Source: Methylobacter sp.
GTDB lineage: Bacteria > Pseudomonadota > Gammaproteobacteria > Methylococcales > Methylomonadaceae
Length of the DNA stretch: 64,000 bases
NCBI GenBank assembly: GCA_026399025.1
Contig: JAPLRU010000116.1
Location: 1-64,000, forward strand
Direction: 5' to 3'
Within the stretch, counting starts at the first letter, position 1. Each line of letters opens with the position of its first letter. This document shows positions 1-64,000 of this stretch, one piece after another. The position numbers were made by a program, and so were the translations under genes. The notes under the pieces are model-generated. The model saw nothing but the letters and a program-made list of their open reading frames with translations, did not search any database and was not told the origin of the DNA.

Positions 1-390
<390 letters not shown>

Positions 391-548
391 AAATCAGTTT
401 GCCACTCAATAAGATGAGTAGCCAATCTTGGCTCGACTACAGAATTCAACGTATAAATTACTTTTTACGTGTGATTTTGTGTCGATTATTTATTACAAGC
501 ACAAACAATTCATCACAAGCACCCACACAAATTATTTTGATCCGATTT

Positions 549-558
549 TTAAAGAGCA
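549..558 (-). promoter_or_regulatory. boxA-like rRNA antitermination element in the 16S leader
   Basis: Reverse complement is TGCTCTTTAA, matching the canonical boxA core, about 160 nt upstream of the 16S 5' end. Confidence 0.6.
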
Positions 559-1241
559 TGGAGTCAAACTCCGGTTTAGCTGAACTATTATACAGATTTC
601 ATTCAGCCTGTCAACATCCCGTTAACCTTATTTTTTCTTCTCTTCCCGACCGGAGCCACTTACGCAACACCGAAGAGGCCGACCATTATAACCCACCCAA
701 TCAACTTGTCAAGCAATTCGTTCGCTTTAATTTCAAAGGAACCCCCTGCCGGAGCACCCTGCCCCGAAAGAACTGCGCATTATACAGCCTTAACTATCCC
801 GGTCAAGCTGTTATTTCGACGAGCATCAGAAACAAATAAACTGTCCGCACTGGTAGCAAATAAATTATCAGGCTTGCTTAGAGTAGATATAGCAATGAAG
901 CGAACAGACTAACGACAAGAGACAAAGACGGCGAGATTTGAAGAGGCATTATGGTGATTAGCAGGAAAAAAGGCTGACACAAGACTTGAATCAAATCTTG
1001 TGTGATTTCTTCTATTAGCTTTCTTTATTGTACTCATAACTATTCTGAGGAAAATTCGAGGTACTTATACTTAAAATAATTCAATAGATAGCGAGCGAGA
1101 TAGGAAACTTTGTGTCGTGATACCAAATTCGGACTTTATAATAAGAACGCGCAGGCGCAATTTTTAAGATAAAAATATCCGGCTTTCGCGGCTAATTCGC
1201 TTATTTACTTAATTTTTACACCGCCCAACCTCCCCGACTCA

Positions 1242-4200
1242 TTGAAATGTTTTATGAAAAAGAAATCGCTGGCGGATAGCCCGAAACTACAAGCTTACAG
1301 ACTCACCGAAAAACTCGGCGAAAGTTTGCAATCGCAAGTGTATAAGGGTTATCACAAAAATCAGCCCGAGCAACCTTTGGTACTTAAACTACTCAAATTG
1401 CTGTCCGGCTGGGACGAGCAGTCGCGCCATTTGCAGCAAAAAATCGAGCGACTCAAAGTTTTGCACGACCCGCGCGCCTGTACACCGATAGCGCTGGATT
1501 CTGATAACGGCGTACATTTTATAGTGCAGCCGTGGTTTGCCGGGCAGACCTTGGCCGATTGGACGGCTCAACATCCCAGCATCAATCTAAGCGATTTTTT
1601 CACCATCGCCTGCGCGCTGGCCGATACCTTGCAGGCAGTGCATGAGGCCGGCATTACTCACGGCGGCATCAAGCCGCACAATATTCTGGTGCAACCGGGC
1701 ACGCTGACCTTGCGCCTGTCCGATTTCATCACACCGCTGGACATCCGCGATGTCAGCCATTTTATCTACGATCCCGAATTTGTGCGCGGGACGCTGGCCT
1801 ATACTTCGCCCGAGCAAACCGGGCGCATTAATTACCGGGTGGATTTTTCCACCGACCTGTATTCGACGGGCATCGTGTTTTACGAATTGCTCACCGGCAA
1901 ACTGCCGTTTTTTTCCACCGATCCGTTGGAACTGATTCATTCGCATTTGGCCGAAGAAGCGCCCAAAGTACATGAAAGCAATCCCGATATTCCGCGCCAG
2001 CTGAGTCATATCATCGCCAAGCTGGCGTTCAAACAGCCGGAAAAACGCTATCAAAGCGCCTCCGGGCTGTTGGCCGATCTGATCCGTTGCCGCGACAACT
2101 ATGCCGCAACCGGAACCATTGCCGAGTTTCCGGTCGGCTTGCGCGACCGCACCAAACGGATGATTTTTATTTCCAAAATGGTCGGCCGCCAGGCCGAGTG
2201 CGAGTTGATCCGGCGCGAATACGACGAGGTCATGCGCGGAACCTTCCGCGCCGTGTTTATTTCCGGCCTGTCCGGTATCGGCAAGACCCGCTTGATTCAG
2301 GAACTGCAAAAACCGTTGGTGCGCCACCGCGGTTATTTCACTTCGGGCAAGTTCGACCAGTACCAGAAAAATATTCCCTACAGTTCGCTGATTCTGGCCT
2401 TACGCAATCTGATGCGGACTTTTTTGACCGAAAGCGATGCACAGGTAGCACAGTGGCAAGGTAAAGTTCTCGACGCTGTAGGCGGCGACGGCCGCGTGAT
2501 TATCGATGTAGTGCCGGAACTTGAATTCATCATAGGGGTACAGCCGGAAGTGGCGCATCTGCCGCCGGTGGAAGCGCGCAACCGCTTCAATAATTTATTC
2601 GGACGTTTTCTTGCTTGTCTGGCTGACGAAGCGCATCCGCTGGTGTTATTTATTGACGATTTGCAATGGTGCGATACCGCCACCTTCGACTTTTTACAGA
2701 ATATTTTCGCCAATCATAAAGAACATCCTTATTTGTTTTTCATGGGCGCTTACCGCCACAACGAAGTGGATGCCACACATCCACTGACCAAATTGATCCG
2801 CAACATTCAACAGTGCCAACAATCCTTGCGGGAAATCCGGCTGGAGGCGCTGGAGGATAAAGATTGCCACGAAATGGTGGCTTATATTTTGGACTCGCCG
2901 TTGGCGACGACCGCCAACCTGGCTCAATTTATCGCCCGGCTGACCGAAGGCAATCCGCTGTTTGTCAGCGAGAGTCTGGCTTGGTTGTACAACGAGCATT
3001 TGCTGCATACCGATGAACAGCTGCATTGGCATTGGGATATGAACAAGATCCGCGATACACGGATGCCGGCCACCGTGGTCGAGTTATTCAGTTCAAAAGT
3101 CCGCACTTTACCGGCCGCCACGCTGCACATCCTCAACTACTGCGCCTGCATGGGTAACCGCTTTACGGTAATGGAGATTGCGCGGGTGCTGGATACGGGC
3201 CTGGAAGCGCTGTTCGAAAACCTGAAACCGGTGCTGACGCTGGGCATGCTGCTGGAAAATAAATCCGATCTGCAATTTGTCCACGACCGGGTGCAGGAAG
3301 CGGTACTGCGCCAAGTCGATGAACGGGCGCGTCCGGCTATCCACTGGCGCATCGGCAACCGCTTGCTGAGCGAGATTCCGGCCGATGCCGATTTTGAAGC
3401 GCAGGATAATATGTTCAGCATTGCCATGCACCTTAATCGGGGGCGTCCCGAAGACCTGGATCCGGTTATGCTTTATCGCTTGGTCGACATCAACTTTCAT
3501 GCCGGCAACAAAGCGCTGGATGCATTGGCCGGCGATGCCGCCAACGATTTTTTTCTGACCGCGCACGCTATGCTGCCTTCGGATTGTTGGGACAGCGCCT
3601 ATGAGCTGACTTTCCGCATTTATCAGCGCCTGGCTAAAACCGACTTGATGCGCGGCCGCTACGAAGCTTCCGAAGCGCTGCTCAATCAGCTTATTGAGCA
3701 TGCCGTCAGCGATTTCGACAAGGCCGAAGCGCTGGCGGAACAAACCACTTCACTGTCTTCTTTCGGCAATTTTAACAAGGCGATCGAAACCGCCAATCGC
3801 GGTCTGGCGTATTTCGGTAAATCCATACCCGCCGATGCGGATCAAGCCCGTCGACAGATGCAAGCCTTGATGACACAGATTGAAGCTCTGGGCGATGTCT
3901 GGAATACCATTTTGTGCATGCCTTTTACTCAGGACCGCAAAAGCAAGATCGAACTCGCTTTTTACAGCGAGCTGATTCCCGATCTGTACATGTCCGGCCT
4001 AGTCGCCCAACTGTACTTGTCGGCCGCGCAATCCACCCAGCTTTGCTTGGCAGGCGGCATGGACGAATCGGTCATTTATTCTTTTTCGATCATGGGGCTC
4101 AATCTGGGCGAACAGGAAAAATTCGAACTCGCCTTCCGTTACGAAGATTTAGCCCACGATCTGTGCGCCAAGTATCCCAACACCTTCGGCGCGACCCGCG

Positions 4201-6380
4201 GCATGAACGGCATCGTTTGGTGCAATATGCATTCGCGCAGTCATCCCGCCGCTATCGTCGACTATTGTTTAAAAGGCATTCAGTGCGGCAAGAACTGCGG
4301 CGACCTGTATAACGCCGGTTTATCCTACGGCCCGCTGATGTGGAATTTGCAGGTTCAGGGCAAGAATTTGCGCCTGATCGAAGAAACCGCCGAGGAATGC
4401 TTGAATTTCTCGCGCAAAAATCAGCTGTCCTTTTCGCTGGCTTTGGCCGAGGCGGTGCTGGCCGGTTGGGTGGCGCCGATGAAGCCGGATTACCGGCCGG
4501 TGCCGATGGAAGATACCCTGGAACGTTGGGCGGCCGCCAATTACGTCGCCGCCTCCGGCAGCTATTTTGTGCTGCTCGGCATCAGTCAGTATTATCTGGG
4601 CGATTATGCCGCAGCGGCGACGTCGCTGGCGGCTGTCGAACATTATCGGCACGGCTTGACCGACAACGTGCTGAAGCGTTTGTGGTTTGTGTTCCGCATC
4701 GCTAATCGCTTACGCTTGCTTGATGATGAAACGGCTTGGGCGGATATCGAAGCGGACATCGCCCCGCTGTTACAGAACCTCGAAACCTGGGCGCGGCTGG
4801 GCCCTTTGCTAAGGCCTTATCTGGCGTTTATTCATGCCGAAACGGCCCGCGTTAAAGGCGAGTCGCGGGAAGCGCGCAACCTGTATCTGGATGCGATTGC
4901 CGAAGCGCAGGCGCAACACTACGATTTGCTCGCCGGACATGTGTTCGAAAGCTTGGGCGATTTACTGAGCAAAACCGCGTTGGGCGATGCCGCCATTTAT
5001 TATGCCGAAGCACGGCGGCTGTATCGTGCTTGCGATGCCGAAAGCAAGGGTGGCCGCTTACAGCAACATAACGAGCTTGACCTTGAGGATCCCGTGCTAC
5101 AGGAGCCAAATGAAACCGAGATGCTGGAATTATCCACCTTGCCCAATCTCGATATTAACTACCTGATGAAATCGGCATTGGCGCTGTCCGCCGAAATCGA
5201 TTTGGCGCAACTGCTGCAAAAAATCATGAACGTGGAACTGGAAAGTTCCGGCGCTCAACACGGCTATTTGCTAATCAAAGAGCAGGACGCGCTGGTCATT
5301 GTTGCGGAGCACCATGTCGGCAAAAAGCAAGCCCTTAATATTCAACATTACAGCTTAAGCAAAGCGGTCGGCGTTTGTCAGGCCATCGTCAATTACGTGT
5401 TCCGCACCCACGAAAAAGTGCTGCTGCGCGATGCGGGCGTTGAGGGCGATTTCCAAAACGCCCCCGAAGTACAAATGCTGGGCTTGCGCTCGGTGCTGTG
5501 CCTGCCGGTAATCAAGCAAGCCGAACTGATTGGCGTGTTGTACTTGGAAAACCGATTGTCGGAGGGCATCTTCACCGCCGAAAAAAGCGTGATGACCGAA
5601 CTGCTGACCTCGCACGCAGCCATCGCGCTGGAAAATGCCAGGCTGCTTGAAGAAACCCGTCATGCTTATATGCAGTTGCAAGAAAACCGGGAACACATGA
5701 TGCAAATGGAAAAACTGTCCGCACTGGGCACTTTGGTCGGCGGCGTCGCCCATGAAATCAACAATCCGTTAATGGGGGTGATGAATTATGTCGAGTTTGC
5801 CGAAAGCAAAGTGACCGATGACAAAACCCGTGAGGTGCTGGGTAAAGCGATGCACGAGATCGAACGCATCAAAACTATCGTGCGTAACATGCTGATTTAT
5901 GTCCGCACCAAGTCGAGCCCAACGGGCACCTGTCACATCCTCGACACCGTTAACCAGACCTTGTCGCTGCTGGAAGGCGAGTTTAAGCGAGCCAATATTC
6001 TGATACAGACCGAGTTAGCCGATAAGTTGCCGCTGATTGTTTGTAGCGCCGACAGCCTGCAACAAATATTGATCAATCTATTGCTCAATGCCAGGGACGC
6101 CTTAGCGGAACACCAGCAGCCTTGCATCGAAATTATCGCGTATCGGCATGATGCGGTGGTGGAACTGAGCATATGCGACAACGGGCCGGGCATTCCCGAC
6201 GCCATTCTCAGCCGGATATTCGATCCCTTTTTTACCACCAAACCGCCGGGTAAGGGAACCGGTCTGGGTTTGTCGGTATCCCACCGCCTGATCGAAGAAA
6301 GCGGGGGACATATAATGGCGTATAATAAAAAGGGTATAAGCGGCTGCTGCATAAGATTGCAGTTTAGGATAGCTAATTAG
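1242..6380 (+). CDS. Multidomain Ser/Thr kinase - AAA ATPase - GAF - histidine kinase (trifunctional sensor kinase)
   Basis: N-terminal protein-kinase fold ([30 protein letters not shown]), P-loop [13 protein letters not shown] region, His[14 protein letters not shown] and HATPase [18 protein letters not shown]. Confidence 0.92.
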
Positions 6381-6397
6381 TTTATTTAGGAATAGTA

Positions 6398-7087
6398 ATG
6401 ACAAATAAAATTCTGGTTATTGATGACGATCCCGCAGTGCGCGGAGCTTTTAACCTGATACTGGGCGAGGCCGGCTATGATGTGCAAGAAGCGGATAACG
6501 GCTTGCAAGGCGTCGAAATGGCACAAGCCGGACGTCCCGACTTGGTCTTTCTCGACCTCAGAATGCCCGGCATTGACGGCGTCGAAACCTTGCGCCGTTT
6601 GAAAGCGATAGATGAGGACATGAATGTCTATATTGTGACGGCTTTTGCCAATGAATATATGAATCAACTCAAAGTCGCCCACGACGAAGGCCTGAACTTC
6701 CAGTTGGCCAGCAAGCCGCTGTCGTCCAAACAAATCAGACATGTCGCCAACTCCATCAGCCGCTCAAGGGAAGTCAACAAGGACAGCGATAAACTGCTGT
6801 TGACGCTGTATATCGTTTCGCTGAACGCTGAATTCAGAAAACTGGTTGGGCAGCTCAGTACCGTATTGGCCGCTACCTATAAACCGGGATATTGGAAGCT
6901 GGATGTGGTGGAAGTGCTGGAGATGCCGGAAAAAGCGCTGTCGCAAAACATCTTCGCCACGCCGATGCTGGTGCGCGATCTGCCGACGCCGGTATTGAAG
7001 TTGCTGGGTAATTTATCCAAAATGCCGGAAGTCATCGCGTCCATTACGTCTCAGCATAGCAATGGGTCGGATACTGTCATCATGTAA
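6398..7087 (+). CDS. Response regulator (receiver domain plus uncharacterised C-terminal region)
   Basis: ILVIDDDPAVRGAF...PDLVFLDLRMPGIDGVE; directly downstream of the large histidine kinase. Confidence 0.9.
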   Translation: MTNKILVIDDDPAVRGAFNLILGEAGYDVQEADNGLQGVEMAQAGRPDLVFLDLRMPGIDGVETLRRLKAIDEDMNVYIVTAFANEYMNQLKVAHDEGLNFQLASKPLSSKQIRHVANSISRSREVNKDSDKLLLTLYIVSLNAEFRKLVGQLSTVLAATYKPGYWKLDVVEVLEMPEKALSQNIFATPMLVRDLPTPVLKLLGNLSKMPEVIASITSQHSNGSDTVIM

Positions 7088-7147
7088 TTTATCTGGGTTC
7101 CCACGAAATCCGTGGAAACAGGAAAACAAGATCTTCTGAGCAGTTAT

Positions 7148-7423
7148 ATGAAGCCCTTTAACTGGAATTCCGATAAAAATCATCAGCTCATCAAGGAACG
7201 AGGCATCTCTTTTGAGGAGATTGTGTTCTGTTTGCAGAGCAACGGATTGTTGGACGATATTTCTCACCCGAATAATGAAAAGTATGCTCATCAGCGTATC
7301 TTTGTGGTTGCTATTGATGATTATGTCTATTTGGTTCCCTATGTTGAAACAGAAAATGAGATCTTTCTGAAAACGGTTATTCCTAGCAGGAAGGCGACCA
7401 AGCAATATTTTGGAGATAATTGA
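7148..7423 (+). CDS. BrnT-like toxin of a type II TA pair
   Basis: MKPFNWNSDKNHQLIKERGISFEEIVF...RIFVVAIDD...VIPSRKATKQYF resembles the BrnT pattern (F-W-D-K...HGVSFEEA...ISARKAT). The downstream ATG is chosen over the ORF-track start. Confidence 0.65.
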   Translation: MKPFNWNSDKNHQLIKERGISFEEIVFCLQSNGLLDDISHPNNEKYAHQRIFVVAIDDYVYLVPYVETENEIFLKTVIPSRKATKQYFGDN

Positions 7424-7740
7424 TGAAAAAATTCAAATTAGATGAAGATGAACAAGCACTTTTAGACGCGTTCGAAGCGGGTCAGTTCGAATCGGGCTTA
7501 ACGCCTGAAAGAAGGCTGTTTATCGCAAAATCCGCCGAAGCAACGTTTAAAAAAGACAAAAAAATCAATGTCAGAATTTCAAGTCGCGATTTATCCGCCA
7601 TTCAAAGAAGAGCGCTTGAGCAAGGCATTCCTTATCAAACCCTGGTTTCCAGTATTATTCATAAATATATTTCCGGTAGTTTGTGCGATGCTTTGTCTAA
7701 TAAGTCCACACATAAATCCATAAAACCGAAAGCTACATAA
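7423..7740 (+). CDS. BrnA/CopG-like antitoxin
   Basis: KINVRISSRDLSAIQRRALEQGIPYQTLVSSIIHKYISG is a ribbon-helix-helix-like antitoxin C-terminus; overlaps the toxin stop by 1 nt. Confidence 0.65.
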   Translation: MKKFKLDEDEQALLDAFEAGQFESGLTPERRLFIAKSAEATFKKDKKINVRISSRDLSAIQRRALEQGIPYQTLVSSIIHKYISGSLCDALSNKSTHKSIKPKAT

Positions 7741-7744
7741 TTCA

Positions 7745-9727
7745 ATGACAGCCGCCTTAGCCAATCTCAACCTGATTCTTGAAACTATTACCGACGGCAT
7801 TTTGGTTGTCGATCGATTGGGTTTTGTTCTGTATACCAACCGAAGCGCCGAACGTATTTTCGATCAAGACGCACTGCTGGGCACCAAGCTGGCTATTCCG
7901 GTCAGCCCGAGTGACGTTCCCCAAGAAATCAACCTGGTTCGCCGTAGCGGCTTGGGCTGGGCGGAATTGCGCTCCGCTCCTATTATATGGAACGGCAAAC
8001 GGGCCTATGTCATCGGCGTCAGCGATATTACCGAACGCAAGCTAAGCAATGATCATCTGCGTCAGGCTGCGGCGGTTTTTGAAAGCACCCGCGAAGGCGT
8101 GTTGATGACCGATGCGAACAAGCGCATCCTCAGGATAAACCGCGCCTTTACCGACATCACCAGCTATAGCGAAGCCGAAGCTATCGGCCAACAGCCTTCG
8201 ATGCTGCGATCCGGCCGTCATGACGCGAAATTTTACGCCGAGATGTGGTCCAGCATCGCAAAAACCGGCCATTGGCAGGGCGAGATTTGGAATCGGCGTA
8301 AAAACGGCGAAGTCTATCCCGAGCTGCTCAGCATCAGCGCTATCGTCGATAAAGCCAGCGAAGTGACCAATTATGTTGGGGTGTTTGCCGACATCTCGCA
8401 ACTCAAAGCCACCGAATCGCAACTTGATTTTCTGGCCCATCACGACCCTCTGACCCGCTTACCCAACCGTTTACTGCTGCTGTCGCGGGTGGAACACGCC
8501 GTCGAAATCGCGTTGCGTCATGGAAAAATGCTGGCCTTACTGATGATCGATTTAGATCGATTTAAAGATGTCAACGACAGTTTCGGCCACCTGACCGGCG
8601 ACGAACTGTTGCAACAAGTGGCCAAGCAACTTAATTCCCGATTGCGCGGCATCGATACGGTATGCAGGCTGGGCGGCGACGAATTCGCCGTGCTCATCGA
8701 GAATGTCGCGCATCCTGAAGATGCCGCGCGGGTCGCCAATGACATCATTATTGCATTAGGCGAACCTTGGCTGTTGTCCAATGGGCAAGAGGTGCGTATC
8801 GGCGCCAGCGTCGGCATCAGCTTGTTTCCGGAACATGGCGCGACGCCGGTGGAACTGGTGCAACAAGCCGATACCGCGCTTTATCAGGCTAAGGCCGAAG
8901 GCCGCGGCCGCTTTAAATATTTTTCCGAGGATCTGACCCGCTCCGCCCGCGCCCGCATGGACCTTGAAGTGCGTTTACGCCGGGCGATTGATAAAGGCGA
9001 ACTGCGGGTGTTTTATCAACCGCAGGTCAATATTGAAACAGGCCGCATTATCGGCGCCGAAGCGTTGATCCGCTGGCAGGACCCCGATGAAGGCCTGATC
9101 CCGCCGCTACGCTTTATCCCGGTTGCCGAAGAAACCGGGTTGATTACCGTGATCGGCAACTGGATCCTGAAAGAAACCTGCCTCCAGGGTAAACGCTGGA
9201 TTGATGCGGGCCTAGCGCCGTTGACACTGGCGGTGAATGTTTCGCCGCGCCAGTTTCTGAACAGCAATATAGAACAAATCGTCGCCGAGACCTTGGCTGA
9301 AACCGGCTTTCCCGCCGCCCGCCTGGAACTGGAGCTGACCGAGAGCGCCTTGATGCAGCGCGAGGATGAAGCGATTCAGGTCCTGAACCGCCTGCATGCG
9401 TTGGGTGTCCGCCTTGCGATTGACGACTTCGGCACCGGTTACTCCTCCTTGTCTTATCTGAAGCTGTTTCCGCTGGATGTGTTGAAAATCGACAAGAGCT
9501 TTATCGACGATATTCCGCATCATCGCGACGATATGGAAATCGCCGCCGCCATCGTCGCAATGGCGCATACCCTGCGCTTGAAAGTGCTGGCCGAAGGCGT
9601 GGAGACCAAGGCGCAGCTCGACTTCCTGAAAACCCAAGGTTGCGATTTATATCAGGGCTATTTGACCAGTCCGCCGGTGCCTGCGGCTCAATTCGAGAAA
9701 TTACTGCCGGCTCAGGGAGAGGGCTGA
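7745..9727 (+). CDS. PAS-PAS-GGDEF-EAL protein (c-di-GMP turnover)
   Basis: PAS motifs, CRLGGDEFAVLIE (GGDEF), ALIRWQDPDEG and IDDFGTGYSSLSYL (EAL). Confidence 0.95.
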   Translation: MTAALANLNLILETITDGILVVDRLGFVLYTNRSAERIFDQDALLGTKLAIPVSPSDVPQEINLVRRSGLGWAELRSAPIIWNGKRAYVIGVSDITERKLSNDHLRQAAAVFESTREGVLMTDANKRILRINRAFTDITSYSEAEAIGQQPSMLRSGRHDAKFYAEMWSSIAKTGHWQGEIWNRRKNGEVYPELLSISAIVDKASEVTNYVGVFADISQLKATESQLDFLAHHDPLTRLPNRLLLLSRVEHAVEIALRHGKMLALLMIDLDRFKDVNDSFGHLTGDELLQQVAKQLNSRLRGIDTVCRLGGDEFAVLIENVAHPEDAARVANDIIIALGEPWLLSNGQEVRIGASVGISLFPEHGATPVELVQQADTALYQAKAEGRGRFKYFSEDLTRSARARMDLEVRLRRAIDKGELRVFYQPQVNIETGRIIGAEALIRWQDPDEGLIPPLRFIPVAEETGLITVIGNWILKETCLQGKRWIDAGLAPLTLAVNVSPRQFLNSNIEQIVAETLAETGFPAARLELELTESALMQREDEAIQVLNRLHALGVRLAIDDFGTGYSSLSYLKLFPLDVLKIDKSFIDDIPHHRDDMEIAAAIVAMAHTLRLKVLAEGVETKAQLDFLKTQGCDLYQGYLTSPPVPAAQFEKLLPAQGEG

Positions 9728-9730
9728 TTT

Positions 9731-11191
9731 ATGACCAATCTCACCGATATATTTCCCTGGAGCGACAATTTTAAAACCGGCATCTCACGCATTGATGAGC
9801 AACATCACCGCTTGGTCGACTTAATTAATATGCTGGCCAATCATTTGGCGCATCAGTCGGATATTCAAACCTTGAACAGCATTTTTACCGAACTGTCCGA
9901 GTATGCCGCCTATCACTTCCGCACCGAAGAAGCCATTTGGGCTCAGTATTTTCAGCAAGATAAGCTGGAGACCGAACACAAAAAAGTCCATCTCAGTTTT
10001 ATTGACGCGATAAACGAACTAAAGAACGAGGAAAACACCCAGACTCCGGAACAGATTATCGCAGACATCCTCTCCTTCCTGACCCATTGGCTGGCTTACC
10101 ATATTCTGGATAATGATATGAACATGGCCAAAATTGTGTGTTATATACAGTCCGGCTTATCTCTGGAACAAGCCAAGAACCAGGCAAAACAGGAGATGAG
10201 CGGGGCGATGAAAGTGCTGATTGAGACCATACTCTCAATGTACGACAACCTGTCGAACCGAACGCTGCATTTGATGAAGGAAATTATTGAGCGGCAACGG
10301 GCCGAGGCCAAGCTACGCCTTGCCGCCAATGTCTTTGAAAACACCCTGGATACGATTTGCATCACCGACGCAAAAGCCAACATCGTCGACCTTAACCCGA
10401 TGTTTTGCCAGAGCTGCAATCTTAGCCGCGAAGACTTGCTGGGCAGAAATTTAAATACGCTCAAGTCCGGGTTTGAAGATCACGATTTCTCGTCGGATTT
10501 ATGGAATACGGTCGATAGCAAAGGGCACTGGTGCGGAGAAATCCAAAACCGCAAGGCTAGCGGAGAACTTGAGACCGAGTGGCTGACGCTGTCTTCAGTC
10601 AGAGACGAGCAAGGAGCGATTACCAATTATGTCGGGGTGTTTTCCAACGTGTCCCAATTGTTCCAGCGCCAGAACAAACTGGAGTTTATCGCCAATCATG
10701 ACGCCTTGACCGGTCTTCCCAACCGATTCCTGCTTGCCGATCGCCTGGATTTAGCTATCGCCCATGCCGAACGATCCAGAGAAATCTTTGCGGTTTGCTA
10801 TCTCGACCTGGACGGCTTCAAGCCGATCAATGATCGTTTCGGCCATGCCGCCGGCGACCATTTGTTACGCGAAATAGCAAAGCGCTTTAAAAGCGTAGTG
10901 CGCGGCAATGATACGGTTGCCAGAGTCGGCGGCGATGAATTCGTTATTGTGCTCAGGGACATGAAAGCGCCGGAGGATTATAAGGTGACCTTGGACAGAC
11001 TGTTGGCCGAAGTTAGCCTACCCGTGTCTATCGGTAACGAAGCCGTCTATGTCACCACCAGCATCGGTGTTGCCATTTGTCCCGATAACGGCAGCGATTC
11101 CGAGTCATTATTAAAGCTTGCCGACCAGGCCATGTATTCTGCTAAAGATTCGGGTAAATCCCGCTATCATTTTGCTCAAGCGCTTGGGTAG
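9731..11191 (+). CDS. Bacteriohemerythrin-PAS-GGDEF diguanylate cyclase
   Basis: Hemerythrin motifs (DEQHHRLVDLIN, YHFRTEEAIW, HKKVHLSF, HILDNDMNM), PAS, RVGGDEFVIVL. Confidence 0.93.
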   Translation: MTNLTDIFPWSDNFKTGISRIDEQHHRLVDLINMLANHLAHQSDIQTLNSIFTELSEYAAYHFRTEEAIWAQYFQQDKLETEHKKVHLSFIDAINELKNEENTQTPEQIIADILSFLTHWLAYHILDNDMNMAKIVCYIQSGLSLEQAKNQAKQEMSGAMKVLIETILSMYDNLSNRTLHLMKEIIERQRAEAKLRLAANVFENTLDTICITDAKANIVDLNPMFCQSCNLSREDLLGRNLNTLKSGFEDHDFSSDLWNTVDSKGHWCGEIQNRKASGELETEWLTLSSVRDEQGAITNYVGVFSNVSQLFQRQNKLEFIANHDALTGLPNRFLLADRLDLAIAHAERSREIFAVCYLDLDGFKPINDRFGHAAGDHLLREIAKRFKSVVRGNDTVARVGGDEFVIVLRDMKAPEDYKVTLDRLLAEVSLPVSIGNEAVYVTTSIGVAICPDNGSDSESLLKLADQAMYSAKDSGKSRYHFAQALG

Positions 11192-11207
11192 TGAGTGCGA
11201 TTCGATA

Positions 11208-11348
11208 TATAGATACCTCAGTTGATAAAGCGACGTAAAGTCCTCTCCAGCGGGAGAGGGTTGGGTGAGGGGGAATCTAAAATAAGGAAAATGCTATTTA
11301 TATTCCCCTCATCCCAACCTTCTCCCTGAGGGAGAGGGAGCGCATGTC
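11208..11348. repeat. 141-bp dispersed inverted-repeat element, copy 1 (MITE/REP-like)
   Basis: tatagatacctcagttgataaagcgacg...cctctccagcgggagagggttgggtgaggg...cccctcatcccaaccttctccctgagggag; a second copy of equal length lies at 37060-37200. Confidence 0.85.
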
Positions 11349-11431
11349 CGAAAAAAATCACCACGAAGCGATAAAAACGTCATGTTTTTCGTATCTTCGT
11401 GCTGAATAAAAAACTTTTATTTGATAGCGAT

Positions 11432-12352
11432 CTACAACATACCATGCCAAAACGGCAAGGTAATCAAACTGATTGCCGTCGTCACCGTTACCGTCATCGC
11501 ATACAGCGGACTGTCCAAGCGGTAGCGGTCGCAAAAAACGATGCCCAACACCATGCTCGGCATCGACAGATCAAGCACTGCCGCCGCCCGGTATGCTCCG
11601 GTTATCGGCAAGTATCCGACTAAAACCAGCGCAAACAACGGCATCAGCGCCATCTTAATCAGTATAACGGGGATAACGAACGGAATATTACGGACGGATA
11701 CCGCCTTCCAACTTAAAGCCAAACCCAGAGAAAACAGCATCAACGGCACGACTGCGGCGGATAATTTTTGCAATACGCCGAACAGCCAAGCCGGAGCGAT
11801 TACGCTGTTAATGTTCAGCATAACCGCAACAGCCGCCGCCCAAAACGGCGGCGCATTAAAGAACAGCCATAACGGTTTCGATTTTTCGGCGCTGTCTTCG
11901 CCGTAATGCCGCGCGACCATAACGCCGACGGTAAACAATAAGGGCGTGGCGGCAAACAAATCCATCTGTATAACCACCGACCTCGCCCAACTGCCGAAGG
12001 TTTGCTCCAGCACCGGCAAGCCCAGGTAGGTCACGTTAGGAAACGCCGCCGCCAGCAGCATCGCGCCCATGCGCCTATGCTCGAAGCTGAACACGACGCC
12101 AACCATCCACATACAGGCCAACGCCAAAACAATGCTACCCACACCCAACAAGGTATATTGAAATGAATGCAAACCTATATCCGCAGACCATAACACCTCC
12201 AAAACCATGGCCGGCAGTAATAAATAATAGACCACGGTGGTCAAAACCTGCCGGGTTTGCTCGGCTGACAAGCCCGCCGGTGTTGCCCAACGCCAGCCGA
12301 CGCCGCAGGCCATGATCAAGGTCATTTGTATCAATGTTGAGTTCATAAGCAA
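11432..12352 (-). CDS. AEC (auxin efflux carrier) family transporter
   Basis: About 306 aa hydrophobic permease with AEC-type pattern (FPNVTYLGLPVLEQTFG...). Confidence 0.85.
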   Translation of the reverse strand: MLMNSTLIQMTLIMACGVGWRWATPAGLSAEQTRQVLTTVVYYLLLPAMVLEVLWSADIGLHSFQYTLLGVGSIVLALACMWMVGVVFSFEHRRMGAMLLAAAFPNVTYLGLPVLEQTFGSWARSVVIQMDLFAATPLLFTVGVMVARHYGEDSAEKSKPLWLFFNAPPFWAAAVAVMLNINSVIAPAWLFGVLQKLSAAVVPLMLFSLGLALSWKAVSVRNIPFVIPVILIKMALMPLFALVLVGYLPITGAYRAAAVLDLSMPSMVLGIVFCDRYRLDSPLYAMTVTVTTAISLITLPFWHGML

Positions 12353-12440
12353 AGACTATTGTGGCAATAATGAATTTTAACATTCACCGTTAAAACAAGT
12401 TCCGGTAATATATGCCGATTTATTGTTCGAGGGCGTTTAA

Positions 12441-12824
12441 GTGCGTGTATTTTCAAGATATTGCCGACTCGGTGTTTTTTTATTAATAGTCAGTACTGTT
12501 GCCGTTGCGGAAACGGATGTCGTCTCGCCTAAAGAAGCGGCGGCCCTGCGGGTCAAAGACAATGCCGTTATTGTCGATGTGCGTGAAAATGACGACTGGA
12601 ATGAACACCGTATTCACGGCGCCGTTCATATTCCGCTATCCCAATTAAATGAGCGGCTAGCGGAGCTTGAACGTTATAAAAACCGCCCGGTTATCACCCA
12701 ATGCCAAGCGGGCCTACGCTCCGCACAAGCCCAGTTGATATTAAAGGCCGCTGGATTTCCCAAGGTTTACTTAATGAACGGCGGCATACAGGCGTGGCAT
12801 CAGCAAGGCCTGGTGACTGAATAA
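12441..12824 (+). CDS. Periplasmic rhodanese-like domain protein
   Basis: Signal peptide; IVDVRENDDWNEHRIHGAVHIPLSQL...ITQCQAGLRSAQAQLIL...MNGGIQAWHQQG. Confidence 0.9.
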   Translation: MRVFSRYCRLGVFLLIVSTVAVAETDVVSPKEAAALRVKDNAVIVDVRENDDWNEHRIHGAVHIPLSQLNERLAELERYKNRPVITQCQAGLRSAQAQLILKAAGFPKVYLMNGGIQAWHQQGLVTE

Positions 12825-12897
12825 GCTTTACGACAACGGCGGGCTTCGCAGCTCCGCCCTATCTACAGAATTTTTTACTTTTTATCTTGCGTCTACT

Positions 12898-13626
12898 ATG
12901 CCTCAATCATTTATCTCAAATAAACCCATCCCTGTCCGTGAACGCCTGATCATGGCGCTGGATGTTCCCAGCATTCCGGAGGCGCAGGCTTTGGTCGAAG
13001 AACTCGGCGATTCGGTGATCTTTTACAAAGTCGGCATGGAGCTGTTTATGTCGGGCGATTATTTCGGTTTTATTGAGTGGTTAAAACAGCGCGATAAAAA
13101 AGTCTTCGTCGACCTGAAGTTTTTCGATGTTCCCGCCACTGTAGGCCGGGCCATTAAAGCGTTGAGCGGCAAGGGCGTCGATCTTGCCACCATTCACGGC
13201 AACGATGCGATTATGGAAGCCGCCGCCAAGGAAAAAGGCGAGCTTAAAGTATTGGCTGTGACCGCGTTAACCAGTTTGGATCGCGGCGACCTTGACGACC
13301 TGGGCTTTGCCTGCGATGTCCGCGAGTTGGTTCTATCCCGCGCCAAACGCGCCTTGCAAATCGGCTGCGACGGCATTGTTTCATCGGGGCTTGAAGTTGC
13401 GATGCTGCGGGAAGAGCTGGACCATAAATTGTTGGTCATCACGCCCGGCATTCGGCCTGTCGATAACCGTGAAGAAGACGATCAAAAACGGGTGGTCAGT
13501 GTGGAAACGGCGTTCCAAAACGGCGCGGATTATATCGTTGTCGGCAGGCCGATACGCGACGCCGACAATCGCAAAGCCATGGCTGAAAAAATTCAGGGAC
13601 AGATTCTTGCACAGTTTCAAGAGTAG
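12898..13626 (+). CDS. pyrF: Orotidine-5'-phosphate decarboxylase
   Basis: LIMALDVPSIPEAQALV, VFVDLKFFDVPATVGRA, TPGIRP, GADYIVVGRPI. Confidence 0.95.
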   Translation: MPQSFISNKPIPVRERLIMALDVPSIPEAQALVEELGDSVIFYKVGMELFMSGDYFGFIEWLKQRDKKVFVDLKFFDVPATVGRAIKALSGKGVDLATIHGNDAIMEAAAKEKGELKVLAVTALTSLDRGDLDDLGFACDVRELVLSRAKRALQIGCDGIVSSGLEVAMLREELDHKLLVITPGIRPVDNREEDDQKRVVSVETAFQNGADYIVVGRPIRDADNRKAMAEKIQGQILAQFQE

Positions 13627-13654
13627 CTATTTCGTAAGCCAAAATACAAAAATG

Positions 13655-13676
13655 GAACGCGGGGGCCGCGTTTCAT
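13655..13676 (+). terminator. Short GC hairpin after pyrF (possible terminator)
   Basis: gaacgcgg-ggg-ccgcgtttc with a T-rich but imperfect tail. Confidence 0.35.
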
Positions 13677-13778
13677 TCTATATTAATGCCGGTGAATAGT
13701 TACGATGAATGACTAAGTCGCAGACGATCATTGTTTAGCTTTTGTCCTCCTCCTTTATCCCAATACTGCCCTGCGACT

Positions 13779-14507
13779 ATGGAATTCGATCTCGCTTTTA
13801 GCACCTCAACCCTGGTCGCCTTTACCATGGGACTGTTCAGCAGCATGCATTGCATCGGCATGTGCGGCTCCATTATCGGGACGCTAACCTTAAGCCTCAG
13901 CCCGGAAATACGGAACCAAAAAAACCGGCTCTTGCCTTTTGTGTTTAATTACAACATCGGCCGCATTACCAGCTATACCCTAGCAGGGGCCTTAGCGGGC
14001 ATTATTGAAGCGTTGATCACGATGCCGATGGGTGAAATCAGCGGACATAGACTGTTGCAATTGCTATCCGCAGCCATCATGGCCGGAGCCGGGCTCTATA
14101 TTGCCGGATGGTTTCCGCGCTTTGCCTACATTGAAAAGATCGGCCTGCGTTTCTGGAAAAAGATCGAGCCTTTCGGGCGCAAACTGATCCCGGTGAAAAA
14201 TCGCAGTCAAGCTTATCTTTTCGGCATGGTGTGGGGATGGCTGCCGTGCGGTTTGGTTTACTCGGCTCTAGCACTCGCCGCCACCGCAGGCAGTATCGGC
14301 CAAAGCGCGCTAACCATGCTGTTTTTCGGCTTGGGAACTTTACCGGCGGTCATGGGTGTCGGTATAATGACCGGCATACTAACAAGACTGTCCAGAATGC
14401 AGCGTTTCAAACAGGCGATCGGCCTGTTTATGATTGCCCTTGCTTTGCTGGCTGCCCTGCCCTGGCTAAACCCCATGGCGATTACCACTCACTCGGCACT
14501 ACATTAA
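13779..14507 (+). CDS. Sulfite exporter TauE/SafE (UreH-like) family membrane protein
   Basis: GLFSSMHCIGMCGSIIGTL, FNYNIGRITSYTLAGALAG, GWLPCGLVYSALALAA. Confidence 0.88.
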   Translation: MEFDLAFSTSTLVAFTMGLFSSMHCIGMCGSIIGTLTLSLSPEIRNQKNRLLPFVFNYNIGRITSYTLAGALAGIIEALITMPMGEISGHRLLQLLSAAIMAGAGLYIAGWFPRFAYIEKIGLRFWKKIEPFGRKLIPVKNRSQAYLFGMVWGWLPCGLVYSALALAATAGSIGQSALTMLFFGLGTLPAVMGVGIMTGILTRLSRMQRFKQAIGLFMIALALLAALPWLNPMAITTHSALH

Positions 14508-14516
14508 GAGGTCTTC

Positions 14517-15476
14517 ATGGATCAATTCAACACGATTATCGGTCAATCTCCTGCATTGGATTCCCTCATTCGGAGCGCCAGAATCGTTGCCGCTACCGAT
14601 GTCACGGTGTTGCTTAAGGGCGAAACCGGCACCGGCAAAGAAGTACTCGCCACCGCCATTCAACAAACCAGTACTCGCGCCAACAAGGCTTTTATCACTT
14701 TAAATTGCGCCGCCTTACCTGAAAGCTTGATCGAATCGGAATTATTCGGCCATAAAAAAGGCTCATTCACCGGTGCGACTGCCGATAAGCAAGGCCTTTT
14801 CCAAGCCGCTAACGGAGGTACTTTATTTCTCGATGAAATCAATTCCTTACCATTGTCGATTCAGGCGAAATTATTACGCTTTCTGGAATGCGGAGAATGC
14901 CTTGCCGTCGGCGAAATCAAGCCTTACAAAGTCGATGTCCGCATTATTTCCGCCACCAACACCGATTTAAGCAAACAAATCGAATCCGGCGAGTTCAGGT
15001 CGGATTTGTATTTTCGTTTGAATGTCGTGCCATTGGAACTACCGCCGCTGGCGCAACGCAGTGAAGATATTGAGCCTTTGATCAAACACTTTCTGGCCTT
15101 GTTCGAACGCGCGCATACACTGACCGCCCCCAAATTCAGCAAGTCCGCGTTAAAAACGCTGAAAGCTTATCGCTGGCCGGGCAATATTCGCGAATTACGC
15201 AATTTATGCGAAAGACTCAGTATTTTATTGGCAGGAAGAACTATCGAACCGGAAAATCTTCCGTCTGAATTTACCAGCCGCTATATCGGCAATACGCCTA
15301 CAGCAACGGATTTCACCTTACCGGAGGCGGGCCTACAATTGGATACCTTAGAGGCGGATTTAATCCATCAAGCCCTGAACCGTACCAAAGGCAATCGCAG
15401 CAAATCGGCCAAGCTGTTAGGCATATCCCGCGATACTTTGCTTTACCGCATGCAAAAACACGGCTTTGCCGGCTAA
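14517..15476 (+). CDS. Sigma-54-interacting transcriptional regulator (AAA + Fis HTH, no receiver)
   Basis: GETGTGKEVLA, ELFGHKKGSFTGAT, GGTLFLDEI, C-terminal Fis HTH (RSKSAKLLGISRDTLLYRM). Confidence 0.93.
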   Translation: MDQFNTIIGQSPALDSLIRSARIVAATDVTVLLKGETGTGKEVLATAIQQTSTRANKAFITLNCAALPESLIESELFGHKKGSFTGATADKQGLFQAANGGTLFLDEINSLPLSIQAKLLRFLECGECLAVGEIKPYKVDVRIISATNTDLSKQIESGEFRSDLYFRLNVVPLELPPLAQRSEDIEPLIKHFLALFERAHTLTAPKFSKSALKTLKAYRWPGNIRELRNLCERLSILLAGRTIEPENLPSEFTSRYIGNTPTATDFTLPEAGLQLDTLEADLIHQALNRTKGNRSKSAKLLGISRDTLLYRMQKHGFAG

Positions 15477-15479
15477 AAT

Positions 15480-16214
15480 TTAACGCCTTCTTACCCACTG
15501 AGCGGTAACGTTATCACTTTTTCCGTGAGCGCGAAATACCGCTAACCGCGCCAGCTTGGCCAGCTCGTCCTTACCGCTGGCGGGCTCAGCCAATTGCAAT
15601 AGCTCCGCCGGTTTGACATATTCCCAAAAACCGTCGCTGCACAGTATAAAGGTCTCGCCTTTTTGCATCGCCGGATACCACCCAATCTCCACCTCATGCG
15701 TATTCGAAATAGTGATACTGCGGGTTAACTGGTTTTGTCCGGGATGCAGCGCCATCTCCTGCTCGGTGATTTTGCCTTCATTCAATAACTGTTGCGGAAG
15801 CGAGTGATCCTGAGTCCGCCACAAAATGTGCTGCGGATTCATCCTATAGACTCGCGAATCGCCGCAATGCGCGGTTAATGCCTGTTGCTCGTCCAAGTAA
15901 AGAACAGCACAGGTGGTATGGGCGTTATTAGCCGATGGATCGAACGCAAACAGCCTTGCCATTTCGTTGATCGCCGACGCAATCCAGGCCGAAAGAACGC
16001 CGACGGGATTTTGCGTCATCTGCTTACTATAAGTATCGGCGCTTTTTAACAAGCCCTGGCAAAAAAAACGGGAGGCTTTTTCTCCGGCATGATGACCGCC
16101 CAAGCCATCGGCAACGACAAACAACGCATAATCGTCATTAACGACATTCGCCATGAAGTCTTGGTTAATCTCTCGATCACCTGCCGAAGTTAATTGATAA
16201 AACGCCAGTTCCAC
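15480..16214 (-). CDS. PP2C-family Ser/Thr protein phosphatase
   Basis: NDDYALFVVADGLGGHHAGEKAS, CGDSRVYR, QDHSLPQ, LCSDGFWEYV. Confidence 0.92.
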   Translation of the reverse strand: MELAFYQLTSAGDREINQDFMANVVNDDYALFVVADGLGGHHAGEKASRFFCQGLLKSADTYSKQMTQNPVGVLSAWIASAINEMARLFAFDPSANNAHTTCAVLYLDEQQALTAHCGDSRVYRMNPQHILWRTQDHSLPQQLLNEGKITEQEMALHPGQNQLTRSITISNTHEVEIGWYPAMQKGETFILCSDGFWEYVKPAELLQLAEPASGKDELAKLARLAVFRAHGKSDNVTAQWVRRR

Positions 16215-16229
16215 TTGTTTTGCCTTAAA

Positions 16230-16979
16230 TCAAATGCTCTGTTGCAATCTGGCGGCGCGCATAATCCGCTTTAAATCCCGGACCGATTGCGCCAAGCCCG
16301 AAAAAACCGCCTGCGCGATAATCGAATGACCGATGTTCAGCTCCACGATCTCCGCTATCGCGCAGATAGCTTCAACATTATAAAAATTCAAACCATGCCC
16401 GGCATTAACTTGCAGTCCGGCACTGTGTGCGTAAAAGGCGGCTTTTCGGATGCGTTCCAGCTCCTCCGCTTGTTGCAGCGGCGTATTCGCTTCGGCGTAG
16501 CAGCCGGTGTGTAATTCGACCACCGGCGCACCGGCTTTGACCGCCGCATCGATCTGACTTTCATCGGGATCGATAAACAGCGACACCACAACGCCCGCGC
16601 TCGCCAATTGCTCGCAAGCCCATTGCAAACGAGACAGGTTGCCCGCGACATCCAGTCCGCCTTCGGTCGTCAATTCTTCGCGTTTTTCCGGCACCAGGCA
16701 GCAAGCAAAAGGCTGTACTTTGGTAGCGATGGCAAGCATCTCATCGGTGACCGCCATTTCCATATTCAGCCGGGTGTGCAGCATGTCTTTTAACAAATAG
16801 ATGTCTCTGTCCTGAATATGCCGACGATCTTCCCGTAAGTGCGCGGTGATGCCGTCGGCGCCGGCTTGCTCTGCAACTAATGCGGCCTGAATCGGCTCCG
16901 GGTAAAGCGTGCCCCTGGCCTGTCTTAAGGTGGCGACGTGATCGATATTCACGCCTAATAGGATCGGTGTTTTAGTCAT
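16230..16979 (-). CDS. pdxJ: Pyridoxine 5'-phosphate synthase
   Basis: [50 protein letters not shown]. Confidence 0.97.
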
Positions 16980-17121
16980 TATTTAGTGTGTTTGATGATT
17001 TCATTAAGAGACATTATTTATATAATCGCCGAAGCAAGTAACGCGAGATCATTCCCAAGTTGGAGCGCCACTGCCCGCTTCCGCAACGCTCGGCACCTGC
17101 TCTATGCATCCGTTTATCCGC

Positions 17122-17871
17122 CTAATCCGTGCCTTTTTCAAGCCGTTGCGCGGTCGCGAAGACCTTACTGATAACAGCCCGGCTTTTAAGCTGTCTGCCC
17201 TGTAAATAAACGTCGATAACCGACCTCATCAGCATTTTAGCTTCGCTTAATACCTGCGGATCGGTCAGCTCCCCGGCATTAAGCGCCAGTAAAGTCTTGC
17301 CTGCAAACGCTCCGTTTATGCTTTCAATCGCTCCATGGCCTACTTGAAAATCGTACTTTGCTGACGGTTTAATGGCCTTACCGGTCTCATCCAGCGCCAA
17401 CGACAAGCCATAACCCACGTCTTCCATCAGGTTCAGCTCAAATCGGCGCAATGCCGCTTCCCTGCCGGCGCTGTCAGCTAAAGCGAATAAACACTCGCGG
17501 TAATGATCGAACAGTTCGGGGTGAGGATCGTATTTATGTAAAAAGCAAGTCACCAACTCATTGATATAAAAACCGCAGTAAAGCGCCAGTCCTTGTAGCT
17601 CGCTATACGCTCGAATTTTTTCGCCGGAACCGACGCGGCGCTCGACAGCGCTCAGCGTTTTTAATTCCGCCTTGCCGACATAGGACATGCTTAACGGGAT
17701 AAACGGTTGCAGTAGTCCGGCGGTTTTGGATTTGATTTTTCTGACGCCTTTAGCCAACACGGAAACCCGGCCGAAGTCACGGGTTAGCGCATCGATAATC
17801 AAGCTGGTTTCCCGGTATTTGCGCTGTTGCAGGATAAAAGCGGGTTGCAAATAAACGACGGATTCAGTCAT
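17122..17871 (-). CDS. recO: DNA repair protein RecO
   Basis: PAFILQQRKYRETSLIIDALTRDFGRVSVLAKGVRK; recO-era-rnc-lepB-lepA synteny. Confidence 0.93.
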   Translation of the reverse strand: MTESVVYLQPAFILQQRKYRETSLIIDALTRDFGRVSVLAKGVRKIKSKTAGLLQPFIPLSMSYVGKAELKTLSAVERRVGSGEKIRAYSELQGLALYCGFYINELVTCFLHKYDPHPELFDHYRECLFALADSAGREAALRRFELNLMEDVGYGLSLALDETGKAIKPSAKYDFQVGHGAIESINGAFAGKTLLALNAGELTDPQVLSEAKMLMRSVIDVYLQGRQLKSRAVISKVFATAQRLEKGTD

Positions 17872-18745
17872 TAAAGCCCAGGCTTTGTAAGGCGCGCTCG
17901 CTATCCGACCAGCCTTTTTTGACTTTAACCCAAAGCTGCAAATAAACTTTCCGCCCGATCAGCTTTTCTATGTCCAGCCGGGCATCGGTTCCGACTTTTT
18001 TCAGCATGTCGCCGTCCTTGCCGATCACAATGTTTTTTTGAGTCAAACGCTCGACCCAGATAACCGCATAGATTTTAGTGATATAGGGCTTTTCCTCGTA
18101 GCGTTCAATCTCAACCGTCAGCTCATAGGGCAATTCGTCGCCCAAGCGCCGGGTCAATTTTTCCCGGACTATTTCGGCGGCCAAAAATCGCTCGGAGCGG
18201 TCGGTCACTTGATCTTCGGGATAAATCAAATCCCGCTCAGGCAACAACTCCATAATCAAGCTTTCCAACTGATCGAGATTGGTCATCTTTAACGCCGAAA
18301 TAGGCACCAAATGCTTGAACGGGAATCGATGTTGGGCTTCGTTAAAGAAGGTTAAAATGGCTTCTTTATCGGCCACCTTATCGACCTTGTTCACGGCGAG
18401 AATCACCGGCAATCCGGCCTGTTCCAGTTTCTTGAAAATAGCTTCGTCATACTCATGCCAGGATAAACCGTCGATCAGCCAGACGATCACATCGACGCCC
18501 AGCAAAGTGGTGTCGGCGGTCCGGTTTAAATAGCGGTTCAAGGCCCGCTTCTCGCTGTTGTGCATACCCGGCGTGTCCATGTACACGGCCTGCCCCGCGT
18601 CAGTGGTATTAATGCCGAGAATGCGATGCCGGGTTGTTTGCGGCTTGCGTGAGGTGATGCTGATTTTTTGCTTCAACAGATGATTCATCAACGTGGATTT
18701 GCCAACGTTGGGACGCCCGATCAGAGCGACGAAACCACAATTCAT
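17864..18745 (-). CDS. era: GTPase Era
   Basis: GFVALIGRPNVGKSTLMNHLLKQKISITSRKPQTTRHRILGI; KH-domain C-terminus. Confidence 0.97.
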   Translation of the reverse strand: MNCGFVALIGRPNVGKSTLMNHLLKQKISITSRKPQTTRHRILGINTTDAGQAVYMDTPGMHNSEKRALNRYLNRTADTTLLGVDVIVWLIDGLSWHEYDEAIFKKLEQAGLPVILAVNKVDKVADKEAILTFFNEAQHRFPFKHLVPISALKMTNLDQLESLIMELLPERDLIYPEDQVTDRSERFLAAEIVREKLTRRLGDELPYELTVEIERYEEKPYITKIYAVIWVERLTQKNIVIGKDGDMLKKVGTDARLDIEKLIGRKVYLQLWVKVKKGWSDSERALQSLGFND

Positions 18746-19425
18746 TTAGTGTCCTTATTTAATAATTCGAGCATAAGCTCCGCCGCCGACTGCTCGGCTT
18801 TTTTTCTGGAATTTCCGCTGCCGATACAGAACTCCGCTGTTAACGACGTGGTGCATTTAACTTTGAACGTTTGTTCATGCGCCAGCCCGGACATAGTCAT
18901 TAAGGTGTAATCCGGCAAGTCCATTTTCTTGGACTGCATTAACTCCTGTAATTGGGTTTTAGGGTCTTTCTGCCAATTATCCAGCGACAAATTTTTCAGC
19001 TTTTCCGCAAATAACAGCAAGATCCATTGTTGACACGCTTTCATGCCTTGGTCGTTATACAAGGCGCCGATAATCGCTTCCAAGGCATCGGATAAAATGG
19101 AATCGCGGCGATAACCGCCGCTTTTCAATTCCCCCGAACCCAGCAGCAAATAATCGCCCAACTGATGTTTTCTAGCCAGTTCCGCCAGCGAACTCTGATT
19201 GACCAGGCTTGCTCTTAACCGGCTTAACACGCCTTCACTGGCCGTGGGAAACAGCTCATATAACTTTTGGGCAATCACAAAACCCAAGATCGAATCGCCT
19301 AAAAATTCCAAGCGTTCATTATTATTCGAACTGGCGCTTCGGTGCGTTAAAGCGGCGGTAAAAAGCTGGGGATTATTAAACGTCAAGCCCAGCTTTTTAG
19401 ACAATTCCTCGGTTTTTCTGATCAC
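18742..19425 (-). CDS. rnc: Ribonuclease III
   Basis: ALTHRSASSNNNERLEFLGDSILGFVIA; dsRBD C-terminus; overlaps era. Confidence 0.97.
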   Translation of the reverse strand: MIRKTEELSKKLGLTFNNPQLFTAALTHRSASSNNNERLEFLGDSILGFVIAQKLYELFPTASEGVLSRLRASLVNQSSLAELARKHQLGDYLLLGSGELKSGGYRRDSILSDALEAIIGALYNDQGMKACQQWILLLFAEKLKNLSLDNWQKDPKTQLQELMQSKKMDLPDYTLMTMSGLAHEQTFKVKCTTSLTAEFCIGSGNSRKKAEQSAAELMLELLNKDTK

Positions 19426-19799
19426 TCCTGACCGACCTCGAAAGAGTCATGAAACTCGGCTAATAGGCTCAAATTAGCCACCAATTTCACTACCGTCTCA
19501 TATTCAATGTCCACTTTCAAATAATCGCCATGTTTAATGACTTTAATTTCATCCTTGGTAACATCATAGACATAATTAATATTAAAGCGCTTGGTCAGGC
19601 TCTCCCTGATTTCAGGCTCGCTAAGCGTTTGAATATCCGGCATTTCTTTTAAAGCGGCCAGAGCGCTTTGTACCTTGCCGTGGTCCAGGTAAATCGGCAC
19701 GATTTTAAGCGTCAATAACACAAAAAAGCCGATAAGTCCCAGAACAAAAACAAGCGAAATCAAGGTTAAACCTTGTTGACGTTGAGCTGATAAATTCAT
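19422..19799 (-). CDS. DUF4845-type membrane protein between lepB and rnc
   Basis: QRQQGLTLISLVFVLGLIGFFVLLTLKIVPIYLDHGKV; conserved position between lepB and rnc. Confidence 0.85.
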   Translation of the reverse strand: MNLSAQRQQGLTLISLVFVLGLIGFFVLLTLKIVPIYLDHGKVQSALAALKEMPDIQTLSEPEIRESLTKRFNINYVYDVTKDEIKVIKHGDYLKVDIEYETVVKLVANLSLLAEFHDSFEVGQE

Positions 19800-19880
19800 T
19801 TTTTTCTCCGGATAATGTAGTGGAAGCCTACTGCGTTTTCACCGTGGATCGATATGAAAACGCGGTAAGTATAGTGCAGC

Positions 19881-20657
19881 TTATTTCAACACCGTGCCGA
19901 TACGTTCAAGGCCTACGCCTTTATGTTGCCAATCCCAGCTCATCCAGATAAAAAAAGCTTGTCCAACCAAATTTTCTTCAGGAACCGTGCCCCAGTAACG
20001 GCTGTCGTTGCTGTTATCGCGGTTATCGCCCATCACAAAATAGTTTCCCGGCGGCACCACATAAACGCCTTCCGCCGAAAGCGAGCCGTTTCGGATCAGA
20101 ATGCTGTGTTCAACGCCGGTTAAATCCTCCAGCAGGTGTTCATTGCCGGTCATATCTTCACCTTGACCTACGCCTTGATAACGTCCCAAAGACACTTGAT
20201 TGACGGCTACGCCGTTGATGTGCAGCTTCTTATCGTAATAAGCGACCCGGTCGCCCGGCAAGCCGATTACGCGCTTGATGTAATCGACGCTGGGATCTTT
20301 AGGGTAACGGAACACCACAATATCGCCGCGCTTGGGTTCGTTCAGCTCAATGATTTTTTTATTGATAACCGGCAATCGGATGCCGTAAGTGAATTTATTC
20401 ACTAAAATAAAATCGCCTATCAGTAAAGTCGGCATCATCGAGGCTGATGGGATGCGAAAGGGCTCGGCGATGAATGAACGCAGCACTAACACAATCAACA
20501 CAACCGGAAAAAAAGAACGCGCATACTCCACCAATACAGGTTCGTTTTCTTCATCGAAAACCTCCCCTCGGGATTTAAGTAGCAGTAAATACCCGCCCCA
20601 AACCACGCCGGTAACCAGCGTCGCGGCGGCAAGAAAAAAGGAAAAATCGTAGTCCAT
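19881..20657 (-). CDS. lepB: Signal peptidase I
   Basis: FRIPSASMMPTLLIGDFILVNKF, RGDIVVFRYPKDPSVDYIKRVIGLPGD, GDNRDNSNDSRYWG. Confidence 0.97.
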   Translation of the reverse strand: MDYDFSFFLAAATLVTGVVWGGYLLLLKSRGEVFDEENEPVLVEYARSFFPVVLIVLVLRSFIAEPFRIPSASMMPTLLIGDFILVNKFTYGIRLPVINKKIIELNEPKRGDIVVFRYPKDPSVDYIKRVIGLPGDRVAYYDKKLHINGVAVNQVSLGRYQGVGQGEDMTGNEHLLEDLTGVEHSILIRNGSLSAEGVYVVPPGNYFVMGDNRDNSNDSRYWGTVPEENLVGQAFFIWMSWDWQHKGVGLERIGTVLK

Positions 20658-20683
20658 GGTTATCTATTTCAGGTGAAAGTTTA

Positions 20684-20741
20684 AGGCTAAAGACGAAGGA
20701 CGAAAGGCATTTTTTGCCTTGCGTCTTTCGTCTTTCGTCTG
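20684..20741. repeat. Palindromic 'GACGAAGGACGAAAGGC' repeat (terminator-like), copy 1
   Basis: gctaaagacgaaggacgaaaggcattttttgccttgcgtctttcgtctttcgtc; similar palindrome at 46315-46385. Confidence 0.65.
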
Positions 20742-20744
20742 ATT

Positions 20745-22544
20745 TTATTCTTTATTAAGCTGCAAAACCGCCAAAAACGCCTCTTGAGGAATCTCAATAT
20801 TGCCGACCTGCTTCATCCGTTTTTTACCGGCTTTTTGCTTTTCCAGTAACTTTTTCTTACGGCTGATATCGCCGCCGTAGCATTTGGCAATTACGTTTTT
20901 GCGCATTGCTTTAACGGTGGAACGGGCGATAACCTTGGAGCCGATGGCCGCCTGTATCGCAACCTCATACATTTGCCGCGGTATCAGGTCTTTCATCTTT
21001 TCAACCAGATCGCGTCCCCGGTTGTTACTTAAATCGCGATGCACGATGATGGACAGCGCGTCCACTTTTTCAGCGTTAATCAACACATCCAGCTTGACCA
21101 ATTCGGCCGGTTGGAAGCGCAAGAATTCGTAGTCGAACGAGGCAAAACCGCGGCTCACCGATTTTAAACGATCGAAGAAATCCAGCACCACTTCGCTGAG
21201 CGGCATTTCATAATGCAGAGATACCTGTCTGCCGACATACTGCATGTCTTTTTGCACACCGCGTTTTTCAATGCACAGCGTGATTACGCCGCCCAAATAG
21301 GTTTCAGGAACCAGAATATTAGCCCGGATAATCGGCTCCCTGATTTCCTTGATAGTACCCGTATCCGGCAATTTGGCCGGATTGTCGATCATCAAAACCT
21401 GATCGTTATGGGTGATGACTTCGTAGATAACGGTAGGTGCCGTGGTGATCAAATCAACATCGTATTCCCTCTCCAAGCGCTCCTGCACAATCTCCATGTG
21501 CAACATGCCGAGAAAACCGCAACGGAAACCGAAGCCTAAAGCCTGCGAGGTTTCCGGCTCAAAATACAAGGAAGCGTCGTTAAGATTCAATTTTTTCAAC
21601 GCCTCGCGCAGATCCTCATAATGATCCGAACTGACCGGATACAATCCGGCGAAAACGCGCGGCTGAACTTTTTGGAAACCGGACAGTTGTTCGGCGGCCG
21701 GTTTATCGGTCCAGGTTATGGTATCACCGACCGGCGCGCCGAAAATGTCTTTAATGCCGGCCACGACATAACCGACTTCGCCGGTATTCAAAAGGTCTTT
21801 TTCCAGCCGTTTCGGCGTAAAAACACCGACTTTCTCGGCGATGAACGACTTGCCGGTGGACATGATGGTAATCTTTTGTTTTCTGCGGATGCTGCCATGC
21901 ATGACCCTGACCAGCGAGACCACGCCCAGATAGCTGTCGAACCAGGAATCGATAATCAAGGCTTGTAACGGGCCGTCTATATCGCCTTTCGGCGGCGGGA
22001 TCTTCAGTACCAGTTGCTCCAGTACATCCTCAACGCCCAGACCGGTTTTAGCGCTGATCATCAGCGCCTCATCGGCCGGAATGCCGATCACCTCTTCAAT
22101 CTCGGTCTGTACCCGCTCGGGCTCGGCCGAAGGCAAATCGATTTTGTTCAGCACCGGCACCACTTCCAGGCCTTGCTCTATCGCGGTATAGCAGTTAGCA
22201 ACGCTTTGCGCCTCAACGCCCTGCGCCGCATCGACGACCAGCAGCGCGCCTTCGCAGGCGGCTAAAGAGCGGGAAACCTCATAAGAAAAATCGACATGAC
22301 CGGGGGTGTCGATGAAGTTAAGCTGATAGATTTCGCCGTCTTTCGCCTTAAAGTCCAGCGTGACGCTTTGCGCCTTGATGGTGATGCCGCGCTCTTTCTC
22401 AATATCCATTGAGTCGAGCACTTGCGCGGACATTTCCCTAGCGCTTAAGCCGCCGCAAATTTGAATAAAACGATCCGCCAACGTCGATTTACCATGATCG
22501 ATATGGGCGATAATGGAAAAATTTCTTATATGTTTTAAATCCAC
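20745..22544 (-). CDS. lepA: Elongation factor 4
   Basis: [25 protein letters not shown]-4-specific [25 protein letters not shown]. Confidence 0.98.
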
Positions 22545-22823
22545 TTGTATTTCAACTTGTTATGATAGGGTTAAGCAGTATGCCGGATATTGCCAAGACT
22601 TCATCGTATTCGCACACCTGTGTTAGCGGGGCATTGTAACAGATTTAGACCCGCTCAAAGCCTACTTTCCCGTTAAAACCAAGACTCAGTAGCTAGAGAA
22701 TTGTCATTACGAAGACACTGGAACGCACCTGTTTTCGCCATCTGCGTTCCATTTTGGCCTGAATTTATCGTGCATTTTATCGATCGCGAGTTACCTCCGT
22801 TGAGGCGTATCAAGGATCGTTAA

Positions 22824-23603
22824 TCACTGCCCCGCCGCAGCTCCCAGCCAACTGTATATCCGCTTAACCAACAAGCCTTCATCATGTAGATAACTATGGT
22901 CTTCGTCATCGATTTTAATCTGCCGGTAAGCGGTATTTTGTTTTGCCGCTAAGCGCCTATCCCTGGCGCTTCCGGTGACCTCCGGCAGATCCAGGGCAGC
23001 ATAAATATCGAGCATCGGAATTTTGATTTTTTTGATAAATTCCAGGGTTTGAGCCGCTTTATCGTCGCTAGCCGGCACCGGTAAACTAATAGCCACCACC
23101 GCTTTAATATCGGCGGCTTGCTCACTGAGGGCGTAAACGCCCATCAGTCCGCCCAAGCCATAGCCGACCAACACAATATTTTCCGCTCCTTGGCTCTTTG
23201 CGTAGCTTATTCCGGCCTGAATCCGCGCCGCCGCTTCGGCAAACAACGCATAGTAGTCTTGCTGTTCGGCGCCCGCTTCCCGTAGCGGCAGTTGCAGGGC
23301 CAGCGTTGCCCGGTTATGTTCGGGTAGCGCCAGCCTCAAACCGTAAATCAGGGGCTGCTGGTTGGGATGGCCGCCCATATCGTGCAGGATAATAGCCGCG
23401 TTTTTGCCGTCGGCTTTTTCCGTTTCAGTGTAAAGACCGAGAAATTTTTTGCCTTCCGATTCCAACCAGACCGTTTTGCCTATGGTCAGGGTTTTGCCGA
23501 TGCCGTCGGCGAATTCGGCTTCCCGCTTTTGATCGCCGGCTCGGCACACGGCGCCCGACAGACACGCCATGCACAGCAGCAAAACAACAACGCCGGTTTT
23601 CAT
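22824..23603 (-). CDS. DUF3530-like / alpha-beta hydrolase-fold exported protein
   Basis: Signal peptide; GKTVWLESEGKKFLGLYTE...AAIILHDMGGHPNQQ...VLVGYGLGGLMGVY. Confidence 0.75.
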   Translation of the reverse strand: MKTGVVVLLLCMACLSGAVCRAGDQKREAEFADGIGKTLTIGKTVWLESEGKKFLGLYTETEKADGKNAAIILHDMGGHPNQQPLIYGLRLALPEHNRATLALQLPLREAGAEQQDYYALFAEAAARIQAGISYAKSQGAENIVLVGYGLGGLMGVYALSEQAADIKAVVAISLPVPASDDKAAQTLEFIKKIKIPMLDIYAALDLPEVTGSARDRRLAAKQNTAYRQIKIDDEDHSYLHDEGLLVKRIYSWLGAAAGQ

Positions 23604-24655
23604 TCTCGCCCGTAAAAATTGCTGTACCGATACAAATCATGGACATGCCGCAACAGCACCATAATGACCGAAGCCACGGGCAATGCCAACAGAATGCCCA
23701 AAAAGCCGAATAACTGGCCGCCGGCCAATACCGCAAACATCACCGCAACCGGATGCAAGCCGATCTTATCCCCCACTAACATCGGCGTTAACACTATGCC
23801 TTCCAAAGACTGCCCGATAATAAATACGATGACCACCGGCACCAGCTGCATTAAATCGTGAAACTGCACCAAGGCCGCGACACAGGCCGTAACAATACCG
23901 ACGATTGAGCCCAGATAAGGCACAAAACTGACCAAACCGGCCAACATGCCTATCAACAATGCCAAATCAAGACCGGTCAACCACAGCCCAACGCTGTAAA
24001 TACAACCCAAAGCCAGCATCACATAGAACTGTCCACGGACAAAAGCCGACAACACCGTATCGACTTCGCGGGCCAGTTTGGTCGCGGTAGGCGCTACACG
24101 CCGCGGCAATAAATCATGGACCTTGACAATCAGGCCGTCCCAATCGCGCAATAAATAAAAAGTCACCACCGGAATTAACAGTACGTTCATCAGCCATTCG
24201 GCCAACACCCCGCCGGAATGCGAAACCGAGCTCATCAGAGCGGCGGCAATACCGCCGGCTTGCTCCCAGTGGCTCTTAACCAGATTAATAATCTGATTCA
24301 GATTAATCGGCCTGATGCCCAAATGGAACCGCCCCTGCAGCCAAGGGATCACGGTCTCATTCAGCCACGCCACATAAGCGGGCAGATTGCTGACGAAATG
24401 CTCGACCTGATACTCCAACAGAGGCAGCAACAACAGCAAAACCAGCACAAACATCAACGTCATCGCGGAAAAAACCAGCACTACCGCATGGGTTCTGGAC
24501 AATTGATAGGTTTCCAGCCGGTCGGTTAAGGGATCGCCCAAATAAGCCAGCATCACCGCAAAGGCAAACGGCATCAGTACCGGCGCCAATAGGTAAATCA
24601 GCGCGGCCATGCCCGAGATAAAAGCCAAAATCAGCCATTTTTGTGAATCGCTCAT
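23600..24655 (-). CDS. AI-2E family transporter / PerM-like permease
   Basis: Multi-TM; LAGLVSFVPYLGSIVG, FIIGQSLEGIVLTPMLVGDKIGLHPVAVMFAVLAGGQLFGFLGILLALPVASV. Confidence 0.93.
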   Translation of the reverse strand: MSDSQKWLILAFISGMAALIYLLAPVLMPFAFAVMLAYLGDPLTDRLETYQLSRTHAVVLVFSAMTLMFVLVLLLLLPLLEYQVEHFVSNLPAYVAWLNETVIPWLQGRFHLGIRPINLNQIINLVKSHWEQAGGIAAALMSSVSHSGGVLAEWLMNVLLIPVVTFYLLRDWDGLIVKVHDLLPRRVAPTATKLAREVDTVLSAFVRGQFYVMLALGCIYSVGLWLTGLDLALLIGMLAGLVSFVPYLGSIVGIVTACVAALVQFHDLMQLVPVVIVFIIGQSLEGIVLTPMLVGDKIGLHPVAVMFAVLAGGQLFGFLGILLALPVASVIMVLLRHVHDLYRYSNFYGRE

Positions 24656-24740
24656 TACACATCCTTAGCGCATTTATGCGCGTACTGAGTTTAAACGGAT
24701 TATCGCACCGAAGACATGAAGGACAGGCCGTTTGATTGCT

Positions 24741-27686
24741 TCATAGTGAATGACTCGCCCTTTCATTTAACGACGCGGGTGTTACCGCCGATTCCGGACT
24801 ATTAAGGCGGCACAGCCGCTCGACCGATTCCAGCACCTTGTGTTGGGCCTTGGCGAAATCGGTTAATAACTCCGGCTCATATTTCGCTTGCCGCTTAAGG
24901 GTTTGCTCCAACGCTTCTATACAGACTTTCAATTCCAACATCGCAAGATTAGCGGTCACACCCTTCATAGTATGGAGAAATTTTAGAGCCGACTCGATAT
25001 CGTCCGCTTGTAAAAAAGTATCCACGCGGGCCTCGGCGTCGCTAAAACCTTCGTGAAATTTCATTAACAACTGACAAAGCAACTGCACATTGCCCACCAC
25101 ATTTTTTAAGCTTTGCTGTACATCAATGCCGGGCAAAGACTCCGGCAGCAAAACTTCTGTCGACCTGTTCGAGCCGCTCACAACGGAATCCGATTTTTTG
25201 CGTAATTCCGGATTGATTACATCAACCAGACTTAGCAATAATTTATCGACATCGATAGGCTTGGTCACATAGCCGTTCATGCCGATTTGCAAGCATCTTT
25301 CCCTAACGTCATTCATCGCATGAGCGGTCATCGCAATAATCGGCAAGTCATTGAATCTCGAGTCGGAACGGATGATGCGAGTGGCCTCATAACCGTCCAT
25401 GACCGGCATTTGCAAGTCCATCAATACCGCATCGAAATACGTTGAGCGTATTTTTTGCACCGCTTCCTGGCCATTAATCGCCACCGTTACGTCAAATCCC
25501 TCCTGCTCCAGCGTTTCTTTCGCAACCTGTTGATTAATACTATTGTCTTCCACTAACAGCAGCTTGGTGTCTTTAATTTTATGCAGCTTTTCGTTTCTTA
25601 CCTCGGCGCGACTGTCGTGCAAAAGCGCATAGCCGTCCAAATAATTCCGGCCGAACGCATCGACCACGGCATTGAGCAGCGCCGACGGATGCACCGGTCT
25701 AACCAGAAAGCCGTCCAGATTGAGGTCACAGCAACGCTGAACGATACTTTCCCGGCTATGTACGGTGATCATAATAATACGGGGAACGCGGGTGACTTTA
25801 AGCTTTTCTTTAATATGACGGGCCACCGTAATGCCATCCATTTTGGGCAGATTCCATTCCATCAACACCAGCTGAAAAGGATTGTCAACCGCGTTTTCCA
25901 ACAGTTGTATCGCTTGCTCACCGGTACCGGCTTGAGTCACTTGGAACAGGAAAGATTCCAAATACAAGCATAAAATATTTCGCGAGGCCTCATTACCATC
26001 GACCACTAACGCTTTTAAACCTCGGAACGCATCGCCTGGCGCTTCTCGTTGCCGGTCCGCTCCCTGCGGTTGAGCGAAATCGGCGGTAAAAGTAAAGGTA
26101 CTGCCTGCCCCGATCTCACTGTTTACCTTGATGTCGCCGCCCATCATCGCGACGATCCGCTTACAAATGGCCAAACCCAGGCCGGTTCCGCCGTATTTAC
26201 GGGTTGTCGAGGTATCGGCCTGGCTAAAGGATTGGAATAAGCCGCCCAGTTGTTCTGCAGTCAGGCCGATGCCGGTATCTTTAACGGAAAATTCAAGACT
26301 AATGCGATCCGCTGCTGGCGTTGATTCGCCGCCTTGAGCCAAAGCGATGTTAATGGCAATGTCGCCGCGGCTGGTAAATTTCACCGCATTATTGACTAAA
26401 TTAAGCAATACTTGGCCCAGCCTTAACGGATCGCCGACCAAATACGTAGGCACCTCCTCGGCGATAACAAAATGTATCGGCAGGCCTTTTTCTTCCGCTT
26501 TGGCGGTTACCAGACCGGCAAGATCGTTTAACACATCATCCAAACTAAATACGATCGTTTCCAGTTCCAATCTTCCGGCTTCGATTTTGGAAAAATCTAA
26601 AATGTCATTAATGATAGCCAGTAACGCTTTTGAAGAAACCTCGACTTTGCATAAATAATCCCGCTGTTTCGGGCTCAGCTCGGTCTGCAAGGCCAAACGG
26701 GTCATCCCGATGATCGCATTCATCGGCGTTCGGATTTCGTGGCTCATCATCGAAAGAAACTCCGACTTGCTTTTATCGGCCGCAATCGCCCGATCTCGGG
26801 CCTCGGCCAATTCGGAAGTGCGCTCCAATACTTTTTGCTCTAAAGTTCGGCTGTATTCTTGAAGCTTGTCGTAAGAAACTTTCAGACTTTTGGCCATTTG
26901 CATAAAGGCTTTAGTAAGCGCGCCGATTTCGCCGTCCTGCTGAATCTTTTTAACCTTGTCGCTGACCGAAAAATCGCCTTGAGACAAGGCATCCGCCAGC
27001 CGGGTTAAATGCATCAAAGGCCTGGACAGGCGTTCGGAGACCAGCAATACGACACACGCGCCAACCAGAATAAAAACAAGGGTGGTGATTACTAACTGCA
27101 CGATCATGTCGCGGATTTGACGATTACTCTCCTTGCGGGAATTCACAATTTCCTGGTTAAGGGTCGCCAAAGAAAAGCCCAAGCGAAGAGCCCCCCAAGG
27201 TTTCGCGCTCACTTGAAGCGGCATGATGAATTCCATGATGGATTTACCGTCGCTTAAAAACTCATTCACCGTCACGTCCTTTTGGATCGCCGCAAACACA
27301 TCTTCCGGCCCCGTTAGAATGCTCATTTCCAGCTTCGGCTTTAGCGTATGAATATAAACTCGCCCTGAGTTTTGCATCAAGATGATGTAGTCAAGCTCCT
27401 TATTTTCCTTCACCGCCGTTTTTAATTGGTCGCCCACTTGGGAGAAGTTCGCGGAAGCGATACCATTGCGGACTTGTTCCGATAAATTATCGGATAGAAT
27501 ATGGCCGCCATCGATTAAGCGCCCTTTCATCAACGAGATACGTTTATCCAACTCCTTTTCAAACACCTGTTTTTGAAACTCAATCTGAATAAAGGTCAAC
27601 AACGTCAACAGAGAGATAATCAAGCCCACCATCGTAACGAGCAGCTTTCTAAAAATACTTCGTTTGACCATTTTATTTAAACTCAA
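24741..27686 (-). CDS. BarA-like hybrid sensor histidine kinase (HAMP-HisKA-HATPase-REC-REC-Hpt)
   Basis: [32 protein letters not shown], two receiver regions, Hpt motif [14 protein letters not shown]. Confidence 0.93.
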
Positions 27687-27869
27687 AAGTGTATTGAGGG
27701 ATGGGTAGGCTTGTTTCTGTCGGCATTATAATGACTAACTTTGAAAGTACTGATTAATTTCAGTTGTGCCGCCGGAAACATTTTCGTCAACTCGCAAAAT
27801 AATAAGGTAGGGCTAGGCGATGCAGGAATTAGATAATAATTTGATCGGCCCCAAAGAACGCGATCACTG

Positions 27870-27987
27870 GTTGGCTTGTAGTTATTCGCCTCCCCCTTTG
27901 AAAAAGGGGGATTGAGGGGGATTTATTTAAAAAATCTCCCCTAACCCCTCTTTTTCAAAGAGGGGGACTGAATAACTACGTTGGCTT
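27870..27987. mobile_element. 102-bp MITE copy A (27878-27979) with 8-bp target-site duplication gttggctt
   Basis: Termini GTAGTTATTC...GAATAACTAC; TSD gttggctt at 27870-27877 and 27980-27987; 100/102 identical to the element at 41985-42086. Confidence 0.93.
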
Positions 27988-28010
27988 GAGACGAATAGAT
28001 CAATAAACAC

Positions 28011-28538
28011 ATGACCAAACCACTTTTATTCAGTTTCGAAGCAATTGCCGATCCGGATGCGGAGCTATTGATTCTGGGCAGCATGCCCGGACAAGAGTCT
28101 TTGGCGGCCCATCAATATTATGCCAATCGCCGCAATGCTTTTTGGAAAATCATGGCTCAATTGTTCTGCTTCGATCCTGACGCTTCCTATGAAGCGCGGC
28201 TACACGAACTGAAGGCGGCCCGCATCGCATTATGGGATGTAGTGCAATCCTGCACTCGCGTCGGCAGTTTAGATGCAAAGATTGATGCCGACTCGATCAC
28301 GGTCAATGACTTTTCGGACTTCTTTGCCAAGCATGATCGGGTTCGTGCGGTATTCTTCAACGGAGCGAAGGCCGAATCGGCATACCGGCGCTATGTTTTG
28401 CCGACTGTCGGTACTGTTCCGCTCAGCTACCTGCGTCTGCCTTCGACCAGCCCGGCTCATGCTTCTCTTTCTTATGAACAAAAGCTTCAGGCATGGCAAG
28501 CCGTGTTGGCTAAAAGAGCTGTCGCCATAACAACTTAA
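28011..28538 (+). CDS. DNA-deoxyinosine glycosylase / uracil-DNA glycosylase-superfamily protein
   Basis: LLILGSMPGQESLAAHQYYANRRNAFWKIMAQLF, ALWDVVQSCTRVGSLDAKI, PSTSPAHA. Confidence 0.88.
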   Translation: MTKPLLFSFEAIADPDAELLILGSMPGQESLAAHQYYANRRNAFWKIMAQLFCFDPDASYEARLHELKAARIALWDVVQSCTRVGSLDAKIDADSITVNDFSDFFAKHDRVRAVFFNGAKAESAYRRYVLPTVGTVPLSYLRLPSTSPAHASLSYEQKLQAWQAVLAKRAVAITT

Positions 28539-28572
28539 AACAAAACCACGAAAAACCTTCGCGGTGCATTAA

Positions 28573-28803
28573 TTATTTCTTTTTGAAGTAAAAAACCTGC
28601 CTATCGGCTTCCTTTATCGATTGAATAATTCGATGTCCGGTCTGCTCGGCATAAACCCCGAAATCCAAATGCGCCGCCGGGTCGGTCGCGATGACTTTGA
28701 CCACCTCGCCGCTGGACATCGTTATCAAGGTTTTTTTCAGGCGTAGTAAAGGTAAGGGGCAGTTCAAACCGCTGGCATCTAGTTCAATGTGGAATTCAAT
28801 CAT
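28573..28803 (-). CDS. TusA-family sulfurtransferase-like protein
   Basis: ELDASGLNCPLPLLRLKKTLITMSSGEVVKVIATDPAAHLDFGVY. Confidence 0.92.
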   Translation of the reverse strand: MIEFHIELDASGLNCPLPLLRLKKTLITMSSGEVVKVIATDPAAHLDFGVYAEQTGHRIIQSIKEADRQVFYFKKK

Positions 28804-28887
28804 GGCTTTATTTTTTAAGTTTTCTCAACTAAGTTGGGTCCGCTTATAATACCATCCTCTTTTAAATCCAAGAATCATCGTCACTCA

Positions 28888-30276
28888 ATGGATTATTTCC
28901 CTGTATTTTTAAAGCTTAAAGACCAAGCTTGCTTGGTGGTCGGGGCGGGCGAAGTCGCCGCCCGCAAAATCGAACTGTTGGCAAGAGCCGGCGCGAAAAT
29001 CACCGTCATCGCCGAACAGATAAGCCCGGCGGTATTGAGTTTGCAGGCAGCGCATAACTTAACGCTGGTGCAAAAATCATTCTCTTCCGCCGATCTTGGC
29101 GCATTCCGGCTGGTCGTATCGGCAACGGATAATAATGAAACCAATCGCTTGGTTGCTAAAACCGCGACGGAGCAAAACATCCCTTGTAATGTGGTCGATA
29201 CCCCCGAATTGTGCAGCTTTATTTTTCCGGCCATTATCGACCGCTCGCCGATTATTGCCGCGGTATCTTCCGGCGGCGCATCGCCGGTATTGGCGCGATT
29301 ACTCAGGGCAAAGCTGGAAACCGTGATTCCTCCGGCCTACGGCCGTCTTGCCGAATTGGCTGAAAAATTCAGGGACAAGGTCAAGCGGCATATTAACAAC
29401 CCGGCGCAGCGCAGAATTTTTTGGGAAAACGTGTTGCAGGGATCGGTCGCCGAACTGATTTTCTCCGGCAACGAGCAGGAAGCCGAACGGCAATTGCAGC
29501 AAACCTTGCTTACGCAAAGCGAAAACACTCGACTCGGCGAAGTCTACCTGGTTGGAGCAGGCCCCGGCGCGCCGGACTTATTGACTTTCCGCGCACTACG
29601 GTTGATGCAACAGGCCGACGTAGTCGTTTATGACCGGCTGGTTTCGCCGGAAATTCTCGATCTGGTGCGCCGCGACGCGGAAAAAATTTATGTCGGCAAA
29701 CAACGGCAATATCATGCGTTGCCGCAGGAATCGATTAATACCTTGCTGGCCGATTTGGCTAAAGCCGGCAAGCGGGTGGTACGCTTAAAGGGCGGCGATC
29801 CGTTTATATTCGGTCGCGGCGGCGAAGAAATTGAAACCTTAATGCAGGAGGGCATTGCTTTCCAAGTCGTTCCCGGCATTACCGCGGCTTCCGGCTGCGC
29901 GACTTACGCAGGCATTCCGCTGACCCATCGCGATCATGCGCAATCCTGCACCTTCGTGACCGGACATTTAAAGGATAATTCCGTCAACTTAAATTGGACG
30001 CAACTGGCCGCGCCCAATCAAACTATCGTCATCTATATGGGCTTGGCCGGACTGGAGCAGATTTGCCGATCTTTAATTGAGCACGGCAGCCCCAAAGATT
30101 TACCTATCGCCATCGTGCAGCAAGGCACCACATCCAATCAGCGGGTGATTACCGGTACCCTGGCAACATTGCCGGACAAAATTGCCGGTGAGGACATCAA
30201 GCCTCCGACATTGACCATCATCGGCACAGTGGTCACCTTACATGAAAAACTGAGCTGGTTTCAGACCCACCGCTAA
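28888..30276 (+). CDS. cysG: Siroheme synthase (fused CysG)
   Basis: MDYFPVFLKLKDQACLVVGAGEVAARKI...VYLVGAGPGAPDLLTFRALRLMQQADVVVYDRLVS...RLKGGDPFIFGRGGEE. Confidence 0.96.
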   Translation: MDYFPVFLKLKDQACLVVGAGEVAARKIELLARAGAKITVIAEQISPAVLSLQAAHNLTLVQKSFSSADLGAFRLVVSATDNNETNRLVAKTATEQNIPCNVVDTPELCSFIFPAIIDRSPIIAAVSSGGASPVLARLLRAKLETVIPPAYGRLAELAEKFRDKVKRHINNPAQRRIFWENVLQGSVAELIFSGNEQEAERQLQQTLLTQSENTRLGEVYLVGAGPGAPDLLTFRALRLMQQADVVVYDRLVSPEILDLVRRDAEKIYVGKQRQYHALPQESINTLLADLAKAGKRVVRLKGGDPFIFGRGGEEIETLMQEGIAFQVVPGITAASGCATYAGIPLTHRDHAQSCTFVTGHLKDNSVNLNWTQLAAPNQTIVIYMGLAGLEQICRSLIEHGSPKDLPIAIVQQGTTSNQRVITGTLATLPDKIAGEDIKPPTLTIIGTVVTLHEKLSWFQTHR

Positions 30277-30304
30277 TAGATCTTATTTTTGAACTATTTT
30301 GTTT

Positions 30305-30357
30305 ACTACGAAGAGCACGAAGAAATAAACCTCGTGTTCTTCGTGTCTTCGTGGTGA
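30305..30357. repeat. 'CACCACGAAGACACGAAG' palindromic repeat, copy 1
   Basis: actacgaagagcacgaagaaataaacctcgtgttcttcgtgtcttcgtggtga. Confidence 0.7.
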
Positions 30358-30550
30358 CGTTTTTAGCCTTTTTAAATCGTTTTTTTGCAGACTCACCCGT
30401 TGTTAATGAAATATTGCGAAAAAATAAATAAAACAATTGAATTTTCCTATCAAATTCCCTATTCTTTCCCGGTTTAACTTTCAATCGAACTGTTATTTTC
30501 TTCAAAAAATAAACAACGGTTCTTTTTACCACCCCAGAGGAGAGATCAAC

Positions 30551-30889
30551 ATGAAAAAAACATTAGGTACAGTAGCCGGTATTGCTTTACTCGCGTTAAG
30601 CGGACAAGTATTTGCCGACGAAGCCAGTGACGTGGGTAAAAAAATCTACGAACGCGCTTTCGGTCGCGGTTGCGGCACTTGCCACGATATCGCTTCAAAC
30701 CCACAGTTGTCCGCTTTAATTAAAGCGGGTCAGTTGGACAGAGCGAAATTCGAAACCGTTCTTAAAGAAGGCAAAGGCGGCATGCCCAAAGCTATCGCTG
30801 AAATCATGAAAAACCCTGCTGTTGTTAAAGCCGGATACGGCGAAGACCAAGCTGTTGACGCTCTGTACAAATATCTGGGCGGCAATTAA
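30551..30889 (+). CDS. Small monoheme c-type cytochrome
   Basis: Signal peptide MKKTLGTVAGIALLALSGQVFA, heme motif CGTCH, distal Met region (GGMPKA). Confidence 0.92.
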   Translation: MKKTLGTVAGIALLALSGQVFADEASDVGKKIYERAFGRGCGTCHDIASNPQLSALIKAGQLDRAKFETVLKEGKGGMPKAIAEIMKNPAVVKAGYGEDQAVDALYKYLGGN

Positions 30890-30907
30890 TCCTCCTTCGA
30901 TAAGCAT

Positions 30908-30946
30908 AAAAAAGCCCCGTAGTCATCGACTACGGGGCTTTTTTTA
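30908..30946 (+). terminator. Rho-independent terminator after the cytochrome c gene
   Basis: aaaaaagccccgtagtcatcgactacggggcttttttt: perfect stem with A/T tracts on both sides. Confidence 0.9.
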
Positions 30947-30965
30947 TACTCAAGGAAAACGAAAA

Positions 30966-31577
30966 TCAATCCTTACCTAAATAGCTGGTTTTGATTTCTT
31001 TATACGGTAAGCGATTGCGATTCTTTATCCAGACGCCCGCAACCGCCGCCAGCATTAACCCGCAAGAAGCAATAGTCAAATAGATCAGACGCTTTAATTG
31101 GGACATTTCCTGCATCAACTGCTCGTTAGAAACGGCGGCTTGTCCTTTTTTGACCGGTTCCGAATAGGAGCGAAGCACGTTAAGATCCTTTTTCAGCTCT
31201 TCAATCGTGCCTATGGAGCTGGACATAGAACCAACCCGAATGCTTTCTTCCAGCGCGTTCAATTTGCTCTCAATGGAACCACTAACCAAGCCGACCAACT
31301 GGCCTTTCAGCGCGCTCACTTCCGAAGACAGCACCGGATTCATTTCAGCCGCATAAATCTCGGTAGCCGTGGCTTTTTTATAGTGGCTGATAAAGCCTTC
31401 GCTTGGGAACAATAAAAAGCCCGCTATCAAAACCACAGCCATCAGCGCGCAGACTATAGCCAGCAACAGTCTGTTAACCTTCATTAAGGCATGCTGCGAA
31501 GGTATGATTTGCAGAACCGTAGAGGCGTTGCCGGGCAAGGTCTCCACTACCGAATTGATCTTATCTATGTCGCTCAT
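30966..31577 (-). CDS. Hypothetical two-TM, coiled-coil membrane protein
   Basis: TM LLLAIVCALMAVVLIAGFLLF, central helical region, second TM LIYLTIASCGLMLAAVAGVWI; coding-like ORF with a clear start. Confidence 0.7.
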   Translation of the reverse strand: MSDIDKINSVVETLPGNASTVLQIIPSQHALMKVNRLLLAIVCALMAVVLIAGFLLFPSEGFISHYKKATATEIYAAEMNPVLSSEVSALKGQLVGLVSGSIESKLNALEESIRVGSMSSSIGTIEELKKDLNVLRSYSEPVKKGQAAVSNEQLMQEMSQLKRLIYLTIASCGLMLAAVAGVWIKNRNRLPYKEIKTSYLGKD

Positions 31578-31787
31578 TAGTTACTTCCTCTCGTACCAGG
31601 AACTCATGGTCACCAACCACCCTGACCGAATAATTATTATTTTTCGTAACAAACCCTGTCGGTAGCCGCGCTACCCGACTCGCGATTATACAAGTTTAAT
31701 GCTCGAATCCTGCATTTTATTTAACGGCATCCGGCCATGAAGCCAACAAAATTCAGCAAGGTATGCCCGCATACCTTGCTGATAAGA

Positions 31788-32999
31788 TTAACTTAAACGC
31801 TTCGCCGCTATTCTCATTCTCAGCGCATTTAACTTGATAAAACCTTCGGCGTCTTTTTGATTATAAGCGCCGCCGTCATCTTCAAAAGTCGCAATGCTTT
31901 CATCGAACAGGCTGTCGGTTTCGGACGCGCGCCCGACCACGATCACATTACCCTTATAAAGCTTGAGCCTGACTTTGCCGTTAACGTTTGCCTGCGATGC
32001 ATCAATCATGGTTTGCATCATTTTTCGCTCGGGACTCCACCAGTAACCGTTATAAATTAACGACGCATAACGCGGCATCAGTTCATCCTTTAAATGCGCC
32101 ACTTCGCGGTCCAGCGTTAAGGATTCAATAGCACGATGCGCTTTGAGCATCACCGTACCTGCCGGTGTTTCGTAACAGCCGCGCGATTTCATGCCGACGT
32201 AGCGGTTTTCGACAATATCCAAGCGACCGATGCCGTTAGCTCCCGCCACCTTGTTTAACTGCTCCAGAACCGTCGCAGGCGAACAAGGTACATCGTCAAT
32301 CGCAACAATATCGCCTTGGCGGTAAGTCAGTTCAATATAGGTGGCTTGATCGGGCGCGGCTTCAGGCGAGACCGTCCAGCGCCACATGTCTTCCTCAGGT
32401 TCCGCCCAAGGATCTTCCAGAATCCGGCCTTCGTAAGAAATATGCAGTAAATTGGCATCCATTGAATAAGGCGAGGTTTTGCCTTGTTTCATTTCCACCG
32501 GGATATTGTGTTTTTCAGCATAAGCCAACAACGTTTGACGGGAAGTTAAATCCCATTCCCGCCAAGGCGCGATAACCTTTATATCGGGACGCAAAGCGTA
32601 AGCGCCCAACTCAAAACGCACTTGGTCGTTGCCTTTGCCGGTTGCGCCGTGAGAAATGGCGTTCGCGCCGGTTTCATTGGCGATGTCGATCAGCCGTTTG
32701 GCGATTAAAGGACGGGCAATCGAAGTGCCCAGCAAATATTCGCCCTCGTAAATCGTATTGGCGCGAAACATCGGGAAGACATAATCACGGGCAAAATCTT
32801 CACGCAAATCTTCGATGTAAATATCCTTAATACCCATCGCTTGCGCTTTCGCCCGCGCCGGTTCGACTTCGCCGCCCTGCCCCAAATCAGCGGTAAAAGT
32901 AACGACTTCGCAGTCGTACACATCCTGCAACCATTTAAGAATAACGGAAGTATCCAAACCTCCGGAATAAGCCAGTACCACTTTATTAATTTCCGACAT
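31788..32999 (-). CDS. argG: Argininosuccinate synthase
   Basis: [35 protein letters not shown]. Confidence 0.98.
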
Positions 33000-33208
33000 A
33001 ATGCCTATACCCTACCTTGAGTTAAAAATGCGGCGAATTATACCGGAAAATGCGCGTTTCAGCAGTAACCTACTCTAAGTCATGTCGCCATTGATAAAAT
33101 ACGCGCCGAAGATAGAACACGTCCTCTCACAGCATTCCTGAGTACAATGTCGCGTCATTGCCGCTGAAAACAGTACGGCTCCCGTTTTAAACTTATCGCA
33201 CTCAAGCT

Positions 33209-33916
33209 ATGGCCTCTATACCTTTATTAATCAGCTCTCCGCATCCTTGCAGCTATTTGGACCGCGAACACGCGCAATCCGTGTTTGTTCATCCTTTCGT
33301 TAAAATGGATACCGCTATTTATTCCCAGCTTATGGCTCAGGGCTTCAGGCGTAGCGGCGATGAGGTTTACCGTCCTCAGTGTGCGCAGTGTTCGCAATGC
33401 GTTCCGGTGCGCTTGCCGGTTGCGCAATTTAAGCCTAATCGTCAGCAAAAACGCTGTTTGCAAAAAAACAGTGAAACTACCGTAATAATCAAGCCCGCAG
33501 TCTTCGAACAAGCGCATTACGATCTTTATTTACGCTACCAAAAGCAACGTCATGCCGAGGGCAGTATGGCAAACACCGGCCCGGACGAATACATTAAGTT
33601 TTTAGGCTGCTCATGGTGCGACACCCGATTTGTAGAATTTTTTTGCGCCGGTGAGCTGGCCGCCGTGGCCGTGGTGGATTGTCTGGATAATGCGCTCTCA
33701 GCGGTTTATACCTTTTTCGATCCGAAGTTTTCCGGCTATAGCCTCGGCGTTTATGCGGTGCTGTGGCAGATAGACTATGCGCAAAAGCAGGATCTCGACT
33801 GGCTGTATCTAGGTTTTTGGATTGCCGAGTGTCGGAAAATGAACTACAAAAATCAATATCAGCCCTTGCAAGGCCTGATTGCGCAGCAGTGGAGTTTTTT
33901 AGAAACCCAGCCATGA
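33209..33916 (+). CDS. bpt: Aspartate/glutamate leucyl(arginyl)transferase
   Basis: HPCSYLDREHAQSVFV, GFRRSGDEVYRPQCAQCSQCVPVRLPVAQF, LGFWIAECRKMNYKNQYQPLQ. Confidence 0.94.
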   Translation: MASIPLLISSPHPCSYLDREHAQSVFVHPFVKMDTAIYSQLMAQGFRRSGDEVYRPQCAQCSQCVPVRLPVAQFKPNRQQKRCLQKNSETTVIIKPAVFEQAHYDLYLRYQKQRHAEGSMANTGPDEYIKFLGCSWCDTRFVEFFCAGELAAVAVVDCLDNALSAVYTFFDPKFSGYSLGVYAVLWQIDYAQKQDLDWLYLGFWIAECRKMNYKNQYQPLQGLIAQQWSFLETQP

Positions 33917-33928
33917 ATCTTAAAAATT

Positions 33929-33972
33929 CACCACGAAGACACGAAGAAATAAAATTTCGTGTCTTCGTGGTG
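33929..33972. repeat. 'CACCACGAAGACACGAAG' palindromic repeat, copy 2 (between convergent bpt and pilR)
   Basis: caccacgaagacacgaagaaataaaatttcgtgtcttcgtggtg, near-perfect palindrome. Confidence 0.8.
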
Positions 33973-33994
33973 AGTTTCTTTAGATTGATACCCG

Positions 33995-35341
33995 CTAACT
34001 GTCCATATTCAGCTTTTTCAAGCGATAGCACAGCGATCTGAACGATAGCCCAAGCTGCTTGGCCGCAGCTGTTTTGTCCCACTCATTTTCTTCCAAAGCC
34101 AGGGCCAGGGTTTTTCTTTCAACATTTTCCAGATGATCCTCCAGGACTTCTAACGCCGAGTTATAGTTTGGCGCTTCGGCTGGGGCTTGCTCGTCTATCG
34201 GCAGATTCAAATCCCCGCTTTCTATACTGCAACCGTCATACAGCGCAAGCGCCCGTTCCAGAATATTTTCCAGTTCACGCACGTTGCCCGGAAAACGATA
34301 ACGTTGCAGCGCCGCTAAGGCGGCTGTCGATACGCTGGGACGATCTTGCTTACCGGCGCCGGTCAGTTTGGCCAGGATATGGTCGACCAGAACGGGTATA
34401 TCGCCAGGCCGTTCACGTAAGGGTGGAACATGAAGATCGATAACATTGATGCGGTAATATAAATCTTGCCTAAAACTGCCGTCTTTAACCATATCGCCGA
34501 GGTTTCGATGGGTCGCGCTGAGCAAACGAATATCGACCGGGATTTCTTGCGAATCGCCAATCGGCCGAATCTTTTTTTCCTGAATGGCGCGCAATAATTT
34601 GACTTGCAACGGCAACGGCAAATCGGCAATTTCATCCAAAAATAAGGTGCCGCCTTCCGCAGCCTGGAAAAAGCCTTTTTTATCCCGGATCGCACCGGTA
34701 AAGCTGCCTTTTTTGTGGCCGAAAAACTCGCTTTCCATCAGGTCGGGCGGAATCGCGCCGCAGTTAATCGCGATAAAAGCATGATCGCCGCGGGAGCTTT
34801 GCTGATGAATCAGTTTCGCCACCAATTCTTTACCTGAGCCCGATTCGCCGCTGATATAAACCGGAGCCTGACTGCGGGCCAGTTTATTTATTTTCGAGCG
34901 GATCTCGCGCATGATCGCCGATTCGCCGAGCAGCAAGTGGCGTGTGCGTCTTTCTTTGGCAATGGGCAGCGGAACGGAAAGTTTTAACGCATTGCTGACC
35001 AGTAATTTAAGGGCCGATAAATCAACCGGTTTGGAAACAAAATCGAATGCGCCTTTTTTCATCGCTAAAATGGCCGATTCCATGTTGCCGTGGGCGGTGA
35101 TAACGGCAACCGGAACCGGGATGCGCAAGGCCTGGATAAAATCAACCAGCTCCAGGCCGTTGCCGTCGGGCAGCTTCATGTCGGTCAGGCAAAGATCAAG
35201 GGCTTTGTGTTGCAATAAGGCTTTAGCCTGGGCAATATTTTCAGCGCCGCAGGTTTGAATATCCATCCGGTTAAGGGTAATTTCCAAGAGTTCACGAATA
35301 TCGGGTTCGTCGTCTACGATCAATGCCAATGGTTTTTTCAT
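33995..35341 (-). CDS. pilR: Sigma-54 response regulator, PilR-like
   Basis: Receiver + AAA (GESGSGKELVAKLIH, ESEFFGHKKGSFTGA) + Fis HTH; overlaps the downstream-listed sensor kinase. Confidence 0.9.
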   Translation of the reverse strand: MKKPLALIVDDEPDIRELLEITLNRMDIQTCGAENIAQAKALLQHKALDLCLTDMKLPDGNGLELVDFIQALRIPVPVAVITAHGNMESAILAMKKGAFDFVSKPVDLSALKLLVSNALKLSVPLPIAKERRTRHLLLGESAIMREIRSKINKLARSQAPVYISGESGSGKELVAKLIHQQSSRGDHAFIAINCGAIPPDLMESEFFGHKKGSFTGAIRDKKGFFQAAEGGTLFLDEIADLPLPLQVKLLRAIQEKKIRPIGDSQEIPVDIRLLSATHRNLGDMVKDGSFRQDLYYRINVIDLHVPPLRERPGDIPVLVDHILAKLTGAGKQDRPSVSTAALAALQRYRFPGNVRELENILERALALYDGCSIESGDLNLPIDEQAPAEAPNYNSALEVLEDHLENVERKTLALALEENEWDKTAAAKQLGLSFRSLCYRLKKLNMDS

Positions 35342-36963
35342 ATATCAATTAAGGTCTGTTCCGCATTCAGCAAGCGGAGCCGAAAACAGCTCCGTTTTTC
35401 ATTGCTTAAATAATAGCTCAATTTCGCCTGATTTAATTCGGCCAGTTCCTTAGAAATATAAAGTCCTAATCCTGTGCCGCTGGACGATGTGGTAAAAAAC
35501 GGTTCAAATAAATGGTTTTGGTGTTCGCGGCTGATCGCGCCGTTATCGATGATTTCTATGCAGGGCGCTTGTTGATTAACAAAGCTGCGTAAAATAATTT
35601 TCCCGGCTTCGGGCTTGCCGTATTTCAATGCATTTCGGCACAGGTTGTCCATAATTTGCCTTAAATGACCGGGATCGATCAACGCACATAACGCATCGCC
35701 GGGGAGTGAGAGCATAAACGCATCGCTATCCACGGCATATTCGTGGCTAAAGTTTTTCAGGTAATTGTCCAGCCAAGGTTTTAGGCGGATTTTTTCCCGT
35801 CTTGAATCGGATCTTCGGGACAGCTGCAAAATATCTTCAATAATATGATTAACGCGAACCGAGTGGGTTTGGATGATTTCCGTCAAGCGCCGATCTTGGC
35901 CCGATAACAACGGATTTTCCGACAATAATTGTCCGGCATGGCTGATAGCGCCTAAGGGATTACGGATTTCGTGAGCGATGCTGGCGGTGAGCCGGCCCAG
36001 CGAAGCCAATTTGCTTTGCTGCACTTGCTGATGATAAAGCGCAATATCTTCAATAATGATCATATAAAAAAATTCATGCGCTGTCGGTAAAGGCATAAAG
36101 CGGCTATGAATTTCGGCTTGATTCGGTAGTTGCAAGCGCGCAAGACTTTGCTCGGGATCAAGCAGCCAAGTGTGAAAGGCTTTCGCCAAATCCCCTGGAA
36201 TATCGCCAAGCTTGGCCGGTAATGCGGATAAATTCGCCAAGCGTAATGCAGACTCATTGGCCATCTGAATATCCGACTGCTTGTTGACGATAATGATGCC
36301 GGATTGCAGGTGTTGGATAATATATTTGTTCAGATCTTCCAGTTTGGTGATGGTTTTTTTCTGTTGATCGGCCAACTGTAATATTTGTTCGCTACGTTTT
36401 GCCAAAATATACGACAACAAGGCAATGGTAAAAAACGAAGCCCCCAACATGCCGGCATTCGCATAGGAATTCGAGTTAAAACTGTGCATGTAATCGGCAA
36501 AAACTTGTTCGGCCAACACCGCCAAACTGGCCAACGCGGCAAAAAACATCGCGCAACGGCCGCCGATTAATAAGCCCCCGGCTGCTATCGACACTGCCAG
36601 CAACGCCCCCATGCCGCTGTTAACGCCGCCGGAGGCATGCATGATCAGGGTAAGAATCAGTATATCCGTCAAAATCAGCCATTGCGCTTGCGTGGCATAA
36701 GCGGTGAGCCGCCAGAAGATGCAGATGCCGGAAATGATGGAGAGAACCAAATAGCTCCAGCTGCTGTAGATGAATAAGCGGCTGTCGTAAGTGCCGAACA
36801 GCGATGAATCGGCGTAATTGTAAAATAAGGCGATAAACAACCAAGCCAGGATAAGCCGATAACCCAAAAAGACCTTGAGCAGTAACCAAGCTTGTTGAGC
36901 GGGAATGCCGTAAGCTTTGGAAAAGGGGCAGGGAAAGATGGTCTCGTGGCTATTTGTCGACAT
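35338..36963 (-). CDS. pilS: Membrane sensor histidine kinase, PilS-like
   Basis: Six-TM-type N-terminus, PAS-like region, SIAHEIRNPLGAISHAGQLL, SSGTGLGLYISKELAELN. Confidence 0.9.
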   Translation of the reverse strand: MSTNSHETIFPCPFSKAYGIPAQQAWLLLKVFLGYRLILAWLFIALFYNYADSSLFGTYDSRLFIYSSWSYLVLSIISGICIFWRLTAYATQAQWLILTDILILTLIMHASGGVNSGMGALLAVSIAAGGLLIGGRCAMFFAALASLAVLAEQVFADYMHSFNSNSYANAGMLGASFFTIALLSYILAKRSEQILQLADQQKKTITKLEDLNKYIIQHLQSGIIIVNKQSDIQMANESALRLANLSALPAKLGDIPGDLAKAFHTWLLDPEQSLARLQLPNQAEIHSRFMPLPTAHEFFYMIIIEDIALYHQQVQQSKLASLGRLTASIAHEIRNPLGAISHAGQLLSENPLLSGQDRRLTEIIQTHSVRVNHIIEDILQLSRRSDSRREKIRLKPWLDNYLKNFSHEYAVDSDAFMLSLPGDALCALIDPGHLRQIMDNLCRNALKYGKPEAGKIILRSFVNQQAPCIEIIDNGAISREHQNHLFEPFFTTSSSGTGLGLYISKELAELNQAKLSYYLSNEKRSCFRLRLLNAEQTLIDI

Positions 36964-37059
36964 CAGGTTTTTTAGAATGGCGTTTTGCGGGGACTTCGTT
37001 AAAATGCTCGATAAAGTTTATTAATCATAGCATTTAGCCGATGTCCGGTAACTTCTGAT

Positions 37060-37200
37060 TATAGATACCTCAGTTGATAAAGCGACGCAAAGCCCTCTCC
37101 AGCGGGAGAGGGTTGGGTGAGGGGGATTTAAAATAAGGAAAAACGCTTATTTATATCCCCTCATCCCAACCTTCTCCCTGAGGGAGAAGGAGCAAATGTC
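37060..37200. repeat. 141-bp dispersed inverted-repeat element, copy 2
   Basis: Same sequence family, order and length as 11208-11348. Confidence 0.85.
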
Positions 37201-37280
37201 ACTCTATTAGCTGCGGGCTCTATATCTACAAGCGACATCGGAATCAAGGCTGAAGCCGGGGCCTTTAAAAGTTTTTTATT

Positions 37281-37382
37281 CACCACGAAGACACGAACGA
37301 CTTGCATGGACGCAGGAGGTAGAACAATGCATGGAGCAATTGCCGAGAGCACGAAGAATAAAACTTCGTACTCTTCGTGGTG
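37281..37382. repeat. 'CACCACGAAGACACGAA' palindromic repeat, copy 3, interrupted by about 51 bp
   Basis: caccacgaagacacgaa|cgacttgcatggacgcagg...ttgccgaga|gcacgaagaataaaacttcgtactcttcgtggtg. Confidence 0.7.
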
Positions 37383-37475
37383 AATTGTTTGGCCGATTTA
37401 ATTGTTGTTGATAAAAAGTTACGTTGTCTGTTGAAAATACCCGCCGGATTGTACCGGCCAATCAAGGAGTCATAA

Positions 37476-38642
37476 ATGAATATTCATGAATACCAAGCTA
37501 AGCAGTTGTTTTTGCAGTATGCGATACCGGTGCCTGAGGGCAGGCATACGCTAAGCGCGGAAGGGGCCGAACAGCTTGCCGAGGAATTGGGCGGCGACGG
37601 TTGGGTGGTTAAAGCCCAGGTTCATGCCGGCGGCCGCGGTAAAGTCGGCGGCGTCAAGTTGGCTAAAAGCCTGCCTGAAGTGGTCGAATTTAGCCGGGGT
37701 ATGCTCGGAAAACGCTTGGTCACTCAGCAGACCGGCGCGGAAGGCTTGCCGATTAATTCATTGCTGATAGAAAAAATCTACCCGATCAAGCGCGAGTTAT
37801 ATCTGAGTTTGGTGGTTGATCGTGGTTCCGAGCGTATCATTTTTGTCGCCTCGGCAGCGGGCGGCATGGATATCGAAACCGTCGCCCACGAAACCCCGGA
37901 AAAAATTATCTCGGTGCCGGTGCATCCGTCCGCAGGCTTGCAAGGCTATCAATGCCGGAAAGTCGCTTATGCTTTGGGCCTAAAAGGCCCGCAGATCAAA
38001 GCCTTGGGCAAAATCATGCAAGGCTTGTACGACCTGTTTTTAGCCAAGGACGCCAGCCAAATCGAAATCAACCCGTTGATAGAAACCGACACCGGCGAGT
38101 TGATGGCGTTGGACGCCAAAATCAATTTCGACGATAACGCGGTCGAGGCGCATCCCGACATTCTGGCGATGAAAGACCCCGACCAGGAAGATGAAAAAGA
38201 AAACAAAGCCCAACAATTCGGGCTCAATTACATCACCCTGGAAGGTAATATCGGCTGCATGGTTAACGGTGCGGGACTGGCGATGGCGACCATGGATTTG
38301 GTTAAGCTCAAAGGCGGGCAACCGGCTAATTTTCTTGACGTCGGCGGCGGCACCAATGTCGAAAAAGTGTGCGAAGCATTCAAGCTGATCCTGTCGGATC
38401 ACAGCGTCAAAGCGGTGTTGGTCAATATTTTCGGCGGCATCGTGCAGTGCGACATTATCGCATCAGGCATTTTAGCCGCCATCGAACAGGTTCACGTCAC
38501 CATCCCCGTGGTGGTGCGTCTGGAAGGCACCAATGCCGAACAAGGCCGAGCCTTATTAAACAACACCGGACTTAATCTTTACGCGGCGGACGATTTGGCG
38601 CACGCTGCGGAACAAGTTGTAGCATTGGCGGAGGCCGCATGA
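37476..38642 (+). CDS. sucC: ADP-forming succinate-CoA ligase subunit beta
   Basis: [54 protein letters not shown]. Confidence 0.95.
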
Positions 38643-39505
38643 GCATTTTAATCGACAAAGATACTAAAGTAATTTGCCAAGGCTTTACCGGCAAGCAAGG
38701 CACGTTTCATTCCCAGCAAGCGCTGGATTACGGCACGCAATTAGTCGGCGGCGTGACTCCGGAACGTGGCGGCGAAACCCATTTGGGATTGCCGGTGTTT
38801 AATACCGTACAGGATGCCGTGGACGGTACCGGAGCCACCGCCAGCGTTATTTACGTACCGCCTTTTTATGCAGCGGATGCGATTCTGGAAGCGGTCGATG
38901 CCGGGATTAAACTGATCGTCTGCATCACCGAAGGCATACCGATATTGCAAATGTTGCGCGTTAAAGCGGCGATGGCCGGTACCGGCGCGTTATTAATCGG
39001 CCCCAACTGCCCCGGCGTGATTACTCCCGGCGAATGCAAAATCGGCATCATGCCGGGCAAGATTCATTTGCCCGGCGTTATCGGCATCGTATCGCGCTCA
39101 GGCACTTTAACTTATGAATCGGTGCATCAAACCACCGCGCAAGGCTTGGGGCAAAGCACCTGCGTCGGCATCGGCGGCGATCCTATTCACGGCATGAACT
39201 TCGTCGATGTGCTGAGCCGTTTTCAAGCCGATGAGCAAACCAAAGGCATCGTGATGGTCGGAGAAATCGGCGGCGGCGAAGAAGAAGATGCGGCGGACTA
39301 TATCAAAGCGCATGTCACCAAACCCGTGGTTGCGTATATCGCAGGACAAACCGCGCCTCCCGGCAAACGCATGGGTCATGCCGGTGCGATTGTGACCGGC
39401 GGCAAAGGCACGGCGGAAGGTAAGGTTGCAGCGCTTAAAGCGGCGGGGATTGAGGTGGTGAGTTCTCCGACCGATATTGGCGTGGCGATGAAAGGGTGTT
39501 TGTAA
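38639..39505 (+). CDS. sucD: Succinate-CoA ligase subunit alpha
   Basis: [58 protein letters not shown]. Confidence 0.97.
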
Positions 39506-39514
39506 AATTGATTG

Positions 39515-39540
39515 TAGAGACGCGATTTATCGCGTCTCTA
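39515..39540 (+). terminator. Perfect palindromic hairpin TAGAGACGCGAT..ATCGCGTCTCTA after sucD
   Basis: tagagacgcgatttatcgcgtctcta 10 nt after the sucD stop; no long T-tract, so the terminator role is inferred. Confidence 0.55.
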
Positions 39541-39556
39541 TTCAGTATGAAAAATT

Positions 39557-40846
39557 ATGGAAAATACCAAAATAATTTCAAAAATCACTACCAAAAATTA
39601 CCGGAACTTGGTGAATGAAGACGGTATTGCCTTAAATAACCTGAATATTTTGATTGGCTCAAATGGTTCGGGTAAAAGCAATTTGGTAGCGATACTGGAG
39701 TTTTTTAAAAATTGCTTAACGCCTAGCTCTGATTTGGAAAGCAGAGGAATCACCGCTTTTCAAGATGCATTATCCAAGCTTGGATACAATATTTTAGATG
39801 CTTATATAAATAAGTCAGCAACTGTTGACTTGAAGTTTGAGTTTCCTGATTTGCATTCTGCAGGTGGAATGGTATTTGAGTTATCTCTTTATATAGATAA
39901 ACCTACTGTATTTATTAATAAGGAATCGCTAAGAAATATAAGGTTAGATACTGATTTAAAATTATCACCTTATTTCCGAAGTCATAATCCAAGTGGTAAA
40001 GGTGTCGTTTTGGTAAGGGATGAGAAAAATGGAAAATATTCTTCTCGTTCTGAGAACTTGGAAGAAATACCTACGAATGAATTATCGTTAATCGCTATTC
40101 CAAAGCTATTAATAGAAAAAGGAATTCTTTCGCCCGAACAAATTCCTTTATACAAGGCCAGCCGTGATTTAGAGGAAACAGTCAAAAAGTGGCAGTTTTA
40201 TAATGCCAACGAAATGGATTTAGCCAAAATCCGAGGCGAAAGACCCAAAGTGGGATCAAGTGATGTGATACTTGCCAAATCGGGCGAAAACTTGCCAGCC
40301 GTTTTAGACAACTTAAGTAATCACATAAAATACGGCATCGATTTTGATGAGCGTATCAATAACGCAATGAAAGAAATATTGCCGATGACCAAACGCATCA
40401 AAACTTCCAGAGAAGGCATGTCGCTGACAGTTCGATGGTATTTCGACGACATGGAAGAGCCTTTCTATCTTGACGACATGTCGGACGGCACGGTGCGCAT
40501 GTTGTGCTGGGCGACTATTTTGCACTCACCGATTTTGCCGACGTTATTAGTCATTGATGAGCCCGAATTGAGTTTGCATATAGCCTGGATGGGCACTTTA
40601 GCGAACTGGATAAAGCAAGCCTCTCAAAAAACTCAGATTATCATTTCAACGCATAGCCCCGACTTATTGGATTACTTTACCGATTGCGCCGGCGATGTGA
40701 TTTGTTTTGAAAAAACTCAACCTAAAGGACACTTTAAAGCACAGAAACTACCTGAAGCTATCATAAAAGACAAAATAGCGGAGGGCTGGCAGTTGGGTGA
40801 TTTATATCGAACCGGCGATGAGATTATCGGGGGCTGGCCTTGGTAA
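39557..40846 (+). CDS. ABC/SMC-like AAA family ATPase (candidate defence effector/sensor)
   Basis: Walker A IGSNGSGKSN, signature-like DDMSDGTVRML, Walker B LLVIDEPELSLH, H-loop ISTHSPDLLD. Confidence 0.9.
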   Translation: MENTKIISKITTKNYRNLVNEDGIALNNLNILIGSNGSGKSNLVAILEFFKNCLTPSSDLESRGITAFQDALSKLGYNILDAYINKSATVDLKFEFPDLHSAGGMVFELSLYIDKPTVFINKESLRNIRLDTDLKLSPYFRSHNPSGKGVVLVRDEKNGKYSSRSENLEEIPTNELSLIAIPKLLIEKGILSPEQIPLYKASRDLEETVKKWQFYNANEMDLAKIRGERPKVGSSDVILAKSGENLPAVLDNLSNHIKYGIDFDERINNAMKEILPMTKRIKTSREGMSLTVRWYFDDMEEPFYLDDMSDGTVRMLCWATILHSPILPTLLVIDEPELSLHIAWMGTLANWIKQASQKTQIIISTHSPDLLDYFTDCAGDVICFEKTQPKGHFKAQKLPEAIIKDKIAEGWQLGDLYRTGDEIIGGWPW

Positions 40847-41580
40847 TTTGGTTGCTTGCCGGTGGTGGAGAATCTGAATTAGGTGAGCGGGAAGGCGAAA
40901 TAAGAGGCATAGTTCATTTTTTTGAAAAACATTTTCCCGATTTTACTTTTCACAGAATTACACCTGTAAGAAATAAACGAACCCCGGATAGAGTCAAGCC
41001 AAATGCTGCCATTAATGCGCTGGGTAAAACCGGCGACGCATTTGTTAAACAAATTAAAGCTAAGTTGGAAGATAAAATTAAATACCAGAGCTTGCCCGAT
41101 GCGATATTAATTCTGGACGATTTAGATTGCAGCTGTCATGTTGAAAAGAAATCGTTATTTGATAATACCGTTAATCAGGCCGGAAACGGCGCATTCAAAG
41201 AAATTCAGCGGATTATAGGCTTTGCCGCACCTGAACTGGAAGCGTGGGTGATTGCGGATTGGGATAATACCATCGCCAGACATATCGACTTTAGGCAAAA
41301 CCATAAAGCCATGCAGCATTGGTTGAATGATAAAGCCGTCTCTTTTGATAGGCCGGAAACATTCAGTTTCTATGATCAGAGTAAAAACTCTTGCCACGAT
41401 AAACTTTCCGCTCTCCTAATCGAATCCTCGCAACAACACATAAATCAAACTGTTTATTCAAAAGCAAAGCATACGCCTTTTTTACTTCACCAATCTTTAA
41501 AACCCGATGTTGTGGCTGGAAAATGTCCCCTCTTCAGGGATTTTTTTACCCAACTACAAAATCTAAACCAAAGTCCGTAA
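40840..41580 (+). CDS. DUF4276-like (putative Toprim-like) partner of the AAA ATPase
   Basis: LLAGGGESELGEREGEI (acidic motif after a beta-strand), ILILDDLDC, FAAPELEAWVIADWD; TTG start overlapping the ATPase stop by 7 nt. Confidence 0.65.
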   Translation: MVIWLLAGGGESELGEREGEIRGIVHFFEKHFPDFTFHRITPVRNKRTPDRVKPNAAINALGKTGDAFVKQIKAKLEDKIKYQSLPDAILILDDLDCSCHVEKKSLFDNTVNQAGNGAFKEIQRIIGFAAPELEAWVIADWDNTIARHIDFRQNHKAMQHWLNDKAVSFDRPETFSFYDQSKNSCHDKLSALLIESSQQHINQTVYSKAKHTPFLLHQSLKPDVVAGKCPLFRDFFTQLQNLNQSP

Positions 41581-41597
41581 TACGAATGTACCCTTCA

Positions 41598-41650
41598 ATG
41601 ATCCTAAAAATAGCTCTAGCCAAAACCGCCATTCATATCCATGATACCCA
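41598..41650 (+). pseudogene. Decayed duplicate of the nadE 5' end
   Basis: ATGAtCCTAAAAATAGCtCTAGCCaAAACC matches nadE 42510-42539 at 27/30; next GCCATTCATatCCaTGAT matches nadE 42591-42608, with the 51 bp between them missing. Confidence 0.75.
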
Positions 41651-41714
41651 CTGCACTGTCTTTTTGGCTTGAAACCGATCTTAGCAGATACATCAAAATT
41701 CAAAAGGAAACGTC

Positions 41715-41951
41715 ATGAATACCGCCGAAATCATTTATGAAAAATCCAAAGCCTTGCCTGAATCCTTTGCGCTGGAAGTGCTGGATTTTATTGGCTATCT
41801 GGAACAAAAAAACCTTAAAGCCTCGCCGTTTGAAAAAACGGATATAGAACAAGGCTTCGGTTGCGCGGGCTATGCAGGTGAAACTAAATCATTAAACGAT
41901 ATGGAACAGGCTATTGCCGATGATATTAAGCAGCAATGGCGTAAACTATGA
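41715..41951 (+). CDS. VapB-like/DUF2281-type antitoxin
   Basis: MNTAEIIYEKSKALPESFALEVLDFIGYLEQKN; ATGA overlap with the PIN-domain ORF start. Confidence 0.7.
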   Translation: MNTAEIIYEKSKALPESFALEVLDFIGYLEQKNLKASPFEKTDIEQGFGCAGYAGETKSLNDMEQAIADDIKQQWRKL

Positions 41952-42465
41952 TTGCTGTTGATACCAATATTTTAGTGCGCTATGGTAATTATTCACCTCC
42001 CCCTTTGAAAAAGGGGGATTGAGGGGGATTTATTTAAAAAATCTCCCCTAACCCCTCTTTTTCAAAGAGGGGGACTGAATAACTACGCGCTATGCAGTAA
42101 ACGATGACCCCGTTCAAGCGCAGCAAGCTAAAGCTGTACTCAAAAACACTGAATCAATTTTTGTTAGTAAAACAACGTTATTGGAGTTTGAATGGAGGCT
42201 CAGGTCGGCATATAAATTGTTCCGCGAATCGATTTTACATTCAATTTTAACAATATGCGGCCTGCCCACTGTAACTGTTGAGAGTGCGTGGCAAGTTGCT
42301 CAAGCCTGCGAGCTTTATAGTAAAGGCCTGGATTTTGCCGATGCACTTCATTATTGCTCCGCGAATAATAGCATTGAAAATTTCTACACCTTTGATGAGC
42401 AATTTATTAAAAGCGGCAAATTATTAAATTTAAAAATCAGTAAACCAGGTGGCATCCTAGATTAG
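41948..42465 (+). pseudogene. PIN-domain (VapC-like) toxin disrupted by a MITE
   Basis: MIAVDTNILVRY interrupted after 12 codons; removing 110 bp (102-bp element + one 8-bp TSD) restores MIAVDTNILVRYAVNDDPVQAQQAKAVLKNTESIFVSKTTLLEFEW...GLDFADALHYCSANN...FYTFDEQF to the stop at 42465. Confidence 0.92.
41977..42094. mobile_element. 102-bp MITE copy B (41985-42086) with 8-bp TSD gcgctatg
   Basis: TSD gcgctatg at 41977-41984 and 42087-42094; element starts GTAATTATTC and ends GAATAACTAC; differs from copy A at 2 of 102 positions. Confidence 0.95.
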
Positions 42466-42509
42466 CCCCGCTGTTTGCAATTCTTTACAGGCTTTAATAT
42501 TTCCTCCAC

Positions 42510-44120
42510 ATGACCCTAAAAATAGCCCTAGCCCAAACCAACTTCCTAGTCGGCAACATCGCCGCCAATGTCGACAACATCGTCAACGCCGCCATTCATG
42601 CCCGTGATGAACTGGGCGCGGAGCTGATCGTCTTTCCCGAACTGACCCTGACTGGCTACCCGGCGGAAGACTTATTATTGCGCGCCGATTTTATTGCCGC
42701 CGCCAATAACGCGCTTTATCAACTGGCCGACCTCGTGGCCGGTATTGCGTTGGTGGTCGGTTTTCCGGAACGCGATGGCGATAAGCTTTACAACAGCGCG
42801 GCGGTGTTGCACCAAGGCGCGATACTGGCTTGTTACCGCAAACGGATGCTGCCTAATTACGGCGTGTTTGACGAGCAACGCTATTTTACGGCGGGCAATC
42901 AACCCTGCGTGTTTGAATTTAACGGCACCTTTATCGGTCTGACTATTTGCGAAGATGTTTGGAAAGACGGGATTATCGAAGATAACCAACAAGCGGGCGC
43001 GGAATTAGTGCTGACGCTGAACGCCTCGCCGTTCAATTCGGGAAAAATCCATCAACGCGAAGCGGTTATTTGCACTCAGGTTAAAGCCGCGCGGATTCCG
43101 TTGGTGTATGTCAATCAAGTCGGCGGTCAGGATGAATTGATTTTCGACGGCGCGTCTTTTGTTGTGGATGCGGACGGCGAAATTATTTTCCGTGCGGAAG
43201 AGTTTAAAGAACAAATCAGCGTGGTCGAATTTGACGGCAATCAACCGCTGAAAAACACCTGCGCGTCGCTTTACACTGAAGTCTCCAGCGAATATCGGGC
43301 CTTGGTGCTGGGCATTAAAGATTATGTGCGCAAAAACGGGTTTCAAGGCGCGATTTTGGGCTTGTCCGGCGGCATCGATTCGGCGCTGGTTCTGGCACTG
43401 GCCGTCGATGCGTTGGGCGCCGATCACGTTGAAGCGGTGCTGCTGCCGTCGCGTTATACGCAGGATATGAGCAACGAAGATGCGCTGCTGGAAGCGCAAC
43501 TGTTAGGCGTTAAACATCATATTATTCCGATAGAGCCCGCTGTGAATGCGTTCACCGGCATGTTGGCCGATATTTTTGCAAATTCCGCAAAAGACGCTAC
43601 CGAGGAAAACATTCAGGCGCGTAGCCGCGGCGTGATTTTAATGGCGCTGTCGAACAAACAGGGCAAGCTGTTATTGACTACCGGTAATAAAAGCGAAATG
43701 AGCGTGGGTTATGCGACTTTATACGGCGATATGTCCGGCGGATTTGCGCCGATCAAGGATGTACCCAAAATGCTGGTTTACCAATTGGCGCGTTATCGCA
43801 ATACCTTATCTGCAGTGATACCGGAACGGGTCATTATCCGTCCGCCTTCGGCCGAACTTGCGCCCGATCAGGTCGATGCCGATTCCTTGCCGCCCTACGA
43901 GGTACTGGACCCGATATTGGAACGTTATATCGAGAAGGATCAATCCGCCGATGACATCATCGCCGCCGGATTCAGCCGCGAAGATGTGGCGAGAGCCATC
44001 AGCCTGGTCGACCGCAACGAATATAAACGCAGGCAATCGCCGCCGGGAATCAGGATTACCGGCCGGGCGTTCGGCCGGGATCGGCGCTACCCGATCACTT
44101 CCGGTTATCGGGGCATTTAG
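42510..44120 (+). CDS. nadE: Glutamine-dependent NAD+ synthase (nitrilase + NadE)
   Basis: LIVFPELTLTGYPAEDLLLR, LTICEDVWKDG, LGLSGGIDSALVLALAVDALG. Confidence 0.96.
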   Translation: MTLKIALAQTNFLVGNIAANVDNIVNAAIHARDELGAELIVFPELTLTGYPAEDLLLRADFIAAANNALYQLADLVAGIALVVGFPERDGDKLYNSAAVLHQGAILACYRKRMLPNYGVFDEQRYFTAGNQPCVFEFNGTFIGLTICEDVWKDGIIEDNQQAGAELVLTLNASPFNSGKIHQREAVICTQVKAARIPLVYVNQVGGQDELIFDGASFVVDADGEIIFRAEEFKEQISVVEFDGNQPLKNTCASLYTEVSSEYRALVLGIKDYVRKNGFQGAILGLSGGIDSALVLALAVDALGADHVEAVLLPSRYTQDMSNEDALLEAQLLGVKHHIIPIEPAVNAFTGMLADIFANSAKDATEENIQARSRGVILMALSNKQGKLLLTTGNKSEMSVGYATLYGDMSGGFAPIKDVPKMLVYQLARYRNTLSAVIPERVIIRPPSAELAPDQVDADSLPPYEVLDPILERYIEKDQSADDIIAAGFSREDVARAISLVDRNEYKRRQSPPGIRITGRAFGRDRRYPITSGYRGI

Positions 44121-44148
44121 TGCGGCTTGAAACGGGCATTTCGCCGAA

Positions 44149-45156
44149 TCACATGCATCTTAAATAGTCTTCCGACAATTTGTCGAAATAAAGGCCCTGA
44201 ACCAAGTCAAATCCCGCCGTCGGAGCGATGAAAGCTTGTTGCTTTCGGTTAACTTGTTGCAAAATGGTTTGCCCTCCGACCAAACCCTGTAAATCCTTTA
44301 ATGCGCTTAGCGCCGAAGGCCAAACCACTTCCGCGTCGGGACTGTCGATATCGGGCGCATTCACCCGCAAATATTTCGGCGACAATTTCGCAATAAAATC
44401 AACCAAGCCATTTGCCGAGTAGAGATTGCCGAGATTAAGGGCTATCCGGTAACCGCGTTGACGGTAATTATTCAAGCCGTCCAGCAGTTGAGCATGGTGG
44501 AGGGCATAGAAACTGTTAACCGCCATTGAAATAACAATGTTATTTGTCGCCAAGCCGCATTTGACGATAATTTCTTCAAAATAAGCGCCGTGATCCTGTT
44601 TAACCCCCAGAATATGCCTCGGATCGACATCCAAAAACAGCACATTGCCTTGATGCGCATAAGGCAGGTAGTTCAGCATGTGTACCGTGCGGCACAAACG
44701 GTCAAGGCTGATAATCGATTGAAAATCGGCGGGCTGTTTGATCGCATCGGTTAACACATTACCCAGTTCGCCGGTCTGCGCATCATGCAAGTTGTCATTG
44801 CACGGCGAAACCGACAACTGCACGGCATGGCCGGCTATCGCGTCGTTATCGGATGAATGGCGAACCGGTAAAAAAACGCTGCCGATGCGAATCGGTCCAA
44901 ACAGACCGCTGACTAAGCCCTTATCGACAACAAAGGGGCGGAAGCTGGAATGATGCTCCTTTTCGAAACGGTTATTAAAATGCTCCACTAATTGTTGTAA
45001 CGGTATAGCGCTTTCTCCAGCCAAGCCGTTTTGTAAATGAAACGGGCGAATGCCGATAGGGTGTTCTGTTTCAAACCGCCCATTAGAACGGTTCGCTAAG
45101 TGGGGTAACGACATAAGATATCTCCTTGATGATGTAGGCTCGTCACTGTTCAGCAC
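44149..45156 (-). CDS. Degenerate EAL-domain-like protein with an N-terminal internal repeat
   Basis: LDRLCRTVHMLNYLP...NVLFLDVDPRHIL...YRIALNLGNLYSANGLVDFIAKLSPKYLRVNAPDI follows EAL-fold strand order but lacks EAL, DDFG and the K of KID. Confidence 0.6.
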   Translation of the reverse strand: MLNSDEPTSSRRYLMSLPHLANRSNGRFETEHPIGIRPFHLQNGLAGESAIPLQQLVEHFNNRFEKEHHSSFRPFVVDKGLVSGLFGPIRIGSVFLPVRHSSDNDAIAGHAVQLSVSPCNDNLHDAQTGELGNVLTDAIKQPADFQSIISLDRLCRTVHMLNYLPYAHQGNVLFLDVDPRHILGVKQDHGAYFEEIIVKCGLATNNIVISMAVNSFYALHHAQLLDGLNNYRQRGYRIALNLGNLYSANGLVDFIAKLSPKYLRVNAPDIDSPDAEVVWPSALSALKDLQGLVGGQTILQQVNRKQQAFIAPTAGFDLVQGLYFDKLSEDYLRCM

Positions 45157-45265
45157 ATGCCGGTTTTATCGGAACCCGGAAAAACTGATTAGACGGATTT
45201 TATTTTTGTCACTTATAAGTGGCTTGCTTTGGTCCGCGTTTTTTTACCGAAACGCAGTTCTATAA

Positions 45266-46300
45266 TCAATGAAACCAATGCGCATGGCGTATCCGTAAAT
45301 CCACCTTATCGCCCTTATTCAAATGTAAACGCCTGAACTGATCATTGGGCATTTCCGCATACACGCTTGACGCCGAGCCGTTTTTAATCAGCTCTATGCG
45401 AATCAAAGAGCCTAGATGCTGCCAATCTTTTAAGGTGACAAACGCATCGGTTTCGGTTGTCGATTTTTCAATCACAATATCATGAGGCCGAACATGGGCA
45501 ATCTTGCCGCGCGGCTGCGCTGTCGATAATCCTGCGGTTTGCAGCCAATCGACATCGTGTTCGTCCAGGTCGAAAATATTGGTATGTCCGATAAAACGGG
45601 ACACGAAAGCATTGGCCGGATGATCGTAAATATCGCCGGGCGAACCTTGTTGCTCGATGTGCCCGTGATTGAGAACCACCACCTGGCTGGCGACTTCCAT
45701 GGCTTCTTCCTGATCGTGAGTAACAAAAATACTGGTGACATTCAGGTCGTGATGCAGATTGCGCAGCCACTGCCGCAAATCCTTGCGCACACTGGCGTCC
45801 AGCGCGCCAAACGGCTCATCCAGCAATAACACCGAAGGCTCCACGGCCAAGGCGCGAGCCAAAGCGATACGTTGGCGTTGACCGCCGGAGAGCTGATCGG
45901 GATAACGGTTATGCAGCCAATCCAATTGCACCAAGTCCAGCAAAGCATGGACTTTTTTATCGATCACAGCATTGCTGGGCCGTTCGCGGCGAGGCTTGAC
46001 TCTTAAGCCGAAGGCCACGTTCTCGAATACCGACATATGCCGAAACAGTGCGTAATGCTGGAACACAAAGCCGATGCCGCGCTGACTGACATCATGATCG
46101 GTACGGTCCTGACCGCTGATTAATACGCGGCCTTGATCGGTCCGTTCCAGGCCGGCGATGATGCGTAACAATGTGGTTTTGCCGCAACCGGAAGGCCCTA
46201 ACAGGGCTACCAGCTCGCCTTCCGGGATTTCCAGGTTTATAGTGTCCAGCGCGGTAAAGGTGCCGAATTTTTTACTGATGTTTGAAAGTAAGATACTCAT
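45266..46300 (-). CDS. cysA: Sulfate/thiosulfate ABC transporter ATP-binding protein
   Basis: [47 protein letters not shown]; next to cysW/cysT/sbp. Confidence 0.95.
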
Positions 46301-46314
46301 TTTTTCTCTCCAAA

Positions 46315-46385
46315 GCTAAGACGAAAGGCAAAAGACGAAGGGCCAAGGGCGAAAGATTTAGCCTTTTGCCCTTCGCCTTTCGCCT
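46315..46385. repeat. Palindromic 'GACGAAAGGC' repeat, copy 2
   Basis: gctaagacgaaaggcaaaagacgaagggccaagggcgaaagatttagccttttgcccttcgcctttcgcctc. Confidence 0.6.
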
Positions 46386-47242
46386 CATTTCCTCCATTCC
46401 AGCACCGTTTTTAAAATCAAGGTCACAACCGCCAACCCGGCCAGAATCGAAGCCCCGGCAAAGGCACCGACGATGTTGTATTCGTTATAATTGACTTCGA
46501 CATGTAAGGGCAAGGTGTTGGTCAAGCCCCGGATATGGCCGGAAACCACCGAAACCGCGCCGAATTCGCCCATCGCTCGGGCATTGCACAGCAATACGCC
46601 GTACAACAAAGCCCATTTAATATTAGGCAGGGTCACCGCCCAAAAAGTCTTCCAACCGCTTGCGCCTAATGACAGCGCCGCCTCTTCTTCCTGGTTGCCC
46701 ATTTCCTGCATCAACGGAATCAACTGCCGGGCGACAAACGGAAAAGTAATAAACAAGGTCGCCAGAATAATGCCGGGAACCGCAAAAATAATTTTTATAT
46801 CGTGCGCTATCAGCCAATCGCCAACCCAGCCTTCAGCGCCGAACACCAGCACGAAAATCAATCCCGAAATAACCGGCGACACCGAAAACGGCAGGTCGAT
46901 CAAAGTGGTCAGCAAACTTTTGCCTTTAAATTCAAAACGGGTAATGGCCCAGGCGGCGGCAACGCCGAATACCGTATTCAGCGGCACGGTAACCATTGCA
47001 GTCAATAAGGTCAGCCTGATCGCGGCCAGCGCGTCGGGTTCGGATAACGCCGCCCCATAGGCTTCTATACCTTTAGATAAGGCTTTAAAAATAACCAGCC
47101 CCAAAGGCAGGCAGATAAACAGGCTGATAAAGCTCACCGCAATGGCAATCAGGATCCACCTGACCCAATCGGCATCTTGCAGAGCCAAGGGTTGACGCTC
47201 AACCAACTTGGCCGGATTTACGGGTTGAGTAATAGCGTTCAT
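46385..47242 (-). CDS. cysW: Sulfate ABC transporter permease CysW
   Basis: FSVSPVISGLIFVLVFG, ARAMGEFGAVSVVSGHIRGLTNTLPLHVE. Confidence 0.95.
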   Translation of the reverse strand: MNAITQPVNPAKLVERQPLALQDADWVRWILIAIAVSFISLFICLPLGLVIFKALSKGIEAYGAALSEPDALAAIRLTLLTAMVTVPLNTVFGVAAAWAITRFEFKGKSLLTTLIDLPFSVSPVISGLIFVLVFGAEGWVGDWLIAHDIKIIFAVPGIILATLFITFPFVARQLIPLMQEMGNQEEEAALSLGASGWKTFWAVTLPNIKWALLYGVLLCNARAMGEFGAVSVVSGHIRGLTNTLPLHVEVNYNEYNIVGAFAGASILAGLAVVTLILKTVLEWRK

Positions 47243-47255
47243 GATCGAATCGTCC

Positions 47256-48137
47256 TCATAATTGTCCTGAGCGCTTGCGCACCCAGTATTGCAACACGTT
47301 AATCAATAACAACAGCAGAAAAGAAATAACCAGCATGGTTAAGGCGATGGCCGTCGCGCCTTCTATGTCGAATTGCTCCAGCTTGGTCACAATCAATAGC
47401 GGCACGATTTCCGATACGTAAGGCAGATTACCGGCAATGAAAATAACCGAGCCGTATTCGCCCACGCCGCGGGCGAAAGCCAGCGCAAACCCTGTTAATA
47501 AGGCCGGAAAAACATTCGGGAATATGATTTTGCCGAACACTTGCAGCCGCGTAGCGCCCAGACTCGATGCGGCTTCTTCCATTGACGATTCAAACTCCAG
47601 CAATACCGGCTCGACGGTACGCACGACAAACGGAATACTGATAAATATCAGCGCCATCACGATACCCAGCGGTTTAAAAGCGACCTGTACGCCAAAGCTA
47701 TCGATCAGCAATCTACCCAGAAAACCGCTAGGCTGAAAAATAGTGGCCAACACAATACCGGCCACCGCGGTCGGCAACGCAAACGGGAAGTCGATCAAGG
47801 CATGGAAAAAACGTTTGCCGAAAAACGAATAACGCACCAACACCCAGGCCACAATAAAGCCAAAGAAACTGGCCACCAAAGCGGCGATCAGCGCGGTGGA
47901 AAAACTGACGCGAAACGACGACAGCACCCGTTTGTTGGTAATAATATGAACGTAATCATCCCAACTCAGTTGAAAGCTTTGAAAAACCAGAGTGCTCAAC
48001 GGAATTAAAACCACCAGGCTTAAATAGACGATGGTGAAGCTGATGGCAGGACGAAAGCCCGGCATAATGCTACTTTGCGCCATGAGCTGTCTCCACGGTT
48101 GCCGGCCTGCTGCGTACACATGACGCCGGGCCGACAA
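47256..48137 (-). CDS. cysT: Sulfate ABC transporter permease CysT
   Basis: ALIDFPFALPTAVAGIVLATIF, ARGVGEYGSVIFIAGNLPYVSEIVPLLI. Confidence 0.95.
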   Translation of the reverse strand: MSARRHVYAAGRQPWRQLMAQSSIMPGFRPAISFTIVYLSLVVLIPLSTLVFQSFQLSWDDYVHIITNKRVLSSFRVSFSTALIAALVASFFGFIVAWVLVRYSFFGKRFFHALIDFPFALPTAVAGIVLATIFQPSGFLGRLLIDSFGVQVAFKPLGIVMALIFISIPFVVRTVEPVLLEFESSMEEAASSLGATRLQVFGKIIFPNVFPALLTGFALAFARGVGEYGSVIFIAGNLPYVSEIVPLLIVTKLEQFDIEGATAIALTMLVISFLLLLLINVLQYWVRKRSGQL

Positions 48138-48191
48138 TAGATAACTTTGCTTTCATTAGTGTCCTCAAAACATTCACTTTATAGTTTTATA

Positions 48192-48277
48192 GTTCCCACG
48201 CTCCGGCGTGGGAATTCAGTCTGCAACCGGGACGCTGGAGCGTCTACCACTGCATTCCCACGCCGGAGCGTGGGAAC
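48192..48277. repeat. 'GTTCCCACGCTCCGGCGTGGGAA' REP-like inverted repeat
   Basis: gttcccacgctccggcgtgggaattcag...tgcattcccacgccggagcgtgggaac; nested palindromes. Confidence 0.85.
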
Positions 48278-48332
48278 GATGCAAAGCTCAAGTTTCAAGG
48301 TTCCCAATCCGGAGACTGGAAACCCTCGCAAA

Positions 48333-49343
48333 CTATTTTCCCGGTCCGTAAATCTGGTCAAACACGCCGTCATCGGCAAAATGTTTTTTCTGCGTTGCAT
48401 CCCAACCGCCGAACTGTGCGATAGTCACCAACTCCAAAGGTTGAAATTGCTTGGCGTACTTGGCGGCTATTTCAGGGTCGGTAGGACGGTAGAAGTTTTT
48501 GCCGATGATGTCCTGACCTTCCTTGCTGTACAAATATTTCAAATACTCTGTCGCGACTTCGGTGGTGCCATGCTTACGCGCCACATCGTCTACTACAGCG
48601 ACCGGCGGTTCCGCCAAAATACTCAAGGAAGGCGTCACAATTTCAAACTTGTCCGAGCCGAACTCACGTAAAGCTAAATAGGCTTCGTTTTCCCAGGCAA
48701 TCAGCACATCGCCGATTTCGCGCTCGATAAACGTGGTGGTGGAACCTCGCGCTCCGGTATCCAGCACTGCGGCGTTTTTGAATAACTTGCCGACGAATTC
48801 TTTAGCCGCCGCTTCATCATTGTTGTTATGTTTGAGCGCATACGCCCAAGCGCCCAAATAATTCCACCGCGCGCCGCCGGAGGTTTTCGGATTCGGCGTT
48901 ACGATGCTGATGCCGGGTTTGACCAAGTCATTCCAATCCTTGATGGCCAACGGATTACCTTTACGCACCAGAAATACGATAGTGGAGGTATACGGCGAGC
49001 TGTTGTTAGGCAACAGGCTTTGCCAGTTTTCAGGAATCAGTTTGCGCTTTTGGTAGAGCTGATCGACGTCATAGCCCAGCGCCAAAGTAACCACGTCGGC
49101 TTCCAGGCCTTCCAGCACCGAACGCGCCTGTTTTCCGGAACCGCCGTGAGATTGGTTGATAGTTACGCTATCGCCGGTTTTGGCTTTCCAATATTTGGCG
49201 AAGACGGTGTTGTAATCTTTGTATAGCTCGCGGGTCGGATCATAAGATACGTTCAGCAGCTTTACCTCCGCCGCACGTGCTTCATTGGCGGCCAAAACGC
49301 TCAAGACGGCGGCAAAGACAATGTTGGTAAATGTGTTGTTCAT
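48333..49343 (-). CDS. sbp: Sulfate-binding periplasmic protein
   Basis: [73 protein letters not shown]. Confidence 0.95.
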
Positions 49344-49368
49344 CGGTAAAACCTCTTAGGTCAAATTA

Positions 49369-50877
49369 TTAAAACGCCAATTGAAAACGTGTTGCGAAGA
49401 TTTGTTCGTTAGCTAAATCACGGCCTCTGGCCGCACCGCCGTTAAACGATACATTTTCGTAATCCGCCCGGATAATCGCATTGCTGTTAAGGAACCAGTT
49501 GGCGCCTACGGTCCAGGCCTTGGCTTTAGAAGCCGATTGATTCGGATCGACAATTTGGAAAGTCGCATCGTCCACATCCAGTTCGCTATAGCGTGCGGCA
49601 AGCTGCAAAGCTCCCCAATTACCTTTCAGCGGATCGAAATTCCGGATCGGTTTGACGCCGGAAAAACTATTGTCTTCGCCGGTAACCACATAAGAAGCCA
49701 GAATCTGCCACGCTGTATTTTTCTGCTGAACATCCGTTCTGCCGCTGACCAGGTGCTGGGACGAAACAACATACTCGCCAATAGCGCCGAACGGTCCGGA
49801 ATACCAGTAAGCCTGCGGATAAATACGGTAGGCGCTGCCGTCCGATGTCGGCGCGGCAAAACCGGCATTAAGCTTGGTGTAGTCAAGATAGGTCGATCTA
49901 CCCAGCGGCGTGGCCTGAGGCTTTAGCGCTTGTTTATTCGGGTTGCCGACAGAGCCGGCCACACCGAGTCCCAAACCTTCCAACCAGGAATAACCGGTAT
50001 GCTGGAACGGATGGGCGAATAAACGTCCGTTTACTTCTTTATTGTCATCGGTATCGGGGGAATTGTTATTTGGGCTGCCATCGTCCCCGGAACCGTTGGA
50101 AACGCCGATCTGGTAGATAAACGTATTTTTCGCATCTATGGGTCCTGCTACGGTCTCCGCCTTATAGCCCGGCTTAGCAAATGCGCCATGCAGTTGTATA
50201 CCCACGTCACGATTGCTCGCCAAGTAAGTGGGAAATGCGCGTTCCAGGAAGGTGCCGTCCGAGTCGCCTTGTAAGCGTTCAAGACTGATTGCGGGTTTGA
50301 ACTTACCGACCAACAGACTGACCGCCGGATGATAAGCATAATCAAGGTACGCATCCGGCAAAATGTTGCCGCCCGCCGCAAAGTCGGGCATGATTTTGAA
50401 ATAAATGTCTTTAAAGAAATAACCTTCCAACCAGATACGGCCTTGCTTGAGTTCGAATTTGTCAGTTCCCGTAAAACCGTTATCGTCAATATAAAAGCGC
50501 CCGTCGGCTTGCACCGCGCCGCGCACCCGCACTTGGTGTTTTTTATCCGATGAAGAAATTTTGAAGCCATCGGATCCCGCCTCGAACACCGGTAATTTTT
50601 GCAAAGCCCCGGCAGTCGTTTCATCCTGCACTTCCAGTTTACGTTCCAGGGTATTCACTTTCCGCGTCAGTTTTTCCACTTCGGGCTGAGCGGCAACAGG
50701 TTTCTCAGCTAACGCCGCCGCTTTATCCAAACGCTCCAGACGGTTTTCCAATTCACGGATGCGCCGTTCCAAAGCTTCGGTATCGGCATAAGCGTCGGGA
50801 ATGCCCAACAAAGCAAGATTAATCACGCCGGCTAAAGCGCTGCGTTTAAAATGGTTCATGGTGTTAGTCCTCATCAA
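49369..50877 (-). CDS. OprO/OprP-family porin
   Basis: Coiled-coil N-terminus, beta-barrel pattern (VQADGRFYIDDNGFTGTDKFELKQGRIWLEG...), C-terminal aromatic ATRFQLAF. Confidence 0.88.
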   Translation of the reverse strand: MMRTNTMNHFKRSALAGVINLALLGIPDAYADTEALERRIRELENRLERLDKAAALAEKPVAAQPEVEKLTRKVNTLERKLEVQDETTAGALQKLPVFEAGSDGFKISSSDKKHQVRVRGAVQADGRFYIDDNGFTGTDKFELKQGRIWLEGYFFKDIYFKIMPDFAAGGNILPDAYLDYAYHPAVSLLVGKFKPAISLERLQGDSDGTFLERAFPTYLASNRDVGIQLHGAFAKPGYKAETVAGPIDAKNTFIYQIGVSNGSGDDGSPNNNSPDTDDNKEVNGRLFAHPFQHTGYSWLEGLGLGVAGSVGNPNKQALKPQATPLGRSTYLDYTKLNAGFAAPTSDGSAYRIYPQAYWYSGPFGAIGEYVVSSQHLVSGRTDVQQKNTAWQILASYVVTGEDNSFSGVKPIRNFDPLKGNWGALQLAARYSELDVDDATFQIVDPNQSASKAKAWTVGANWFLNSNAIIRADYENVSFNGGAARGRDLANEQIFATRFQLAF

Positions 50878-50960
50878 AGCTATATCATCCGGTGGTCCGG
50901 TCGGGTTGCTATATCGCGTATAGCACTATCAATCGCCGTTTTCCGCGGTAAAAAGGGGCG

Positions 50961-51134
50961 TTATTTTTTAGTGTCGAAACGTAATTTTTCCTTACGCTCG
51001 ATTTGTACGACCTTGCTTTCGTGAACAGTAATTTCAATCGAACCGAACTTAATCTCTTGCAAAATATCGGCAATCTGATTTGCTATTTCAGCTGTCCGCG
51101 GTTCTCTCTGTGGTTTTTCCAATTTAAGCGCCAT
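50961..51134 (-). CDS. YezD/DUF2292-like small protein (57 aa; missing from ORF track)
   Basis: Reading the minus strand gives MALKLEKPQREPRTAEIANQIADILQEIKFGSIEITVHESKVVQIERKEKLRFDTKK*; lies upstream of the porin/sulfate uptake cluster. Confidence 0.8.
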   Translation of the reverse strand: MALKLEKPQREPRTAEIANQIADILQEIKFGSIEITVHESKVVQIERKEKLRFDTKK

Positions 51135-51451
51135 GAAAATGCTCCTGGGAAATCATTAAAATAAAGCAGGTCGTGTATGTTGGAAGAAAGTGTAAAGAGA
51201 ATTTAATATTTAATAAAACGACATTATTAGATCAATATATCTAATAATAAGATATTAGGCGTGTTGTCGGCAGGCGTTATTAAGCCGCAACGGTCTTCGC
51301 GACTGCTTTTTGCCGATGGACCGCTGCGCTGTTCAAGAGCCGGCGTGATACCGGACAGCTGACCTAGAGGGAGCCGGTTACCGAAGTTATTTGATACACG
51401 TTCCTTAGTGTATTGTTGAATTGCAGTGCAGTTGAATTCAACATATACTCG

Positions 51452-51488
51452 TTATGTACTCTACATATTTGCAATATAGTCTACATAA
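51452..51488. promoter_or_regulatory. Dyad upstream of/overlapping the chrB start (candidate operator)
   Basis: TTATGTActctacATATTtgcAATATagtcTACATAA: nested inverted repeats ending at the chrB ATG (51488). Confidence 0.45.
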
Positions 51489-52456
51489 TGAATAATTGGA
51501 TATTACTTATACTCTCTTTGCCCAGCGAGAACACAACAGTGCGGATGCGGGTCTGGCGTGCAGTCAAAGCAGGCGGATCAGCGGTTCTACGTGACGGTGT
51601 TTATTTGCTGCCCGATCTTGACAGTTGCCGGGAGGTGTTTCAACGGGTATCGGACGAGGTCAAGGAAACCGGCGGCTCGGTTTTTCTGATGGATGCGCGC
51701 CCCCCTGAGACGCAGGATTTGTTTTCGCTGTTCGATCGTTCACAGGATTATGCGCAACTGCTCACCGAGATCGAAATTTGTCATCAGTCTTTAGCGAATA
51801 ACAACCCTCCTGCCGACCTGATCAAACCGATCCGCAAACTTCGAAAAACACTCAACAGGCTTGTCGAGATTGATTTTTTTCCGAGTGCTCAAAAAACCGG
51901 AACAGAGACCGCATTAACTGAGCTGGAGTCTATTGTCGGCAAACTACTGGTTCCGGATGAACCTTCCGCTGTTACGCGGACAATTCCGAGGCTCGAAGCC
52001 GCCCAATTCCGTAAACGGCATTGGGCAACTCGGCGGCGCCCGTGGGTGGATCGCCTGGCCGGCGCTTGGTTGATTCGACGCCATATCGATCCTGATGCGC
52101 GTTTTATTTGGCTGGCGTCGGTGTCGGACTGTCCGGCCGACGCTATTGGTTTCGACTTCGATGGCGCCCGGTTTACCCATGTGGGGGATCGAGTGACTTT
52201 TGAAGTTTTGCTGGCGAGTTTCGGGCTGGAATCGCCTGCATTGTGCCGTTTGGGGCGTCTTGTACATTGTCTGGATGTCGGCGGTATTCGTCCAGCCGAG
52301 ACCAGTGGTGTTGAGCAAGTGTTGGCGGGACTTAAGGCTTCGATAGCCGATGACAATAACTTGCTTGATACCGCCTGTGGCGTGTTCGACGGCTTATATG
52401 CGGCTTTTCGGAAAGAAGAGGAAGCCGACAATCATACGACTCAATCCCTAGACTAA
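51488..52456 (+). CDS. chrB: Chromate resistance protein ChrB
   Basis: MNNWILLILSLPSENTTVRMRVWRAVKAGGSAVLRDGVYLLPD...RPWVDRLAGAWLIRRHIDPDARFIWL; upstream of chrA. Confidence 0.92.
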   Translation: MNNWILLILSLPSENTTVRMRVWRAVKAGGSAVLRDGVYLLPDLDSCREVFQRVSDEVKETGGSVFLMDARPPETQDLFSLFDRSQDYAQLLTEIEICHQSLANNNPPADLIKPIRKLRKTLNRLVEIDFFPSAQKTGTETALTELESIVGKLLVPDEPSAVTRTIPRLEAAQFRKRHWATRRRPWVDRLAGAWLIRRHIDPDARFIWLASVSDCPADAIGFDFDGARFTHVGDRVTFEVLLASFGLESPALCRLGRLVHCLDVGGIRPAETSGVEQVLAGLKASIADDNNLLDTACGVFDGLYAAFRKEEEADNHTTQSLD

Positions 52457-52466
52457 GGAATCCCTC

Positions 52467-53822
52467 ATGGACAGACCTCAACCCGTAAGTTTCGGCACGG
52501 CTTTTATTTTCTGGCTCAAACTCGGTTTTATCAGTTTCGGCGGCCCTGCCGGGCAAATCGCGATCATGCATCAGGAATTGGTCGAGCGGCGGCGCTGGAT
52601 TTCGGAAAGGCGTTTTTTGCATGCGCTGAATTACTGCATGTTATTGCCGGGCCCCGAGGCGCAACAGCTTGCGGTTTATCTAGGTTGGCTGATGCATCGC
52701 AGTTGGGGCGGCGTAGTCGCCGGGCTGTTGTTTGTGCTGCCGTCGCTGTTTTTGTTGATCCTGCTAAGCTGGATCTACCTGAGTTTCGGGCAGGTTCCGG
52801 CGGTGGCCGGAGTGCTTTACGGCATTAAGCCCGCAGTTACCGCTATCGTGTTATTTGCGGCGCATCGCATCGGCTCGAGGGCGTTAAAGAACGGCTTGCT
52901 GTGGACTTTAGCGGCGCTGGCTTTTCTCGCTATTTTTGTATTGCATGCGCCGTTTCCGGTGATCGTGTTGATTGCGGCCTGTTTGGGAATCGTGGGCGGA
53001 CGTATCGCTCCCGACAAATTTGCTGTCGGCGGCGGGCATGGCGCGGCGAAACAAAGTTACGGCCCCGCATTGATCGATGACGATACGCCGGTTCCCGATC
53101 ATGCCCGGTTCAGTTGGCCGCACTTGCTTAAAATCGTAGCGGTGGGATTGATTTTGTGGGGCGGGGCGATAGGCTGGTTGTGCGGACACTACGGCTGGAA
53201 CGGTACGCTGACGCAGATAGGCTGGTTTTTTACCAAGGCAGCGCTGCTGACTTTCGGCGGCGCTTATGCGGTACTGCCTTATGTCTATCAAGGCGCCGTG
53301 GAACATTATCATTGGTTGAGCGCCACGCAAATGATCGATGGTTTGGCGCTAGGAGAAACCACGCCCGGTCCGCTGATCATGATCGTCACCTTTGTCGGCT
53401 TTTTGGGTGGCTGGAGCCAATTGCCGTTCGGACCGGATGCGTTGTTAACGGCCGGAACGGTCGCGGCGGTCATAGCGACATATTTTACCTTTTTGCCCAG
53501 TTTTTTGTTTATTCTGGCGGGCGGCCCTCTGGTGGAATCGACCCACGGCAATTTAAAATTTACCGCGCCGCTGTCGGCTATAACAGCTGCGGTGGTGGGC
53601 GTGATTCTGAACCTGGCGGTGTTTTTTGCATGGCATGTATTCTGGCCGCAAGGTTTCACCGGTCATTTTGACGGCATTGCCGCATTGATCGGAGCTGGCG
53701 CTTTGTTGACCTTGTTTCGTTACAAGGGGGGAGTTATTCCTGTCATCGTCGCTTGCGGTGTGGCGGGTTTTTTGTTTACCTTCATCAAAGCCTGGTTAAC
53801 CCAGGAGGGATTTATGTTATGA
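52467..53822 (+). CDS. chrA: Chromate efflux transporter ChrA
   Basis: FWLKLGFISFGGPAGQIAIMHQELVERRRWISERRFLHALNYCMLLPGPEAQQLAVYLGWL; two CHR halves. Confidence 0.96.
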   Translation: MDRPQPVSFGTAFIFWLKLGFISFGGPAGQIAIMHQELVERRRWISERRFLHALNYCMLLPGPEAQQLAVYLGWLMHRSWGGVVAGLLFVLPSLFLLILLSWIYLSFGQVPAVAGVLYGIKPAVTAIVLFAAHRIGSRALKNGLLWTLAALAFLAIFVLHAPFPVIVLIAACLGIVGGRIAPDKFAVGGGHGAAKQSYGPALIDDDTPVPDHARFSWPHLLKIVAVGLILWGGAIGWLCGHYGWNGTLTQIGWFFTKAALLTFGGAYAVLPYVYQGAVEHYHWLSATQMIDGLALGETTPGPLIMIVTFVGFLGGWSQLPFGPDALLTAGTVAAVIATYFTFLPSFLFILAGGPLVESTHGNLKFTAPLSAITAAVVGVILNLAVFFAWHVFWPQGFTGHFDGIAALIGAGALLTLFRYKGGVIPVIVACGVAGFLFTFIKAWLTQEGFML

Positions 53823-54715
53823 ATAAAATGTGTCTGGCTCAGGTTTTAGTCTTATGGCTGTCCTCTTTGCTTAGCGATGTAAGCGCCGCCGAGCATGCGA
53901 CGACGCCGGATACCGCCAAGATAGAGCAATTGACCGGTGCAAAAGGCAAGCTTGATGCTGCCGAGAATGTCTTTAAAGTCACCGTTCCGCGCAACGACCT
54001 TACTGTTACGGTAGCCGGAGTCAAAATGACTCCGGCTACCGGCTTTACCTCATGGGCCGCTTTTACTCCGGCAGGGGATAAGACCATGATCATGGGCGAC
54101 ATGGTCTTACAGGAAGACCAGATCAATCCGGTGATGAGCACTGCATTGGAAAACGGCATTGAGGTAACGGCGTTGCATAACCATTTCCTGTGGGATACGC
54201 CGAAAATTATGTTCATGCACATCGGCGGTTCCGGCGATATGGAAAAACTGGCAACGGGCGTCGGCAAAGTCTTTGCCAAAATCAAAGAAACCGGCAATGT
54301 TAAACAGCTTAAACGCATAGCGTTTGACGCCGGAAAGACTTCGCTCGATCCTAAGCCCATCGAAGCGATTATCGCTGCGCCTGTGGAAAAGACCGGCGAA
54401 GTGTATAAAGTGACTCTGGGCCGAACCACGCAAATGGATGGTCATACTATGGGCAAGATTATGGGCGTGAATACCTGGGCGGTCTTTGCCGGCAGCGATA
54501 ACAAGGCGATTGTCGAAGGTGATTTTGCGGTGCTGGAGTCCGAACTCCAAGGCGTGCTAAAAGCCCTGCGCGCTGCCGATGTCGCCATTACCTCGATTCA
54601 CAACCACATGGTCGGCGAATCGCCGAGGATTGTGTTCCTGCATTACTGGGGCGCGGGCACTGTCAGCGATCTGGCCAAGGCGATCAAAGCCGCGATAGAT
54701 GCTCAATCAGAATAA
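53819..54715 (+). CDS. DUF1259 (LppY/LpqO-like) exported protein with two repeats
   Basis: Signal peptide; two copies of the ALHNHFLWDTPKIMFMHIGG / SIHNHMVGESPRIVFLHYWG motif; ATGA overlap with chrA. Confidence 0.88.
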   Translation: MNKMCLAQVLVLWLSSLLSDVSAAEHATTPDTAKIEQLTGAKGKLDAAENVFKVTVPRNDLTVTVAGVKMTPATGFTSWAAFTPAGDKTMIMGDMVLQEDQINPVMSTALENGIEVTALHNHFLWDTPKIMFMHIGGSGDMEKLATGVGKVFAKIKETGNVKQLKRIAFDAGKTSLDPKPIEAIIAAPVEKTGEVYKVTLGRTTQMDGHTMGKIMGVNTWAVFAGSDNKAIVEGDFAVLESELQGVLKALRAADVAITSIHNHMVGESPRIVFLHYWGAGTVSDLAKAIKAAIDAQSE

Positions 54716-54883
54716 ATCTTTGCTATGGAGAGTCTTAAGGCTATCATTACCGGCTTCGCGTTTACGGCACAGCTGAACCGGCGCATCGTCGGACCGCGGC
54801 CGGTAACGGCGTCGATTCCGTGTCATCACTATTTAACAAAAAACTCTGCATTCAAAACAAGAGTTTCTTACACCTTGCAAGCA

Positions 54884-55630
54884 ATGAATTTAAGCAAAAT
54901 ATACGGCATACATTCGGTACAGTCGGCTTTGGATTATTCTCCCAAAAAGATTAATAAGGCCTGGATCGACAGTCAAAGACAAGACAAACGCTTGACCCAA
55001 CTGGTCGGGGATTTATTGGACTTGGGCATAGAGCCGGAAAAAACCGACCGAAAAAAACTGGATCGTTTCGCCGAAGGCAATAATCATCAGGGCATCGTTA
55101 TCGAAGTCGAAATGCCCGGCGAATTATCGGAAAGCCGGCTCAAGGACGCCGTGTTAACGCTGTCGGGAACGCCTTTATTTCTGGTCTTGGATAACGTCCA
55201 GGACCCGCATAATTTCGGCGCCTGTCTTAGAACCGCCGACGCGACCGGCGTACACGGCGTGATTATTACCAAAGACAATGCCACCGGCATTACCCCCACG
55301 GTCTGCAAAGTAGCCAGCGGCGCTGCCGAAACGGTGCCGGTTTATCAGGTGACTAATTTATCCAGAACCTTGCGCTGGCTCAAAGATCAGGGCATCTGGG
55401 TCATCGGCGCAGCGGGCGAAGCCGCGCAGACCGCCTATCAAACCGATTTCACGGTGCCGTTGGCGGTGGTTGTGGGCGCCGAGGGCAAGGGTTTGAGACG
55501 CTTGACCAAAGAACAGTGCGATGTCTTGGTTAAGCTGCCGATGCTGGGCCAAGTGGAAAGTCTTAATCTGTCGGTTGCAACCGGCGTACTGCTTTATGAA
55601 ACCGTAAGACAACGATCACTTGCCGGTTGA
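54884..55630 (+). CDS. rlmB: 23S rRNA (guanosine-2'-O-)-methyltransferase RlmB-like (SpoU family)
   Basis: IYGIHSVQSAL, FLVLDNVQDPHNFGACLRTADATGVHGVII, VVGAEGKGLRRLTKEQCD, LGQVESLNLSVATGVLLYE. Confidence 0.93.
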   Translation: MNLSKIYGIHSVQSALDYSPKKINKAWIDSQRQDKRLTQLVGDLLDLGIEPEKTDRKKLDRFAEGNNHQGIVIEVEMPGELSESRLKDAVLTLSGTPLFLVLDNVQDPHNFGACLRTADATGVHGVIITKDNATGITPTVCKVASGAAETVPVYQVTNLSRTLRWLKDQGIWVIGAAGEAAQTAYQTDFTVPLAVVVGAEGKGLRRLTKEQCDVLVKLPMLGQVESLNLSVATGVLLYETVRQRSLAG

Positions 55631-55644
55631 GTTACCTTTAAATA

Positions 55645-56268
55645 ATGCAAACACCATCGACACATTCTTTTGAAGGCGCCGGTTTAAGCTGTATTCGCGA
55701 TGACCGGGTGCTGTTTGAACAACTGGCCTTTACTTTGGTTTCCGGACAGGTTTTATTGCTGGAAGGCAAAAACGGCAGCGGTAAGACGTCGTTATTGCGT
55801 ATTTTATGCGGCTTCCGGGAAGCCGATGCCGGCACCATTCGCTGGTGCAACGACGCGATAAAAGACAGCCGCTTTTATGCCGAGATGGCTTATGTCGGCC
55901 ATTTGGACGGCATTAAAAAAGAACTGACGGTCTTGGAAAACTTGAAAATGGCCTTGGCCTTAAGCGACTCCGGGCACTACTCCATTGATGAGGCCTTAAC
56001 CAAAGTTCATTTAACGGGCTATGACGATGTCCTCGTCCAGACCTTATCGGCGGGCCAAAAAAGACGCTTGTCGTTAGCCCGATTGCTGATGACCGGAAAT
56101 GTGTTGTGGATTCTGGATGAACCCTTCACCTCGTTGGACAAGCAAGGCATCGCCCTGATCGAAACTTTAATGAGCGAACATTGCGCTAACGGCGGCATGA
56201 TTGTGCTCACTTCACACCATGACATCGACTTGCCTGAGGTCGATGTCCAGCGTATCAATTTATCTTGA
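55645..56268 (+). CDS. ccmA: Heme exporter ATP-binding protein CcmA
   Basis: LLEGKNGSGKTSLLRILCGF, LSAGQKRRLSLARLL, WILDEPFTSLD. Confidence 0.96.
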   Translation: MQTPSTHSFEGAGLSCIRDDRVLFEQLAFTLVSGQVLLLEGKNGSGKTSLLRILCGFREADAGTIRWCNDAIKDSRFYAEMAYVGHLDGIKKELTVLENLKMALALSDSGHYSIDEALTKVHLTGYDDVLVQTLSAGQKRRLSLARLLMTGNVLWILDEPFTSLDKQGIALIETLMSEHCANGGMIVLTSHHDIDLPEVDVQRINLS

Positions 56269-56954
56269 TGTCTTTATCCCGTGCATTTTTTGCCGTTATT
56301 CGGCGCGATTTGATTTTGGCTTTGCGGCGTCGTTCGGAAATAGCCAATCCCTTGTTGTTTTTTATCCTGGTGATAACCCTGTTCCCTTTGGGCATCGGTG
56401 CGCAACCGCATTTACTGCAAGCCATCGCGCCGGGCATTATCTGGGTTTCGGCGTTACTGGCGGCGATGCTGTCTTTGGACAGCCTGTTCCGTTCGGATTT
56501 TGACGACGGCTCATTGGAGCAGATGATCTTAAGCCCGCATCCGACCTCGGTATTGGTGTTGGGCAAAATCATCGCGCACTGGTTAGTCACCGGCTTGCCG
56601 CTGTTGATTGTCGCGCCCTTATTGGCGGTTTTTTTAGGCATGCCCAATCATTCGTTGGGCATTTTATTGCTAACTTTGCTGCTGGGAACGCCGGTATTAA
56701 GTTTAATCGGGGCGATTGGCGTTGCCTTGACGGTGGGCTTGCGCCGGGGCGGCATGATTTTGTCGCTGCTGGTGTTGCCGTTGTATGTGCCGGTGTTGAT
56801 TTTCGCCGGTAATGCGGTGCAAATGGCCGACAGCGGCTTGCCGGTCGATGCGCAAATCAATATTTTGATTGCCATTTTATTGCTGGCTTTGGCGCTGGCG
56901 CCGCTGCCCGTAGCCGCAGCATTAAAAATGAGTATGTGTGATAATATCTCGTAA
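56265..56954 (+). CDS. ccmB: Heme exporter protein CcmB
   Basis: FFAVIRRDLILALRRRSEIANPLLFFILVITLFPLGIG. Confidence 0.96.
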   Translation: MMSLSRAFFAVIRRDLILALRRRSEIANPLLFFILVITLFPLGIGAQPHLLQAIAPGIIWVSALLAAMLSLDSLFRSDFDDGSLEQMILSPHPTSVLVLGKIIAHWLVTGLPLLIVAPLLAVFLGMPNHSLGILLLTLLLGTPVLSLIGAIGVALTVGLRRGGMILSLLVLPLYVPVLIFAGNAVQMADSGLPVDAQINILIAILLLALALAPLPVAAALKMSMCDNIS

Positions 56955-56991
56955 AATAATCGATCATATTACCGAACAGGAATAAAGAATC

Positions 56992-57885
56992 ATGGAATCC
57001 GCTAAATATTTATCTGTTTTTACACCGGCCACTCCGCAACAACGAAAAGAAAATTTCGATAATTACTGGGAGTTTACCCAACAACATGGCGGAGAACTCC
57101 TGGAAGACGAAAAGAATTTAGCCAAGAAACGCGATCGACTGAAACATTTTCAGGATAACCCGGTTCAATTGCGTAAGCCGCTGGCCGACCCGGAAGCTTT
57201 TTACCGTAATTATATCGAAATGAAAGACGATCCTAAGTCATTGGATCGCATGACGTTGATGCTGACCGGCATCTACAAATTTGCCCGGCATGAATGGGTG
57301 GGCATTAAAGGCGCGTGGGATGCGGTGCCCGACATGGCTCATTCGCATAGCGTGGAAGATAAAATCAGCCGCGTGCATTTGGCCGAAGAATTCTGCCATG
57401 TGCGTCTGTTCGATGAAATGCTTAAAACCTGCGGCTTGGATAAAGTGGAATGGGTGCCGTTAGGGCCGATCAAAGAAAAAATCTACGAGCAGTTTCCTAA
57501 ATTACCCGGCTTTTTAATGGACACGCCTGCGTTCGTTACCGAACTGATGGGGGTGACTTTTTATTGTCACTTACATCGTTTGTTCGATGACGTGCTGGCC
57601 GATGAACCGGAAGTGCGCGAACGCTTAAAAGAATTGCTCGATGAAATTACCATTGACGAAGTGGCGCATGTCGGACAGCGCAGAAATTTTGTCGGCCCGA
57701 TCGGCATGAAAGTTTCAAAGTGGCTGGTCAGGCCTTTTTATACGATGTTCTTTAATGATATTCCCGAAGTCGGGCACTTGTTCGACGTTGAGCAAATGAT
57801 TAAAGACGGCGTCGCTTTCGATTTTAATGAATTGCCCGACTATATGATTGAACGCAGTTGGATTCCTTCCTACTGCAAAGCCTAA
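56992..57885 (+). CDS. Ferritin-like putative di-iron protein within the ccm operon
   Basis: Two ExxH-type motifs, HLAEEFCHVRLFDEM and EITIDEVAHVGQRRNF, in a helical protein; located between ccmB and ccmC. Confidence 0.65.
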   Translation: MESAKYLSVFTPATPQQRKENFDNYWEFTQQHGGELLEDEKNLAKKRDRLKHFQDNPVQLRKPLADPEAFYRNYIEMKDDPKSLDRMTLMLTGIYKFARHEWVGIKGAWDAVPDMAHSHSVEDKISRVHLAEEFCHVRLFDEMLKTCGLDKVEWVPLGPIKEKIYEQFPKLPGFLMDTPAFVTELMGVTFYCHLHRLFDDVLADEPEVRERLKELLDEITIDEVAHVGQRRNFVGPIGMKVSKWLVRPFYTMFFNDIPEVGHLFDVEQMIKDGVAFDFNELPDYMIERSWIPSYCKA

Positions 57886-57918
57886 AACAGAATGTCCTTG
57901 TATCTTTCTTGATTTACT

Positions 57919-58680
57919 ATGTTTTTGATTCCCGATCCTGTAGTCCGATTCTTTCATCGTATGGCGTCCCCGCCGCATTTTTATGCGCTTACCGAGCGTT
58001 TAATGCCGTGGCTGGTGGTTATTTTTCTGTTGCTGACAGCTGCGGGTCTATACGGAGGCTTGTATCTCGCGCCTTCGGATTATCAGCAGGGCGATAGCTA
58101 TCGCATTATCTATATCCATGTGCCCAGCGCCTGGATGTCCTTATTTATTTACGTGGTCATGGCGGTTGCGGGCGCGATAGGCCTTGTTTGGCGGATCAAA
58201 CTGGCGGAAATCGTGGCTATCAGCAGCGCACCGGTCGGCGCCAGTTTTACCTTTATCGCATTGGTGACCGGTTCCTTATGGGGCAAACCGATGTGGGGAA
58301 CCTGGTGGGTCTGGGATGCGCGCTTAACATCCGAATTGATATTGCTGTTTTTGTATCTCGGCGTGATCGGGCTTTACGGCGCAATCGACGATAAGCGCAC
58401 CGCGTCCAGGGCCGTGGCTATTTTAGCCTTGGTCGGCGTGGTCAATATCCCGATTATTCATTACTCGGTCGAGTGGTGGAATACGCTGCATCAAGGGCCA
58501 ACGGTCACCAAAATGGATAAGCCGTCCATCCATGTCAGTATGTTGATACCGCTGTTACTGATGGCTTTATCGTTCAAGTTTTATTATTTGATCGCGCTGT
58601 TGCAACGGGCGCGTACCGAATTATTGTTGCGCGAACGCAATGCGCAATGGGTTAAAAATATGATCTCGGAAGCTAAATAA
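57919..58680 (+). CDS. ccmC: Heme exporter protein CcmC
   Basis: IIYIHVPSAWMSLFIYV, KPMWGTWWVWDARLTSELILLFLYLG (WWD motif), HYSVEWWNTLHQG. Confidence 0.97.
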   Translation: MFLIPDPVVRFFHRMASPPHFYALTERLMPWLVVIFLLLTAAGLYGGLYLAPSDYQQGDSYRIIYIHVPSAWMSLFIYVVMAVAGAIGLVWRIKLAEIVAISSAPVGASFTFIALVTGSLWGKPMWGTWWVWDARLTSELILLFLYLGVIGLYGAIDDKRTASRAVAILALVGVVNIPIIHYSVEWWNTLHQGPTVTKMDKPSIHVSMLIPLLLMALSFKFYYLIALLQRARTELLLRERNAQWVKNMISEAK

Positions 58681-58838
58681 TGACGATGCAGGAATTTTTC
58701 GCGATGGGCGGCTATGCCTTTTATGTCTGGACTTCTTACGGTCTGACTTTGATCGTGTTGTTGGCCAATATTATTATCCCAGTGGCGCAACGCAGACAGT
58801 TCTTACGTTCCTTGGCGCTCAAGCAAAAACGGCACTAA
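58680..58838 (+). CDS. ccmD: Heme exporter protein CcmD (52 aa; missing from ORF track)
   Basis: MTMQEFFAMGGYAFYVWTSYGLTLIVLLANIIIPVAQRRQFLRSLALKQKRH*; TAATG overlap with ccmC, just before ccmE. Confidence 0.95.
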   Translation: MTMQEFFAMGGYAFYVWTSYGLTLIVLLANIIIPVAQRRQFLRSLALKQKRH

Positions 58839-58841
58839 TTC

Positions 58842-59309
58842 ATGAAACCAGCTAGAAAACAGCGCTTAATGTTGATCGGGCTGATGGTGCTCGGCGCAGG
58901 TTTAGCTACAGCGTTCGCGCTTAAGTCGTTTAATGAAAATTTGATGTATTTTTTTTCGACGACCGATGTGGTGGAAGGCAAAGCGCCCAAAGATACTTTA
59001 TTCCGTCTGGGCGGCATGGTGATTAAAGGTTCCGTGGAAAGGCCGAATGACGGCATGACGGTGCGCTTTAAACTGACCGATTTCAGCAAGGATGTGACGG
59101 TTGAGTACACCGGCATTCTGCCGGACTTGTTCCGGGAAGGCCAAGGTATCGTTGCACACGGCAAGTTAAATGAACAGGGCGTGTTTATTGCCGAAGAAGT
59201 ATTGGCCAAGCATGATGAAAATTACATGCCGCCGGAAGTGAAAGACAGTTTGAAAAAACAGCCGGCGTCCGTTGAAGGGTCGAAGTCATCGGTAACAATC
59301 GGAGAATAA
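58842..59309 (+). CDS. ccmE: Cytochrome c maturation heme chaperone CcmE
   Basis: RLGGMVIKGSVER, VEYTGILPDLFREGQGIVAHG, AEEVLAKHDENYMPPEV (heme-binding His). Confidence 0.97.
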   Translation: MKPARKQRLMLIGLMVLGAGLATAFALKSFNENLMYFFSTTDVVEGKAPKDTLFRLGGMVIKGSVERPNDGMTVRFKLTDFSKDVTVEYTGILPDLFREGQGIVAHGKLNEQGVFIAEEVLAKHDENYMPPEVKDSLKKQPASVEGSKSSVTIGE

Positions 59310-59311
59310 CT

Positions 59312-59518
59312 ATGCATGCCATTGAGTTTGAAGCGCAAACACATGACGGTGTTGTCCAGATACCGCCACAATTTCAGGATTGGCAAAATAAAACCGTTCA
59401 CGTTATTTTGTTGGAAACGGAAGAAAATCTTACATTAACAAAAAAACCTCAATTTACTGCGGCGGCCCTTAAAACGAGAAACTACCGCTTTGACCGTGAA
59501 CAGGCCAATGAGCGCTAA
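59312..59518 (+). CDS. Antitoxin-like small protein paired with a PIN toxin
   Basis: MHAIEFEAQTHDGVVQIPPQFQDWQNKTVHVILLETEEN (AbrB/DUF-type antitoxin-like start); overlaps the PIN ORF. Confidence 0.65.
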   Translation: MHAIEFEAQTHDGVVQIPPQFQDWQNKTVHVILLETEENLTLTKKPQFTAAALKTRNYRFDREQANER

Positions 59519-59939
59519 TGTATTTTTCGATACTAATGTATTGGTTTACCTGCATTCCATTGATGAACCGGAAAAACAACAGGCGGCGCTAAAGCAAATA
59601 GAAGCAAATAAAAATCGCTGGATTAGTACGCAGGTACTGAGTGAACTGAGTAATATCTTACGTAAAAAGTTTAATCTGGAATATAGCAATATCGTTACTG
59701 TACTTACTGAAATACAAGAATCATTTCAAGTTGTAACCGTTCAACCGCACACAATAAAACATGCCTTGTATCTTGCTCAAACTTATCGTTATTCTTATTA
59801 CGACAGCTTAATTCTTGCGGCTTCCCTAGAAAAAACATGCTGTTTTTTATACTCGGAAGATATGCAGCATCAACAAACCATCGAACAGCAGTTAACTATT
59901 GTTAATCCATTTGAAACTATAGAGCATCAAAAATCATGA
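59508..59939 (+). CDS. PIN-domain (VapC-like) toxin
   Basis: NVFFDTNVLVYLHSIDEPEKQQAAL...STQVLSELSNILRKKF...YSYYDSLILAASLEKTCCFLYSEDMQH. Confidence 0.88.
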   Translation: MSANVFFDTNVLVYLHSIDEPEKQQAALKQIEANKNRWISTQVLSELSNILRKKFNLEYSNIVTVLTEIQESFQVVTVQPHTIKHALYLAQTYRYSYYDSLILAASLEKTCCFLYSEDMQHQQTIEQQLTIVNPFETIEHQKS

Positions 59940-61897
59940 TTGCAGAACTGGGACATTTTTCACTGATTCTGGCTTTATGCATGGCCTTTATTTTAGGATT
60001 GTTGCCGATTATCGGCGCTTCCCGCTCTATTTCCGGCTGGGTCGCCGTGGCAAGACCCGCCGCGTTCGGGCAACTGTTATTCATGGCGGTTTCATACGGC
60101 TGCCTGACTTATGGCTTCTTGACCCATGATTTTTCCATCGCCTATATCGCCGGAAATTCAAACACCGCATTGCCGGTTTTATATTTAATTTCCGGCGTCT
60201 GGGGCGCTCATGAAGGCTCGTTATTGCTTTGGGCGCTGATTTTATCCTGCTGGACCGGCTTGGTTGCATTATTCAGCCGCACTATTCCCGATGCGACCGT
60301 GGCCCGCGTTTTAGGCGTGATGGGCTTGGTCTCTATCGGTTTTATCCTGTTTTTATTACTGACCTCCAACCCGTTTGAACGGCTGTTCCCTGCCCCACTG
60401 GAAGGGCGCGACTTAAATCCGTTGTTGCAAGATCCGGGCTTGGCAATCCATCCGCCGATGCTTTATATGGGCTATGTCGGCTTTTCGGTGGCGTTTGCCT
60501 TTGCCATTGCGGCCTTGCTCGAAGGCCGTCTGGATGCGGCTTGGGCGCGTTGGTCAAGACCCTGGACCAATATTGCCTGGATGTTTTTAACCGTCGGCAT
60601 TGCGTTGGGCAGCTGGTGGGCTTATTACGAACTGGGCTGGGGCGGCTGGTGGTTTTGGGATCCTGTTGAAAACGCCTCATTCATGCCTTGGCTGGTCGGC
60701 ACCGCGCTGATTCATTCGTTGGCCGCGACCGAAAAACGCGGCGTGTTTAAAACTTGGACGGTATTGCTGGCGATTTTTGCCTTTTCGTTAAGCTTGCTCG
60801 GCACATTTCTGGTGCGTTCCGGCGTCTTAACCTCGGTACATGCGTTTGCCAGCGACCCGGCTCGCGGCCTGTTTATATTGGTCTTCCTCGCCGTCGTGGT
60901 CGGCGGTTCTCTGCTTCTATATGCGATAAGAGCGCCTTACGTCAAAAGCAGCGCGACCTTTGAACTGGCGTCCAAAGAGTCGGCGATATTGCTGAATAAC
61001 GTGCTGTTGGTGGTAACGGCTTCGAGTATTTTGTTGGGTACGCTGTATCCGCTGGTCATCGATGCGTTGGGATTGGGCAAGATTTCGGTCGGGCCTCCGT
61101 ATTTTAATGCTGTGTTTATTCCGCTAATGGCGCCACTGGCAATTGCAGTAGGCTTGGGTATGCTGTTGCGGTGGAAAAGGGACAATATCAACGCGATTGC
61201 CTTGCGGGTGCGCTGGATTGTTTTGGCTTGTGTTTCAGGCGGCTTGCTGATTCCGCTGGTCATGCCGTTTTATTCCTGGGGCGCGGTATTGGGTTTAACG
61301 CTGGCGTTGTGGACGATTGCAATTACCGGCATGTCTTTTATTGACCGTATGGGGCCGCAGGGCTTTTCATGGCAACGCTTGCAAACCGTACCGGCCGGTT
61401 TTTACGGCATGACCGTAGCGCATATGGGCATCGCCGTATTTGTGATCGGCATCACCCTGACCTCGGTTTACAGTGTTGAAAAAGATGTGCGCATGATGCC
61501 TGAGGACAAACTGGATATGTCCGGTTATATCTTCGAATTCCACGGCGTCAAACAAACTCAAGGGCCTAATTATATGGCCGAACAGGCGTTTGTCACCGTC
61601 AGTTATGAAGGCAAAGAAGTCGCCAAACTGGAACCGCAAAAACGGGTTTACCGTGTGCAAAAAATGCCCATGACCGAAGCGGCTATCGATGCCGGATTGT
61701 TTCGGGACTTGTTTGTGGCGATAGGCGAACCGCTGGGCGATAAAGGCGCATGGAGTCTGAGAATTTATTACAAGTCGTTTATTCGTTGGATTTGGTTGGG
61801 CGCGCTGTTTATGGCGGCAGGCGGCTTAATCGCGGCTTGCGACAGACGGTATCGACTCAACAAGAAAGCACTCAATGCTTCTGAAACAGTTACTTAA
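59936..61897 (+). CDS. ccmF: Heme lyase CcmF
   Basis: ISGVWGAHEGSLLLWALIL, WWAYYELGWGGWWFWDPVENASFMPWL (WWD), FLVRSGVLTSVHAFASDP. Confidence 0.98.
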   Translation: MIAELGHFSLILALCMAFILGLLPIIGASRSISGWVAVARPAAFGQLLFMAVSYGCLTYGFLTHDFSIAYIAGNSNTALPVLYLISGVWGAHEGSLLLWALILSCWTGLVALFSRTIPDATVARVLGVMGLVSIGFILFLLLTSNPFERLFPAPLEGRDLNPLLQDPGLAIHPPMLYMGYVGFSVAFAFAIAALLEGRLDAAWARWSRPWTNIAWMFLTVGIALGSWWAYYELGWGGWWFWDPVENASFMPWLVGTALIHSLAATEKRGVFKTWTVLLAIFAFSLSLLGTFLVRSGVLTSVHAFASDPARGLFILVFLAVVVGGSLLLYAIRAPYVKSSATFELASKESAILLNNVLLVVTASSILLGTLYPLVIDALGLGKISVGPPYFNAVFIPLMAPLAIAVGLGMLLRWKRDNINAIALRVRWIVLACVSGGLLIPLVMPFYSWGAVLGLTLALWTIAITGMSFIDRMGPQGFSWQRLQTVPAGFYGMTVAHMGIAVFVIGITLTSVYSVEKDVRMMPEDKLDMSGYIFEFHGVKQTQGPNYMAEQAFVTVSYEGKEVAKLEPQKRVYRVQKMPMTEAAIDAGLFRDLFVAIGEPLGDKGAWSLRIYYKSFIRWIWLGALFMAAGGLIAACDRRYRLNKKALNASETVT

Positions 61898-61921
61898 AGA
61901 GCCGCTAATAACACATTCAAT

Positions 61922-62416
61922 ATGAAAATCGAATTTGATTTAGGAAAAATCAATCCTGACAGCAAGAAATTTGAGAACCAGCTTCTTAGAAAGAATATTA
62001 AGAATGCAATAGATATCTATGCTGCAAAGTTACCTGAAGTTTATAGGGGTTTAGATAATGACGTATTGGATAATGTAACAATACACATCGTTGATGCGTC
62101 TAACTCCGATGACTATGGACAGGAAGCTTTTACAAAAAGAATCAAGTTAGACAACAGCGAATTCATTATTGCGATAAGCCAATTTAATGGTCAAACTGAT
62201 ATTTACGAACTGTTAGCTCATGAGCTTTGCCATATCTCTCAGTTTCTTACCGGAATGATAGACGACCGTGTAGGTAATGATTCGGTAATTTGGAAGGGAG
62301 AGGTGTTCGTTTTAAGTTCGATACCTCCTCAAAAGCGACCATGGGAAAAGGACGCTATTAAAAACCAATTGAAGCTTTATGGTACTCACCCAGATATAAA
62401 TAGATTTCAAAAATAG
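61922..62416 (+). CDS. HExxH zincin-like putative metallopeptidase within the ccm operon
   Basis: IYELLAHELCHISQFLTGM followed by VIWKGE and RPWEKDA, a common arrangement in small phage/plasmid-type zincin-like proteins. Confidence 0.65.
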   Translation: MKIEFDLGKINPDSKKFENQLLRKNIKNAIDIYAAKLPEVYRGLDNDVLDNVTIHIVDASNSDDYGQEAFTKRIKLDNSEFIIAISQFNGQTDIYELLAHELCHISQFLTGMIDDRVGNDSVIWKGEVFVLSSIPPQKRPWEKDAIKNQLKLYGTHPDINRFQK

Positions 62417-62521
62417 ATTTTTTTAAGATAACCCTAATACATCCGATTATCTCGAAGGCATTGATGTTTTCCACTATGCCATTAGCTAAAAATTATCAGA
62501 CTCGTCCAAAAAATACTCGAA

Positions 62522-63052
62522 ATGCTTAAATACATCCTCCCCTTACTATTATTTATCGTTCTCGCGGTATTTCTGGCGCTGGGTTTAAACCTTCATCCCA
62601 ACGAAATTCCGTCGCCGCTGATCAACAAACCAGCACCGGCATTTTCCGCGCCCAAGCTGCAAGCACCCGAAGAGAAATTATCCCAAACCGATTTAAAAGG
62701 CAAAGTCTGGCTGTTTAATGTCTGGGCATCCTGGTGCGCTTCGTGCCGCTCGGAACATCCGATACTTAACCAATTGGCTCAAACTAAAGCCGCCATTATC
62801 GTCGGCTTAAATTACAAGGATGAGCCGGAGGCCGCCAAAGGTTGGCTCGCGCAATTGGGCAATCCCTACGATGTCAGCATCATGGATCAGGATGGCCGCA
62901 TCGGCATAGACTGGGGCGTTTACGGGGTGCCGGAAACTTTTGTTATCGATAAACAGGGCGTGGTTCGGTACAAACATACCGGTCCGGTTACACCTGACGA
63001 TGTTCAACAAACCTTCCTACCTTTGATCGCCAACCTACAGGCCGAAAATTAA
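62522..63052 (+). CDS. ccmG: Thiol:disulfide interchange protein CcmG/DsbE
   Basis: KVWLFNVWASWCASCRSEHP (CxxC), YGVPETFVIDKQGVVRYKHTGPV. Confidence 0.96.
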   Translation: MLKYILPLLLFIVLAVFLALGLNLHPNEIPSPLINKPAPAFSAPKLQAPEEKLSQTDLKGKVWLFNVWASWCASCRSEHPILNQLAQTKAAIIVGLNYKDEPEAAKGWLAQLGNPYDVSIMDQDGRIGIDWGVYGVPETFVIDKQGVVRYKHTGPVTPDDVQQTFLPLIANLQAEN

Positions 63053-63510
63053 TGAAGCGTTTATTTATTGTTTTTCTGTTAATACTGTCCGGAATCGCTT
63101 ACGCCGGCGTCGAGTTTAGGGAGTTCGCCAATCCCGAACAACAAGCCGCCTACGAAAACCTGACTTCGGAATTGCGCTGCTTGGTTTGCCAAAACCAGAC
63201 CATCGCCGATTCCAATGCCGAACTGGCGGCGGATTTACGCAGACAAGTCTACGAAATGCTGCAACAAGGCAAATCAAAACAAGACATCGCCCAATTTATG
63301 ACCGATCGATACGGCGATTTCGTTTTATATAACCCCCCGTTTAAGCTTAAAACCGGCCTGCTGTGGATTGGGCCTGCGGCGTTTTTGTTAATCGGTTTGA
63401 TCTCGGTGTTCTTATTCACGCGGCGAAAAAAGACCGCTGCAAGCGTTCAAATCAGCGCTGAACAACAGCAAAAAATCCGCAGTTTATTGGAAGAAGGTGA
63501 CCACTCTTGA
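63052..63510 (+). CDS. ccmH: Cytochrome c-type biogenesis protein CcmH
   Basis: ELRCLVCQNQTIADSNAELAADLRRQVYEML (LRCxxCQ). Confidence 0.97.
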   Translation: MKRLFIVFLLILSGIAYAGVEFREFANPEQQAAYENLTSELRCLVCQNQTIADSNAELAADLRRQVYEMLQQGKSKQDIAQFMTDRYGDFVLYNPPFKLKTGLLWIGPAAFLLIGLISVFLFTRRKKTAASVQISAEQQQKIRSLLEEGDHS

Positions 63511-63512
63511 AT

Positions 63513-64000
63513 ATGCTATTTTTGCTTATTGCCGGCGTAATGGTTTTAATCGCGTTTTTGATTGTGCTGCCGCCATTATGGAAATCCCCCCCCGCCCCCC
63601 CTTTTTCAAAGGGGGGAGCTGGTTCTATTTCTCCGCAAAGTGGGGATGGGGATTTTTCACCCCCCTTTGAAAAAGGGGGGCTGGGGGGATTTGCCGACCA
63701 AGATCAACGCAACATCGCCATTGCCCGTCAACGGCTGGCCGAGCTGAAAGATCAGCTGCAAGCGGGTGCATTGACTCAGGCACTTTATGATGAACAGCTT
63801 ATCGAACTTGAACAAGCCTTAAACGATGATCTCGATATACAGAGCCCTGCCGAAGCGTCGCCGTCGCAAGGCCGCTGGATGGCGTCGGTACTGATTGTAG
63901 CCATTCCTTTAATCGCGGGTTCGCTTTATTGGGCGTTGGGCAACTATCAGGCATTAAGTCAAGCCGCTCAACCTGCGGCAGCAAATCAGCCTTCCCCTGA
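63513..64000 (+). CDS. ccmI: CcmI-like c-type cytochrome biogenesis protein (continues past right edge), carrying an in-frame palindromic repeat
   Basis: MLFLLIAGVMVLIAFLIVLPPLW...DQDQRNIAIARQRLAELKDQLQAGALTQALYDEQLIELEQAL...; open to the window end; follows ccmH. Confidence 0.88.
   Translation, partial: MLFLLIAGVMVLIAFLIVLPPLWKSPPAPPFSKGGAGSISPQSGDGDFSPPFEKGGLGGFADQDQRNIAIARQRLAELKDQLQAGALTQALYDEQLIELEQALNDDLDIQSPAEASPSQGRWMASVLIVAIPLIAGSLYWALGNYQALSQAAQPAAANQPSP
63582..63692. repeat. 111-bp palindromic MITE-like element inside ccmI
   Basis: aaatccccccccgccccccctttttcaaagggggg...ccccccctttgaaaaaggggggctggggggattt: about 34-bp near-perfect terminal inverted repeats; arms resemble those of the 102-bp MITE. 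Confidence 0.88.

Follow-up and report, generated by a model that had tools for sequence, protein, structure and literature searches.

The genome studied here (G000) belongs to a methane-oxidising Methylobacter. In the window, the whole 64,000-nucleotide stretch of DNA that was analysed, the core genes sucD and nadE enclose a defence-like operon and a toxin-antitoxin (TA) block, all read on the forward strand. The left core-gene border, sucD (38639-39505), is an open reading frame with 92-98 % amino acid identity to relatives in the genus. It is followed by a gene for an AAA_21 ATPase (39557-40846; Pfam PF13304, 2e-33), for which HEC-01A was the best PADLOC hit (1.1e-47), and by a gene for a DUF4276 protein (40840-41580; PF14103, 1.4e-7) with a weak PADLOC match to HEC-01B (5e-5). 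HEC-01 is a candidate defence system in PADLOC and, with a HEC-01A-like ATPase beside a HEC-01B-like partner, the operon is a predicted anti-phage system. The operon (39557-41580) is itself a mosaic, the ATPase being nearer to the Methylobacter relative G014 and the DUF4276 end nearer to the relative G012, and it appears to have arisen by recombination of G014-like with G012-like alleles. The TA block (41695-42466) comprises a DUF2281 antitoxin-like gene (41715-41951; PF10047, 2.6e-7) and a PIN-domain toxin gene (41948-42465) interrupted by a MITE of 102 bp (41985-42086). The right core-gene border is intact nadE (42510-44120), encoding NAD synthase (PF02540, 6.3e-74; PF00795, 2.4e-34) and preceded by a leader of 43 bp (42467-42509). 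No integrase or transposase ORF was seen between 39506 and 42509 in the ORF list and the Pfam results.

Between the operon and the TA block lies a relic of the start of nadE. The first piece (41598-41627) is identical to codons 1-10 of nadE (42510-42539) at 27 of 30 positions and the second (41628-41645) to nadE nucleotides 82-99 (42591-42608) at 16 of 18, while the 51 bp of nadE between them (42540-42590) are absent. These two matches and the gap had been described in the original prediction; their coordinates are exact and the similarity is far above chance. When the sucD-nadE interval was compared with nadE nucleotides 1-130, the relic gave the top ungapped score of 24 and exceeded every one of 2,000 dinucleotide shuffles, which reached a maximum of 18. 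The second piece taken alone reached p = 0.003 in a shuffle test, and a shuffle test of further extension detected no nadE similarity beyond ~41645 (p ~0.8). The likeness between relic and intact nadE begins at the ATG, and the sequences 5' of the two copies are unrelated. The nadE-start 30-mer, searched with up to 3 mismatches in 23 whole genomes of the genus, occurs in two copies only in G000 and G015 and singly in the other genomes having it; the backwards 30-mer, included as a control, gave 0 matches in these 23 genomes. Apart from G015, no comparable relics were found at other Methylobacter loci by blastn with each genome's own nadE or by the 30-mer pattern.

The origin of the relic becomes apparent from related genomes. 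In three Methylobacter relatives (G003, G012 and G014) the AAA_21/DUF4276 operon ends within ~30 bp of nadE with nothing intervening, and this operon is the same as that at 39557-41580 here. The 90 or more bp 5' of the relic align with the HEC-01/nadE junctions of all three. Positions 41480-41660 show unbroken homology to the G012 junction, from the tail of the DUF4276 gene through the spacer and the ATG into the first 30 nt of nadE, so that the relic occupies precisely the position at which nadE begins in the HEC-01 version. In an anchored ranking over 64 nadE leaders the 45-nt leader of the relic scored 29 with L060, 18 with L059 and 11 with L074, followed by 6.5 for the next leader. These three loci are exactly the HEC-01 carriers in the set. 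The ranking replaced a shuffle test on 24-nt leaders, the low p values of which included the unrelated locus L063.

Intact nadE carries a different leader, resembling that of a TA-type haplotype. Locus L081, from a member of another genus of the Methylococcales (G069), has a DUF2281-antitoxin/PIN pair directly 5' of nadE and lacks HEC-01. The TA block shares 88 % nucleotide identity with L081 on one side of the MITE and 82 % on the other, and the homologue of the toxin gene in L081 (PF01850 PIN, 80 % amino acid identity) is open and contains no MITE. L081 also ranked first of the 64 leaders for intact nadE, at 10.0 and by a modest margin over the next (9.5), the close runners-up being a group with a shared CTTTAA motif. 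A search for a plasmid source of the antitoxin region found no match. Across the MITE the PIN gene resumes with a perfect 8-bp repeat, GCGCTATG (41977-41984 and 42087-42094), and its two halves are collinear with L081. The genome contains at least 40 near-identical copies of this MITE, another one lying within the window at 27878-27980. The original prediction had counted the MITE as part of the block linked to the duplication of the nadE start. Located inside the PIN gene with a TSD of its own, it is a separate, later insertion and did not contribute to the joint. The toxin gene is broken here and the antitoxin is orphaned; antitoxin and relic are probably leftovers.

Both haplotypes, their tandem order in G000, the homology of the relic and the insertion of the MITE are all observed, here or in relatives. 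Most likely the relic represents the displaced start of nadE from a haplotype of the form sucD-HEC01-nadE that is joined in tandem to a DUF2281/PIN-nadE haplotype. Such a seam between haplotypes is favoured over a target duplication by the TA/MITE block on two grounds: the leaders of the two nadE starts belong to different haplotypes, and in L081 TA and nadE are adjacent in the absence of HEC-01. The proposal that the block came with, or caused, a duplication of the nadE start is partly supported, on comparison of the sucD-nadE junctions of the relatives, in so far as a true nadE remnant lies at the boundary of a foreign block; the remnant is however better read as the nadE start of the HEC-01 version than as a copy made by the TA block. 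The relic ends at 41645 and the TA homology begins at 41695, and continuity between the two was seen in none of the relatives compared. The 49-bp joint region (41646-41694) shows no similarity to nadE and no match among the fetched loci, in which the right-hand parent was not found either. The illegitimate junction is placed within these 49 bp, and at 41645/41695 the locus displays a non-homologous joint of the kind that characterizes homology-facilitated illegitimate recombination (HFIR).

We infer that HFIR acted here at an integrase-free hotspot flanked by core genes. A single recombination event would have joined the sucD-HEC01-nadE haplotype to a haplotype with DUF2281/PIN directly 5' of nadE. 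The exchange would have relied on core-gene homology on one side, in nadE if the TA block entered or in sucD if HEC-01 entered. The other side would have been an illegitimate or short-homology join of the nadE of the first haplotype, after about nucleotide 99, to the region 5' of the antitoxin. The nadE start, now orphaned, would then have decayed by substitutions and the 51-bp deletion, and the MITE would have inserted into the PIN gene later. The identity profiles of nadE and sucD contain no switch marking a homologous crossover and no signal for which block came second. As these profiles contain no crossover point, the one-sided mechanism is deduced from the structure of the locus, and the order of events is likewise proposed, for either direction. 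The genome contains members of the ComEC and DprA families. Both families occur also in bacteria not known as competent, and their presence is compatible with DNA uptake but no proof of it.

The strongest competing explanation holds that a TA unit entered a sucD-HEC01-nadE genome at the start of nadE, duplicating ~100 bp or more of nadE. It would produce the same formal layout of left copy, insert and right copy, single-copy empty sites exist in G003, G012 and G014, and such long target duplications are known for restriction-modification genes in Helicobacter pylori (PMC1643837; PMC3031569). The insert would however need to terminate at the ATG of nadE and yet carry a leader best matching that of TA-carrying L081, and L081 itself has TA and nadE adjacent without HEC-01 or a relic. 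The matches between relic and nadE (27/30 and 16/18) comprise 48 nt, too few to judge the identity of the two copies at birth. An insertion with target duplication is considered unlikely, although it deserves to be kept in mind. Far less credible is an integrated element with the nadE start as attachment site, relic and nadE start then representing attL and attR, comparable to the integration of SXT at prfC. A direct repeat of 30 bp (90 %) does flank the block and, within the genus, synonymous sites vary unusually little at the nadE start (0.157 versus 0.336), but the block is without integrase, the other cargo-bearing loci of the genus, save that of G015, have no second nadE start, and a HEC-01/nadE junction by itself already predicts the relic. 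Furthermore, L081 carries this TA block, and comparable loci showed no such repeat. A mis-join in the draft assembly is slightly less probable still. The genome comprises 138 contigs, and a MITE repeated at least 40 times lies in the block; against this, the PIN gene is correct across the MITE, the only repeat, with its perfect 8-bp repeat and the order of L081 kept, and the sequence of the relic is found only here, within one contig. Chance similarity, conceivable for so short a matched stretch, was rejected on the score of 24 against a shuffle maximum of 18 and on the fit of position and flank to the HEC-01/nadE junction of the relatives.

The second genome with two nadE starts, G015, provides a weaker case. 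On its contig C78 (L161, 3939-4310) a 5' fragment of nadE of 372 nt directly follows HEC-01, in the arrangement sucD-HEC01-nadE. The fragment is 95.7 % identical to nadE of G014 and ends at a palindromic repeat. Intact nadE of G015 is 84 % identical to the fragment and opens another contig, whose first bases are a part of this palindromic repeat. The fragment may be a second truncated nadE start or may instead reflect a mis-join at the palindromic repeat.

The interval between sucD and nadE serves as a cargo slot in the genus. The spacing in Methylobacter varies from ~0.1 to 2.3 kb with at least 5 types of cargo, among which HEC-01, C5 methylase with HNH, Exo_endo_phos, AAA with DUF4435, ParE/Unstab_antitox and PIN-type pairs; Uma2 occupies the slot in neighbouring genera. 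As expected of an integrase-free hotspot, sucD and nadE flank varying cargo in related genomes, and no integrase was seen in the slot, the scope in the other genomes being the largest ORFs of each interval. Other loci display joints of their own. In L066 (6077-8000) an Unstab_antitox start is fused to a DUF2281 tail in a chimeric antitoxin ORF, and pairwise comparison showed that its segments match L070, L081, L062, L072 and L071 successively. In L071 (7545-8000) an antitoxin start is fused to a PIN segment, and in L075 (5607-7525) an orphan antitoxin stands ahead of a methylase. Judged by their sequences, these joints are further recombination scars in the slot; the two chimeric joints that were read closely share short sequence only. 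Shared cargo type showed no significant association with similarity of the nadE 5' end (permutation p = 0.25). Synonymous diversity in nadE increases away from the slot (rho 0.16, p 2e-4), a trend that is weaker in genomes without sucD-nadE adjacency (rho 0.09, p 0.05).

It is conceivable, though doubtful, that methanotrophs use the conserved nadE start as a recurrent recombination point, where whole defence/TA cassettes are exchanged or stacked together with the gene start. If so, truncated nadE starts would be a general signature of cassette stacking, with G015 as second candidate.

Several other features of nadE were observed. Codons 2-11 (42513-42542 in the window) have a synonymous diversity of 0.157 in the genus, about half the mean over sequence windows (0.336), and this dip is weaker in genomes where nadE is not beside sucD; it could be due to translation-start constraint or to recombination. 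In L063, L072 and L075 the stop of the HNH gene and the start of nadE share bases (ATGA), which leaves no gap between this cargo and nadE. A further full-length nadE, with 70 % identity, lies away from sucD in one genome of the genus (L031, G019:C6).

The relic is a well-resolved example of an already known kind of recombination scar. It represents a physical scar of turnover in a defence/TA slot with no visible mobile element, both parental arrangements being found in living relatives, and truncated starts of flanking core genes may provide a simple searchable marker at other integrase-free defence hotspots. No description of the sucD-nadE slot was found in a limited literature search. In insertion with long target duplication, an insert lies between direct copies of a target segment (Nobusato et al. 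2000, via PMC1643837). Direct copies of the nadE start likewise flank the TA block, but their different leaders point to two haplotypes rather than one duplicated target. In HFIR, one homologous anchor and one non-homologous joint leave foreign DNA beside retained resident sequence (PMC3240628). The locus resembles this in the nadE start retained beside the joined block and in the non-homologous joint, and differs in that the process is deduced from an old scar, in which the anchor may lie on either side and the exchange may have run in either direction. HFIR has also been proposed for the T6SS effector-immunity modules of Vibrio cholerae, which are sequentially displaced beside a conserved anchor and leave remnants (PMC5361080). 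There too a new module lies next to the anchor with an older remnant kept; here, however, the cargo is of the defence/TA type and lies between two housekeeping genes, and the remnant is the core gene's own start. Integrase-free hotspots turn over their cargo through recombination in the core genes on either side, for which double homologous exchange was inferred (PMC5635113). The turnover of cargo between sucD and nadE, conserved core genes without mobility genes between them, agrees with such hotspots, but unlike a double homologous exchange the relic scar requires at least one non-homologous joint.
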